From Eucommia ulmoides (Eukaryota > Streptophyta > Magnoliopsida > Garryales > Eucommiaceae), in contig CM028330.1 in assembly GCA_016647705.1 (NCBI GenBank), positions 36,097,534-36,161,533 on the forward strand: a DNA stretch of 64,000 nt. Direction: 5' to 3'. The position numbers were made by a program, and so were the translations under genes. The notes beneath the pieces are model-generated. The model made no database searches. It had not been told where the DNA came from and saw only the letters and a program-made list of their open reading frames with translations. Positions 1-64,000 of the stretch are shown one piece after another. How positions within the stretch are numbered: the stretch's first letter is position 1; each line of letters opens with the position of its first letter.

Positions 1-21
1 ACCTTCGACACCTCCACCACT

Positions 22-79
22 GTTGCCAATGTCGTCGCTACCCAGAGCCGCTGCTCCTACCACCGTTGCCGTCTAGATC
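22..79. repeat. GC-rich 58-bp block, left copy of an inverted pair
   Basis: This block matches the reverse complement of 5250-5307 at roughly 80 percent over 58 bases. The shared core includes GCTCCTACCA and CCCAGA. The two copies sit just outside the recognisable coding part of the copia fossil. They could be decayed inverted termini of a larger element, or two unrelated insertions of one short repeat. Nothing else is recognised in positions 1-420, apart from a direct repeat of CACCTTCGACA near 1 and 152. Confidence 0.55.
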
Positions 80-429
80 TTAGGTCACCGTTGCTGACTA
101 GATTTGTAGCCCTCAATGCATCTGTTCAAATTCGTCACCATGCTTTGGCCACCTTCGACAACCCCAATTCCATCAAGCCGTGCTGCCTTCGATGATGACT
201 TGCGAAAAACAACTACGTTATCACCTTTATTTCATTAATTACAAAGAAAAAGGAAAAAAAAGAAAAAATAGAGAAAAAAGTCTTTCTTTTGAGTTATATT
301 ACTCTACATATTTGTTTGTTTCCCTTTGCCCATGTTTCATCATGGTTAGTCTATTTCCATTTAAAATTTCGTGGTTAGTTCGTTGTTAGTCCCTTGACAT
401 TACCTCTAGTATTAACTACATGAAAGTTG

Positions 430-3400
430 AATGGGAGTAGACTAAACAAGGGAAACATCGTCATTTCATTAACTATTCTCCTTCAGAGGGTAACAAGAAT
501 GATGACAAGTGGACCTAGTCGGATACTCAGATTTTGTCTCAGTTATGGAGTTCTATGGAAGCTCAGATTACAGACATATGCAGCCACGTGACGACATGCA
601 AAAAGTTGTGGGAGTTTGTTCGGTTGTTATTTGCGAACAATCTTACTCGGATGTATGATGCCTCGACCGAGTACTTTCATGTCTAGCGAGATACGTAGAC
701 TATCATTGAGTACTTTGCCACGGTTAAGAAACTTCACGAAGAGATAAATGTCCTCCTCCCAATATCCACCGATGTTATAGTTATACAGAAGCAACAAGAA
801 GAGATGGTTGTACTAAAATTCATTGCCGGTTTTCTCCCAGAATTGGAGCCTGTTTGCTCTTAAATCCTTGAAGGGGGTACTTTCCCTTCATTCGCCTAGA
901 CAGACTCACAGGTTCAATGTGCCACTACTAGGGAAACTACCTCACCCTCTAGTCTTTCTTTGGTGGATCGTTCAACTTTGGTTACACAAATCTCTCAGGG
1001 TGATTGCACTGACCAGTCAAGTGGTGGTCGCCATGGTCACTCTTGAGGTGGTCATATTGGTGGTTCTTAGGGTGGCCGAGGTAGTCGAATCGCGGCCAAT
1101 ATCGTCAATAATCCTTCTGTGACAAGGACGATCATACTAGAGAAACCTTTTGGGATTTACTTGGTCGACCTCCTAAATATTCATGTTGTGACGTCTCAGG
1201 CCGATCCTATTCCATCAGCTAACTCTTCAACTGTCAGGGGGATTTTTGATGACGAGTATGTTGAGTTTCTTTAGTTTAAGGCATCCCAACGAGCGTCAGG
1301 CGTCTACCCCCATTAATTCTCTAGCTCAGCAAGGTACCTCTACTGTATATCTTTTCTTTCATCCTTTCTCCTCTACACCATGGGTTATAGACTTTGTTAC
1401 CACTGACCACATGTCAGGTTCTTTGTTTACAAACATTCAATCATCTCGCTGATTGTCCCATGTTACTGTTGTTGATGTTTTCACAATCCCTTTTCGTAGG
1501 ATCGGTACTGTGCAACCCTCACCCTCCTCTTTATCCTCTGTTTTGTATATTCTTTCTTCTTCTTTTAATTCAATGTCAGTCAGTAAGCTTTTTCTTTTTT
1601 ACCCGATTCTATCATTATCTAGGATTTGAAGACGCGGAAGATGATTGGCATAGAGCGTGAGGAAAATGGCCTTTATTACTTTGATGCTCACGGCGAGAGT
1701 CCAACTATCCGACCACTGCATGTCGTGCAATTGTGTCTGCCCACCTAATTCATTGTTGCCTAGGTCATCCATGCCTTGCAAATCTCAACTTGCTTGTCCC
1801 CAGTTTACGTTATTTGTCTTCCTTAGATTGTGTGTTTTGTCAGTTGGATAAGCATCATCGTAGTTCATATACCTCTTCTACTCATGTTCGAGCATTGAGT
1901 TCTTTTAGTTTAGTTCATTCGAATGTTTAAGATCTTTCTCGTGCTGCTTTAACTTCATGATTTCATTATTTTGTGAAATTTGTGGATGATTTTTCAAGAC
2001 CTACATGACTTTATTTAATGAAAAATCGTTATGAATTATTCTCCATTTCCCCTGCTTTTTGTGCGGAAATTAAAACTCAATTTAATGTAGCAGTGCGTGT
2101 ACTTTGAATTGATAATTCTCAAGCATATATTTTTAGCCTTTTATATCATTCATGTGAAACTCTAGTATCCTGCATCAGTCCTCTTGCCCTCACACACCGC
2201 AACAAAATGAAGTAGCTGAACGTAAGAATCGACATCTCGTGGAAATGGCTTGTACTCTACTTTTTGAGATGGATGTTCCCAAACACCTTTGTGGTGATTC
2301 GGTTCTTACAACTTGTTTCTTGATCAATAGGATGCTATCTTCTACCCTAAATGGCAAGGTTGAAGGTTCCCCATTCTATTCTTTTTTCTCTTTCGCCCTT
2401 GTTTGGTTTAACTTGCTTCTTGATTAATAGGATGCCATATTCTAACCTAAATGGCAATTTTCCCCAATCTATTCTTTTTCCTCATCCGCCCTTGTTTGAT
2501 TTACCTCCTCGTATCTTTGAATGTGTATGTTTTGTTCATCAGTTGACTTCTGGTAAGGACAGGTTAGATCCTTGTGGCTTAAAATGTGTCTACCTTGGTT
2601 ATTCGCGCAGACAAAAGGGTTATTGTTGTTATAGTCCTTTACATTGCTCATTTGTGTGTGTAGATGTTACATTCTTTGAGTCCTTTTACTTTTTTGAGCT
2701 CTACTCTCAAGGTGATCTAGACGTTACACTTCATTTGCCGAGTTTTTCAACCCTTACTCCATCTTAGTCTACTTCAGATCCCGTCCTACCCAGTTGTTCT
2801 TTACCGACTTTGCAGGTATACTCTCGTCGCCTGATGGTTGCTTCCGATTCTGTGCCCATCATCATTATTTTGTTCTCAGATTTTTCTCCAGTTCATCCAT
2901 CCATTTATGATTTGGACGTGCCCATTGCTATCCGAAAATGTACTGAACATCCTATTTCTAACTTTGTCAGACATGCACACCTATCTCCTTCATATTATTC
3001 ATTTGTTGCTTCTTTGTCCTCTGTCTTCCTTCCCAACTCTGTTTCAGAGGCTTTCTCTCACCTTGGTTGGACGATTGCAATGGAAGATAAAATGCTGCGT
3101 TAAATCAAAATGGTACTTGGGATCTCGTCTCGCTTTTGCCTGACAAAACAGTAATTGGATGTAAATGGGTGTACACAGTTAAAGTTCATCCGAATGGCAC
3201 CACTGATCGAATCAAGGCTCGCTCTGTTGCCCAAGGTTATACTCAGGTGTACGGTCTTGATTACTCTGAGACTTTTTCTCCTGTTGCCAAGCTCGTCTCT
3301 GTTCACTTGTTCATCTCTCTTGCTGCCACATCAAGAATGCCTTCTTGAATGGCGATCTCATTAAGGAAGTATACATGGAGCAAATTCTTGGGTTTGTTGC

Positions 3401-5237
3401 TCAGGGGGAGACTGATTTAGTATGTCGCTTAAAAAAATCTATTTATGGTCTCAAACAGTCTCCTCTAGTATGGTTTAAGAGATTCAACCACTGAGTTTGG
3501 TCTTTTGCGTTCTGGATTCAATTATTCAGTGTTCTACATGCATAGCACAACAGAGAAAATATTGTTGATTATGTATGTGGATGATATTGTGATTACCAGA
3601 GACGACCGTAAAGTTTGGATAGTAAGTTTCAACTAAAGATTTGGGTCATTGAAGTATTTCTTGGGTATTGAAGTTGCTTGATTGCGTCAAGGAATTTACT
3701 TTTCTCAAAGGAAATATGTCCTTGATTTGTTAAGTGAAACATGAATGTTAGGAGGTAAACCGGTTGATTCACATTTGGATCCCAACCAAGGTTTTCGTGG
3801 TATGAGGTTGTAACGGTAACAGTCACGGTGTAACAGTTGGGAGTATCGGCTTGTCCGTAAAGGGAATAATCGTAACAATTGTGAATTTTTTAAAAACACC
3901 AGAACATCCTCAAAAACTCAATAATGGTAATTGTTTTACTCATTTAACCCTTAATAAATACATTCTAATAGATATTATGACATTTACAATAAAATAAAGA
4001 TATGAAAAAACGGTCGTATTGAATAGAATAAATATGCAATATATAATTATATATATAATTATAAGTAGTTATATACATAATATCATAAGTGCGCGCACGC
4101 GCACACACACACATATATTGGTATGTAAAAGACAAGGGCGCTTGGTGGGGCGTTAGCCCCGCGATACATGAATTTTTAATATTTTAACAATATTATATAT
4201 AATTAAAAAATTATTAAAAAGATATATTATATATAACATTATAATTATTATTTATTAAATTATGACTTATAATTTATAAATAAAATATAAAGAAAAAATA
4301 AATAAATAAATAAAACAAAAAAATCAGAATCACCTAACCATTTTTCTCACCCTCACTTATTATAATATTATATTAAGATTAAATATAAAAAACTAAGGGG
4401 GATCAAATGTATAATTTAGCAATTACTAAACATACATCTAGCCTAATTGATCAGACCCAACTTGCTTCTCTGCAACCTTAGTCGAGACCCAGGAACGATC
4501 GGCCGAGAATAATGCTGGCAACTTCGGCCACCATCGTCGACTTCTCCATTGATTCGGTACGTAACAGTATGTTACTTTCTCTATTTCTCTCTCTCTGTGC
4601 ATCATGAGAGAGAGAGAGGAGAGAAAACCTAGGCGTGCAAGATTTACTTCATCTCTTCTCATTTTTCCTCTTTCTTCTTTGAAAAACCCTAGGCGTACGC
4701 CCTGGGCGACGCTGGAAAACAGTTGCAATGGCATAACGGCGTTATAGGCCTGTAACGGCCCGTATTGGCCCTATACGCTGTGAATTGGCCCTAGGCTCTA
4801 ATATCGGCCCTGTAATGGTCTCGGGGGGGCGGATTTTGCGTTACGTATCGGCCGTTACGTAATGTAACGGCTGATACTTAGAACTATGATCCCAACAAGG
4901 AACTCTTGGCAGATTAGAGAGTATAATAGATCCAACGCAATATAGATAATTATTTGGGAAGTTAAACTACTTGATTGTTACGAGATCAAATATCTCATTT
5001 GCAGTCAGTTCTTGGATCGTCCCACGATATGTCATTGGGATGCAGTGATTTGCATCCTCAAATTTAAAAGGTGCTCTTAATTGTGGTTTATTATATCAAA
5101 ACTTTAGTCACACTCAAATAAAGGGATATGCAGTTGCAGACTGGGCTGGATCACCCTTGGATAAGAAGTCTACTATAGGTTACTGTGTGTTTGTTATAAG
5201 TAATCTTGTCTCTTGGAAGAGTAAAAAGTAGACGGTA
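430..5237 (+). mobile_element. Ty1-copia retrotransposon fossil (copia-1), interrupted
   Basis: Parts follow in copia order. A gag-like segment lies at about 490-860, with motifs such as LWSSMEAQITDICSHVT and KLWEFV. A protease-like segment lies near 1375-1450. GAG-pre-integrase and integrase lie at about 1640-2770 (LGHPCLANLNLL, the CQLDKHH zinc-binding end, PQQNEVAERKNRHL). Reverse transcriptase lies at about 3060-3786 (KWVYTVKVHPNG, MYVDDIVI). The RT end and RNase H lie at about 4888-5237 (ADWAGSPLDKKSTIGYCVF). A Mutator-like element at 3787-4887 separates the last two parts. No LTR could be assigned at either end. The element is broken in many places and looks old. It lies upstream of a DUF1350 exon, so it probably sits in an intron of that gene. 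Confidence 0.85.
3787..4887. mobile_element. Non-autonomous Mutator-like element inside copia-1
   Basis: This 1101-bp insertion lies in the reverse-transcriptase region of copia-1. The 9-bp sequence GATCCCAAC occurs on both sides, at 3778-3786 and 4888-4896, and 9 bp is the typical Mutator target duplication. Both ends are rich in GTAACGG/CCGTTAC motifs. The terminal inverted repeats are degenerate: the left end begins CAAGGTTTTCGTGGTAT, and the complement of the right end begins ATAGTTCTAAGTATCAG. The interior is AT-rich, with a short (CA)n near 4090, and no transposase is seen. Superfamily assignment rests mostly on the duplication length. Confidence 0.7.
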
Positions 5238-5249
5238 GTGGAGGCGTTG

Positions 5250-5307
5250 GATCTGGAGGGCAACAATGGTAGGAGCTGCGGATCTGGGCAGCGACGGCGT
5301 CGGCAAC
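5250..5307. repeat. GC-rich 58-bp block, right copy of an inverted pair
   Basis: This is the reverse-complement partner of 22-79. It lies immediately after the last recognisable RNase H codons of copia-1. The 5308-5761 stretch that follows has no gene that I can recognise. It is ordinary AT-rich intron-like sequence ending in a pyrimidine-rich tract and a splice acceptor. Confidence 0.55.
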
Positions 5308-5761
5308 TTCGTATGTGGATGATGGTGGCGGTGCTGCTTATTATTTAGACAGAATCTTAGGCGGATCCTGATTTTAATTATTATTCTTGATTAATAATAA
5401 GTGTCCGTTTATATTCATTTAATCATCTTTTTTCCCCGGTTTATACTTTATACCTCCCCCACCTAAAATAAATAAAAGAAAAAAATGTTTCTTTCAGCTA
5501 TGTAGGTTAATTTAAACAGAAATTATAATTCACATTTGGGCTTCTCAATCCAAAATTCGTGGCTCTTCCACTCTATGGATTCCAGTTATGTCAGAAAAGA
5601 ATTGCAGAAATAAATATGCCGGTTGAAATCTGTAAACTCGGCTAAAATATTATTGTGCAACCTCAAAGTGATCTGTTTTTGATAGTGTTGTCTCAATAAT
5701 TATGCAAAACTCCAAAAGAAAAAGAAGAGAGTAAAATGGATCTTGTTTGTATTTCTTACAG

Positions 5762-5851
5762 CTTGCAGGAGGGATATCAGAATTCAAGCCAACACCATCA
5801 GAGAATCTTGATTGTGTTAAGAAATCATACAATGTTCAGCATACCTTGCTG
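5762..5851 (+). CDS. Probable DUF1350-family gene, third-last exon
   Basis: This is an internal exon of a host gene that starts upstream of the window. It is bounded by an acceptor (TTTCTTACAG) and a donor (GTAATT), is 30 codons long, and begins and ends in phase 0. It encodes LAGGISEFKPTPSENLDCVK and continues to a YNVQHTLL segment. Joined to the next exon this reads YNVQHTLL-VKFNSDAIDET, which resembles the C-terminal part of DUF1350 proteins. DUF1350 proteins are widespread in cyanobacteria and plant plastids and are often described as alpha/beta-hydrolase-like; their biochemical function is not established. The preceding exons were not found in the window. Family assignment is from memory of the conserved pattern, so the exon structure is surer than the name. 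Confidence 0.75.
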
Positions 5852-5933
5852 GTAATTCTTTGTCATTCCGGTGCCAAAATTAATCGAAATGGATTCGTTA
5901 TTTAAAGTTTATTCTGATGGGTATAAGTTTCAG

Positions 5934-6065
5934 GTGAAGTTTAATTCCGATGCCATTGATGAGACGGATCTCCTTGAAGAGGCATTAGAGCCTCGTGTGA
6001 AGTCTATAGGTGGTAAACTAGAAAAGGTCTTGTTGAGTGGTAACCACATAACCCCATGCATACAG
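5934..6065 (+). CDS. Probable DUF1350-family gene, penultimate exon
   Basis: The acceptor AAGTTTCAG and donor GTAGTA bound 44 codons in phase 0. The exon encodes VKFNSDAIDETDLLEEALEP near its start and ends with LSGNHITPCIQ. The IDET and GNHxTP motifs are the recognisable DUF1350 landmarks. The intron before it is a compact 82 bp (5852-5933). The intron after it is 11,950 bp. A methionine-initiated reading frame running through this exon from 5871 is not the real start: the exon continues in phase from the upstream exon, and that longer frame crosses the acceptor. Confidence 0.8.
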
Positions 6066-6781
6066 GTAGTACATTTGTATTGCATGTTTTGTTTCTACTA
6101 TGTGCAGAATTTATGTTGCTGAAAGCTTAGGTTGCTTTTGGAAAACCAGTAGCTGGCGCCTACTTGGCTCCATTGGTGCCTTTTCGACCCCCCTCCCAAA
6201 ACAAAAATAAATAGATAAATAATGAAAAAAACTAAACAAAAAGAAAAAGAAAAAAAGAAGAAGAAAATCTTAAATATCATGGTACTAGCGTAACTAATGT
6301 TTCGATAAGAGATTTGATAGATTCATGGAATTCTTTAATGATGAAATTTCGGAACCGGATTAAAAAATAGCTTCCATCATTCGCAAATTTCTTGTTTAGA
6401 TACATTTAAAGTTTTATAGACTCTCTTGCTATTGATGGTTTTAAAAGGAGAATAAAGAATGGGTTTATTCAATGCACTTGTGAAAAATATAAGAGGGGGA
6501 GGCGCCGGGGTGGGGTGTGTGTGGGGGTGAGGCGGCATTGGAAATAGAGGTGTAGGAGGAAAAGAGGGTTCGTGAAGTTTTTCATTTGGATATTTTAGTT
6601 ATCGCTTCTTTCCCAAGGAATTAATTCCATCTTGAAATTCTTTGATATTTTAAGAAAGTATTCACCAAAAAAAATGATATTGAATTATGTGAATATTATA
6701 GAAGGTAACAAAAAGGAAGTGACCAAAAAAGGTTATTCCAATATTCAATGCCTTAATTAAGGAGAGACAAATAATTATATG
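6066..6781 (+). other. Start of the giant DUF1350 intron
   Basis: This is AT-rich intron sequence with no gene. It contains an A-rich tract near 6200-6270 and a short G-rich patch at 6490-6535. I see no mobile element before the GC-rich block that follows. Confidence 0.6.
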
Positions 6782-7275
6782 GACAGTGCCGGAACCGCAC
6801 CGTGGTAGGCGCCGCATCATCACACCACATCCGCCACTGTGCGACTGTGCATCGGTTTTTCTGTTGCCGCGCACTAGGCTGCTGGTGATCTCGCCGGAGG
6901 CCGGCACCAGCATCGAAAGTTTACAGCACCCCCACCGGCGCCGCACAAGGGACTTTCGCTACTGGCGTCACTGCTGCTGGAACTTGCTGGCGCCCCCACT
7001 AGCGCCGTGCTCCAGTGCTCCCCGGTGCTGCCCCTGGGGGCGCCACCAGAGACTTAGCCGACAATCTTACTGGTGTCTGCTACGGAAATTCTAGGCACCT
7101 CCACTGGTACCACGCACCGGCACTGCCGCCCGCTAGTGTCTCCGACAACTTTGCCGGTGATCTTGCTGGCGCCGACACTGTTGCCTCTAGCGGCACCAGC
7201 ACCCCCACGTCGCCACTGCCGCTTCCCATGCGGCTGGCACCAAGCCACCACCTACGCTGCGCCGAGGTCTAGACA
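6782..7275. repeat. GC-rich, proline/alanine-coding-like block
   Basis: About 490 bases are strikingly GC-rich against an AT-rich background. They consist of loosely repeated GCCGGCACC, CTGGCGCC and CCACTGCCGCC words. Several overlapping open frames exist in both directions, which is expected from low stop-codon frequency in such sequence. The block abuts the protease-like part of gypsy-1, so it may be a decayed low-complexity part of that element or an independent minisatellite. No domain is recognised. Confidence 0.4.
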
Positions 7276-10200
7276 TGCCATATGGCGTTTCCCTGGATGT
7301 CATAATGGTGCTCTCGAACTTTAAGAGGAAGTGGATACTTATTGACAGTGGCGGCCCGACTGCGTCATCGAGAATTACTTTGAAAAGTTAATGATTGACC
7401 AAGGGTGTCTCCTGCCATCACAATGCGGCTGGTCGGTTTTGAGGGGAACCAATTCAGCCCTTGGGCATGATTTCCCTTACCTCGTTGAATCTAAGGAGAC
7501 AGTATGGTCCAAGTTCATGGTCGTGGATCGGCATGGAGCCTACACCGCTGTTATAGGTCGGTCCATGCTTAAGGCCTTGAAATTATGTACTCTACCTTGT
7601 GAAATTTCCTGCAAGAAAGGGATATGTGAGAGGAGATCAAGAGATGGCTAGAGAGTGATTACTCGCTTTCTTGAAGCATGACAAAAAACAACTAACCCAA
7701 GAGATTGAGCACCGTAGCTTAAGGGACGAGCTCGGTCATTTCCTGGTAGAAGATCTCTAAGGCAATGATTCGTTGGAGGACCTCATTTTCGTCTCCATTC
7801 ATCCCACTAAGGTCGAGTGCACAATTTAGATTGATTCAATGTTGCACCTAGAGCTTAGCCAGGTTCTTATCGAGTAATGCGCAATAACTATAATGTCTTC
7901 ACATGGTCACACTCCAAGCTTTAGGGGTTGGAGCCTAAGGTGACAATGCACCGCATTTGCACCTAACCATCCAACAAATAGGCAAAAGAGGCGCTAGTTC
8001 CCTTTCCAAGAAACTGGTTATATTGAAGAAGGTATGAAAAATTGATTAATGCCAACGTGGGTAAAAGAGTTGAACTTTCTCAATTGGGTAACTGTTAGCC
8101 CCTAGCAAAACTGGAGGACCACTTGGCACAGACTTAGTGTACTTTGCTACCGAACATGGTGAATGCGGCACAAGTGAAGGCGTTGGCAACAAAGGCACCA
8201 ACTCGGTGCACGTTGGTGGATAGTGGCGTTATGGCACAACACCAATGGGTGTTGGGCAGTGATGGCGATCCTACGCGCAATGTTAGGATCGATGCTATGT
8301 GGAGACATGGCAGTAGGAAAGACCTTGGTGTGACACCAAGGCAAGGCAGCACAACGTAGGCGCAACACGACGTTGTGGACAGTGTCATGTGCGTGGCATG
8401 ACACACTGTTGGGCGTAGCAATGCATTTTGGTGCAGAACAAGCATACGGCGTGGGCAAGTCGTTGGGCGCAATAACGCAACAAATAGAACGTGGGTGCAA
8501 GACATGTTCCGGCCATGCAGGCGACATAGTGAGGCGTTGGTAAACATCGGCATGATTAAGGGAACGAGATGGCAACAGAACAAGATGTTGGCACAATGCA
8601 GAAACACTGGAATGGAGTTTAGCTAGTGGTGAGCTGAAGGACTGGAAGTTACAGGCATGTGCAAGTCATGTTTTGCAGTTCTGGACAGTTTCTGTGGCAG
8701 TTTATGGACAGTTTTCAAATTGGAAAATTGCCTTCTGTGGGCTGGACATGTGTCGGATGTTTGCCTATGCAGTTGGGGTTGTCAACTGCTGTAATCCGCT
8801 ATAAATAGTCATGTTTGTAGTCTGTTTTGAGGCAGTGAATGTTTTCCTGCGGATTTCTAGACCGATATTGTAAATCTGATTCCTTGTTTTCTGAGTTATA
8901 ATACAAGGTTGGGCGTTGCCCGTAAAATGTGTTGTGCTTGTGTGTGTGGGTGCGTTTTACATACTGTCGACATGGTTTCGTTGCGTTGCAGGACATTCAC
9001 AGAGCTAACTAGTTGGTGCGCAATTAGGCCATCACTCAGTTAGAATTTTTGTGGTGAAAATTTGACCATGTGACATTAACCATTGTTGCCCTTGCCAATA
9101 AGCATGAGAACAAGTGGAGGCCGTGTGTCTACTTCAAGGACCCGAAGAAGACATCATTGGCAGAGGTATCTATTGTTACAAGGTTTGCCTTCCGGCCGCA
9201 AAAATGCTGGAACTACTTACCAGTGCCTTGTGAATAAAATGTTGAGGAGGAGAATGACAAGGATATATATATATATATGCTGGTAAAGAACTTGAGGTCT
9301 GCCCAACAGTGGACGACCTCCAATGCTACATTTACATCCTGATTATGAATCAGATGAAGAACACCTCAAAATTAATCTTTAGTGTTGCATATACTAAGTT
9401 CCTGGGCTAAAAGGTCTTTTGCATTTGAGTCAATCCTGATCTGATTCAGCTATCATGAACATGTTCTGTTCTCAGAACAGGATGGAGTTGCAAATCTTGA
9501 CAAGGCAGGCTCCCCCGCACAATATTTTTTTATCGCCAAATAGTCAAATAAGTGTCTCCATTTCTTTAAAGCTTTGCGGGGGAGCAATACATTTAAGTAG
9601 GCATAAGAGTGTGGGGCTTGTTTCCTGGGACCAATTTGTTACCTCGTGATAGTGGCTTCTTCTCCTGTAGCATTGAGCTCGGCCTTGGTCATAGAATAGG
9701 GAAATCGTGGAGCCTGGTTTCAGGTCCAGAAGTGCATGATAAATACTGCCAAATGCCAATAGTATTTTCAGACACACAGCATTGTGGTTCTGAGTCTTTT
9801 GACCAAGTAGCCCCTACATCAGTTTTCTACACTCTAGACACCTTTAGAAAAGGTTCATCCTTATGCCAAATGGATCTGAGGTCAAATACGCCCTCCGACT
9901 GGTTCAATGCGAAGAAGAATTATGCCATTTATGATGCTCTCCTAGACGGGTAGAGTTTTGGCCATGAAATTAACGCCAAATCTTTGAAGGTCTTCTGTGA
10001 CTCTCAGCTAATGGCCAACCAGGTGAATGGTGAGTACTAGGCAAAGGACCCAACGTTGACTCCCTACCTTGAATAGGCGAAGCAACTCATTTCCAAATTC
10101 AACAAGCTGGAGATCTCCTAGATCCCTAGAAAGAAAAATCACTAGGCAGATATCCTAGCAAACCTTGCCTCTGCAGTAGACTCAACAATCAAGAGGACCA

Positions 10201-11260
10201 TATTACTGGAGTTCATCCCAAGAATGCCAAGGTCAATTTATCTTTAGTGGTCAATTTCACTAATTTGAGCCTGTGTTCAATGGACCATTTTCCCTATACT
10301 TACAGGTCAGGACCCTTTCTCCAGCTTAAGGTTAAGTCCGGAGGATTCCCTGACAAGTTATGCACTATTGTGTGATTAGCGGGATCTTGTACATATGGCT
10401 GTCAACAAGATCGTGCTACAGATGCCTCTGACAACGAGTGAGGTCCATGAAGGGGTCTTCAGCAGCAATACAGTAGGACGAGCATTGGCTAGAAATTCCT
10501 ACGGTATGAATATTGCTAGCCGTTCTTAGAGTTCGACACTAAGGAGTTCGTCCAAATTTGCGGCAAGTGTAAGTGCTTTGGTCCACACCCCCACCGACCT
10601 CAAACTAAGCTGATGCTAACAAATAGCATGTGGCCATTCACTTAGTAGGGGATCAATATTCTAGGGCCTCTTCCAATAGCCTCCAGGAAATTCCTTTTGT
10701 TGGTAATGAACTACTTCGCTAAGTGGGTGGAGGCCAACCTCTTAGCTCTATCAAGGAGAACATCAAGTATTTCACTTAGAAGAGTCTGATTTGCTGACGA
10801 CGCGACATGATAGGTCTAAAAGGGGGCTTAAGTGGATTACGTCCTAGGAGTTCTGTAGGCCTACCACACCAGTGTGAGACCCGAGAGGCAAAGCCCTGAT
10901 GCTATCGTGTTCAGCTTGACACTTTCATTCCCGTTGAGATCGACGAGAGGAGTGGCTAGGTTGGTCTTTGGCCAAGTTTCTAGTTCCTCTAAAGGACAGG
11001 GCTCTTCGCTATTTGGTCCGAAGGGCAATTGGGCAGCACAATCTCACGTTGGATTGCCTCCCCGGATGGGCGACTACAAAACTGGCGGACTTTGGGCTGC
11101 TGCCAGAGCCCATTGAGGATGCCAGAGTTGCTATACGAGGATGAGGCTTTAGGAAGGAATCAGAATACCCTAAGGACGAGGAAGAAGCCAAAGACTGAAA
11201 GAAAAAAAAAATTGCAAAAAATGGAAGGGCCGAAACTACGTGGAAACTAGGAAACAAACT
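7276..11260 (+). mobile_element. Ty3-gypsy retrotransposon fossil (gypsy-1), Tat-like
   Basis: Parts occur in gypsy order on the + strand. A retropepsin-like segment lies at about 7290-7650 (ILIDSGGPT, the IGRSML flap region). Reverse transcriptase lies at about 7850-8092 and resumes at 9076-9420 (ANKHENKWRPCVYF, IYCYKV). An RNase H of the kind found in Tat/Ogre elements lies at about 9850-10230 (SLKVFCDSQL, ILANLASAVDSTIKRTI). Integrase lies at about 10440-11000 (KCKCFGPHPHRP, LLVMNYFAKWVEAN). A solo LTR at 8093-9075 splits the RT. The element is heavily broken and old. Its 5' LTR and gag are not identified. Confidence 0.8.
8093..9075 (+). mobile_element. Solo LTR inside gypsy-1
   Basis: This 983-bp segment begins TGTTAGCCCC and ends TGTGACA. 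It interrupts the RT region of gypsy-1 and is flanked by GTAAC (8088-8092) and TTAAC (9076-9080), a five-base target duplication with one mismatch. It contains a TATA-like CTATAAATAG near 8800 and a later ATAATACAAGG, in the order expected of an LTR promoter and a polyadenylation region. No internal retroelement domains lie between the ends. The family of the LTR is not known. Long open frames inside it, such as the one on the - strand near 8134-8607, are chance frames. Confidence 0.6.
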
Positions 11261-12358
11261 TGGGGAAAGAAAGGCAAAAACTTACAGTGAAAAGTAGGGC
11301 AGAGACCTCGGAGGTTGCAAATCTTGTTGGATTTGGACCCTGAAAATATGGACATGGGTAAATGGAGAATAGAGAACCTCATGGTATATGTTGGGCTTCT
11401 CTCTATGTATTGCCGATACTGCACCTATTGACCACAAGTCACAACCCTCCATGTATCTCTGCACGAGGGCATTGAGATAATAGGCGTGGGGGATTGCACT
11501 GACGCAGTCTGTTCCAAATATTGCCTTCAAAATTTGTACTAACTTGACTTTCCCGCTTGCTCCACTTCACCTCCTATCTCTCCGTGATGATCTTGAGGTC
11601 GGAAAGCTTGCTCATCATTACCTACGGCTAGGTTTGATGAACCATTCGCTGGGTCATCAACAGCCAGAAGCTAGCATCCCCGTGATTCTCGGAGCTACTC
11701 CTTCAAACTTAGTTCTTCTATCCTTGGGAAGGGGCATACTGATGTGGGGGTATTCTGCCTTGATTACATGGCCCCCCATGGATTGGTCCATGTGGCCGTC
11801 CTGATGTCCCAAGGGCTCCTAGGTCCCAATGACCTCCTGGTTTCCCGAGAATCTGTAATTTCCATGAGACATCAGTATCATCACCCAGGATGCCTTTATC
11901 CTGTCTGAAACTAGGGACTGACATTCCAGGTCATTCCTCTCCACCAGGACCGCTCCTAGACTTTCAAGTTGTTCGTTCCTGACTTGGGAAGTGTTTTCCA
12001 GAGTTGGTCCTGCTCAACCCTGCGTGATTGGTTGTATCTAGGATGTCAATGTGTTGGCATATCTGTTCGTTCTCAAAAGCTTTTCTAGAGTGGGAATCGT
12101 TACAATCCGTCACTACTATTCTAAGTAAACATCGGAATAAATAAAATAAGCGTGATTTTGACCTCAGATTAACCTTCACCTCTCATATCTATATATACAA
12201 GATCGTAGGTCATTCCACCTACTATTATTTTGCTAAAATATCTTTAGACTAAAGATTTTTGTGCTGAAAGAGGTTTACCACATACAACTCCTGCATGTGC
12301 TTGTGTGCATGTCATCATGGAAGCTTGGGGAAAGTCAAATGAATGGTTCTCCGAATAG
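11261..12358 (+). other. Unassigned intron stretch, possibly the 3' part of gypsy-1
   Basis: No protein domain is recognised. A TATA-like TCTATATATACAAG near 12187 followed by transcript-leader-like sequence would fit a gypsy 3' LTR in + orientation. I could not find a second copy in the window to prove an LTR. The stretch ends at the CTAGA target site of copia-2. Confidence 0.35.
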
Positions 12359-12363
12359 CTAGA

Positions 12364-12575
12364 TAAAAGTATAAAGAAAAGTTCTTTTATTTGTATTCGC
12401 AATAATGTTTATATACAGTTCTAAAAGAACTAAAAAAGGAAACAAATCACCAAAAACAGCAACTATCAATCAACTATAACTATGCTAAAGAAAGGAAGAA
12501 AATCAATAATCCTAATCATAAATTAGTTGTCGATCTATCAGTTGTCATTACCAAAAAATCTTGCGGATTCTAACA
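12364..12575 (-). repeat. 3' LTR of copia-2
   Basis: This 212-bp repeat matches 16717-16927. Read on the - strand it starts TGTTAGAATCC and ends ATACTTTTA, so the terminal dinucleotides are TG and TA rather than the usual TG and CA. The same unusual end is present in both copies. Confidence 0.9.
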
Positions 12576-15500
12576 CTCCCCCTCAAGCTGGAATGTAAAT
12601 GTTTATTATTCCTAGCTTGTTTACCATATCCTCAAAGTTCGGCTTGTGCAGACTCTTTGTCAAGACATCAGTTGTTTGTTCTTTGGTTGGAATGTATGTC
12701 ATGCAAATACTCCCATTATCAATCTTCTCTTTGATAAAATTACGATCCACTTCCACATGTTTTGTCCTACCATGATGAATTGGATTGTGAGCGATACTAA
12801 CCGCAACCTTATTGTCACAATAAAGCTTCATTGGATCTTTACTTGAGATCTTTAGTTCTCTTAGTAGTCTTCTGAGCCACACCCCTTCACATATGCCATG
12901 AGCTAAGGCTCAAAATTCAGCTTCCGCACTACTCCTAGCTACTACGGGTTGTTTTTTGCTTCTCTAAGTTACTAGATTTCCCCAAACATAGGTACAATAC
13001 CCAGAAGTTGATCTTCTATCCACAAAGGAACCTGCCCAGTTAGCGTCTGTGTACACTTCCACCATCCTGTTGTCTCTTTTCTTGAAGAATAGCCCTCTCC
13101 CAGGAGTGTTTTTAAAATACCTCAGTATCCTGTTAACTGCCTCAAGATGTCTCTCCTTTGGTGAGTGCATAAACTGACTTACTGCACTTACAGCGAAAGC
13201 AATGTCTGGACGGGTGTGTGTTAGATAAATTAGCTTGCCTACTAGTCTTTGGTACTACTCTTTGTTCACCTCTTTGCCACCTTCAAGTCCAAGCTTTACA
13301 TTGGGCTCCATAGGTGTCTTAGCTGGTTTACATCTCATCATTCCTGTGTCACGAAGAAGGTCCATGATATATTTCCTCTGAGAAACTACTATACCAGCAC
13401 TGCTTCTGGCGACTTCCATTCCCAAGAAATACTTGAGAGTGCCCAGGTCTTTTAGTTCAAATTCTCCTGCCAAGTATCCTTTTAACTGTTCCAGTTCACT
13501 ATAGTCGTCACCTGTGACAATAATATCATCCACATACACTATCAGAATAGTCTTTCTTCCACTCGCGGAATGCTTGTAGAAAAGGGTATGATCGGCTTGT
13601 GATTGTTGGAAACCCTGCTTCTTCACAGCTTGAGTAAATCTCTCAAACCAATCTCTTGGAGACTGTTTTAAGCCATAAAGAGATTTTTTCAACTTGCAAA
13701 CCAATTTTTCCTTCTGTCTGAACCCTAGTGGTGGATCCATATACACTTCTTCATGTAGGTCTCCGTCCAGGAATGCATTTTTTACATCTAGTTGTTGGAG
13801 TGGCCAATCAAGATTTGCTGCTAGCGACAAAAGAACTCTGATTGAGTTGAGCTTGGCAACTGGTGCAAATGTCTCCTTATAGTCTATCCCATATGTTTGA
13901 GTGAAGCCTTTAGCGACCAGTCTTGCTTTGTATCTGCTAACACTACCATCTGCATTAAATTTGATTGTGAACATCCATTTGCAACCAACTATAGTTTTCC
14001 CTCTTGGCAGCTCTATAACCTTCCATGTATGAGTTTTTTTCTAAAGCTCCCATTTCTTCTAGAACAGCCTCCTTCCATTTTGGATCTGCAAGAGCTTCTT
14101 CAATGTTTCTCAGTATTTCAATACCTGTTAGAGCAGTGGTAAAGCAGAAAAATTTGGAGACAATTTATCATACGAAACAAATTTGGAGATTGGGTGTTGG
14201 GTACACGCTCTTACACCCTTCCTATTAGCAATGGGAACATGAAGGTCCTCTATATTTGGTGCACGCTGATTTGGTAGGTTCAACTCTTCATCCTCAACGT
14301 CATTATTGGTCTCAGGACTTCTAACAGGAGCAGGAATTGGTTCAGATTCTTGGCGTTGCTGACCGGCAGGCTTGTCAATACTATGAGAATGCTTCTTGCG
14401 TAAATAAACAATCTCTTTCCATTGGTCTTTCTGTGGCACAATAGGTTCGGTGAGTTCAGTTGGAGTGGGTAAAGGAAGCAGTGCACCAAGTTTTGTAGGT
14501 TCGACTGAGGTGGACAAAGAAATGGGTGATGGTAAAGAACTGGACACTTCAGGCTCGAACTCTTCCCAAGACTCTGTTTCACCTTGAATCTCCCCCTGAA
14601 GTGAGGATTTGGGAAAGAATGATTGGTGACATCCATTGACACGAACATTCGATGGAGAGTGGGAGAGTAACACTTATACCCTTTTTGTGTAGACGAATAC
14701 CCAATGAAAACACACTTGATGGATTTTGGATCAAGTTTTGATTTGTTTTTTCGGTGATCATGGACAAACACAGTGCACCCAAAGGTCTTTAGAGGGATAG
14801 ATGAGGGACAATGAAACAAGGGGTAAATGTGTATAAGGATAGACATGGGTGTTTTGAAATTGAGGACTTTTGATGGCATACGATTTATGAGATGACAAGC
14901 AGTAAGGATAGCTTCCCCCCAAAGATACTTTTGGAACCGACATGGTAAACATTAGGGCTCTGGTAACTTCAAGTAAATGTCGATTTTTCCTTTCTGCTAC
15001 CTCATTTTGTTGTGAGGTATCAGTACATGAACTTTGGTGAATGATACCATTAGTTGCCAGAAAGTCGCCTAAGATTGTTTTGAAATATTCGGTTCCATTA
15101 TCAGTTCTCAAAACTTTGATTGTGGTTTGAAACTGGTTTTTTACCATAGCGTGAAAACTTTGAAAGATTTTCGCAACTTCAGACTTCTCTTTGAAAAGAT
15201 AAACTCAACACAATCTTGTATGATCATCAATGAATGTAATGAACCATCTTGTACCCGTGACATTGTGAATGCGAAATGGTCCCCAAACATCACTATGAAC
15301 TAGGGAAAATGGACTAGACTCGCTGTAGGGTTTAGCTGAAAAAGATGCTTGTGTGTTTAGCAAGTTGGCATATCTCACAAGAATTTTTTTTTGGATCTTT
15401 ATTGATAGATAACTCAGGAAACAAACGTTTGAGATAATGAAAATTGGGGTGACCTAACCTATAGTGCCACAACAATACATCTTTATTGGAGGTTGATGGT

Positions 15501-16716
15501 AGAGCAATTTCAGCCATTGCAGCTTCTTTATCCCTGCATTCGTCATTCTCAAAGTAATAGAGTCCACCTTTCTCTCTAGCAATGCTAATCATCTTCTCCG
15601 ACCCATATCCCTTGGTGAGCGGAATAATTAGTGGCAATTTTAGGGGTCGTCACAGATTGTTGATTGAGTAGATTTAGCAATTGTTCAAGCTGTCATTTGT
15701 TAAAAAAAACACCAGTTGATTCAGTTCCGCTGGTCCCCTCACTTTTCTCCTCAGTTGTAGCTTGAAGAGCTCTTCCTTGACCCTGCCTTCAAGGTTTCAT
15801 GTTTGCACATTTACCATGGAGATCCCAACAGCGTTCTCGTGTGTGACCAAGCTTATTACAGTGTGAGCAGCGTGGTCTCTGACCTGATTTTTGATCAGCG
15901 GATTTGTTGGCAAAATTCCGAGCAATAAGAGCAGTATTTTCTGCTGGTTGGTCTCTAAAAAATAGCGCTGTTTGGTCCTTTTCTTCCCCAAGCATCACCC
16001 TCCGCCTGCTAGCTTCACGCTGGACCTCTGCAAAGGCTTCTCTGATTGATGGCAGCGGCCTTCAACCAAGAATTTGGCCACGTACTTCGTCTAAATCCTT
16101 GTTGAGGCCTGCTAGAAATTCGTACAAACGCTCCTTCTCAAGGTGCTTCTGAAACTTTTTGTTCTCCTCAAGATCTCCCCAATCTGCCTCATAATGCATA
16201 TCTAACTCCTGCCACAACATTTGTAGGGAATTATAATATTCGGTGATGTCACTAGTACCTTGTTGGAGAGCCTTGAGTCTATTTTTAATCTCAAATATTT
16301 GTGAAGCGTTCTCGAGGTTAGAGTAATTGGCGTGGCTGATGTGTGGCTCCATCAAATTGATGAGTCAGGCTATGACAAGTGAGTTGCTTTGTTCCCAATT
16401 GGCGTAGGTTGGGTCCGTGGTATTTGGACGCTTGGCCTCGCCGGTGATGTAGTCGAGTTTCCCTTTTCCCCTGAGTACGAGCTTGATAGACTGCAACCAT
16501 TGGAGGAAATTTTTTCTATCCAACTTGTGATTGGTGATCTGCAGCAAGAAACCTTCTCCGAAGGGTTGTGTGATCACAGATGAGGCCGAAGGGTTGGTGA
16601 TGACTGGTGATGAAACATTCGCCTTCTCTGAACTCATATTTGTCGGATCGAGAAGTCAACAAGATGAAAAAAAAAGAGACGTTTGAGCAGAGATAGAGGA
16701 ACCTGCTCTGATACCA

Positions 16717-16927
16717 TAAAAGTATAAAGAAAGTTCTTTTATTTGTATTTGCAATAATGTTTACATAAGGCTGTTTATATACAGCTCTAAAAGAACTAAA
16801 AAATGAAACAAATCACCAAAAACAACAACTATCAATTAGCTATAATTATGCCTAAAGAAAGGAAGAAAATCAATAATCCTAATCACAAATTAGCTGTCAT
16901 TACCGAAAAATCTTGCGGATTCTAACA
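16717..16927 (-). repeat. 5' LTR of copia-2
   Basis: This 211-bp repeat is the partner of 12364-12575. It is followed on the - strand directly by the TGGTATCAGAGC primer-binding site, complementary to the 3' end of initiator methionine tRNA. Confidence 0.9.
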
Positions 16928-16932
16928 CTAGA

Positions 16933-18015
16933 TAGCCTCTAATTGCATAATTTTATAGTGGTATATCAATGCATATTACTCAGACAACTAAAACAAGTCT
17001 CATAATTTTTGTGCATTTTATGCCATTTTCGAAGGATGTCTAATGTTGTGATCTTTTGTGTTTCCATCTATTTTTCAACTTCCTATAAGATAAAAAGGAT
17101 ATCTCTGAGAGATGGGTGTCAGTGTCTGGCACCGATATTAACCCAAAGCATGATTGACATGTGTTTCCGGTGCTACATTTATTTTTTATTTTATTTGATC
17201 GCGACATGTGTTAGAAATACAGATCCCGTGTGGCAGACACATATAGACACTTTTCGATTCCAGTTTATGTATGTTTTTTTCCATAAAGGGTGGCTTTATA
17301 ATTTGAAAAATATAAAAAGTCCAAATCATATGATTTTAAATAATATCATGAAATGGTCGTGAATGAATATTTGAACCATTAGTGTTTACTGTTTACTGAT
17401 TTTGTTATGGTTGAACAATTGTTGATGGTAAAAATAGAAAATAATATATGTTTATTATCATGTCTAGTCGATGTCGTAGTTTTTGAAAATTATCATGTCG
17501 CCTTGGCAGTGCTCTGTATGTACATTATAGGCCTGGATATATAGACATGCATCTTTTTAGACGACTGTTGTTAACCTTCTTTTGCTATCAAAATGCTTGT
17601 AATTTTTTTTAGTAAAATTAGACTTTTTTTTTTTCATGTACTCTAAGAAACTAACACCTTATTCCCTTTACCTGTTACTTCTTGAGGTATGTTCAAAATT
17701 TACAAATATACCCATAATGGAAAATAATATTCCAACAAAAGTCACCCCGGGTCAATTAAACCTATCTACAAACAACATAGAAGATATCCACCCCCCTCGG
17801 ACAAATTGTTTATGGAAATTTTTTAATCCATGAAGGCAATTATTCAACAAAAACTAATGCTAAAAAATTACTCTACCCGCTTCATCCTGCTCATGAGGTA
17901 CAAAAAAAGTTACGGTGACACTTATAGTCAGAGTGCGTATGAGGATAAAATATTTTTTGTTAAAGTACATGGGGGTGCTATAAGTGTAATTTTTTTTTTG
18001 TTGTTGCATGCCTAG
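16933..18015 (+). other. Distal part of the giant DUF1350 intron
   Basis: This is AT-rich non-coding sequence up to the acceptor TGCATGCCTAG at 18015, which is preceded by a T-rich tract at 17990-18005. No mobile element is recognised here. Confidence 0.6.
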
Positions 18016-18153
18016 GAACCGAGGTGGCAAGTGGGTTATTTGTACACACCGGCTGATGCGATCGCTCAAGGGCTCAAGACTCTTTCACTAAATGAGACAA
18101 GGGTACTCTCCAGAACCATCGCAGACTGGTTTAGGCGGCTTGAATGTGATTGA
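18016..18153 (+). CDS. Probable DUF1350-family gene, last exon
   Basis: The 45 codons plus stop follow directly, in phase 0, from the exon ending at 6065. The junction reads GNHITPCIQ-EPRWQVGYLYT. The exon continues TPADAIAQGLKTLSLNETRV and ends with DWFRRLECD. The composition and fit of the join make this the genuine C-terminus of the same gene, even though 11,950 bases of intron intervene. With the two upstream exons it gives 119 continuous open codons. Transcript evidence would be needed to show that the intron is still removed efficiently. Confidence 0.8.
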   Translation, partial: EPRWQVGYLYTPADAIAQGLKTLSLNETRVLSRTIADWFRRLECD

Positions 18154-18482
18154 GGGGGCTCTTGTGGTGTGCATGTATATATTTGATATTGTATAGATAT
18201 AATAATTGATTGCATCTGGTCACAGATTCACTGCGAGGCATACACGAACAAAATGTACTTCGTTACAAACATGCATTTACTCTTAATAATAATAGCATTT
18301 CCGGCCTATGAAAGTTGAGCCACCCCCACCCTAAGATGTTTGTTTGGAACCGATACTTGTGATCAAATCGTCTAATTAGTTTAATTATAAGTTCTAGAAA
18401 TTTTCTTTTGAAAAAATTTCTTTAGAAGAAAGTGATGAGACAATATTTAATTTCACGTGTATGGCATGTGGACGTATAACTT
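18154..18482 (+). other. 3' flank of the DUF1350 gene
   Basis: This is the probable 3' untranslated region and intergenic DNA. AT-rich near-polyadenylation words occur near 18200 and 18285 (AATAATAAT). I see no other feature. Confidence 0.4.
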
Positions 18483-19410
18483 TTTTTATAGACTGAAACA
18501 TGTATGTGTCGTGTATATGGAAAATAAAAATTTATATACATATGAGATATGTATATGACACGTAAACATGAAAATCAATATTTCTTGGAAAAATGTGTTA
18601 CACGTGATATATAAATATAGAAAAATATTTTTTGAAAAATTTAGACTTGTATATGACATGTAAACATGAAAAAATATGTTTGAAATATTGTTATTTACAT
18701 GACTGGTAAGATTGTTCTGTTGTGATTGAGAGATATCAGATTCAAATCTTGGAAACAGTCTCTTTGTATACAAGGGTAAGATTGTGTACATTTGACTCTC
18801 CCTAGATCTTGCAATAGCGGGAGTATTCGTTGCCTTTTTGTTTTTTTTACATGACAAGTAAATGCGAAAAAAATATATATATATTTTTGAATAATTTTAC
18901 TAAATATGTATGTGGCATTTAACAACAAAAAAAAAGTATTTTTGAAAAAAATTATTAAACATGTATTCTATATTGCAAATATTAAAAATATATTGATTTT
19001 TTTTTTTTAATGAAAAATCTATATGATGTAAATAATTATTTGAAGCCTTATATTAAACATTACGTGGCATGTAAAATATTTTAAAAAAAATTGAACATTG
19101 TGGGTGACATGTAAATATGAACAGGATATTCTCAAATAAGCATGTATTATGACATGATAAATAATTTGGAGAGTCTATCTAAGCATGTCTATGATATATA
19201 ATGATGATTTTTTTTTTGTTAAATATGTATATGACATATAAAGTATTTTTAGCGAATTTAAATATGTAAATCATGAACAATATTTTGGGAACAATTTTTT
19301 AACTAACATGTATATGACATATAAATTAAATTTAAATATATATATGCCAATGTTAGTATGCAAAAATACTTTGGAAATTTTTTATTAGACATGTAGATTT
19401 TGAAATCCCT
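18483..19410. repeat. Decayed tandem array of a roughly 60-75-bp AT-rich unit
   Basis: The phrase ATGTATATGACATGTAAA, followed by an A-rich then T-rich stretch, recurs in degenerate form roughly every 60-75 bases (for example near 18545, 18650, 18850, 19110, 19225 and 19305). A stray related copy lies near 20595. The copies differ greatly, so the array is old. It is interrupted by a SINE. Confidence 0.6.
18704..18845 (+). mobile_element. Au-type SINE
   Basis: This 142-bp insertion is flanked by an exact 10-bp duplication TTTACATGAC (18694-18703 and 18846-18855). It contains phrases typical of the plant Au SINE family: CAAATCTTGGAAACAG, AGGGTAAGATTGTGTACA and GCAATAGCGGGAG, and it ends in a T-rich tail. 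The tRNA-related 5' end appears shortened. It is a non-coding retroposon that depends on LINE machinery. Confidence 0.75.
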
Positions 19411-21206
19411 AGATTTTTATTACTTATTTTATTTATTTATTTATTCATTTAAGATAGAGTTAGATTAAGATCTAATTTCAAATTTTGAGTAAGTCAGAGT
19501 TTAGAAAGAGATTCAGAAGTTTGGATTTGGATGATATATATTTTTTCTCTTTTAAATATTATCTACATTTAAATTTTTCTTTCATTCTTATTCCATCGAC
19601 TCTCTCTCTCGATTATAATTGATTTTGATTTCTAAATTTTTTTATTATTGTAATTACATGGTCATTGAATATATTTCATGTCAATTAGATGTTTTTTTTT
19701 TAAGACAATATTTTGTTTTGTAATTGATCTTGGTCAATTTGATGTCTTTAGGTTAACTTAAACGTATTTATTTTTGCGGGTAGATTGTTTAATTCTATGA
19801 TAAATATTTTAATTTTGTAACTGATCCTGTTTAAACAAGATTTGAACACCATTAACCCATGTTACGTTTTTATAGATTATAAATTGTGTGTGTATCTTCT
19901 GTATCGTATTTATATACTGAAAGAATATTTGATTTTTATATTGTGAAAAAAAATGAAATCCATTTGAAAATTGTAACCATGTTTTCGAAAGATGGGATGA
20001 ATCCTTAGACCTTAGTTTTATATTTGATTTTTTATTTTATGTTTTTATTTCATGGTTTGCGATGGAGAGTTTATTCTTTTTATTCATTGCCATTGTTATA
20101 TTTTTGTTGCCTAGCCTTTGAATTTTAGACAATAGGGATGTTTCATTTGTATTTATTATTATTAATTTATTTTTCTAACACATTCCGAATTTTTCAAAAA
20201 AAGAGTAAAAACAAAATTGAGTATTGATTGTACATGCCGGGTTTAAGAAATAGTATTTGGGCCGATTTTTTGTAAAAATTATGTAGCCGTCTTCTAGTAT
20301 TGAGATTTGAATTGGTGTGTTACATCACCAAATTTTAAGAAAAAATACATTGATTTTACCAATGACCCTTGAAGAAATGCCTCCTTATGTTTTAGGTCTA
20401 ACCAGGATGATTTATTCAAGCTTAGAGGTCGGTTATGCTCGAGAAATATATTAGGCACCCCAAAACTCTCATTTAAAAACCGTACTCATGTCTAATATTT
20501 TCTAAATATTCTAATTCTAAGTCTTGTAAACTTCCTTTTGAAAGTATTGTGTTACTCTTCCTTGGAGAAAATAATGAGTCAACTTTGATTTAACACGCAT
20601 ATGACATGTAAACACAATGAAACACTTTCTAATTTGCTTCCTCTGTTTTTTTTCTTTTTTCTTTTTTGGCATACAATCATGATAAAAGGGCCTTGGAAAA
20701 TTCTAGTGATCATGTCATCATGATAAAGACTACATATATACAACAACAATAATAATTAAACATTTGTTCCACTTAAATAGGATTTACTAAAGATTATATA
20801 TATATGAAGGGGATATTTCGAAAAGCCTCGTATAGGGTTACGTGTAAGAAGAAACTCAAGCGCAATGCATGTGAGCCCGAACATAACTAATGTGTACTGA
20901 CATGCAATGCACGTGAGCCCGAACATGATTCGTGGGTACCTGAGAATTTTGTCGGGATTCCAGGATGAATACTGAAGACATAATTTTGTAAACCGATACT
21001 CTCTTAAAATTCTAACTGAGGTCCTGAACGATTTGCTTATTCTAAGACCCGAGGTGATCACACTATCAAATTTGAATAAGTTGTCTCTAGAAATAAGACA
21101 TAATCTAAAATTTCACCCATTTTTTAAGGTAAAGATATTTTTAATACCATAATAATTGTAATTATTTAAAATATATAATCTCTTAAAGTATAACTATATA
21201 AAAAGA
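19411..21206. other. AT-rich intergenic stretch
   Basis: No gene is recognised. The only notable structure is an imperfect direct repeat at 20862-20884 and 20904-20926. The remainder is T- and A-rich, with frequent stops in all frames. Confidence 0.5.
20862..20926. repeat. 23-bp direct repeat, 42-bp spacing
   Basis: The unit starting GCAATGCA and ending GTGAGCCCGAACAT occurs at 20862-20884 and 20904-20926 with one mismatch. Confidence 0.8.
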
Positions 21207-21207
21207 T

Positions 21208-21986
21208 TGTGCGGGGGCAATAGACGGCACTCATATTGATGCATTTGTCCTGCTAGATCATAAAATTATTTTTTGATGTCATAAAGTGGACACAACTCTA
21301 GACCTGTTGTATGCACATTCAATATAATTTTTACCTACGTATATTCAAGCCAGGAGGGAACCTCCAATGATCTTTTCCAAATGTGTCACTAATCTTGCAA
21401 ATTTATTTTCAACTCCTCCTCCAGATACACACACATACAAGCATCCTTTTTTCTTTTTTAATATAGATTTGGTAAATTACAAAAATTTAGATATTTATAA
21501 ATATTACAAATATCACACGATACAGAAAAATATTATCTTGTGAATTCGAGTTATATGAACACATAGTTTTTGGGCACCCTATAAGGAGGAGAGAGATCAA
21601 TTCCAAAAATTTTGAGATAAAAGTCCAACAAAAATAGAGAAGTTCAATCAAAGTCATTCCTCTTTGCAACATGTTATAGAATGTTGTTTCGGTGTTCTCA
21701 AATCTAGATTTAAAATTCTCAAAAAGACGTCTCCTTGTCCAATGAGTGTACAAAAGTACATTCCAACTGCATGTTGCATGTCTCACAACTTTACAAGAAT
21801 GTATGATTTAAATTACAAACTCTTTCGAAGATGGAGTACGAAAGGATATGAAGAAGAGGAAGAGGGGAATTTATCGGGACAAAAACAACCACCTACTAAA
21901 GTTTCTTTGAGTAACCAAAACATCCATGAAATTGGATTATATTAAGGATACTATTGCTGAATTGATTTGGAATAATTCACATCCGG
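21208..21986 (+). pseudogene. PIF/Harbinger-type transposase relic
   Basis: Two blocks resemble the DDE_4 nuclease of plant PIF/Harbinger transposons. The first, at 21208-21260, reads CAGAIDGTHIDAFVLLDHKI; GAIDGTHI carries the first catalytic aspartate. The second, at about 21664-21945, contains VIECCFGVLKSRFKIL and a CCMSHNF ending like the family's CCALHNF. A C-terminal KDTIAELIWNN segment follows in a shifted frame up to 21986. The expected middle part with the second aspartate is missing, in-frame stops lie in the first block, and about 220 non-coding bases separate the blocks. This is a dead DNA-transposon gene. Terminal inverted repeats were not found. Confidence 0.7.
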
Positions 21987-22710
21987 TGTGTATAAATTTA
22001 AGTAGTTTCAATGGTTGTTTTAAAAATTTACAACAATTTAATATATCAACTTTGCGAATAATAATTTTCATGCACAACCCCCCTATGTTCTTGTGAGAAT
22101 GGATGAATGAGAATATTAACAGCACGTAAAAAAACCTATGATCACGTGTTTCTTAGGTGTCCAACTAATCAACAACATCCAAATTGCTTCATATGAGAGG
22201 ATGATTTTTATTTTTTGGGGGGGTTGGGGGGGGAGGTTGAGTTGTAATTTGATACTGGCCAAGACATAAGAAAATTTATTATTATACATTTAAAGAAATA
22301 AAAAAAAAAAAATGAGAACAAATGTTACAACCAAACATGTTTCTTTGCCTCTGTTCTAAAAAATTAAAGAAAATATTTTTAGAACAATGGTCGTTACTAA
22401 ACATATTTCTATTTCCAAAATTATCTATAACAGAAACATAATTCATGCCACCTCGATTTATTGATCTCATCTCTCTTGTAGTATAAAATTGACAAGACAA
22501 ATAAACTATTTTTTGTTTTTCAAAAAAACAAACATAAAATCATGTTTTTTTAAGTTCCTTTTACGCACAAAACATATGTTTTTTTTTCTCAAACTTTACT
22601 TTTTTGTTACATAAAAAATGTTATCAATCGTTGTCTAATGCCTTCATTTCTTAAAAGTTTTAGACTTCAACTACAAGCATATACATAATATTATAATTGC
22701 CTACAACAAT
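21987..22710. other. Intergenic stretch between the Harbinger relic and the UPF0114 3' end
   Basis: No gene is seen. A G-rich run lies near 22218-22240 and A/T homopolymers near 22300 and 22580. The stretch just below 22711 is presumably the 3' untranslated region of the UPF0114 gene. Confidence 0.5.
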
Positions 22711-22926
22711 TTAAGATGATTTTGAGCCATTGAGCTTTGACAGTAGATAGAGACAACCAGAGGAAAGCAGTATTGAAGCCGAGAAGCAAAGCAGATCAAG
22801 AGGTGAGTGTATAACTGCCTTCTTACTTTTGTCAAACAAACCAATTAGAAGAAGCATCACTATCACATGCCCAAGTTTCGTTTTCAGCTCATTCAGTGTT
22901 TTTATTTCTAACCACTTTGGTCGTTC
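22711..22926 (-). CDS. UPF0114-family gene, exon 5 (last)
   Basis: Read on the - strand, the acceptor TTTTTTTCAG precedes 71 codons and a TAA. The exon encodes ERPKWLEIKTLNELKTKLGH, then a hydrophobic segment VIVMLLLIGLFDKSKK, then DLLCFSASILLSSGCLYLLS and a short polar tail ending SKSS. This is the conserved C-terminal half of UPF0114 proteins. These are membrane proteins found in bacteria (YqhA-like) and, in plants, as predicted plastid proteins of unknown biochemical function. The exon joins exon 4 in phase 0 after FGLFTLK. Confidence 0.9.
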   Translation of the reverse strand, partial: ERPKWLEIKTLNELKTKLGHVIVMLLLIGLFDKSKKAVIHSPLDLLCFSASILLSSGCLYLLSKLNGSKSS

Positions 22927-23441
22927 CTGAAAAAAACACGCAAAAGAGATAAGAAATGTACAGCTTTTTTTTTATGCTTTTTACGATAAAGTTTTAGCTT
23001 TAAAGCAAGGGTCTGTTTTGAGAACGCTTAAATTTTAAGTGCTAAATTTGCAAGTATTCAATTTTTTAATACTTTAAACTTAAAAAAAAAAATTATCTTT
23101 GTACAAATTTTAGTTCTTAAATAATATTTACAACTTTTTCTAAAGCTTAATACTTGAGGAATCTGCTGTCAACAGTTCTAGTGCATTCTGATTAGTATTT
23201 CGAGGCAGAATCGGGGCATTTGACCCCTGCATGCTTTTTCGGGAAATATTTTTTGTGTCAAACTCCAATGGTTTTCCTTAAATTTTCCGTTCCACTCATT
23301 TCTCTAGGCTAATAGAATGTCATTCGAGCAAAAAGTGAATAGCATTTGCAAAGTACATTACTGGAAATTAGTAATATTAGTTATGATTTATTTAATTGGG
23401 TAAGTTATTGAATTTATTTGTAACAATTAGAAGTCTTAGGG

Positions 23442-23886
23442 GGGGCCGTTTGGTTGTCTTTCAAATTGATAGTTGGGCCATTTTATAATGAGTTCTATCT
23501 ACAAATTGATCTATTATGATGTCTAGTTGTAAAAATTAAAGTGTGTGCATATATATATTAGCGTATCTAACTTTTAAAAAAAAAAATCACATAATTTCCC
23601 ATACTTTCGCCACCCCGTTGTACTCCATCCTCTAAAGAGTGTAAGTAGGATCCCTCGAGAAGAATTCAAAAGTGAGAGCTTGATAGGAGACAACATATTT
23701 GCATGGAAAGTGTATAACTTGATTCATTTTCAATTCGATAGGCTTGGATGCTTCGGTTATTGTAATTTTCTACGAAACAGTATCAAATTCAACAAAATTA
23801 TGCATAAATGGTGAAATATACTGTTTAAATAGTTCAGATCAGCCAATTCATTATATAAGATGATTTAAGCAACCAAACTAGCCCTT
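23442..23886. mobile_element. MITE candidate in intron 4
   Basis: The left end GGGGCCGTTTGGTTG and the complement of the right end, AAGGGCTAGTTTGGTTG, form a short imperfect inverted repeat around 445 AT-rich bases. GGGCC-GTTTGGTT ends are common among plant Tourist-like and hAT-like MITEs. No target duplication could be fixed with confidence, so the exact borders are tentative. Confidence 0.5.
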
Positions 23887-24063
23887 GTGGTATTTTCATA
23901 TTTTTATTTTCAAATAAATCCTATTGGTACAGGGTTGGCATGCTTGATAGTTGATGATCGAATTATTGAACCAATAATGAGATTTTTTCCTAGTTCCTTG
24001 CCTACTTCCATCTTTTATTGTTTTTCCTGAACTTTTAAGGCTTAGCGCCACCCGCCCCTCTTT

Positions 24064-25082
24064 TTATGCCCATATAAGAAGGAGTAAGGCATAGAAACCA
24101 AGGGTTTCACTCTCAATTAACAGAGACTGGGTCCTCAGAGTCATCGTCACCTTCCACGATCTGCTCGATCTCTGCCTTGAGCCTTTGCTCAACGTACAAC
24201 TCCGAGAACCTACAAACATCTTGCTTTGCATCTTGAGGTGACCTACCAGCCTGAGCCTTGGGCCCTGAATGTTCCTAAGAACAGCCCCACCCCATGCCAA
24301 CAAGATTGAGAGATGCTAGGACAGAAGAATCAGACTTATTTGGGAAGAACTGAAAAGTCTCGAGTAACGGAATTCGAAGAAAAGAACAGGGAAGGAATTG
24401 GAACCCGAAACAAGAAATCAGACCGAGCAAAAAGACTCTGATTGACCAAAAAGATGATGCCAAAAACCAATGACAATGAAGCAAATGAAGCTTTGACTAA
24501 AGGATGCTTGGTCACGACTTTTTCTCAAGAATGCGCGAAGTTGCAGATGAAGAGGAAAAGTTATGAATACTGAAGAAGGGGGGACTGACAGTTCAGATCG
24601 CACAGGATGAACGGCTGCAATCTAACCAGCCTCGGCAACTGAAACAATGGCATACAACTGCAAGCCACTTTAAACAACCACGAACTTCAAAGCATCAAAT
24701 GTTGGCCGATGTTACATGCCATTTTGCCTACCTCAAAAATCAGCAAAACAATCAAGTCATTGGTCATCGGTCTTAGAGCCCTGCAATGCAAGGGACACAA
24801 TTCTCCTCAAGCAATAAGTTGACCTGAGCAGCGGCTTTGATGAGGGATAATTCTTGATGACGTATAATCCAACCACTCGGGATCTAGCGAAACATAAGCC
24901 GACCAATTTAAGGTTCATAATCACTATTTCGGTATGTCCATATATTCCTAAATTGACTTGAGCTTCTGGGGAGGTTTACCGGGAGACCAATCTCCGATGC
25001 TTAGCTTTATGAAGCAGGTTGCTCAGCCATTCAACAAGCTGACCCAGATTTACACTTCCATTATTCACGATTCCATCGTGCA
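24064..25082. other. Unresolved intron stretch with coding-like fragments
   Basis: On the - strand near 24290-24110, one frame reads FSELYVEQRLKAEIEQIVEG and continues into an acidic tail and a stop. On the + strand near 24958-25082, another reads LSFWGGLPGDQSPMLSFMKQ. The second continues plausibly across the copia-3 insertion site. Neither is recognised. They could be fragments of captured or retroposed host genes, or chance frames. No inverted termini tie them together. Confidence 0.3.
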
Positions 25083-25258
25083 TGTTAAAATAATTGAGGC
25101 GGAAATCGAGAGAGAATATGAGACGATTGTATTGATGTGTGAAAGGTACAATTTACAGATATGTACGGAGGATCTATATATAGACAGTGACTAGGGTTTT
25201 ACCCTAGTGAGCCTAGGGTTTAACCTAGTGAGCCAAGGCCCATATACATTTATTAATA
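25083..25258 (-). repeat. 3' LTR of copia-3
   Basis: This repeat of about 176 bp is shared with 30395-30543. It begins TGTTAAAATAATTGAGG on the + strand. It contains extra copies of the CCTAGTGAGCC phrase, which account for its greater length. Right boundary is good to within a few bases. Confidence 0.85.
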
Positions 25259-26773
25259 TTCCCCCTCAAACTCAAAGCGATAAAACAGAAGTGAACATGA
25301 GTTTGTAAAATAAAAAGTGAAAGCGTCCAGATAGATGTGCTTTAGTGAAAATATTTGTTGTCTAATCGGCAAAACTAACGGAGTGGAAACGAACAATATT
25401 TTGGAGAATGTGATGATGGATAAAGTGACAATCATTCTCGATGTGTTCGATGCGCTCGTGGAAAATGTTGTTGTTGGCAATCTGAATATCACTCCGGTTG
25501 TCAAAATTTAGAATAGTAGCTAAAGGGGATGAGACTCTCATGCCAGAGAGAAGCTAGCAAAGCCCAAGTAATTCTTGATTTGCGTCAGCGCTGGCAAGAT
25601 ACTCAACTTCATTGTAGGGACGGGCAACCACAATTTGTTTCTTACTACACCAGGAAATTAGTAAGTCGTCTAAGAAGAAACAGTAACCAGTGGTAGAACG
25701 TCTATAGATGGGATGCCCAACCCAGTCAGCGTCAAACTAAGCTTGTATGGTGGGAGTGGACTGAGTTGAGAAATGAAACCCGTGAAAAAAGATGTCTTTG
25801 ACATACCCAAGCATGCGAAGAACAACTGAGTAGTGAGTGGTCCGAGGAGCGGACATGAACTGACTGATTTGATGAACAATATACGCAATGTTTGGGTTAA
25901 TAAGGGTAAACTATACCGAACTTCCAACTAGTTGGTGACAGAAAGTAACGTCCAAGATAGGGGAGCCATCTAGGGGGGCAAGTTCAATATTCGACTCTAG
26001 AGGAGCGTTGGCGGTGGTAGAGTCAGTGATACCAGTCTTGAAAAGGAGATCATAAGCATATTAGGTTTAAAAGAGGAAGTATCCATCTAAACTAGATAAA
26101 ACTTCGAGGCATAAAGAAATAGGTGAGCATGCCAAGATCTTTCATCTCGAATTGACCACTAAGAAAATTTTGGAATTCTAAGATACCGCATAGGTGCCTT
26201 GTAATGATCATGTCATCCACATATAATAAAAGATAGATAATGCCGTTATTAGTTTCGCAAAGAAACAGGGCAGAATCATGAACCCTAGATGCAAACCAAA
26301 ACTGGTGAATTGTGGTGGTAAATTTTGCGAACCAATCACGTAGAGCTTATTTGGGACAATATAAGGAACGATAAAGGCAACAAACTTTGGGTTGAGGAGC
26401 AGCTAGACAGGAGGGGTATGCATATAAACTTCCTCAAGGAAGTCGCCATTGAGGATGACATTCTTGACATCCATCTTAAAAATGGTCCATTTGCAAATGA
26501 CAGCAACGACAAGGAGAGTATGGACAAATGTGAGTCTAGCTACTAGAGCAAATGACATTTCGTGATCAATGCCATATTCCTGAGCGAATCCTTTTGCAAC
26601 AAATCGAGCTTTATAGCGTTCAACATAGCCATCAGAAAGTGCTTTAATTTTGAAAATCCACTTGCATCTAATAAGAGTTTTCCTAGGAGGAAGGTCAACA
26701 AGATCTAAAGTATAAGTTTTAGCTAAGACATGAAGTTCCTCATTCATCACTTTCTACCAAAGAGGGTTAGTAT

Positions 26774-27395
26774 TAGGGCTGGCAAAACAGGTAACAGGTC
26801 GTGTAACAGGTCATTACACGATAACACGAAACACGATAAGACTCAAACACGAACACGACACGATAAGCTTATCGTGTCAGACTACCCAAACACGAACACG
26901 ACACGAAAATTATCGTGTCGACACGACACGACACGATAATTTTTCGTGTCACACGATGACACGAAACCTATCAGGTAAACACGACACAATAAGACCCGAT
27001 AGGTTTCTATTATACATTAATCTACCCATTACACGTTAACGACCTGTTAACCTGTTAACCTGTTAATTTAAAACCATCTTAACAAATTATTATATATATT
27101 AAGTACTAATTTGTAATATTTGATAATTTGGGGGTGTAAAAATAATTTATTAAATTAACGGGTAACCTATTGGGTCACAGGTTATCGTATAACCTGAATA
27201 CACGAAATTCTTATTGTGTCTTATCGTGTAACCTATTGGGTTATCAGGTTAACCTGATAACCTGCACTATTTCTTATCAGGTTATCGGGTTTGACACGAT
27301 AACGACCCGATACCTGATAAGCAAAACCTAGACCTGCTAATTTCGTGTCGGTCTCGTGTCGTGTCATCGTGTAAATACCTGTTTTGCCAGCCCTA
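26774..27395. mobile_element. Non-autonomous hAT element inside copia-3
   Basis: This 622-bp element has perfect 19-bp terminal inverted repeats (TAGGGCTGGCAAAACAGGT and its complement). It is flanked by an exact 8-bp duplication GTTAGTAT at 26766-26773 and 27396-27403, the hAT signature. The interior is dense in CACGACACGATAA-type and AACCTGTTAACC-type words on both strands, which gives strong subterminal hairpins. No transposase is encoded, so movement would depend on an autonomous hAT element elsewhere. Confidence 0.93.
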
Positions 27396-28611
27396 GTTAG
27401 TATGTACTAACCTCCTTATAGGATTAAGGCTCACGCAAATTAAATATGGCCGAAAAAACAATAAAAATCACGAAGATGCGAGGGATGTTGTGTTACCCTG
27501 TTAGAACGATAGGGATTTCAGGGACAAGCTCATTAGAACGGGCTTGAGAGAGTAGTGCTCAGGATCCGTAAACGAAATAGGAACGCCAGTGGGGGTTAAT
27601 GGGGAGAGCTAGAGGATCTATTTGAGACTCAGTCACATTTGTACTCGAATGATCAGGAAAGAGTCTATGGATGGATTAGTGAAATATAGATGGTTGGTGG
27701 TAGATGTCAAATAAAACTTGGATAAAGATGAAAACATCTTGTGTTCCCAAAAGATGACATGACGAGAAATACAGAGAAGATTAGAAATGGGGTCGCAAAA
27801 TCAATATCCTCTGTGTTCGATTCTATATCTAAGGAAACAACATACTCTAGCCCGAGGGTCAAATTTGGTATGCTCATGAGGTTGTAAGAGGACAAAGCAA
27901 ACACAACCAAAGACTTTTAAGAGGCTATAATTAGAAGAGACTCCATGCAACCTCACATAAGGGAAAAAATTACCAATGGCAGGTGAAGGGACTCGATTGA
28001 TGGTATAGACGACATTGAGTGCCGTTTGTCCCAAGAAGCGCTTCGAACAAGAGGATGAAATTAGTAGTGCACGGACAACATCTAGGATATGTCGTTGTGT
28101 ACGTTTAGCACGACCATTTTGGGAAAAAATGTCAAGGCAAAATCTATGAGGAAGTGTGTCATGTTTTTGAAGGGTGGCAATGAAAAGTTGGCCTTTGTTT
28201 TCCATGGCATTGTCAGATGAAGATTTTGTTACTGCGGGGAAATTAAGTTTTCACCATGGCAATGAAATCTGAGTAGATTTGAGGTAATTTGGAAGACTTA
28301 TGCATAAGATATAGCCAGGTGTACCGAGAGTAGTCATTAACAAATATGATAAAAGTATTTAGATCCCCCCATTGTGGTAGAAGGTGAAAGTCTCCAAACT
28401 CCAAAGTGGACTAGGTCAAATGGTGCAAGGGAGACTGAGTCACTCATGGGAAAAGGTAATGTGTGTTGTTTAGCTTATTACATGGAAGAAAATTGAGATG
28501 CTAGTTAGAGACATATCCTAATTTCCCACTAGAGGCTAAAGTGCATATAAGTCCAATTGATCCATCACCTAACCGGGAATGACAAACACTGAGAGAATAA
28601 AAATCGGGTGA

Positions 28612-28710
28612 TGATTATGAGGATGGTGGTGGCAATGAGGATGATGGGGGTAGTGGCGATGAGGATGATGGGAGTGATGGTGATGGTGATGGTGGTGGTG
28701 GGGTTTCACA
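28612..28710. repeat. GATGATGG-type trinucleotide-like repeat in copia-3
   Basis: About 100 bases are built of GATGATGG, GGTGGT and GATGGTGATGGT words. On the coding strand of the element it reads as a histidine-rich run. It is low-complexity expansion. Confidence 0.75.
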
Positions 28711-29569
28711 AGTTAATGAAGGAACACAGAGTAGTGGTGGTAGGGATTGAGCTAGAAGGTCCAACCACCGAACTCAAATAGACGTTCAATTTTACAACCA
28801 GTCCAAGAGTGTTTCCTGACCTAGAATCCTGTACACGACAACCAGTATTAAAAATTATTACTTCATGTCCCAATTCATAAAGTTGCCCAACAGATAAGAG
28901 TTTTAAAGTGACTTTTGGGATTAAGCACGTGTCAGAAATATAAAGATGTGAAGTAGAAATATGACCGGTGTGTGAATGGTAGGAGCATTCACAACAGATA
29001 GTTTTGATGAAAAAATATTGGAATTAGAAGTCATATGATTACAATTGGCAAAATCAAAGAACCAAGAAGAATTACTTATAGTAAGTGAAAGGTCCGAGGA
29101 AAAGTTTGTACCGAAATCATAGAGAAAATGTTTGACGGGTGAAGCTAAATCCCCAATAGAGATGGAAACAATGGTGGAGGCAGGATCAGACCCTTATTGG
29201 CAGCAAGAATGGCAGGTGAAGAACAAGGTTTAGACATCGTCGTTAAATTAAATCAACAATATACAAGAAAATATATTGTATGATGTGAATCTGAAAAGAC
29301 TGAGGCTTTGGATGCAATTATGAGCTTGAAATGATCCAGGAACTAATCTAAGTTCATAAATAACCGATTGATGAACTCTTGAACCGGTCAAGAGACCGTG
29401 GTGAACTAAATCAACAATATAAAGAAAACTACACAGTGTGATTCAAGATTGAATAAACCGAGGCTACTGATGGATTTAGAATGCTAAAATTAGTCAAGAA
29501 CCGATTTTAGACCTTCAAGACCCGATCAAAAAAATGGTGAACAGACCAAAAGAAACTATCCTGAACAAG

Positions 29570-29985
29570 CACTGAACTGGTCAACAGACAAGTTGACTAG
29601 GGCTAAGGTGGCCTGACCGGAGATGATGTGGCAACTTACTAGCGCTAACGTGGTGACGACAAGACAGAGCTGACGTGGAAGCTGAAAAGACAAAAAATCA
29701 AGAACGTGGCAGCTAACATGGTGATCTGCTGACACGGCACTACCTAAGTAGGGATGGCGATGACGTGGCAATGACAGGAAACTGGTGTGGTGACGATGTG
29801 GGCAGTGACACGGCAGTAAAGATAACATGGCGGATGACTATGTGACACATGGTTGATGATGTGTCGACGGCGTGTGGTTGATTTGATGTTGACGTGGCAA
29901 TGACGTAGTACTGACATTACGTGGCAGTAAAGATGACATGGCGGGTGTCTACTAGGTGGTAATGACATGACTATGGCTAAGTTGA
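29570..29985. repeat. ACGTGGC-rich degenerate repeat block in copia-3
   Basis: Words of the form TGACGTGGCA recur many times. A longer pair, CGGCAGTAAAGATAACATGG near 29813 and GTGGCAGTAAAGATGACATGG near 29923, shows local duplication with a period of about 110 bases. The block lies in the 5' part of the element, downstream of its LTR. ACGTGGC is the core of G-box/ABRE-like elements bound by plant bZIP factors; any regulatory role here is inference. Confidence 0.55.
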
Positions 29986-30394
29986 CAGTGGTCAATGTGT
30001 GAGCAACGAGCGTCGGGGAACTAGATCCTTTCTTCGGCACGTGAGAGCGCATGGATAGTCCATTGGGGGTGAGCTAGTGGCGTTGACTTCATATTAGGGA
30101 GACGATGAGGATGGTGAATGAGGTGGTGTTGTAGAATCAACAGTTTTTGTTGGAGAGGTCAAAAACAGTGCCGGCGGCATAGATTACTCTTGTGGTGCAT
30201 GGAGGAAAGGTTGGGCTACTCTTTGGTGGCATTGTACTCGTTGTTTCAATACGAGTTTGCGGGTGCTGGTGGATTTAGTATTCAGCTGTTTGAACGGTAA
30301 TAGAACGTGTCGGAGGCAACAGTGGTCATTCGGAAAGAAAAGGTTGCAAAATTTTAGTAAGAATAGGGCCAAGAAGAATTGACTCTTGATACCA

Positions 30395-30543
30395 TGTTAG
30401 AATAATTGAGAGGTGGAATATTGAGAGAGAATATGAGACGATTGTATTGATATGTGCGAAAGGTACAATTCACAGAGATGTACAAACGGTATATATATAG
30501 GGTTTAACCTAGTAGGTCAAGACCCCATATACATGTATTAATG
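30395..30543 (-). repeat. 5' LTR of copia-3
   Basis: This 149-bp partner of the left LTR begins TGTTAGAATAATTGAGA on the + strand and ends ATTAATG, immediately before the GTGCA duplication. Confidence 0.85.
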
Positions 30544-30548
30544 GTGCA

Positions 30549-31395
30549 TGCACTCACTTGTAAGAAAGTGTAATTGCGATCTCAATTTTTGTTCCTGTTA
30601 GACTTTAGTCAATATTCCATGACACCCTAATTCGCAATTTCAAAGAATATTCCTCTTAGACATGTATGATGATCCGCACCTGTGTGTTTCCGTGCTCTTC
30701 ACTTCACTAGCCTTTTATTTTCCATTCTACCTCTTACCTTTTTTTAAGCATCACCCCGATATTTTACCAAAATTGAGGTCCTCTCAACTAGATGGCCACA
30801 ATTGGATTTGGGAAGGCAATGGCACAAGATAGCAACTGGAAGTTGAATTATTGGGGATTAGTAATATTATTTGGATTTATATATTGTTGAATAGATTATT
30901 GGATTGTTTTAAATTTTTACAGGTATGGGTTATTCCAATAACATTGCTATTATAGGGTTTTTGTCTACTTTTAATAGGCCTTATTGTTATTAGGGTTTGG
31001 AATTGATAATTAGGTCATCCTTTGGCTCCCACTGGTTAGTTGGCCATATTTCCAGTCAATGCTGGCCAGATCTTTATGTGTCGACTGCTTGATATTTCTT
31101 TTTTCCTTCTTCAGTTCTCCATGTTTTTTTTTTCCTTTTCTTCATGAATTTAGGATCCAATAGACACTCCATGTTTAAGAATTCAAACAAAAATTCCTCA
31201 GTCAAGATGAATAGACATAATCAGGATAATCACATCCGGGAAGCACATGACGTAATATATTTTACCCATAAAAAAGAACGGTATTCCTTCTTATGCTAAT
31301 GTCCAGTGTCCATAAAGTACAGAAAAACTTTTTCAGGACCAACAACAGGGAGACATGTTTAGAATTTTTTTTTTAAAAAAAAGATCCAGACTGAC
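30549..31395 (-). other. Proximal part of UPF0114 intron 4
   Basis: This is intron sequence with no gene. The T-rich area at 31100-31140 and A-rich area at 31365-31380 are simple. The stretch near 30830-30960 resembles 23340-23420 in wording (ATTAGTAATATTA), possibly a small dispersed repeat. Confidence 0.45.
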
Positions 31396-31538
31396 CTTAA
31401 GAGTAAACAAGCCAAAGAGGTTTGATCTGTAAGGAATGCTCTCATCCGACTGCAACTTTCCGATGTCAAGATTGCTGATGAAAAGCTCATATAGACCGGT
31501 ACCAAAGACCAACATCACCGTTCCCAAAAGATAGACAT
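31396..31538 (-). CDS. UPF0114-family gene, exon 4
   Basis: The acceptor GCTACTAG and donor GTCAGT bound 143 bases. The first two bases complete the aspartate codon split with exon 3. The exon then encodes VYLLGTVMLVFGTGLYELFI, continuing to FGLFTLK at the donor. VYLLGTVMLVFG and GLYELFISNLD are family signatures and form a membrane segment followed by a loop. The 8469-bp intron 4 lies downstream and holds the copia-3 element. Confidence 0.9.
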
Positions 31539-31990
31539 CTAGTAGCGACACACAATGAAAATTAGCAACTTCTGGAATAAAACAGAAGGAAGACCTTCTA
31601 CATCAGAGACCATGAGGAAAGCAATGAAGATTTCAGATTTAGCTAGAAAAATTGAAGCTATTATTTAATTTCTGCTGGGACATGGCATCAAAGGCAACCC
31701 ATTAGTTCAGCACAAATTTATGGGATGGAAAATGATGTCAACCAACATCAAACAAGAAACCTCAAGCCAATTGAATTAAATCCAAAGCTACAGGGTTTTT
31801 GTCAATAAGCGCAGAAAATAATATATTATTGTTCTTTTTCTTTTCTCAATAATGCAATTAGAGAAAAACCACTGAAATATCAAATATGAGGTACATACAA
31901 AATCAGAGATACAAACTCTTGCAAAATATCAAAGTAATTTCTGCCCATTAACATATGAGACTAACTCCTACATATATTGCTAGGAATAGG

Positions 31991-32511
31991 AAGTTCCAAC
32001 CTAAAACCATATGGTATCAAGTAGAGTAACTCTTTTCATATATAGACTACTTTGGGAAGCCTCACAATTTTTTTGTGGGATTCTAACACCCACTCTGGCG
32101 TATAATCTAGGCCTTGGAGATGATGCAATCAGACAGACAACAGAAGAAAGAACAATCGAGGACAAACAAACGAAGCTTCTGAAACCCAACTCCAGTACCA
32201 TGTTAGAAGATTCTAAACTAAAACGATTTTACATCAAGTTGAGTAGCTCCTTTCATATGTAGACTATTTTGGGAAGTCTCACAATTTCAGTACAGGATTC
32301 TAACATCGACCCTCGCACGTGCTCCGATCAATCAAACAGAAATAAGAAAACAGAAGAGATTAATAATCAAAGACAAACAAACGAGTTTCCCAAACCCAAC
32401 CCTAGTACCGTGTTAGGAGATTCCAACCTATAACCATATGAAATCAAATGACGTAACTCCTTTCATGTATAAACTATTTTGGGAAACCTCACAAAAACGA
32501 TGTGGGATTTG
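31991..32511. repeat. Tandem repeat, about 214-bp unit, 2.4 copies
   Basis: The phrase ATCAAGT(T/A)GAGTAACTCCTTTCATAT, followed by ACTATTTTGGGAAGCCTCACAA and GGATTCTAACA, recurs with periods of 217 and 210 bases (anchors at 32016, 32233 and 32443). The third copy is partial. The units are about 75-85 percent alike. It lies in intron 3 of the UPF0114 gene. Confidence 0.8.
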
Positions 32512-33590
32512 TTGACTACTTTAAAATCAGGAACTTCAGGATCTTAATAGCAGCTTAAAACATTCTGTCGACATACAACCCATACGTTTGCAGTCCATGG
32601 GGATTTTATGGAACCAAATTAGAACCAATCATCAGAGAACAAAGACCCAATGATAACGTATGGAGCAAGGTCTTCCTTACTTAATGTGCTGGTAATTGCA
32701 TAAAAAAAAATCTGCAGCTGGCTAATTCGTTAACCCTGTTATAATAGAATGGAAATTTTGATAGCCATGGCAGCATCTAAGACTGCTATGATAGGATAAA
32801 CCTGAAACTTTTGATACCTTGAGTTGAACTCCTATATGGACTTGCCTTGTGTAGACACACCTGAGTGACTTGTTTATCGTATAAGCATTTCGCTTGACAA
32901 ATTTAGCCTTGCTAGAGCTAAACAGCATTGTGCCTCCTTGGTGTCATAGCTAGAGTTGACAACCTCAAATTAAGCCTATGAAGCACAGGTACGTTGCGGG
33001 GCTGCAAAATTGGGGAATGCAGATGCTTGAATTCGACCATTTTAAAAAAAATTGAAGTACGGATGCAGGTGTAAGTGCAGCCGGGATACAGGAACGTACA
33101 CATACACATGCACATATATATACATATGTACGTACACACACACACACACCAATCCAAAAACATCAGCATAAACACATGACCACAATAATAATATAAATAA
33201 CAATGGAATACAAAACAGCAGAGTTATTTGAAATTCTATATTATTATATAGTAGATATTATGCCAAAAGTATTCGCCTTCCCCTCATTGCCAACAAATAG
33301 AATGAACAAAAGAACAAAATTTAAAAAAGAATAATCAATGAATTATTTTTATTAACAAAATGAATGAACGTAAGATTTTTTTAGACCTAAAATGGATAGA
33401 ACCTTGAATACATAGACCCTAATTGAGTCTAAACTAATGCCGGAATATCCCAATACATCGAAGAATTCCCCCATGTATTCCTAAAAAAAATATTTTACTT
33501 TTTACTTTAAAGACATTTTTGATGAGTTGGCCACGCACCCCGGAGAATCCCCAAAGCACCATCATCAGGTGCGTGTCCAAGACTGATGAT
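32512..33590 (-). other. Intron 3 stretch with microsatellite
   Basis: No gene is seen. A (CA)n/(TA)n-rich microsatellite lies at about 33095-33150. The rest is ordinary AT-rich intron. Confidence 0.5.
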
Positions 33591-33826
33591 TCAATGTTTT
33601 AGATCACCCGTGTGCCATAGGATTAAACGATGCTATGAATTAAAAATGTCTTAACGAAACATGCAATGCAAACATAAGCATGATAAATACAACTACAAGT
33701 ATCAATGTTTTAAATCACCTATGCTCCATTGGATTAAAAACGAATGCTATGAATCAAAAATTTCTTAACATGGTATGTAATGCAAACATTTTTGGTGCTA
33801 CAAAACATAATAAATACAAGTAGCAC
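33591..33826. repeat. Tandem duplication, 111-bp unit
   Basis: TCAATGTTTTAGATCACC at 33591 recurs as TCAATGTTTTAAATCACC at 33702. Similarity continues through the whole unit (GGATTAAA, GCTATGAAT, ATGCAAACAT, ATAAATACAA). Confidence 0.8.
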
Positions 33827-34389
33827 CAAGTTGATTGCATGGTAGCAAAGATTAGAATTCTTCCTCTATTGCAATTGCTAATTTTTGGAGCGTTTAACTT
33901 AAAAGCGAAAATTACACACCACTTGCAGAGACATCTTTTAACATATATGGGGCTCAATACCCATCTTTAAGTGGAATATCATGTTCAACAACTACAACAG
34001 GAGCGTTGGTAACTATTAGACTTGAGGGATGGACTAGGGAGGCTTTCCAATCGCTCCAATATCAAGGAGCTAACCCAAAATCATACAGCAATGGATGGAG
34101 TATCCCTTTCTACTGAAGTGATAGTTTAAGAAGTACAATTAACATATTTTCTAGATTGAAACAACTTTTTTAAAACTGTTCATAAATCGGAGAAAAATTC
34201 AAATGTAATCAATATTTACCAGTAGACCCCCAACCCGGTCTGAAATTAAAGAATGAAGTTATGATCATTTAGTATGATAGTGTAAACATTCTTATTCTGT
34301 CTCATCCTTTGCCATATCTGAAATTAGATATTTAATTTGCATTAAACCTTTCGAAATATTTCATATCCAACCAAGAATATGCATAGACT

Positions 34390-35096
34390 CTTTAACTCTA
34401 TCTTAGAGTTGCAACAACCAAGCAAGAACCGAGGGGAGGGTGACAAAGATAAGGAAATAATTCCTTTAGCAAGGAGCAACAACTTAGAAGAGAGGAAACA
34501 ACATTGTAGAGGGATAAATGAGAACGAAATATAAGGAAGAACAAAAAATCACTCACTAGGGTTAACGCCAGTAGCATGCCGTCTTCTGTTCAGTGGTTTG
34601 CGATGGGGCATTAAAAGCATGAAGCAGGAGCAGCGCAGTGGGGGAGCAGGAATGGGAACAATGATGCATTAAACTGTACGAAATTCTGGGGTTCCGAGCA
34701 TGTAACAACCGCAACCTCTTTAGGAAGTTCCCATTCCTGCTCTATCGCTTTAACTCTATCTTAGAGTTGCAACAACAAAGCAACAACCGAGGGGAGGGTG
34801 AGAAAGATAAGGAAATAATTCCTTTAGCAAGGAGCAACAACTTGGAAGAGAGGAAACAACATTGTACAGGGATAAATGAGAACGAAATATAAGGAAGAAC
34901 AAAAAATCCCTCACTAGGGTTAATGCCAGTAGCATGCCGTCTTCCAGTAGCATGCCGTCTTCTGTTCAGTGGTTTGCGATGGGGCATTAAATGCATGAAG
35001 CGGGAGCAGTGTAGAATGGGAACAATGATGCATTAAACTGTAAGAAATTCTAGGGTTTCGAGCATGTAACAACCGCAACCTCTTTAGGAAGTTCCT
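34390..35096. repeat. Tandem duplication, 358-bp unit
   Basis: CTTTAACTCTATCTTAGAG starts both copies, at 34390 and 34748. They match at roughly 95 percent to AACCTCTTTAGGAAGTTCC. The second copy carries an extra 18-bp internal duplication of AGTAGCATGCCGTCTTC near 34930. This is a relatively young duplication inside intron 3. Confidence 0.9.
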
Positions 35097-35670
35097 GCAA
35101 CAAACAGTGGGGGTAGTATTCCTTTGCCAAATGGTTCTGAGAATCATTTTGGTGTAGAACGATCACCATAATTTTTCACCAACAACCAGGGACGTACATG
35201 TCTATTTCTAAAACATGTTGGTCCAAGTACCACCACATGTAGAAACTGGAAACTTCAACGCATATAGCTATGGATTACAAACATAAAGGAAAAGACAGGC
35301 ATACATTTTCCACCAACATTAGTCTTACAGCCAACTCCGCTCTAGAATGAGGATGTTACTTTTGTAAATGGGAGGGTCGGAGCAATAACATTTGACAATG
35401 GGAAAATTAATGACTTTTATCAAGATTAAATTATGCAAATCATTTACGCGGATTAGGTAGGCAGCAATGGAATAAGTATAGGATTGGAATGGAATGATCA
35501 TTACCATTCCCATGTTTAAATGTTTGGTTGCCTTGGGGATTAATTATAGGAATGTAAACTGTCAAATAAAAAATATCTATTATATTGATGAATATTTAAA
35601 AAGAATATAAGACAATTTCAAGAAAAAGGTAATTGGACTCTGAAAACTTTGTCGAAAAATGACCGAACAA
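35097..35670 (-). other. Intron 3 stretch between repeats
   Basis: No gene is seen. Around 35480-35550 there are GGAATGGAATGATCATTACCATTCC and GTTTGGTTGCC phrases, resembling ends of plant MITEs. A related GTACCAAACATGG lies near 37125. I could not establish a bounded element. Confidence 0.35.
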
Positions 35671-35679
35671 TAAAAATGA

Positions 35680-36664
35680 GTGATAGCAGTTTACCCCCTT
35701 GTACTTAGACCCATTTTTACTTTACCCCTTATACTTTTAAAATAGACACCTTACCTCTTTAGATTGGACTGAACTGCAAAATTTAGTTTTTCCGTTACTA
35801 TAACAAATTTGACAAAAAGACTGAAATGCCCCTGGCACATATCAAATCTTTAACTTTGAAACACTAATTGACTAAACAAATGAATTCCATTTTGGATGAT
35901 CTATATATGCATGAATTTGTCTCAGAGAGTACTATAACTTGAAATCCAAAATTTAATAAAAAACATTAAGGTTTATTACCCAAGTCGCTTATCCCCTTTC
36001 CGGAAAAATGTTCAATCTATATGAAACTTCAATTTTCTAAAACATGAAATTGATCTCTTTCTTTTATCCATTCTTAATAATCTATACATGTACAATGTTT
36101 TAAGGGGTAAAGAATCCAATTTTATAATCAATTTTGACATTTGAGGTGTGTATTACAAAATAATATTTTGGAGCTTGTAAATGAAATTGGTTTTGATGTA
36201 AACCTTTTTATGTCAAAATTGATTGAAGATTCGGATTCTTCACCCCTTGACACATGTATAGATTTCAAAAAATGGTTAAAAAATTAGATCAATTTCGTGC
36301 TTTAAAATTTTGAATTTTGATGTAAAATACACATTTTTCTAAAAGGGGTAAGAGATTTGGGTGCCAAATCTTAATATTTTTATCAAATTATTGATTCCAA
36401 ACTGTAGTATTTTCTTAGAGAAATCCATGCATATATAGACCATTCAAAACATAATTCATTTGAGTAATCAATTTGTTTCTAAAGTTAAGGATTTCGTCTG
36501 CGTCAAGGCATTTCAATCCTTTTCTCAATTTTGTAAGATTTGATGGAAAAATTATTATTTGTACTTCAATCCAATGTCAACGGAGGTAAAGTGTCTATTT
36601 TCCAATTAAAAGGGGATAAAGTGAAAATGAGTCGAAGTACAAGGGGCCAAAGTGCAATTACCCC
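35680..36664. mobile_element. Long-hairpin Mutator-like element (foldback)
   Basis: This 985-bp element is almost wholly an inverted repeat. The left arm, about 35680-36137, opens GTGATAGCAGTTTACCCCCT. The right arm, about 36210-36664, reads in complement GGGGTAATTGCACTTTGGCC. Both arms then continue CTTGTACTT and stay similar for about 450 bases around a loop of roughly 70 bases. Flanks are TAAAAATGA (35671-35679) and TAAAAATTA (36665-36673), a 9-bp duplication with one mismatch, as for Mutator-like elements. It encodes no protein. Transcription through it, as in the UPF0114 primary transcript, would give a long hairpin RNA. Confidence 0.8.
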
Positions 36665-36673
36665 TAAAAATTA

Positions 36674-37361
36674 AAATATGTATTAAATCACAGTTGTCAT
36701 TTCGGATTTCTGACAACATTCTAGTGACATTTCAAAGTTCCAGCAACTATTCAGTACCATTTTTGGAGTTCCCACAACATTGCGGAGACATTTCCGGAAC
36801 TCAACTGACATTCCGACAGTGTCTCAAGAGTTTAGGCAAAGTGTCGGACGTCCGGCGACATCCTAGTGAGGTTTCCGGAGCTTCGGCGATATTGTCGGAA
36901 AAGGTGGCCTAATAGTGGAAACAAGTGTTTTTCCAATATTTTTCCATTTTGAATCTTATAACTCATGCAACTAATTCCATGTTAGATTTAAGATTGTCTA
37001 ATCCTATGATTTGTTTGGATTGGTGAATACCAAAGAATGGGAGTAAAAATTAATCCCGCATACCTAATATGGGAATGAAATGATTATTCCTATAAACATT
37101 TCATTCCATAGTTGAATCCCACGTACCAAACATGGTGTTAGGAGATTGTCATTTGCACCACAAAACATGCTCCTAACACTACAATTGTGGACTGCTTTAA
37201 GCTTCTTTTGTAGTGCAAATATCATCTTCCACTATTTGCATCCTCTCCTTTTGCCTAATGATGCAATCACTTACAAATGTAACTAAAAAGAACCCATTCT
37301 CAATGTTTATGAAGAAGCAAAATAAATTTATAAAATGCATAAGGTGTGGCAAGAAACGCAC
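36674..37361 (-). other. Start of UPF0114 intron 3
   Basis: No gene is seen. The 36700-36905 stretch loosely repeats GACATTTCCGGAA-type words. The remainder is AT-rich up to the exon 3 donor. Confidence 0.45.
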
Positions 37362-37443
37362 CAATGGCCTCAACTAGCAACAGAATCATCTTCCCGCGGT
37401 TCACAAAGTATTCTTGGAAAGATGCTCCAACATAAGTGCAGCC
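37362..37443 (-). CDS. UPF0114-family gene, exon 3
   Basis: The acceptor CCTGCAG and donor GTGCGT bound 82 bases. The exon encodes GCTYVGASFQEYFVNRGKMI and ends within LLLVEAI plus one base of the aspartate codon completed in exon 4 (phase 1). It carries the start of the second membrane segment. Intron 3 downstream is 5823 bp. Confidence 0.9.
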
Positions 37444-37920
37444 CTGCAGGCCAGAACAAGTAGTATCACCCATTCATGTAGAAACACAAAGAAAGCAATT
37501 CAATTTTGTTATGGTGTTTATTTATGGTGGCAATATCACAAAGAAGCAAGAGTGTTGAGAAACATGCACATGCAATGGCATGTATGGCCGTGGCACACAA
37601 AGCAAAGTCTTTTGAAATGTAACCCAATCATGCGCTGATTATGCGACAGTCACCGATTATGCGGCCCGAGCAATACAAAAATTTATGAGAGGGAAAATAC
37701 AAGAGAAAGATTAACCAATGAGGCCAGGTAAAAGGCTTTCTAACATTCCTCATCTGAAACGGATTACAACTGCAAGGACTTAGGAAGACGATAATTTCAT
37801 TTTTATGGGTTTTCTCTGTTCTATTCAAATACAAGGAACTAACAAACCGGAATGGAATCGAATTATATTCCATTCCCGTTCCTCAGTACCAAACATCACG
37901 TGAGGGTATAGTGACAATAC

Positions 37921-37998
37921 CTTGATGAAACATAAAAATGATCCAATCAAAGACCCCCAAACTGCGAGAATCGTCAAGAAGCGACACCCATAAATTAC
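37921..37998 (-). CDS. UPF0114-family gene, exon 2
   Basis: The acceptor ATGTTTTAG and donor GTATTG bound 26 codons in phase 0. They encode VIYGCRFLTILAVWGSLIGS followed by FLCFIK, the first membrane segment of the mature protein. The exon joins NLEENIEK of exon 1 and GCTYVGASFQ of exon 3 in frame. Intron 2 is 477 bp and intron 1 only 78 bp. Confidence 0.9.
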
Positions 37999-38076
37999 CT
38001 AAAACATAACAATAGATCACAACCATAATGATGTAAGATGTCTGATCATTCACAATTATAAAAATAATTCATGGAC

Positions 38077-38448
38077 CTTCTCTATGTTCTCCTCTAGGTT
38101 CTGCAACCTCGGCGGTGAATTACGAAACACATCGGACCCATCACCAGATAATACCGCCGGAGACGGAAGTTGCTCAGTCGAAGCGGCGTCGTGCCTGGAA
38201 CTTGGACATAAAATCACGGGAAATCTGACAGAGAAGGAACGAGACTCGGAGACCCATTTCCTATCTGAAGGCAATCTGGTAGATGTGATATAGAATGTGT
38301 TGGCAGTGAGAGTTCTAGTGGGCTTCATGGTGCCGGAAAACATGACAAACCGGCATGAATCGGAGTCACGTCGATCGAATCGTCTATTTGTAAGAGTTCG
38401 AAGTGATTGGTAAAGCAAAGTGGAATTGAATGTCTCAACGGTGTCCAT
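38077..38448 (-). CDS. UPF0114-family gene, exon 1 with predicted plastid transit peptide
   Basis: Exon 1 gives 124 codons starting at the ATG at 38448. The five exons total 891 bases, or 296 residues plus stop, with every junction in frame. Residues 1 to about 85 are rich in Ser, Thr and Arg and poor in acidic residues after the first few positions, as expected of a chloroplast transit peptide. Residues around 100-124 are polar (SPPRLQNLEENIEK) and lead into the first membrane segment of exon 2. The mature protein has about four hydrophobic segments. This start is chosen because it opens the longest frame with a transit-like N-terminus. The donor at 38076 is GTCCATG, weaker than usual. The function of UPF0114 proteins in plastids is not established. 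Confidence 0.88.
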
Positions 38449-38690
38449 TGGATTTCCGTGCCCATTTCAATTTCTGAAATGGAAGGACAGCAGCCAGCCA
38501 GCCAACCACATATGCTTCCTAGCATAAAACACGAGTTTTTGCCAATGACACTCCCTTCTGCCAGAAATCACCAAAAAAATATTGTATTTTATCAAGTATC
38601 AAATATTTTCTCTCTTTTTTATGAAATCAAATCCAAGTTAACTTATTATTTAAATTCTAATTTTTCTCATGCGTTGAAGACAAAACTAAA
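38449..38690 (-). promoter_or_regulatory. 5' flank of UPF0114 gene, with an upstream overlapping ORF
   Basis: Only about 240 bases separate the start codon from the LTR-like sequence of gypsy-2. An upstream ATG at 38525 opens a 66-codon frame that runs out of frame past the main start and ends at 38325. If the transcript begins above 38525, this overlapping uORF could reduce translation of the main frame. No clear TATA box was identified. GCCAGCCAGCCA repeats lie near 38495. Confidence 0.4.
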
Positions 38691-41150
38691 GTTTGATTAG
38701 GAAAAATTCGACCAAAAGACACCAGGACATCACGTGTCCCCGAACACACAACCGGTCTGGGAACTTCAAAATTGACTGGTCGAATAGACCCATCTATATA
38801 GCCGCTTTGAGTCACTACACTTGTTCTGGGTCACCATATCTGTTCTGGATCTCAATACCCGTTTCAAATCGTTACTCCTAAGGCATGAGCGCCTTCATGC
38901 TCCCGCTCCAAAGGCGATTAGAGTTGCCTCTCCCACAAAGGAAAACATCGTTGCCATAACGGTCTCGCAATCTCCGCCTCGGTCTCGCAATCTCCGCCTG
39001 CCATCCAAACCATCTCTATGTAAAGGGAATTGAGATATGTGTCACTTACCATACCAGTATCTAGAGAATCAAAGAAGAGTTGTCAAACGAGTCTTTTCCC
39101 TTCCTATATAAAGGTCAGAACCCTAGAGATCTGAGGTATGCAATATAGTATGCTCTTTACCATACTACGTTATCTTTCTCTTAGTACCCTTGTACTGATT
39201 TTCATACCAGAGGTGCATCGCCAGCAGGCTGACCCGCGGTGCATTATTTTGCGGGAATCAAACCAAGAGAAAACAAGATAACCACCGCCGTCCATCATCT
39301 CCCCGATCTCAGAAGTTGACATGTCCGGTGATTCACTTCCAGGTATCATCAGATTAGCGCCTTCTGTAGAAATGACTTATTGTTGTCCTTACGCTCTCAA
39401 TTGAATGGTCGCTTTGAGATTAGGACTCATGTCTACTGATGGTGAAAGCACAAGGCAACTATTCCGCACGGTTGCCCCCCGAGAATGGTCCCTTAGGAGA
39501 ATCACCAACACTCTTGGGGGAGAAAATAAGAGAAGTCCAGAGCCTCACCCAGAACTTTCGAAATCACGTTGAGCAGAAGTGCCCTCGATAACCCCCTCCA
39601 CTCTCGTCAGTATTGCAAGAGGTAGTGTCGTCCGTCGACGAGATACGATCCGCCACCAACCGGGGACAAAGGGCCCAACTAGGAAGAAACTAGGAGGAAG
39701 AACGCTACCCTACACAGTGAGACCTATGATAGGATTTGGAAAGGATCTGTGCAAAGTGAGACGAGCTACACCAACAAACTAGAAATCATAGGCACGACTC
39801 CGAACCCCCGAGGTCGAACTAGACCCCAATGTTCATTCTCAGCTAGACCCAGAAGAACTAGATGACAAAACCTGAAGGGCTCCACCCCAGAGGGACGATG
39901 CACAACACGACCACGCTACAGGCGAAACTCACGAGACATCCCAACGAACCCTACCCCATTCGAAAAAAGCTTATTCGATGACTCGTTCAAGGCCCCAACA
40001 GCGCGACCCTAGCCGTCGAGCTAACGATGACCTACAGGAGTAAGTCAGATCCATCCATGAGAAGTTGGGATAGATCGAGAGATAGGAGCCAAGCATTTAC
40101 GAGGGGGTGAAGTGAAACGCTTCTCCTTTTACTTCACATGTGTTGCGAAAGCCCATTCCGTCCAATTTCAAGATGCCATCCCAGATTGGTACATACTAGG
40201 GGGATTCCAACCTTGCGAATCATCTTTATACCTACCATACGCATATGGACCTCTGAGGAGTGTTGGACTCAACAAAGTGCCAAACTATCCATGTCACTTT
40301 GGCCAGGGTCGCTCGCAAGTTGTATATGACCTTGAAACTAGGTAACTCTAAATCTTTTAGCTTGCTATTGCCCACAGATTTGTTAGCAGCAAGCGGCGGC
40401 CCAAGAACTCGTCGCACCTTATGTTAATCAAATAGAAAGAAGGTGAAAGACTGGAGGCTTACATCGAGAAATTTCACCACAAATCGGACCAAGTCTAAGA
40501 GTCGAATGACGAGGTGGTCGTTACTGCCCTCATGATTGGGTTGCAATCAAGCCCATTCTTGCACGAAATGGCCCACGCCCATCCAAAGACTTTGGTCGCG
40601 GCTTTCGCTCTATCTACCGAATTCATCGCTATAGAGGACGTCTGCAAGGCCAGAGCCCAAAAAAAGGAGGATGCCAGTGGAAAGAAAAAAAAAACTAATG
40701 AACCTAGTAGTCATAAATCCAGATGGAATGACTCCCGGTCAAAGAAAAAATGAAGCGAGGCAGAGAAGGGCTCAGTTAGGCAAAGGTAAGGAAAAACATA
40801 TCCCCTCGGCGCTACAACAAGTTCATGCCCCTCGGTGGCTCAATAGCCACCGTCTTGATGCAGATCGGTGACAAGAAGTTGCTCAAATGACCTCAGCCCA
40901 TGAAGGCCCGTGGGAAGAATTGTCAGGATGACAAGTGGTGCAACTTCTACGGAAGTCCTAGCCATCCCACCGACAACTATTTTGAGCTGAAGAACGAAAT
41001 TGAACAGCTAATTCGAAGGGGCTATCTCAAAAAGTTTACTGCCAAAGGAGGTTAGGGTGAGCAACGCCCTAACGAGAAAAGAGAAAGACTAGAGGTTCGG
41101 GGAGAAACCTCCTTAGCTAAGCGTAGGCCCATGCCCGACGCGACAAGTAC
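38690..41150 (+). mobile_element. Ty3-gypsy fossil (gypsy-2), LTR plus gag
   Basis: LTR-like sequence lies at about 38690-39351, with a TATA-like CTATATAAAGG near 39108. It is followed by TTAGCGCCTTCTGTAGA (39354-39370), a decayed form of the TGGCGCCGTCTGTGG primer-binding site seen in Tat-like elements. A gag-like region at about 40080-41080 ends in a zinc-knuckle-like stretch (HPTDNYFELKNEIEQLIRRG). The Ogre-like LTR begins directly after it, at 41151, so gypsy-2 was probably interrupted or cut there. Many breaks; the left LTR border is uncertain. Confidence 0.65.
38959..38998. repeat. 20-bp perfect tandem duplication in the gypsy-2 LTR
   Basis: CGGTCTCGCAATCTCCGCCT occurs twice head to tail at about 38960-38999 (borders within one or two bases). 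Confidence 0.85.
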
Positions 41151-41761
41151 TATAGACACTGAATTTTGTCCTGCTCATTTTAGTTTTGAAAAGTACTTGT
41201 CTAAAGCGTAAAATCGACAAATTTTAAACGGAGGTTTAGAGGTACAAAATTATGTCCCAAATTACGCTTTAATATTACAAAAAATATGAAAAACATAAAA
41301 AAACATGAAAATCGTCTATTTGATTGAATTTCGATATAAACAAAAGTTTCGGGTCAATTTGGAGATTCCTGAAAGTTAATGGGGACTAAAATGATAAAAT
41401 TTAAAAGTGGTTTCTATGGATATCACTTATAATGTGTTTAATTTTAGTTTCTACTCTTAATTTAAAGAAATTTCACCAATTACAAATACTTTACGTTTTG
41501 ATTCCTGAAACTTTGTTTTTGTTAAATTGACTGCCAAAAATATTTTATTTTTCGAAATTAAACTTTCCCATAATTCTTAGGATAGTTTAATTTCATGTTT
41601 AATTGTTTTATTTCTAAAAATCCATTAATAAAACCTTGATTAGGCAAATGGGTGCCCAAAAACACTAAGAGCACCCTTCAAGCTTAAGAGAAAACATAGG
41701 ATTCTTGTAGATGAGTGCCCATAGCCAATTGGGAGTTTCCCAAGAATGTTACTATAAATGG

Positions 41762-42748
41762 TATGGGTGGTCATGGGCCCTGGGCCCCGCCCAACCTTAT
41801 TTTTTTAGAGCTTGGATTTAAACTTTGAGCCTATGGGCAGGGCCCGGGCCTAGGTGTTAAGGCCTGATCAATTTTAGGGCCGGGCTAGGGTAAGGCCAAA
41901 AAATTTTAGGCCCGGCCAAAGAATAGTTAAAAAAAATTATATATATATATACACACACACACACACATTATACACACAAACACAACCCTAATCCCTAACT
42001 TTCATTATCCCGTCATTGAAGAGAAAAAAGAGAATTGGCTCTAAACCCTAATCCTCCATTCCCCGCCATCGCTGGAGAGAGAGAGAAAGTTGACCTAGTG
42101 ACGGTCAATACTGTCTGCCTTTGCTGCTGGAGAGAGAGAGAGAACTAACCTAGTGACCTTCGGCGTTGTCTGCCTTCGGCTTCGTCTCTACCGCTGTGTT
42201 TGGCTTCGTCTTCGCTGCTGCTGATCGTCCGTCTCTGTCGATAATTTGTTGTCGTTTGTTTTTTGCCGCCAATCTGTTATTAAACGAACGGATCTAGGAT
42301 TTAGTGCTCTGTCAATACTTTGGTAAACTAGATCTATTCGTTTAGTGTTATGTTCATGCTTCAGTAAACTAGACCTGTTTGTTTAGTTTTTCGTTCATGA
42401 TTTATGTTCATATTTCGGTACAAATTCTAAATCTATTTGTTTAATAACCATGTTCTTCATTATAAACCCTAGATTTGTTTTGCTTCATACTTGAACTGAG
42501 AAATAACATTTTCAAGTGATGCATATACCTTTGTTGAATCTCACTTCTGTTCCCAAAGTTCTATTTATGTTTTGCTCCCAGCTTTCTGACCTGCAGATCT
42601 GTTCGGGCTGGGATTTGGGTTTAGGGTTTTTTTTTATAGGGCTAGGCTTGGACATGGAATTAAGGCCCGACCATAGGGCTCGGGCCTAGCATTTTTTTGT
42701 AATACCCTAGTTTAAACTCGGCCCGAGCCCGGCTCATGATCACCCTTA
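41762..42748. mobile_element. Non-autonomous hAT element inside the Ogre-like LTR
   Basis: The ends TATGGGTGGTCATGGGCC and, in complement, TAAGGGTGATCATGAGCC form an 18-bp inverted repeat with four mismatches. It is flanked by ATAAATGG (41754-41761) and GTAAATGG (42749-42756), an 8-bp duplication with one mismatch. Subterminal regions are rich in GGCCCGGGC words. The interior holds (CA)n and (GA)n microsatellites and no transposase. Confidence 0.8.
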
Positions 42749-42756
42749 GTAAATGG

Positions 42757-43253
42757 CGTGCATTAATCAATCAAATGGAATTTAATGCCATTAAATGCAA
42801 TCTGATAAGCCCGTACATTCATGAATGCACAGGCAACGTTTTGCCTATAAAAGGTGGCATTTTTCTTAAGGGTAAAAAACTGATCATACACACACTCTCT
42901 CTAAGCTCAAAAAATCCCCTTGGGTTTTCTTAATCCTTAAGTTTTTCACCTCTCAAACACCTCAAAAAACCTTCCAAAAATCCCTCAAAAGGTCATCTTG
43001 ACACTCTTTTATAAAGAGTTCAAGAAACCTCACAAGAACAACCAAGCAAAGAAGAAGAATAAGAGAAAGAACGAGAAGAAGATGACATTACATAGGGAAA
43101 GACCATTCCCCTAAATTATGTAAGTTTTCTTCAACCTATCTTTTGTTTGTCCTTCTGTTTTGTTTTAGTTTTTGTACATATTGTCATTGTGTTGTGCTAA
43201 GAACAACAAAGAAGCTTTAAGGTTGCACAGCATCATTGTCTTTTGTCAATAAA
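42757..43253 (+). other. Middle segment of the Ogre-like LTR
   Basis: This contains the TATA-like box near 42845 and a following leader-like stretch; no gene is seen. It ends at a (TA)n microsatellite into which gypsy-3 is inserted. Confidence 0.5.
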
Positions 43254-43260
43254 TAAATAA

Positions 43261-43304
<44 letters not shown>
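43254..43304. repeat. (TA)n microsatellite
   Basis: A run of about 45 bases of alternating T and A abuts the left LTR of gypsy-3. A short ATATATGTGTGTGT run lies on the other side at 55287, so the insertion split an AT/GT microsatellite. This hides the target duplication. Confidence 0.9.
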
Positions 43305-43306
<2 letters not shown>

Positions 43307-43308
<2 letters not shown>

Positions 43309-43960
43309 TTGTCAAAAATTCTCTGTCACGTGTCAAGCTCCGCACGTGCCAGAAAACCTTTCGTCTTCCTTCTTTACCTGCAAAAACTGTAAATTCTAAT
43401 GGGAGACACCGATGTGGTGTCAGCCAAAGAACTTCCGGTGTGAGAATAAGTTAATCTGGATATAGTGAGAATAAGTTGCACACTTAATTCAGAGTGAGTA
43501 TTACCAGTTACCTTCTACCCTTTTTATAGGGTGATGAGCCTATTACCGTATAAATGGAGAGATAATTCAGTTGCTCATATCTCCCTGTCGTTACGTATAA
43601 TAGCCACTATCCCCGTAATTACGGGAGAATCTCTATAACGGTCCCCATTACTCACGGGCCGTTACAGTCAATTCAGACTTATTTTAACGTACACAGGTAA
43701 GACCGAAACTTTGAGATAATTGGTTTCCTCTTTGCCTTTTGACACCTTGGACTTACACATACCCAAATATGAGCCTTATCAAATGGTTGCCCATGTGCTC
43801 ATCAAGATCACCAAATCAGTGTTTGAATGTGGGCTTATGCTGCCCCAGCCCACTTAATAGGCCGGTTTACCTGACTCCAATTTAGAACCCATATAACGAA
43901 TCTGACCCGTTTAGGATTTTATACCTAGATCAGTTAAGGGCGGGAGTTTTACACACATCA
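43307..43960 (-). repeat. 3' LTR of gypsy-3
   Basis: This 654-bp repeat matches 54612-55286. On the - strand it begins TGATGTGTGTAAAACTCC and ends TTTTTGACAACA. Confidence 0.92.
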
Positions 43961-44099
43961 TTTGCCCTCCTGACTTTCGTGATAATTCAGACGAAGAGAA
44001 ACAAAAGATCACTTCTTCTTCGAGTAAGTTTTTCCTTGCATCCCTTCGATTCTCGACATTTTTCTTCACATTTTGGGTTGTTATTCATTGTTTTACAAA

Positions 44100-46391
44100 A
44101 TGTCATCAAATCAATCGATTAACTCTATAGAAGCGGGCTCAACGTCAAATCCTGTAATGGAATAGACGGCGACTGCCTAAACTCCTTCACATTCTAACCG
44201 CAATATAGATTTAGGGGGAAGTAAGTTCCCAATAGAATGGCTTTCAGCATTTAGGAAACAATATAATATTCATTCATCTGTATCGATTAGGGTTCCATCT
44301 GAGGATGAACGTCCTCAAGATTCTAGAGAAAATGAAGTTTGCCTTTATCTCTAGATGTTTGAGTATGGACTCACTCCTCTGCAATCTTTTTCGCCAAATG
44401 GAAATTACTCCAACTCAATTAACTCCAAACAGTTTTCACCAAATTATGGGAGCCATAATTCTTGTTAGACTAAATGACGTTACCCTTTTTGTTGATACAA
44501 TTAGAAGCATAAGCCAGCTTAAATATCTTGCCAAAATTGATAGATATTACCTTTCGATTCCCAAAGAATTTTCGTTTCTTATGGACCTTCCAGCTAAGGT
44601 CAGAGACTGGCAGCCATGGTTCCTCTTATTTTCTAGAGATTAGGAATTCTCTCCTGAGGAAATGGGACAGTCCTCAATATGCCAAAGCGCTTCAGCTCCC
44701 CATGTAATGATATACCCAACAGTCTATTTCTTATCTGAAATTCTGTTGAAGTAATTTTTGATCAAATTCCTTAATTTATCAAATGCAGGTGATAGCGATT
44801 GTCGGAAACTCGATCTCACTCTAAAAATTAAAGAAGATTTGGATAAGCTTCTAATTCCCAAAGAACGCCTTTAGAGAGAATTAGCATATTGGCAATTCGT
44901 CTGACCTACAATGGATCCATCTCATCTTCAGAAATTAGCTGAACTTCAGATCGATACTCGAAAAAGGAAAAGGCCGGCAAAGAGACTTACCAAAAATATT
45001 GATCTATCACCATCCCAACCTTCTTGTAATGTTGTTAGCAGCTAAACCATCCGTCAAGCCCTTTCTCATGATGATTCAGAAGTAGCAGTATCAGATGATG
45101 ACTGCTAACCTCTCATCACTCGCAGAAGAGGTGTTATTCCTATTATAGTTCCATCCTTGGTTCCACCCAATGAGCAAGCTCAAAGTGAACCAACTTCTGT
45201 TTCCAGGTCAGCTTCTCTCTCAAGATCAGTCGATGCCCCTGTAGCAGAACCTCTTGTTGTCGATCCTCCCATTACCAATCCTCCTGTAGTCAGTCATCAA
45301 TCTTCCCCAGTTCCTGCTTCCAGCCAGAGAACTTCCAATGGTCAAGGGATGACCAAGCATCAAATGTGTCAACTGATTGATGAAGTTGGCCCTTTTGTTC
45401 CGGGTCGTCATGCCATTTTTTACGACGCCATTAAATTTCTGTATGAACAATCATGGGACAAAGGCAAGAAAAGAACTAAGGGTAAAAATAAACCTGAAAT
45501 CTTCCGAATGGTCATATGCGTCCTTCTCCAGGTACTTGCATTATTTTAATCTACCTTTCAATTTTAAACAAATTGTTTGATTGATCTCATGTAATAATAA
45601 TCTGACCATATCAGTGTATGCATATGTCCTCCGCTCTGGTTAATTGTACTGAGGACGAGAATGAGTTGGATGCCCAACTGATGCATCAAATGACTGAGCT
45701 CAGCAAAGTTAAGGCAAAGGTACAAGACTTGGAAAATGAGAAGCTGAAGCTTGCTACGGATCTTGCATTATCCAGGTCTTCCCAAGAATAGTTTAGGGCT
45801 GAATTGTAGTCTGCCAACGAACAAAAGGATGCTCTCTAGAAGAGTAATGCACTTTTTTGCTCTGAGAACAGCCAGCTGAGAACGACGATCACTTCAATTA
45901 GAAAAGAATGCTCATCTCTCAAAGAAGAATTCCGGAACCTTTCAGAGGAGCTTACCTTAGCTCGTCTAGTAATTGACCAAAAGGATACCGCGATCAAGAA
46001 AAAAGACGTTGCCCTCCTGAAATGTTATGACAAGTTCCAGGAGAAAGAGGTCGCTCTTCAAAGGCTTCGGTTCGAAAAGGAACAAATATCTGCTGAACTG
46101 TCGGCCACAAAGGAGAAAGCTAGCAAAGAGATTGATAACTTTTGGTCTTCCTTTAAGAAAGAATCGAAAAGACTTCAGAAGGTTAGATTTGCCTTTTGCC
46201 AAAAATTGGTATCGGAGGAGTTTCTTGAAGCCGATTTTTCCTTCTTGGAACTTGATGAAGAAACGGAGGAAGAAGAGACCAAAAAGAATAAAGGTGCAGT
46301 AACAAAAGAAAATCAAGGTTTATCCAGTTCGGTAGCTGAGGTGCTAGCGGAGAGCTCAGCACAAATTATTGAGGCTGACATCAACAATTGA
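44100..46391 (+). pseudogene. Antisense reading-frame region A of gypsy-3
   Basis: On the strand opposite to gag-pol, between integrase and the 3' LTR, there is a coding-like region in several open segments (for example 44305-44643, 45157-45549, 46027-46302 and 46206-46391). The N-terminal part (VCLYL, LTPNSFHQIMGAI) resembles the antisense ORF proteins of Tat-lineage elements such as Grande gene 23. The C-terminal part is charged and heptad-like (KAKVQDLENEKLKLATD, SLKEEFRNLSEELTLA), suggesting a coiled coil, and ends in an acidic stretch. It is treated as part of the fossil. The function of these antisense frames is unknown. Confidence 0.6.
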
Positions 46392-46849
46392 TGAGCTTCC
46401 GTCAACTCAACTAATTGCTGCTGATCTACGTACTCTTTTTAGTTTCACATATTTTCATATTTACTCTTTATTGCCCTGTAATTAACTTTATTAATGACCA
46501 TATCTTTAACCATCATGATCTGTAACTGAACAGTCACCGCCGTTACAGTTTTCAAGATTTTTTGTGATGATTATATTATGTTTTTATCAGTGCATGTCAC
46601 TTCCTCATTTAATGTGTGCCTTTTCGACGCTTCAACTATCTTCTCCATTCCCCTTGCTCGACTATTTAAAGGCACCACTGGTTCTTCGTATCTCAAGAAA
46701 CCCTTCCTTGTTCCAATATCCATACTTTCAAATATTTCTCTGACAGTCATGGGCTCCACCATATGGATTAACAGCCCTTCTACTTATTCAAGAATCTAAG
46801 TTGAGAGACACAATGAGATCGAACTAGGGGAGCGTTTTCGTTCTTCGAT

Positions 46850-47216
46850 GCAGACAACCATGAACGTCAGAGATGAGTATCCATGCCTTCGTGCCATGGA
46901 ATAAGCTTCTGCCATCTTCGCTGCCATGGAATCGACTCATTTCCAAGCCGTCTCTCGCTATATTGAAGCGAAAGATGAACTGAGAGATGCTGAGAAGGGC
47001 AAGAAGGATCTGGTCACTAACTTTAACTACCAAAAGCTTTACGCTAATGCCATGAAAGCGAAGAGGAATACACTCCTGAAGAAGAACGAGGAGAAAAGGG
47101 CAAAAATTCATGAACTGATCCGAAAACTCAACCAATATAAGGATCGTGAATTTTTCCTTTCCAACCCCGACTTGGAGGATCTTGGCTCTCTCGCTTCTCT
47201 AGAGTTGGATTGAAGC
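46850..47216 (+). pseudogene. Antisense reading-frame region B of gypsy-3
   Basis: A second charged frame, open at 46926-47213, contains YIEAKDELRDAEKGKKDL and KRAKIHELIRKLNQYKDREF, predicted to be largely helical or coiled coil. It ends LEDLGSLASLELD, after which come an A-rich stretch and TATAATATAAAT, which could act as a polyadenylation region. It has no recognised domain. Confidence 0.45.
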
Positions 47217-47499
47217 GCCTCCCACTCAGCCCTGGATGAAGAAGAAGAAAAAAAACTTCTTGTTGTGTGTATGTGTATTTTTTTTTAAAAAAAAAAAAAA
47301 ACCTTGTAAAACCCATGTATCATTTTTGCTTATAATATAAATGTGGTTTTTTCATAACCAATTCTCGACAATCTTATCTTACTCTGTCTGCCCTCATTCG
47401 TAACAAAATTAGGACACCTAACTTAGTTACAAATCTTTAAACAAGCATATGACAGTAGAAGAATAAAATCTGAAATAATTAACCTCACAAAAAATTTGC

Positions 47500-47990
47500 A
47501 AGTTTAGTTACTTTCTGAGTTTTAAACTCAGTTACCTGTTGGGGCGAAATACCTATTTGAATGCTGAGTTGAAAGTGTTTGGCTAAACTCTGAGTTTGAG
47601 AACTCAGTTGTTTGCTGGGCCGAGGTGCCCACAAGGTCGGAGGTTCAAGCCCTTCCTCTAGCGCCATGATTGCTGAACTTGAGATCTCAAATGACTCTGA
47701 GTTTGAGAACTCAGTTGTTTGTTGGGCTGAGGTGCCCAATTGAATGCTGAGCTTTAAGAGCTCAGTTAACTCTGAGTTTGAGAACTCAGTTGTTTGCTTG
47801 GCTGAGATGCCCAATTGAATGCTGAGCTTAAGAGCTCAGTTAACTCTGAGTTTGAGAACTCAGTTGTTTACTGGGCCGAGGTGCCCAGTTGAATGTTGAG
47901 CTCAGTTAACTCTGAGTTTGAGAACTCAGTTGTTTACTGGGTTGAGGTGCCCAGTTGAATGTTGAGCTTAAGAGCTCAGTTAAAGAACAC
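47500..47990. repeat. Tandem array of a 65-76-bp unit inside gypsy-3
   Basis: The phrase AACTCTGAGTTTGAGAACTC recurs at about 47587, 47692, 47768, 47843 and 47908. Each is followed by AGTTGTTTGCTGGGC-GAGGTGCCC and GAATG(C/T)TGAGCT(T)AAGAGCTCAGTT. GAACTCAGTT/AACTGAGTTC-type inverted words give each unit a small hairpin. One spacing is longer by about 30 bases. The array lies between integrase and the antisense frames. Confidence 0.85.
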
Positions 47991-48294
47991 AAATTGAAAT
48001 TTTATGAAATCAAACGTTTATGTCTTTTATTAAAAATGCATTCACAAAGCAAAAAACAAATAATTTCAAATTCTTGGAAAGAAACAAAGATTAAAGATAA
48101 AGAACTCATACAAAATACTTCCGCAAATGGGAGACGTTCCATGGTCTGGGAACAGCTACTCCATCAAGTTCTTTAAGCTAATAAGTTTCTGGTCTATTAA
48201 CTTTGATGACGCGATAAGGGCCCTCCCAATTTGGAACAAGCTTTCCCAAGCGAGCTTCTGGTCAGTGAGGCATTACCCATCGAAATACCAGGTC

Positions 48295-49248
48295 TCAAAT
48301 GGCGAAACTCCTTGGGCGAACTGCATGATTGAATCTACGTGCCATCTTAGTCTTGTAAGCTTCCATACACATTAATGCCTTATCACGCTTTTCTTTAAGT
48401 GGATCCAATTCTTCTTGTATGCAGCCTTCATTCTCCCTTAAATCAGCAATGGAAACTCTTCTGGTTGGCACCCCAATTTCAACTGGAACGACAGCTTCAG
48501 TTCCGTAAGTTAAAGAAAAGGGTGTTGCTCCAGTTGTAAATGCTGGGGTGGTGCTATAAGCCCATAAAACTTCAGGAAGTTCTTCCACCCATTTGCCTTT
48601 AGCATCATCTAGGCTTTTTTTGAGTGCCTCTTTAATGGAACGATTGGTCACCTCTACTTGTCCGTTTGCTTGGGGATATGCTAGACTGGATGTCCGATGT
48701 TGTATTTGGAGCTCGTTGCACATCCAGCCAACTTTACCTCCAGTAAAAGACGTTCCATTGTCAGAGATAAGAATAGCAGGTATGCTAAAACGGCAAATGA
48801 CTTGTTTCCAAAGAAAAATCTTCACTTCATTTTCTCCCACGGTTACAAAAGCTTCTGTTTCGACCCATTTGGTGAAATAGTCAATCACCACCAGTAAATA
48901 TTTTTTGTTTCCAGGAGCTGGTGTGAAAGGACCCAAAACATCCATTCTCCACTGAGCAAATGGCAAAGAACTAGTGATTGCAGTTTGTTGCTGGGCTGGG
49001 ACCTTGATATCATTAGAAAATTGTTGGCACTTGTCGCACTTTCGTACATATTCTGCCTCATCAACGCGCATGGTAGGCCAATAATATCCCACTCTCAACG
49101 CTTTATGAATCAAGGATCTTCCCCCCTGGTGGTTTCCGCACACGCCTTCATGTATTTTTTGTAGAACATAGCTCGCTTCTTTTGGTCCTAAACACAGCAA
49201 CAAAGGTTGGGAAAAAGATCGTCTATACAGTTTATCGTCGGATAACAC
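48295..49248 (-). pseudogene. Integrase segment of gypsy-3
   Basis: This is the longest open segment in the window. It carries an HHCC-type zinc-binding start (HEGVCGNHQGGRSLIHKALR, CDKCQQF) and a DDE core with DVLGPF, ISDNGTSFTGG and PQANGQVEVTNRSIKEALKK. It ends in the usual LTYGTEAVVPVEIG region. It belongs to the fossil element. Confidence 0.9.
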
Positions 49249-52200
49249 ATACCTTGACGACCTATAAACAATTTTCCTAGCGACATCTCTATCGTCTGGT
49301 AAGATTCCTTCCTTCAGATACTAAACTATAGAAGTCCTTTAATCAGTTTCTTCATCCAGCTGACCTATACATGCACACTGAGGGGTTGGAATGATTGATG
49401 GTTGGTCTGGAAACTCAACCAGTTCAGATTTTTTATCTGGTCCCAAAGTCGAAGCAAGTACAGACAAAGCATCAGCCTTGGCGTTTTCAGTTCTTGGGAT
49501 GGCTTCAAATTTATAGCTCTGAAACTGGAAAGCGAGCTCTTTTACTTTCTCTGCATAGAGTCGTAACTTGTCTCTGCCATTGATCTGATTAATCACCACT
49601 TGAGAATCTGACCTCACTTTCAGATGCTGAGCACCTAACTCCTTGGCAAGAATTAGCCCAAGAACTACTGGTTCATACTCCGCTTCGTTGTTGGAAGCTT
49701 GGAAACATAACTACATGGTTTTTTCAAGCTGATCTCCCTAAGGTGTTTGTGTGACTATTCCCACTCCACATCCTTTTATGTTCGAGGCTCCATCTACCCA
49801 TAATTTCCACTAGGCAGCAGAGCAGGATGTCACATCTTCGTACAATGGAGGAGTAAATTCGGCAATGAAGTCAGCCAAAGTTTGCCCTTTGATTGTTGTT
49901 CTGGGTTTGTACTGGATGAAAAATTCACCCAACAATTACCAAAGCTAACGCCAGTTTTTTCAACTCCGTATAACGGGTTTCAGCTAAAATCAACGATTTG
50001 CTGACGTAGTAGACCGGTCTCTACCCTCCTGTGAGTTCTTGAACCAGTGCAACATTTACTACTACAAGGGTTACTGCGAAGTATAGCTTTAACACTTATC
50101 CTGGGTGTACCTTGGCCAATGTCTCCACTGAGCCCAAGTAATCTTTAATAGATTGGAAAGCATGCTCACAGTCATCATCCCACTGAAATGTCTTGTTTCC
50201 CCTCAAAATTTTGAAGAAGGAAGCACACCTATCCGTAAATTTTGAGATGAATCTGTTTAATACCGCTAATCTTCCAGTCAACACTTAAACTTCTCGTATA
50301 GAAGAAGGAGATTTTAGATTTTTAACAGCTTCTATTTGTCCTGAATCTACTGTAATACCCAGCTGATTAACTACGAACCCTAGAAACTTGCCATAAATGA
50401 CCCCAAAGGCGCACTTTTCAGGATTCAACTTCATATCGTACCTTCTTAGAACAGATTAAACTTCGGCTAAATGGGAGAGGTGATCTGCTTGCTTGGAACT
50501 TTTGACCAGCATATCATTTATATAAACCTCCATGGTGGTCCCAATTTAATCTTGAAAAATGCGATTCACCAACCGCTAATAAGTAGCACCTGCATTTCTC
50601 AAACTGAAAGGTAGTACCTTTTGGCACGATAAATGATGTCCCCTCCTCATCCTGCTAATCCATGCAGATTTGATTGTAGCCTAAGTAAGCATCCATCATG
50701 GACAGGCGTTGGTGCCCGACAATAGCATCAACCATCTGGTCAATCCTCAGCATCAGGTAACAATCTTTAGGATATGCTTGATTCAGGTTAGTAAAATCCA
50801 TGTACATCCTCTATTTTCCATTCATCTTTTTGACAAGAAATAGATTAGCCACCCATCTGGGGTATGTTACTTCCCTTATGTGGCCAATAACAAGCAATTT
50901 CTTCACTTCAGCTTCAATTACTTGTTTTTTTCTCAAAACTGAATATTCTTTTTTTTTGCTGAACTGGAGGATACGATCTGCAGATGTCCAAGCGATAAAC
51001 TGCAACATCAGGATTTATTCATTTCATATCAGCCGGCGACCAAGCAAAAATGTCCAAGTTCATTCGAAGCAGTTCTCTGATCTCAGCTTCCTCAGTCTGG
51101 CTTAATGATTCGCCAACCATAAGCTTCTGAGTTCCGTCATTGAAAGTTATCTACTTCACTTTCTCAACAGGTTGAATCACACTGGCGTGTTCTTTGAAAT
51201 CATCAATCTCTCCTGCTGAGTTTAGAGGCTAACCTGCTTCATGAACTTTCTTTAATTGCTATAAAGGAGAACTTTTGCCCTTTATAGCTATGACAAAACA
51301 TTGTCTTGAAGAAGTTTGATCTCCTCTTATAACTGCCAATGAATCTCCTCTGGCATACTTCACATATTGGTGATACGTTGACGTGACAGCTCTCATTGCA
51401 TGCAACCATGGACGGCCCAGAATGGTATTGTATGGTAATACTGAGTCTATCACCATGAACTCCGTGGCCTTCGTGTACTCTTGCTCCTCTTTATTGGAGG
51501 TGACTGACAAAATAATTTTGCCACAAGAGAAATTGTCATGACCCGGTTTCCCAAGGCCGTCACTACGGTTGCTCCTATAGAGAATTCCTAAACTAAAACC
51601 GACTCGTTAACTTCCCAATATACAATATGCGGTAAATTTATTAATAATGGCGATAATTCTTGTTACCGATTTTACGACGGTAATTATTAAATATAAAAGT
51701 CACCATTTAAAGTATCACTAAATAACCAACCATCTATTTTATATTAATCCACTCATTTTCTACACAACACGGTGACCAATTTAAAAGTCTTGGGTTTATA
51801 ATTTAAATCCCAATTTTTCAACATTTTATCAACCAAACAATTTTATCCGATTATCTCAACACCATTTTATATTAAACCGAATATTCAATATATATTACAA
51901 TCTAGAGAAATATTTTACAACAACTACGATAATGGTAATTACCGTTTTCGTCGACTACAACAATAAATAATAAATACAATTTTTTACAATTAGAAATTTC
52001 AAATAAAATTTCTTCTCTCGTTTTCTCCTAGCCGTCCCTGCAACCAAACACTGCGAGGTTGTGAGCTAACACTCAGTAGAATTTCAACCCCTCTAATACG
52101 TGCATTTAATTAATATATATCAGATAAATCACATAAACATGCCCGTCACATAAATCTAATACATAAACCACATTTGCATGCTCGTCACATAAATCCTGCA

Positions 52201-52689
52201 TCGTCCAAATCATATCATGTAAATTTCCCAACAATATATTAAATAATTTCATAATCACCCATGAGACAATTAAATACATATATTAGTAAAGTTCGTAATT
52301 CTACCTTTCCCGAATTTTCCAGTGGCCGCGAGATTGGATTTTGGTTTTTAGTGGGGTGGTTTGAGAAATTTTTCTTTTCTTCTTTTTCTTTCTTTTCCCG
52401 CTTCTTCTTCTTTGCGTCTGCTTCTGCTCAGCTCCTGACTTCACCGCTGTGGCGTCGGAGTTCACTACCACGGTGAACGGGATCACCCTACTCTCTGTTC
52501 TACTCCCTAAAGCTTCTCCGCCTGGGCGAAACTAGTCACAGCCTAGGTGAATGACCGCCGTTTTTCTGTTCTGTTTTGTGCTCAACTGACTACTCTCTCT
52601 CTCTCCTCTTGCCAATTCCGATCACCCTCTGCACCATTCACCAACAACCCCCCACCAAACAACCACCATCGGACCAACCGAACGACGAC

Positions 52690-53130
52690 ACCACACACAC
52701 ACACAACTGTCGATGCACTACACCACCGCCACCCTCGTCGAACCAAACTTACTGACCAAACCCACCACACACACACATACATGCAGTACACACACACCCA
52801 TCACAGACCCACAACTAAGCACACACAACCCACTGACGACGTTCCATTGCAGACAATCACAACTGATCACACATACACACACACACACTAAGTCATGCAC
52901 ACACCCACCATCACCGTCAGAACACATACACGTACACAGCTGCACCAAATGAAAGCAAAAAACACACACATACCCATTTCTTTCTCTATTAACTCTTACT
53001 TACCGTTGGCCCAATTAACCAACGGCGACACACACACACACTCTGGAACACATACACACACACGGCACACCTACACAGCGTTGTCGACACACACACACTC
53101 AAAGACAAAACACACAAACTCACCGCCGAA
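52690..53130. repeat. Degenerate (CA)n-rich block
   Basis: About 440 bases are dominated by ACACAC runs broken by short unique words. Long open frames on both strands here are by-products of composition. Confidence 0.85.
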
Positions 53131-53212
53131 ACACACCCTTCCGACCGGCAGCTTCTCTCTCTTTCTCTCTTCTTTCTCTCTCTTTCGATTTCTCGATTCT
53201 TCATCTCTGTAT

Positions 53213-53219
53213 GTATATA

Positions 53220-53275
<56 letters not shown>
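53213..53275. repeat. (TA)n microsatellite
   Basis: An alternating TA run of about 60 bases with a few G interruptions follows a (CT)n-rich stretch at 53150-53200. Confidence 0.9.
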
Positions 53276-54611
53276 ACAAAATATGTGATCAAACAGCTGG
53301 ATATATGGCTGGTTCTCCTCCATGTGTTTCCACTGCCTCTCTCTCTATATATAATATATATAAGTTACACTAAGCCCCCATTTATTTTAGGTTAAGTATT
53401 AATTAAACCCAACCATAATTTTAATGTTTTGAAAGTTATAAATTAACCCCTAAAATTTTTAATTAAACAATAAATAACACCATTTATCCCGTTATTTCTG
53501 AATGTGCTCAAATGTGACTCAAATTGTACGAATAAAAAAAATCAGGGTCTTACAAGCCAATTTCACATCTTCTAGCTTCATGTAAGGCTTGGATTTCTCC
53601 ATCAACTCCGCATACTCTGAGGGCACTTTTTGGTTAAGGAATCTTGAAATCGGCCAAGACGCAACCCTGACGTAAAAGCATTGATAACAAGGTTTGTATC
53701 CCAACCTTCAATGCTGGTCAGATCTTCATTAAACTGGCTCATATATTGGAGCAAAGTTTCTCCTTTTTCTTGATGCAAAGCAAGAAGGAAATTCGATCCT
53801 TTCATTAACCTCTAACAGGTTATGAAGCGGTTGATGAACGTCTTTTCGAACTCATTAAACGATGTTATAGAGTTCACAGGAAAAGTATTCAGCCATTCAA
53901 GAGTCGATCCCTTTAAAGTGGTCGCAAAAGCTCTTCAAATGGTGGAATCGTTGGAATTATACAAATTCATGACATGTTTAAACTGGCAAATATAGTCAAC
54001 TGGATCAGTTCTCCCGTCGTACTTTTCAAACTTCGTCGGATTGAATTTTTTAGAAAGTGGGATAGCCAGTATTTTCGGGGAGAAGGGCATCTCAGTACCC
54101 TTCAATAATGTATCCAGCTCATCCAGAGGTTGAACTCTCTCCCATTGACTCCTGATTTGTCGATGTGAATCAACAGTGTCAGTTTGAATACTGGTCCCTC
54201 GTTCTGGTTGACGGTTGGCCTCTCCATGGGGGGGAAGTTTCTTATAAGATTGAGGATCAGCATGTCGTGGAGACTCTACCTCCTCCCTGACTCCATGAGT
54301 ACTCGTATTGAACTGCGACCTGTTGTCAGCAATTATGCCAGCCATGTACTTGATAGTTTCTACCATCTCGATCATTTTTGTGTTAAGAACATCTGTCTTT
54401 GCATCCATATTTACTGCAATGGATGGCAGATCAGACGGAATCTATTCGCGCTGCTCTAAACGAACATCTCCGTACTGCTCTTCTGGTACATCTAGGTCTG
54501 ACGGCGATGGTAAGTTATTATTCTGACTTATCACCGGTGCCCTAGCTCGTAAGTATCTCATATCTGCAATGTAAGGTTTTGCGTTCTTTTCCCACAGACG
54601 GCGCCAAATAA

Positions 54612-55286
54612 TGTTGTCAAAAATTCTCTGTCATGTGTCAAGCTCCGCACGTGCCAGAAAACCTTTCGTCTTCCTTCTTTACCTGCAAAAACTATAAATT
54701 CTAATGGGAGACACCGATGTGGTGTCAGTCAAAGAACTTCCGGTGTGAGAATAAGTTAATCTGGATATAGTGAGAATAAGTTACACACTTAATTCAGAGT
54801 GAGTATTACAATTACCTTATACCCTTTTTATAGGGTAATGAGCCTGTTACCGTATGAATGGAGAGATCATTCAGCTGCTCGTATCTCCCTGCCGTTACGT
54901 ATAATAGCCACTATCCCCGTAGTTACGGGAGAATCTCTGTAACGGTTCCCATTACTTACGGGTTGTTATAGTCAATTCAGACTCATTTTAACGTATACAA
55001 GTATGAGTGAAACTTTGAGATGACTGATTTTCTCTTTGACTTTTGACACCTTGGGCTTACACATACCCAAATATAGGCCTACACATACCCAAATATGGGC
55101 CTTATCAAGTGGCTACCTATGTGCTCATCAAGATCACCAAATCAGTGTTTGAACATGGGCTTATGCTGCCCCAGCCTACTTAATAGGCAGGTTTACCTGA
55201 CTCCAATTTGGAACCCATATAACGAATCCGATCCTTTTAGGATTTTATACCTAGATCAGTTAGGGGCGGGAGTTTTACACACATCA
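54612..55286 (-). repeat. 5' LTR of gypsy-3
   Basis: This 675-bp partner contains a short internal duplication of the ACACATACCCAAATAT phrase that is absent from the other copy. It is followed on the - strand by TTATTTGGCGCCGTCTGTGG. Confidence 0.92.
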
Positions 55287-57106
55287 ATATATGTGTGTGT
55301 GTGTGTGTATGTGTATGTACGTATGTATATTTTCTTTTCATTTTCTAACAAAAACAAACAATAACATTAACATTGTCTGAGCAAGTAAGTTTGGTTGTAG
55401 TGTTTTCGATAAGAATCAAATGTGTATATCATTACTATTAGTATCATGTTTTGTCCTTATTTTTCTTAAACAAACAAAAACCAAAAAATATAAAAAGAAA
55501 AAGGAGTTTTAAATGGCTAATTTTCTACATGAAAAGAATTTTGTGTTTTAATCTAAAAAAAATAAACTTTAAGTTTTTTCCCCCTTCAAAAATGGTCTTT
55601 AACTTTATTTTTTTTTTGAAAGGGAAATGTCTTTAAAAGATATTTTTTTCTAAACTTAAATGTCTTTAAAATATATTTTTCTAAACTTAAATATCTTTAA
55701 AAATGTGTTTTTCTAAACTTAAATATCTTTAGAAGGTACTTTTCTAAACTTAATGTCTTTAATAAATATTTTTTTAAACATTTATTGTCTTTTAAAAGTA
55801 TTTTTCTAAACTTGTTTTCCTAAAACTATTTTTCATGTCGTCTTTTGAAACTTTGTTTTTAAAAATAAATGATTTTCCTTAAAAGTTATTATGTCTTTTT
55901 TCAAAAAGATGTCTTTTACAAGTTTTTTACAAAAATTATATTTATTACTTGTTTTCATAAAATATGTGTTTTTGTTATTACTTTTCTTTAAAAAAAAAAA
56001 AATTCCCGAAATGGGTTTTGAAAGGAAGGTTCTTCTTTTAAAGTAATTTTTAAAGTTTTCTTAAAACAAGCTCTTTTAAAAAGACTATATGTTTTTTAAG
56101 ATCCCTTTTCCAAATCATTTATGTAAAAAATCATTTCCCAAGTTTTAGCAAAAATATTTTATTTCCAAGAAGTTCTTTCTAAAAAGTCATTCTTCCAAAA
56201 ATGTCTCTTTCAAAATTTTTTTACTTTTTATTTGGAACTTTGTTTTTATTAGTCAAAAAGTAAAAGTTTGTAACTCATTTCTTAACAAAAAAATATTTTT
56301 TTAAAGATGTTTTCCCAAAGAAGATTCTTGAGATATTTTTTCGTATTTTCTAAAATTATTTCTACAAATAAATGTTTTTTTTTTATATATGCATTGTTAA
56401 AACTTTTTTTTTTTTAAGTCTTCTTTACTTGAAACACATGGATTTTCACATTCTATTTTTTTTAATTACTTAAATTTATTTTACTCTTTTTCTTCTCTTT
56501 AAAAACACACACTAGTTTTTGTCAAGACATCCTTAACTAAACAATAAAAACTCCCCTCGAAGGCTAAACTTATCAATTCTTCCATAATCGATAGGATGTC
56601 TAAAATAGGGACGTTGTTCTTTATTTATTGTTTTGTTTTATCTGTTGTTGTTTTTTCTTAAATGTTTTTTTCTTTCATCTTTACAAAAAACAAAAATAAA
56701 AAAGACAAAAATAGTAAAAAGGGGAATTAGTGTGTTAACTAACTTAGGTACCTTCTTCAGAGCGGTGTCTTGAGAAGCCTAACAAATTTCCTGAGCATAA
56801 CCGACCACCAAACTTTAAGGAAATCTCTGGTTGAGACCAAGCATTTTTCAAGTCAAAACTTGGGTTATTTCTAAAATAAAATATTTTTTAGAAATCGCAA
56901 TGACCTAGCACACCATTTAATTTAATGCTAGGTGGCGACTTCATTTTTCAAACAATTATTGTCCCAAAGAATATTTTCAAACTAGCGTTGAGAAAAGCCC
57001 TTGAAACTATCTTTCTAAAATGAACGGATTTTGAGAGGGACGAAACCAAATCATGTTTTCTTCTTCTTTCGCCGCTTCTTTTTTTTCCAAAATCAGGGGT
57101 GTGTCA
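55287..57106 (+). other. 3' segment of the Ogre-like LTR
   Basis: This very AT-rich stretch contains a 32-bp tandem array (55628-55812). Its last part (about 56740-57106) carries phrases such as GGTGGCGACTTCATTTTTC, which I recall from LTRs of Tat/Ogre-type elements. No gene is seen. Confidence 0.6.
55628..55812. repeat. Tandem array, about 32-bp unit, six copies
   Basis: ATGTCTTTAAAA, followed by ATATTTTTCTAAACTTA, repeats six times with lengths of about 30-34 bases and growing decay toward the right. Confidence 0.8.
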
Positions 57107-57440
57107 ATTGGCGTCTCCGCTGGGGACTTTTGAGGGTCAAGCCTAGTTGGAGTTTAGATCAATATTTGAGTCCAAAAAATGTCCAAGAAATACGTCTTCG
57201 ATTTTTAAACATAATAATTCCCTTTTATCAAAAAATATAATAAAATATATTATTAATTTTTATGCATTTGTGTGTGAGTGCATTTATTTCCCATTTACTT
57301 CTATCATGTTTTTGCTTTACACTCTGCATTTTTCTGTAATTATTTCATGTCTTCACTTTTCCACATATATTTATTGTCTTTATATTTTCGTATTTTATTT
57401 TTTGTAAGCTCACTCTAAGGCTCGAGCATCACATTCATTT
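57107..57440 (+). other. Primer-binding site and leader of the Ogre-like element
   Basis: TGGCGTCTCCGCTGGGGA at 57109-57126 is a tRNA-complementary primer-binding site. AT-rich leader sequence follows up to the CATTT at 57436-57440, where copia-4 appears to be inserted. Confidence 0.6.
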
Positions 57441-57679
57441 TGTTGATCCTAAGATTTTGATAACAATTAACTTTGATATTTTTTTCAAAACAAAAATATA
57501 ACCACCCTCCCCCTGAATCTGAGGACGGGTTTTTATAACTCATTTAAGTATCATAATGAAGATTTGAAAAATCTAATCAATAAATCATAAATTTATAACA
57601 AACTCCCCCTTCATAAAACATCACTAATTTCTCCCCCTTTGTCATCTTCAAAAACAAAATTTAAAGGGGGGGACATACA

Positions 57680-58715
57680 AAGATAATTAACTTTAGGCAT
57701 TCATATAATAGAAGCATATTGGAATTTATTTATTTTAACAACAAAACATTAACACTATGTATAAATATCAAATCTATTCAATCTATCAAAATCCACACTA
57801 AAAACATCATTCTTAATTATGCAATCTCTCACTATATAAGTGTGAATAAAATAATTCATTTTAAGGAAAAAAATATAATCTTTGAAACATTAAGACATGA
57901 AACATCTTTCAATAATAGTTTATGAAGCTATCAATATACTGCATACTTATTTCATAAAAATTTCAGCTCAATTTTTCAACAATAATCATTAACGCTCAAG
58001 AACATGAATCATATTTCAATCAATAACATGCATATTAAAAATATTATCTCGTAACATGCTCAATCCCTTACACAATAATAATCATTTAAAAATTCAGAGG
58101 ATATGAAACATATAAGAATGACTTATTGCCATGTATACAGCCAGATACTTAATTCATATAAATATATCCATGTGAGCATATAATCACAATTCTAAACAAT
58201 TCAAATCAAATATATCATTCTTTATCATTTAGTTTACCTCAATTAAAATATCATGCATTTTAATAAATCAAATAATAACAAATTTAGCTCAATTCAACTT
58301 ATTTGTATAAAAGTAAATAGCATGAATGATAGCACATTATACGAATAGTCCTAAAAATATATGCAACACATAATTAGCATTATTTAGTGAAATCACAAAT
58401 ACTCGATTAATCTTCTAAATCACATAACATGCTTTAAAATAAACACATAATCACTACTTGATATAAACATATAAAGACATGTTAATACCCCTTAACTAAA
58501 TGTGATTTTCAGAATCACCATATAATATTTTTAAGATAACAAATAAACACATCATTGAAAATAAGTCTTAGAAACTATTATCAACTTACCTATTTAAAGT
58601 TGGGCACCTCCCTCTTTAACAAATTTAACGAATTTAAAATGCAGAGGAATAAGAGTACCTTTTATATCTTTCGGGGCGACTTTACTTTTTACCTCATTTG
58701 TACCATCGATTGATT
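57680..58715. other. AT-rich non-coding stretch within copia-4
   Basis: About 1 kb is very AT-rich with no recognisable domain. Confidence 0.5.
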
Positions 58716-58785
58716 TGAGTATATGATTTCTCTTAGCCGATGGCTTTGGTCCTCTTTCCTGCTTTCGCTTGCTGCTTATGGGTTC

Positions 58786-59000
58786 TTTGTAACTTCACAT
58801 CTCAAATTTGGTGCATATTTTCTATTTACATATGTCATTTGTGACTTTTTTGTAGCTTCACATTTTGATTTCGGTACATTCTTTTTGTTTGCACATGTCG
58901 ATTGTTGCTTCTTTAAAACCTCACATCTCGACTTCGGTATACCTTTACACTTTATACATATCGCTTGTGAATCCCTGGTAACTTCCCGTTTTCATTTTGA
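58786..59000 (-). repeat. 63-bp tandem repeat, 3.5 copies, next to copia-4 gag
   Basis: Anchors AACTTCACATCTCAAATTTGG, AGCTTCACATTTTGATTTCGG, AACCTCACATCTCGACTTCGG and AACTTCCCGTTTTCATTTTG lie at about 58791, 58854, 58917 and 58980, exactly 63 bases apart. The period is a multiple of three, so in a translated ancestor it would give a 21-residue repeat just downstream of the zinc knuckle. Confidence 0.85.
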
Positions 59001-59780
59001 TATAATCTCTCTGGTTGTTCCTTTCGGTCCAGTCCCAATACTATGTAACTTTGCACAAGCCAATTGTGTAGCTCTTTTCGGTATACATTTCACTTTGGAT
59101 CCATTCTTAGCCATAAACTTAGGGTTTCTGAACGAACATGATACTTTAAAATGTCCAACCCTTTTGCAATAATTGCATCTCAACTTCGACTCAATTCTTT
59201 TGGTAATAAGGGCAAATATCGGAGTTCTCTTATCATTATTTGATGCTTCAGAACTGCTGGAATCCGTATCATCCCATGTTTCTTTCGTAGGTCTCTCTTT
59301 TCTCTTTAGATTACTTTCTGATCCAGCCTCATACTGTTGCACAACCATCTCATGGGTTATTAAATCAATGATGAGTTCATCAGTAGTGAGTTTGATAAGA
59401 TCTTTGACCTCCTTGATTGCAATCACTTGATCAGTTCCCTCCTATGTGTCTTTCAATGTATCCCATATTTCTTTCGCAGAAGCACAACCTAAAATTTTCT
59501 TGTACATATTTGCATCTAAAGAACAAAGCAAAATGTTAGTAGCCTGTGAGTTAATAGATAATTTTCCTTTATCAAAGGAACTCAGTTGCTCATTTCTCTT
59601 GGCTATTCTATTTTCCATAGAAGTATATGGACCGTCTTCAATAACCAACCATGTCTCGTAATTAGTGGCCTGCAAAAAAATAATCATTCTATTATTCCTA
59701 ACAGCATAATTGCTACATGTAAACAATGGTGGATGGTGCATAGAAAGTCCCTCACCTAGTGTGCCTATCGTGTGTGCCAT
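58990..59780 (-). pseudogene. gag segment of copia-4
   Basis: Two adjacent open segments on the - strand carry a UBN2-type gag and a CCHC knuckle, the nucleocapsid part. Similar plant gags belong to copia lineages with long LTRs; lineage was not settled. It is part of a fossil. Confidence 0.8.
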
Positions 59781-59838
59781 GTGATCTTTATTAGTTAGTG
59801 TTTTAAGCTAATCGAGCTAAACCAACTCAGATGCCAAT

Positions 59839-60827
59839 TGTTGGCCCAGTGGAATACCCAAGGGGGGGTGAATTGGGTATTTAAAAAATTTATCAGAATA
59901 AAACATTAATAAGTCAAATAATTAATTTTAATCCTAAATTAATTAGTATCTTTATATCACAGCGGAATTAATTAATCAACTAAGTGCACACTCAAACAAT
60001 AAAAATAGCAAAGTAAATATTGCAGCATACTACGATATATTCTGATTCACTAAGTTACTCTTGGCTAGTCCAGTCCTCCGAGCCCCACAGAGATTCGCAC
60101 CTACTAATACTCAAGATTCCTTTAAAGGTAGGAACCAAACCCTCACACCGATTCTTTTACAGGTTCAGAATCAACCTTTATAAAATTCTTTTCCCAGGCT
60201 AAGCAAAAACATCTATTTTTTATAGGTTAAAGAATACTTAATTCTTTTTAACACTAAGGTCAAAGAATCAAAATCTCAATTTCTAAGATCAATTTTCAAA
60301 AGATAAACAAGTAATGCAATAATAGAATATAATTGGAAAGATCTCACCCGAAATCCACAGAAAGAATAATTAGAATGATGTAATTTCAAATCTGGTAGCA
60401 GCAAAGATTAATAGCAATTGATATTCAAGATCGCCTCTCAGAATAGCTCACATAATATCTCAGAATAATAACTCTTATAAAAGCTCACAAATGATCTTAA
60501 CTCTTTTAGCTCTCTCGATATTGATTAATGATTTATGAAATTCGCAGGTCTATATATATGAAAAATAAATCAGCTCTCTAACGGCTAGTTCTCATGTGTC
60601 ATGATAATTAAATACTCTTTTAAACCCCATTTATTATTATGACTTCATTTTGGTTTAATACAATTAATAATAGCTTTTAAAACTTTTGATTAAGCCGCCC
60701 AAATATTTCTCAATCTCAATTAATTAGAATAGAATCAATTTTATGTACCTAATTGAGAAACATTAAAAATTAATGAACCAAATCAATAGGATTTAAACAT
60801 TAGGTGAAGCATATCTTAAATATAATA
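59839..60827. repeat. Left arm of the 2.7-kb inverted repeat
   Basis: This 989-bp arm begins TGTTGGCCCAGTGGAATACC. It matches the complement of 62512 down to 61157 at an estimated 90-95 percent where aligned; both arms share the GGGGGGGTGAATTGGG start. Related chance frames in the two arms (60020-60202 + and 62147-62329 -) reflect the duplication. Confidence 0.9.
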
Positions 60828-61156
60828 ATATCCCCGAAATCTCTCTCAAATCCCAACTAAAAACGACTACTTTTGGATATAATCTCGGAATAAACAGAAT
60901 CCTAAAACAGCACGTCCGGTCGACCGGTCAGTCGACTTTCCTATTCAGGACGTAGCCAAGCCATCGCTGCTGCGTTCATGGGTCGACTTGTCTGTCGACT
61001 TGAAGATTGAGAGAGTTCGTTTTGCCATTACCGGTCGACATACCTGTCAACTTAGAGATACAGAGATTTCAGTTTCTCTTTACAGGTCGACCTGCCTGTT
61101 GACTTAAAGATACAGGTTGTTTCTGCTGCTTGGTCCGGTCGACTCATCAGTCGACT
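60828..61156. repeat. Loop of the inverted repeat with five GTCGAC-rich motifs
   Basis: Five copies of a 21-base motif GGTCGAC-N7-GTCGACTT (some degenerate) begin at about 60918, 60981, 61033, 61085 and 61137, at spacings of 63, 52, 52 and 52. GTCGAC is itself palindromic. No coding frame is recognised. Confidence 0.85.
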
Positions 61157-62512
61157 TATTATATTTAAGATATGCTTCACCTAATGTTTAAATCCTATTT
61201 TTAATGTTTCTCAATTTAGTACATAAAATTGATTCTATTCTAATTAATTGAGATTGAGAAATATTTGGGGGGCTTAATCAAAAGTTTTAATAGATTATTA
61301 AGTGTATTGAACCAAAATGAAGTTATAATGATATATGGGGTCTAAGAGAGTATTTAATTGTCATGACACATGGGAACTAGCCGTTAGAGAGCTGATTTAT
61401 TTTCCATATATATTGACCTGCGAATTTCATAAATCATTAATCAATATTGAGAGAGCTAAAAGAGTTAAAATCATTTGTGAGCTTTTATAAGAGTTATTAT
61501 TCTGAGATATTGTGTGAGCTATTCTGAGAGACGCTCTTGAAGATCAATTGCTATTAATCTTTGCTGCTACCGGATTTGAAGTTACATCATTCTAATTATT
61601 CTTTCTATGGATTTCGGGTGAGATCTTTCCAATTATATTCTATTATTGCATTACTTATTTATCTTTTGAAAATTAATCTTAGAAATTGTTTCTGATTTTT
61701 ATTGAAGAAAATTTTTATAAACAATTTCTTGAATCTGATTACGTGCTCATTTATTTGCTACCCATATCTTGTTTAAAATCATATTTTCAATCTCATATTT
61801 TTCTATCACTAGATTTGGCATATTAATCGAGTTATTATTTATCTAGGGTGGTAAAAGCTCCGAGTGAGATATTCTGCTTATCAATTTGTATTGGTGAGTA
61901 GTATGATGGATTAAATACTGTTGGAGGTATTTAATCAAAGGGTAGCCGAGTTTCAGTCTTTTCCTGTAAAGAGATTGAGGTAATGATTCTTCCTGAATAG
62001 AATTATGTTTTGAGTGATTTTTGTAACTGTTAAATCCTTACCGGGTAAAAGGATATTTGGAGTGATTGGTGAGGTTTTAATTCTTTGGCCTTAGTGTTAA
62101 AAAGAATTAGGTTATTCTTTAACCTATAAAAAATAGAGGTTCTTCCTTAGCTTAGGAAAATGATTTTGTAAAGGTTGATTCTGAACCTGTAAAAGAATCG
62201 GTGTGATGGTTTGGTTCCTACCTTTAAAGGAATCTTGAGCATTAGTGGGTGCGAATCTCCGTGGGGCTCGGAGGACTGGACTAGCCAAGAGTAGCTTGGT
62301 GAACCAGAATATATCGTGGTATGCTGCAATATTTACTTTGCTATTTTTGTTGTTTGGGTGTGCACTTAGTTGATTAATTAATTCCGCTGTGATATAAAGA
62401 TAATAATTAATTTAGGATTAAAATTAATTATTTGATTTATTGAAGTTTTATTCTGATAAATTTTTTAAATACCCAATTCACCCCCCCTCTTAGGTATTCC
62501 ACTGCGCCAACA
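61157..62512. repeat. Right arm of the 2.7-kb inverted repeat
   Basis: This 1356-bp arm ends GCGCCAACA. It carries about 367 bases, roughly 61690-62065, with no partner in the left arm. That segment includes GAGTGATTTTTGTAAC- and GGTGAGATATTC-like words. Confidence 0.9.
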
Positions 62513-62517
62513 CATTT

Positions 62518-64000
62518 GTATACATTATGAAAAACCTAAAGTCATGGACCTCATTAGGAGGCCGACAATAGGGGTTGAAGTCATGCGATTTAATCATGCC
62601 GATCAGAGCCTCGAAACCTTGGAGAATTAGAAAGATGAGTTAATAGAAGTAAGGCCACGCGATTCATCTGCCGGCATTCAGCTTCAAAACTCGTCATGCT
62701 TGGATCACCAACCAACGATGGATGTTCTACTGGGAAGGACGCCAGATGTTTGAAGATCTGGGAGTCAAACCTTTCAAGGATGCATTAGTAGAAAAGTTGT
62801 GAACCTCATATAGTGAACCTATGATAGAATGATTCCCAAAACCCTTATGCATTTAGGACACTATTTTCGAGAGAAACATTTTATCCTGCTTTATATATAT
62901 TATGTTTGTATATATTTTACCCTGAAACAATATAAAGAAAATATCTAGAATTAGTAAATAATAGAATAGCCAGTATAGGAATTTTCATTCTCCCCCACTT
63001 TTATAAGCCTGTTCACAGTCAGATATATTTTCCAAATTTGACCGTTGAGCAAGCCATTGGAAGAATAATGTGAATCTTTATTTTGACTATACAATGTTTT
63101 ATTAGGCTTGCAAATTTTGTTTTGTTTGGATTCAAGCCCTGTTTTAGTTTGAGGTTGATAGTAGCAAAGAATTGAGATAAAATGTCCATTTACCCAAATA
63201 AAGGTGTCAATCGAGTTTATAAATTCAAGAAAGGACTCCCTGCCTGTGGGGAAGTTATGTCAAAATTTGATATGGTTTTAATCTATAAAATTTGAAAGTA
63301 ATGGAAATCTTATTTCAACTAAGTCATGATCAAACCCAAACGCTTTTGTAAACTATGGTACTAACCTGATTTTTTCCATATAAAGGAAAATTGCTCCATG
63401 TAGAAAAACTCTCATCTCCCGTTCACCGATTTGCACTCGTGCATAAGCATGACAGCCTATCCAAATGGAAGACACAGAGGAATGATCGAATGAACCCGTC
63501 AGGATGACCCAACTAAGAGAAGACATGGTCTCGTTGGATGCAACAATCTAGAAGGATGACATGACAAAATAATCCCTTCACAAAATTGGTCACACTCGAT
63601 AACCCGAACCTATCTTCAATAAAGGGTCGGCGAGGAGCTGAAGAACGTCATCGTCGGAAGTGCTGAAAAATCCCTTCGTATAATTGGTCACTATCGATAA
63701 CCTGAGCTACCTTAACAAGGGATACCGGCGAGAAGTAGAGGTCATCCGACAACCATCCGAATTTTAAACTTCGGATCCAACAACAAGTTTGTACATAAAT
63801 GAAAAAACCCTTTTGTATACTCGGACATACCCAATAACCCGTGCCCACCCGAGCAAGGGCGACAAGGACCAGAGTCCATGTCTTAGAAACTTGGGCCCAC
63901 TGTTGGATGAAGACACTACCAGAAAGATACACTCACCACAACAAGGGCCAATTGTAGATTACTATCTTCGGAAACTCTACAACACTTTCTGCATTTTACA
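62518..64000 (+). other. Unrecognised region after copia-4, probably interior of the Ogre-like element
   Basis: If copia-4 is a single insertion, this continues the Ogre-like leader and gag region. Near 62680-62800 a coding-like stretch reads WITNQRWMFYWEGRQMFEDL, which I do not recognise. No complete frame is present. Three decayed repeats lie at 63565-63870. Confidence 0.35.
63565..63870. repeat. Decayed repeat, three copies
   Basis: ATCCCTTC-N4-AATTGGTCAC-N-CGATAACC, followed by AACAAGGG-CGGCGAG, recurs near 63573, 63669 and 63806 (third copy weaker). Confidence 0.55.

Follow-up and report, generated by a model that had tools for sequence, protein, structure and literature searches.

Positions 57441-62512 of the 64,000-nucleotide stretch of Eucommia ulmoides DNA analysed here (hereafter the window) probably represent a single integrated cDNA that folded back on itself during reverse transcription (estimated probability about 0.68) and that derives from a Ty1/copia element of Sirevirus type, non-autonomous but carrying gag. 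Read along the plus strand, the insertion consists of the tip of a U3 region, an inverted internal region without its terminal PPT, an inverted 5ʹ LTR (LTR5) and a 3ʹ LTR (LTR3) that continues to its U5 end. A 2.7-kb LTR-LTR hairpin (59839-62512) occupies the place where a single LTR would be expected.

The inserted unit and its hairpin

The sequence CATTT is present on both sides of the insertion (57436-57440 and 62513-62517, both plus strand). A plus-oriented U3 terminus, TGTTGATCC, begins at 57441, just inside the left copy, and the U5 end CCAACA closes the element at 62512. Both the TG...CA termini and the 5-bp target duplication that characterize LTR retrotransposon insertion are therefore present in this element. 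The flanks (57241-57440 and 62518-63100) belong to a different repeat with many relatives, of which 40 of 1,203 candidates were scored. The empty-site test used the six best-ranked relatives of the right flank besides the window, and all six can be aligned through the joined flanks without a break, with 74-82% identity. Because these relatives are continuous across the site, 57441-62512 plus one CATTT copy constitutes the inserted piece. An earlier reading of this DNA, made from the sequence only, had proposed a single entering unit bordered by CATTT, which agrees with this result, but the unit is the whole of 57441-62512 rather than 59839-62512 alone.

The U3 tip at the left terminus (57441-57461, plus strand) corresponds to the first ~21 nt of the LTR, as defined by comparison with LTR starts of other copies. 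The inverted internal region that follows (57462-59838, minus strand) is ~2.4 kb long, which is near the family length, and the terminal PPT and normal 3ʹ LTR junction are missing from it. Upstream PPT copies are retained at 57507-57514, 57603-57612 and 57631-57640. Gag-like pieces interrupted by stops are located at 58594-59807 (minus strand) and include a match to PF14223 at 59445-59807 (minus strand) that is barely above the cut-off (E 3.2e-6; 27.2 bits versus a cut-off of 27), and a zinc knuckle is matched only at E 0.098. No pol was seen in the internal region, and we therefore describe the element as non-autonomous. An ATTGG spacer and a PBS-like 9-mer (59825-59838, minus strand) complete this region. 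The TGTTGG...CCAACA ends, the PBS-like site and gag are all found at the places given by the sequence-only reading.

The inverted LTR5 (59839-61158, minus strand) begins with its U5 end at 59839 and reaches LTR nt ~433, and its first portion (59839-60828, minus strand) is the left arm of the hairpin. The loop (60829-61155, minus strand) is a U3 stretch of LTR5 with GTCGAC-type repeats, and the right arm is LTR3 (61156-62512, plus strand), which extends from LTR nt ~751 to the CCAACA end. The inverted arms that had been claimed for this region are real, with 917 of 971 aligned columns identical (94%) and 54 mismatches, 39 of which are transitions (K2P 0.058). Inverted-repeat blocks I1-I5 and I7 between the arms are 87-96% complementary. 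Judging from their length and identity, the arms appear far too long and too similar to have arisen by chance. A 383-bp block of the right arm is missing from the left arm in this alignment. This loss of LTR sequence, ~370-380 bp, is placed near 60262-60278 by flanking BLAST pieces, which overlap by 16 bases.

The loop is ordinary U3 sequence, with which 39 other scored copies align from window position 60700 or 60701 to query position 445-460, where the joint is located. Because the loop is ordinary and other copies align only up to the joint, the LTR is not itself a palindrome. An LTR that is a giant inverted repeat by nature, which had been considered earlier, is ruled out by the single-arm LTRs (2.05-2.17 kb) of the copies that were read. 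The alternative offered at the time, two LTRs brought together head to head, is supported by trees of shared LTR stretches, in which the two arms are sisters with support of 98/92 (25 rows) and 99/93 (34 rows). In both trees, each of the eight 5ʹ/3ʹ LTR pairs from full-length copies also groups as sisters, including L036 with only 88/76 in the 34-row tree (from which L011 and L016 of 11 candidates were left out for a short second LTR piece). Thus, the sister arms are best understood as the two LTRs of one element.

The divergence between the arms (0.058, shared stretches) is lower than that of the eight LTR pairs (0.078-0.115, whole LTRs), and the window insertion therefore looks younger than the eight full-length copies, with the qualification that 0.058 overstates its age if the arms derive from two co-packaged RNAs. 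The branch leading to the left arm (0.041) is about twice as long as that leading to the right arm (0.020); treated as 40 versus 20 changes, this asymmetry gives a p value of 0.013.

A Sirevirus-type LTR family

When the left arm was used as a query against the 946.7 Mb genome, the 40 candidates scored among 14,080 yielded 79 matches, and 18 loci were retrieved for reading. The arm sequence forms one-way LTRs in 16 of these loci, two loci (L026 and L042) also carry a second, opposed LTR stretch arranged tail to tail, and joining of LTRs at the U3 side, as in the window, was seen in none of the 18. The 23 LTRs that were cut out (L029, L033 and L035 contributed none) measure 2,046-2,167 bp, start with TGTTGATCC subject to point changes and end with CCAACA. 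Pattern matching detects 10,708 ordinary LTR starts genome-wide. It also located both outer ends at 12 loci, and among these the 5-bp flanks are identical in seven (full-length L028, L034, L038, L040 and L041; solo L026 and L030), match at four of five positions in L025, L036 and L037, and are mismatched in L042 and L031. At L026 (C7:19892343-19895019), the two family LTRs lie tail to tail and one is truncated at its U5 side, which suggests that one element entered another's LTR. Similar tail-to-tail pairs are present at C16:42053332-42055688, C9:25286494-25288131 and L042.

The family resembles the Sireviruses, as these are described in PMC2829016, in its AT/TG attachment, its CA/ATTGG junction with a short PBS, its AGGGGGAG copies before the 3ʹ LTR, the palindromic repeats that precede the TATA box in its LTR, and its inverted repeat at the PPT/3ʹ LTR junction. 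ATTGG occurs at 10 of 12 junctions and ATTAG at the other two. The short tRNA-Met PBS (TATCAGAGC) is complete as ATTGGTATCAGAGC at two of the 12 junctions and has one to three changes at the others, and the window's PBS-like site, ATTGGCATCTGAGT, has three changes. Under a loose pattern, two or more PPT copies are present near the 3ʹ LTR in nine of 11 copies and one in the remaining two. The window element has three PPT-like copies but is missing its own terminal PPT. The terminal PPT is often ATGGGGAG rather than the exact octamer, and GAGAT directly precedes the LTR in 10 of 11 copies (GAAAT in L040). All four LTRs tested contain 8-10 GTCGAC-like words (raw counts) with starts at nt 393-666, and in three of the four these repeats are located upstream of a TATA-box word, TATATATA, at nt 990-1025. 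On these hallmarks, the family would be assigned to the Sirevirus-type Ty1/copia elements, with the gag match being borderline. Unlike the Sireviruses described in that text, no pol was seen in the window family, and one terminus of the window copy has been replaced by a fold-back. The internal region is ~2.5 kb in L040, L041 and L042. A further full-length relative, L038 (C1:1146500-1156499), has an internal region of ~4.4 kb.

According to PMC2829016, the inverted repeat that brackets the junction of PPT and 3ʹ LTR in Sireviruses averages 28 bp, its right arm starts on average 28 bp inside the LTR, and the resulting stem was proposed in 2010 to help in forming the PPT primer. Osr8, Endovir1-1 and ATCopia43 are named in that paper as elements that lack the repeat. 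The repeat is present in the window element's family, where a 111-nt stretch spanning the junction gives folding z values of -2.0 to -3.9 in six of seven copies; the stem of the seventh folds little better than shuffled sequences (z -0.58). Double compensatory changes were found in none of the 29 stem pairs in these seven close copies.

Form and recurrence of the two joints

Two joints define the rearranged structure. Joint 1 (57459-57471) connects the U3 tip to inverted internal sequence that normally precedes the PPT, and falls within GAT..ACAATTAA, a stretch present in both arms of the PPT stem, one arm being the U3 tip and the other the pre-PPT sequence in inverted form. Joint 2 (61156-61158) connects nt ~433 of LTR5 to nt ~751 of LTR3 through a 3-bp TTA overlap.

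A 31-base pattern for joint 2 occurs once in 946.7 Mb with up to three mismatches allowed. The exact window form of joint 1 also has one occurrence in the genome, and a commoner form that is one base longer has 38 matches. Of 12 such matches that were read, nine run into inverted internal sequence and three are ordinary LTR starts. A stricter 35-base pattern gave 13 matches, 12 of which were read and proved to be 11 joints and one ordinary LTR. Combining these two overlapping match sets, 11 loci with a joint of this type were read besides the window. Their left flanks all differ, that of L069 being a PPT. The earlier reading had anticipated that copies with an LTR made from only one arm would mark the hairpin as a private rearrangement. 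One-arm LTRs do exist and the hairpin's centre joint was found once, but the other joint recurs in type.

When relatives of the window's end were scored, none of the 39 besides the window itself had a match that passes through joint 1. Alignments to 28 of the 39 reach the joint, starting at query position 56-65, and in 16 of the 39 the U3 tip is matched on its own, with its orientation reversed to the ordinary one. The joint of L071 is shared by three of 39 other scored places and is absent from 36, including the 15 that score best. Because the joint is scattered among ordinary copies, separate origins are likely, and these alignments suggest that the joints of the window and L071 probably arose separately. 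A small inherited group of joint-bearing copies around L071 and L073 is possible.

Five of the joint loci besides the window were read beyond the joint. At L073, ~1.1 kb of internal sequence in inverted orientation follows the U3 tip; next come the final 82 bp of the internal region, now in sense, and then the PPT and a full LTR. As a result, 75 bp of the internal end are present in both orientations (score 94, versus 20-29 in three controls), which points to copying rather than cutting. Within the window element, no internal sequence was found twice (scores 30-31), and the argument for copying therefore derives from L073 and not from the window copy. L072 carries the U3 tip, inverted internal sequence, ~180 bp of intervening sequence, and an LTR from nt ~59 to the U5 end; its inverted stretch matches the longer L038-type internal region at 86-90%. 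L074+L075 consists of the U3 tip, the inverted internal region and an inverted LTR that extends nearly to its start (nt 16), and it forms no hairpin. In L069+L076, the internal end leads into the PPT, the PPT into the U3 tip and the tip into an inverted internal end, and at L071 the inverted internal end follows the joint.

Probable origin and possible significance of the element

In normal reverse transcription, the PPT primes plus-strand DNA, and the cDNA has the U3 tip, which is the 5ʹ end of this strand, as its left terminus. To generate the window element, a PPT-primed plus strand would have copied ~20-30 nt of U3 and then paired, by way of the PPT stem, with sequence just upstream of the PPT. 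Extension of the paired strand backwards through the internal region and into LTR5 would have produced the inverted copy. A second switch, guided by 3 bp of homology, would then have moved synthesis onto LTR3 and out to its U5 end. Because both termini of such a product are normal, integrase could insert the folded cDNA. The window, L072 and L073 would differ in the position of the second switch, which would have fallen between two LTRs in the window. The LTR-LTR hairpin would thus be a by-product of a second switch inside the LTR, and it can be explained without any function.

The main competing explanation, which we consider unlikely although it deserves serious attention, places the rearrangement after integration. 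A normal element in plus orientation would have undergone an inversion bounded by the U3 tip in its 5ʹ LTR and by the similar, inverted sequence before the PPT, and the unstable centre of the resulting palindrome (the PPT and parts of both U3 regions) would then have been deleted by microhomology end-joining. This series of events accounts for the window's termini, its duplication, its sister arms and both joints, requires no accident of reverse transcription, and fits the 3-bp overlap at joint 2. The window alone is explained about equally well by chromosomal inversion with deletion and by a fold-back cDNA, and it is the other joint loci that move the balance toward the latter. Inversion leaves unexplained both the 75 bp of internal end in two orientations at L073 and the fold-back after a retained PPT at L069+L076. 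It also predicts that the reciprocal joint should exist at some copies, yet a search with one pattern gave a single match with three mismatches, which is an ordinary internal-PPT-LTR junction. Several observations count against the folded-cDNA reading. Sister support for the arms (99/93) falls short of total, and among the window (CATTT/CATTT), L072 (TAATG/GAATG; 4/5) and L073 (CATTT/CACCT; no match) a perfect target duplication is found only in the window. The window element also has no internal sequence in duplicate, L074+L075 ends in an LTR that makes no hairpin, the joint of L071 is shared by three other places, and the PPT stem shows no double compensatory change and folds weakly in one copy of seven.

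Opposed, tail-to-tail LTRs such as those of L026 and L042 exist in this genome and would fit nested insertion, in which a minus-oriented element would have landed within another element's LTR and both edges would later have suffered deletions. We regard this as highly improbable for the window, because the arms are sisters (99/93), a single outer CATTT duplication is present, complete inner termini are missing and two large deletions would be needed. The palindromic outline would also suit a foldback or LTR-hairpin family that is mobile in its own right. However, the arms are family LTR sequence, and the centre joint occurs once in 946.7 Mb (up to three mismatches) versus 10,708 ordinary LTR starts, which makes this explanation scarcely credible. 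An amplifying hairpin or Foldback/TIR DNA transposon was likewise rejected, as the centre joint and the window's exact form of joint 1 were each found once.

If the folded-cDNA reading is correct, the PPT-flanking repeat would seem to serve repeatedly as a switch point and to leave a recognizable scar. Any plant genome rich in Sireviruses can be screened for this signature, in which pre-PPT sequence in inverted orientation follows a U3 tip, and the occurrences counted. The passages of PMC2829016 that were consulted do not mention the PPT stem as a switch point for folded cDNA. A full-text literature search that covered few subscription papers also listed none that, judging from titles and the opening lines of abstracts, describes fold-back insertions at the Sirevirus PPT repeat, which is weak evidence of novelty. 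The complex LTR elements of PMC1950507 are similar in that abnormal template switching, one complex insertion and 5-bp duplications are involved, but they are fusions of two parent sequences, and the terms 'inver', 'head', 'palindrom' and 'hairpin' are absent from that text.

Inverted duplications of natural origin can silence transposons, as summarized for Mu killer of maize in PMC2725412 (citing Slotkin et al. 2005). The hairpin in the window is likewise an inverted repeat of transposon origin at a single locus, and a high-copy family could be its target. However, Mu killer derives from a DNA transposon that it silences, whereas the hairpin described here consists of retrotransposon LTRs whose two promoters would point outwards. 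In Arabidopsis, LTR hairpins formed by nested EVD insertions have been proposed as a possible source of siRNAs, according to PMC11624286. These hairpins also comprise opposed LTRs at one locus, but they require two nested insertions rather than the one seen here. The window element would therefore represent a one-insertion route to LTR hairpins of the kind discussed there as possible triggers of transposon silencing. TATA-like words are located in the arms at 60558 and 61405, and given this placement the promoters would point outwards, such that transcription would have to enter from outside the hairpin and read through it to yield a hairpin transcript. A broader proposal, that the conserved PPT repeat is a built-in weak point which repeatedly gives rise to folded, integration-competent cDNAs and that those with a second switch inside the LTR, such as the window element, leave long LTR hairpins able to seed siRNA silencing of their own family, strikes us as doubtful.

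Other repetitive sequences are present elsewhere in the window. Six imperfect AT-rich repeats with a spacing of 30-33 bp are located at 55600-55820. The pieces at 13255-14879 and 48295-49248 are further retroelement remains, comprising a copia-type RT (PF07727) and an SH3-like piece on the minus strand and, apart from these, a piece of integrase (PF00665, PF17921).
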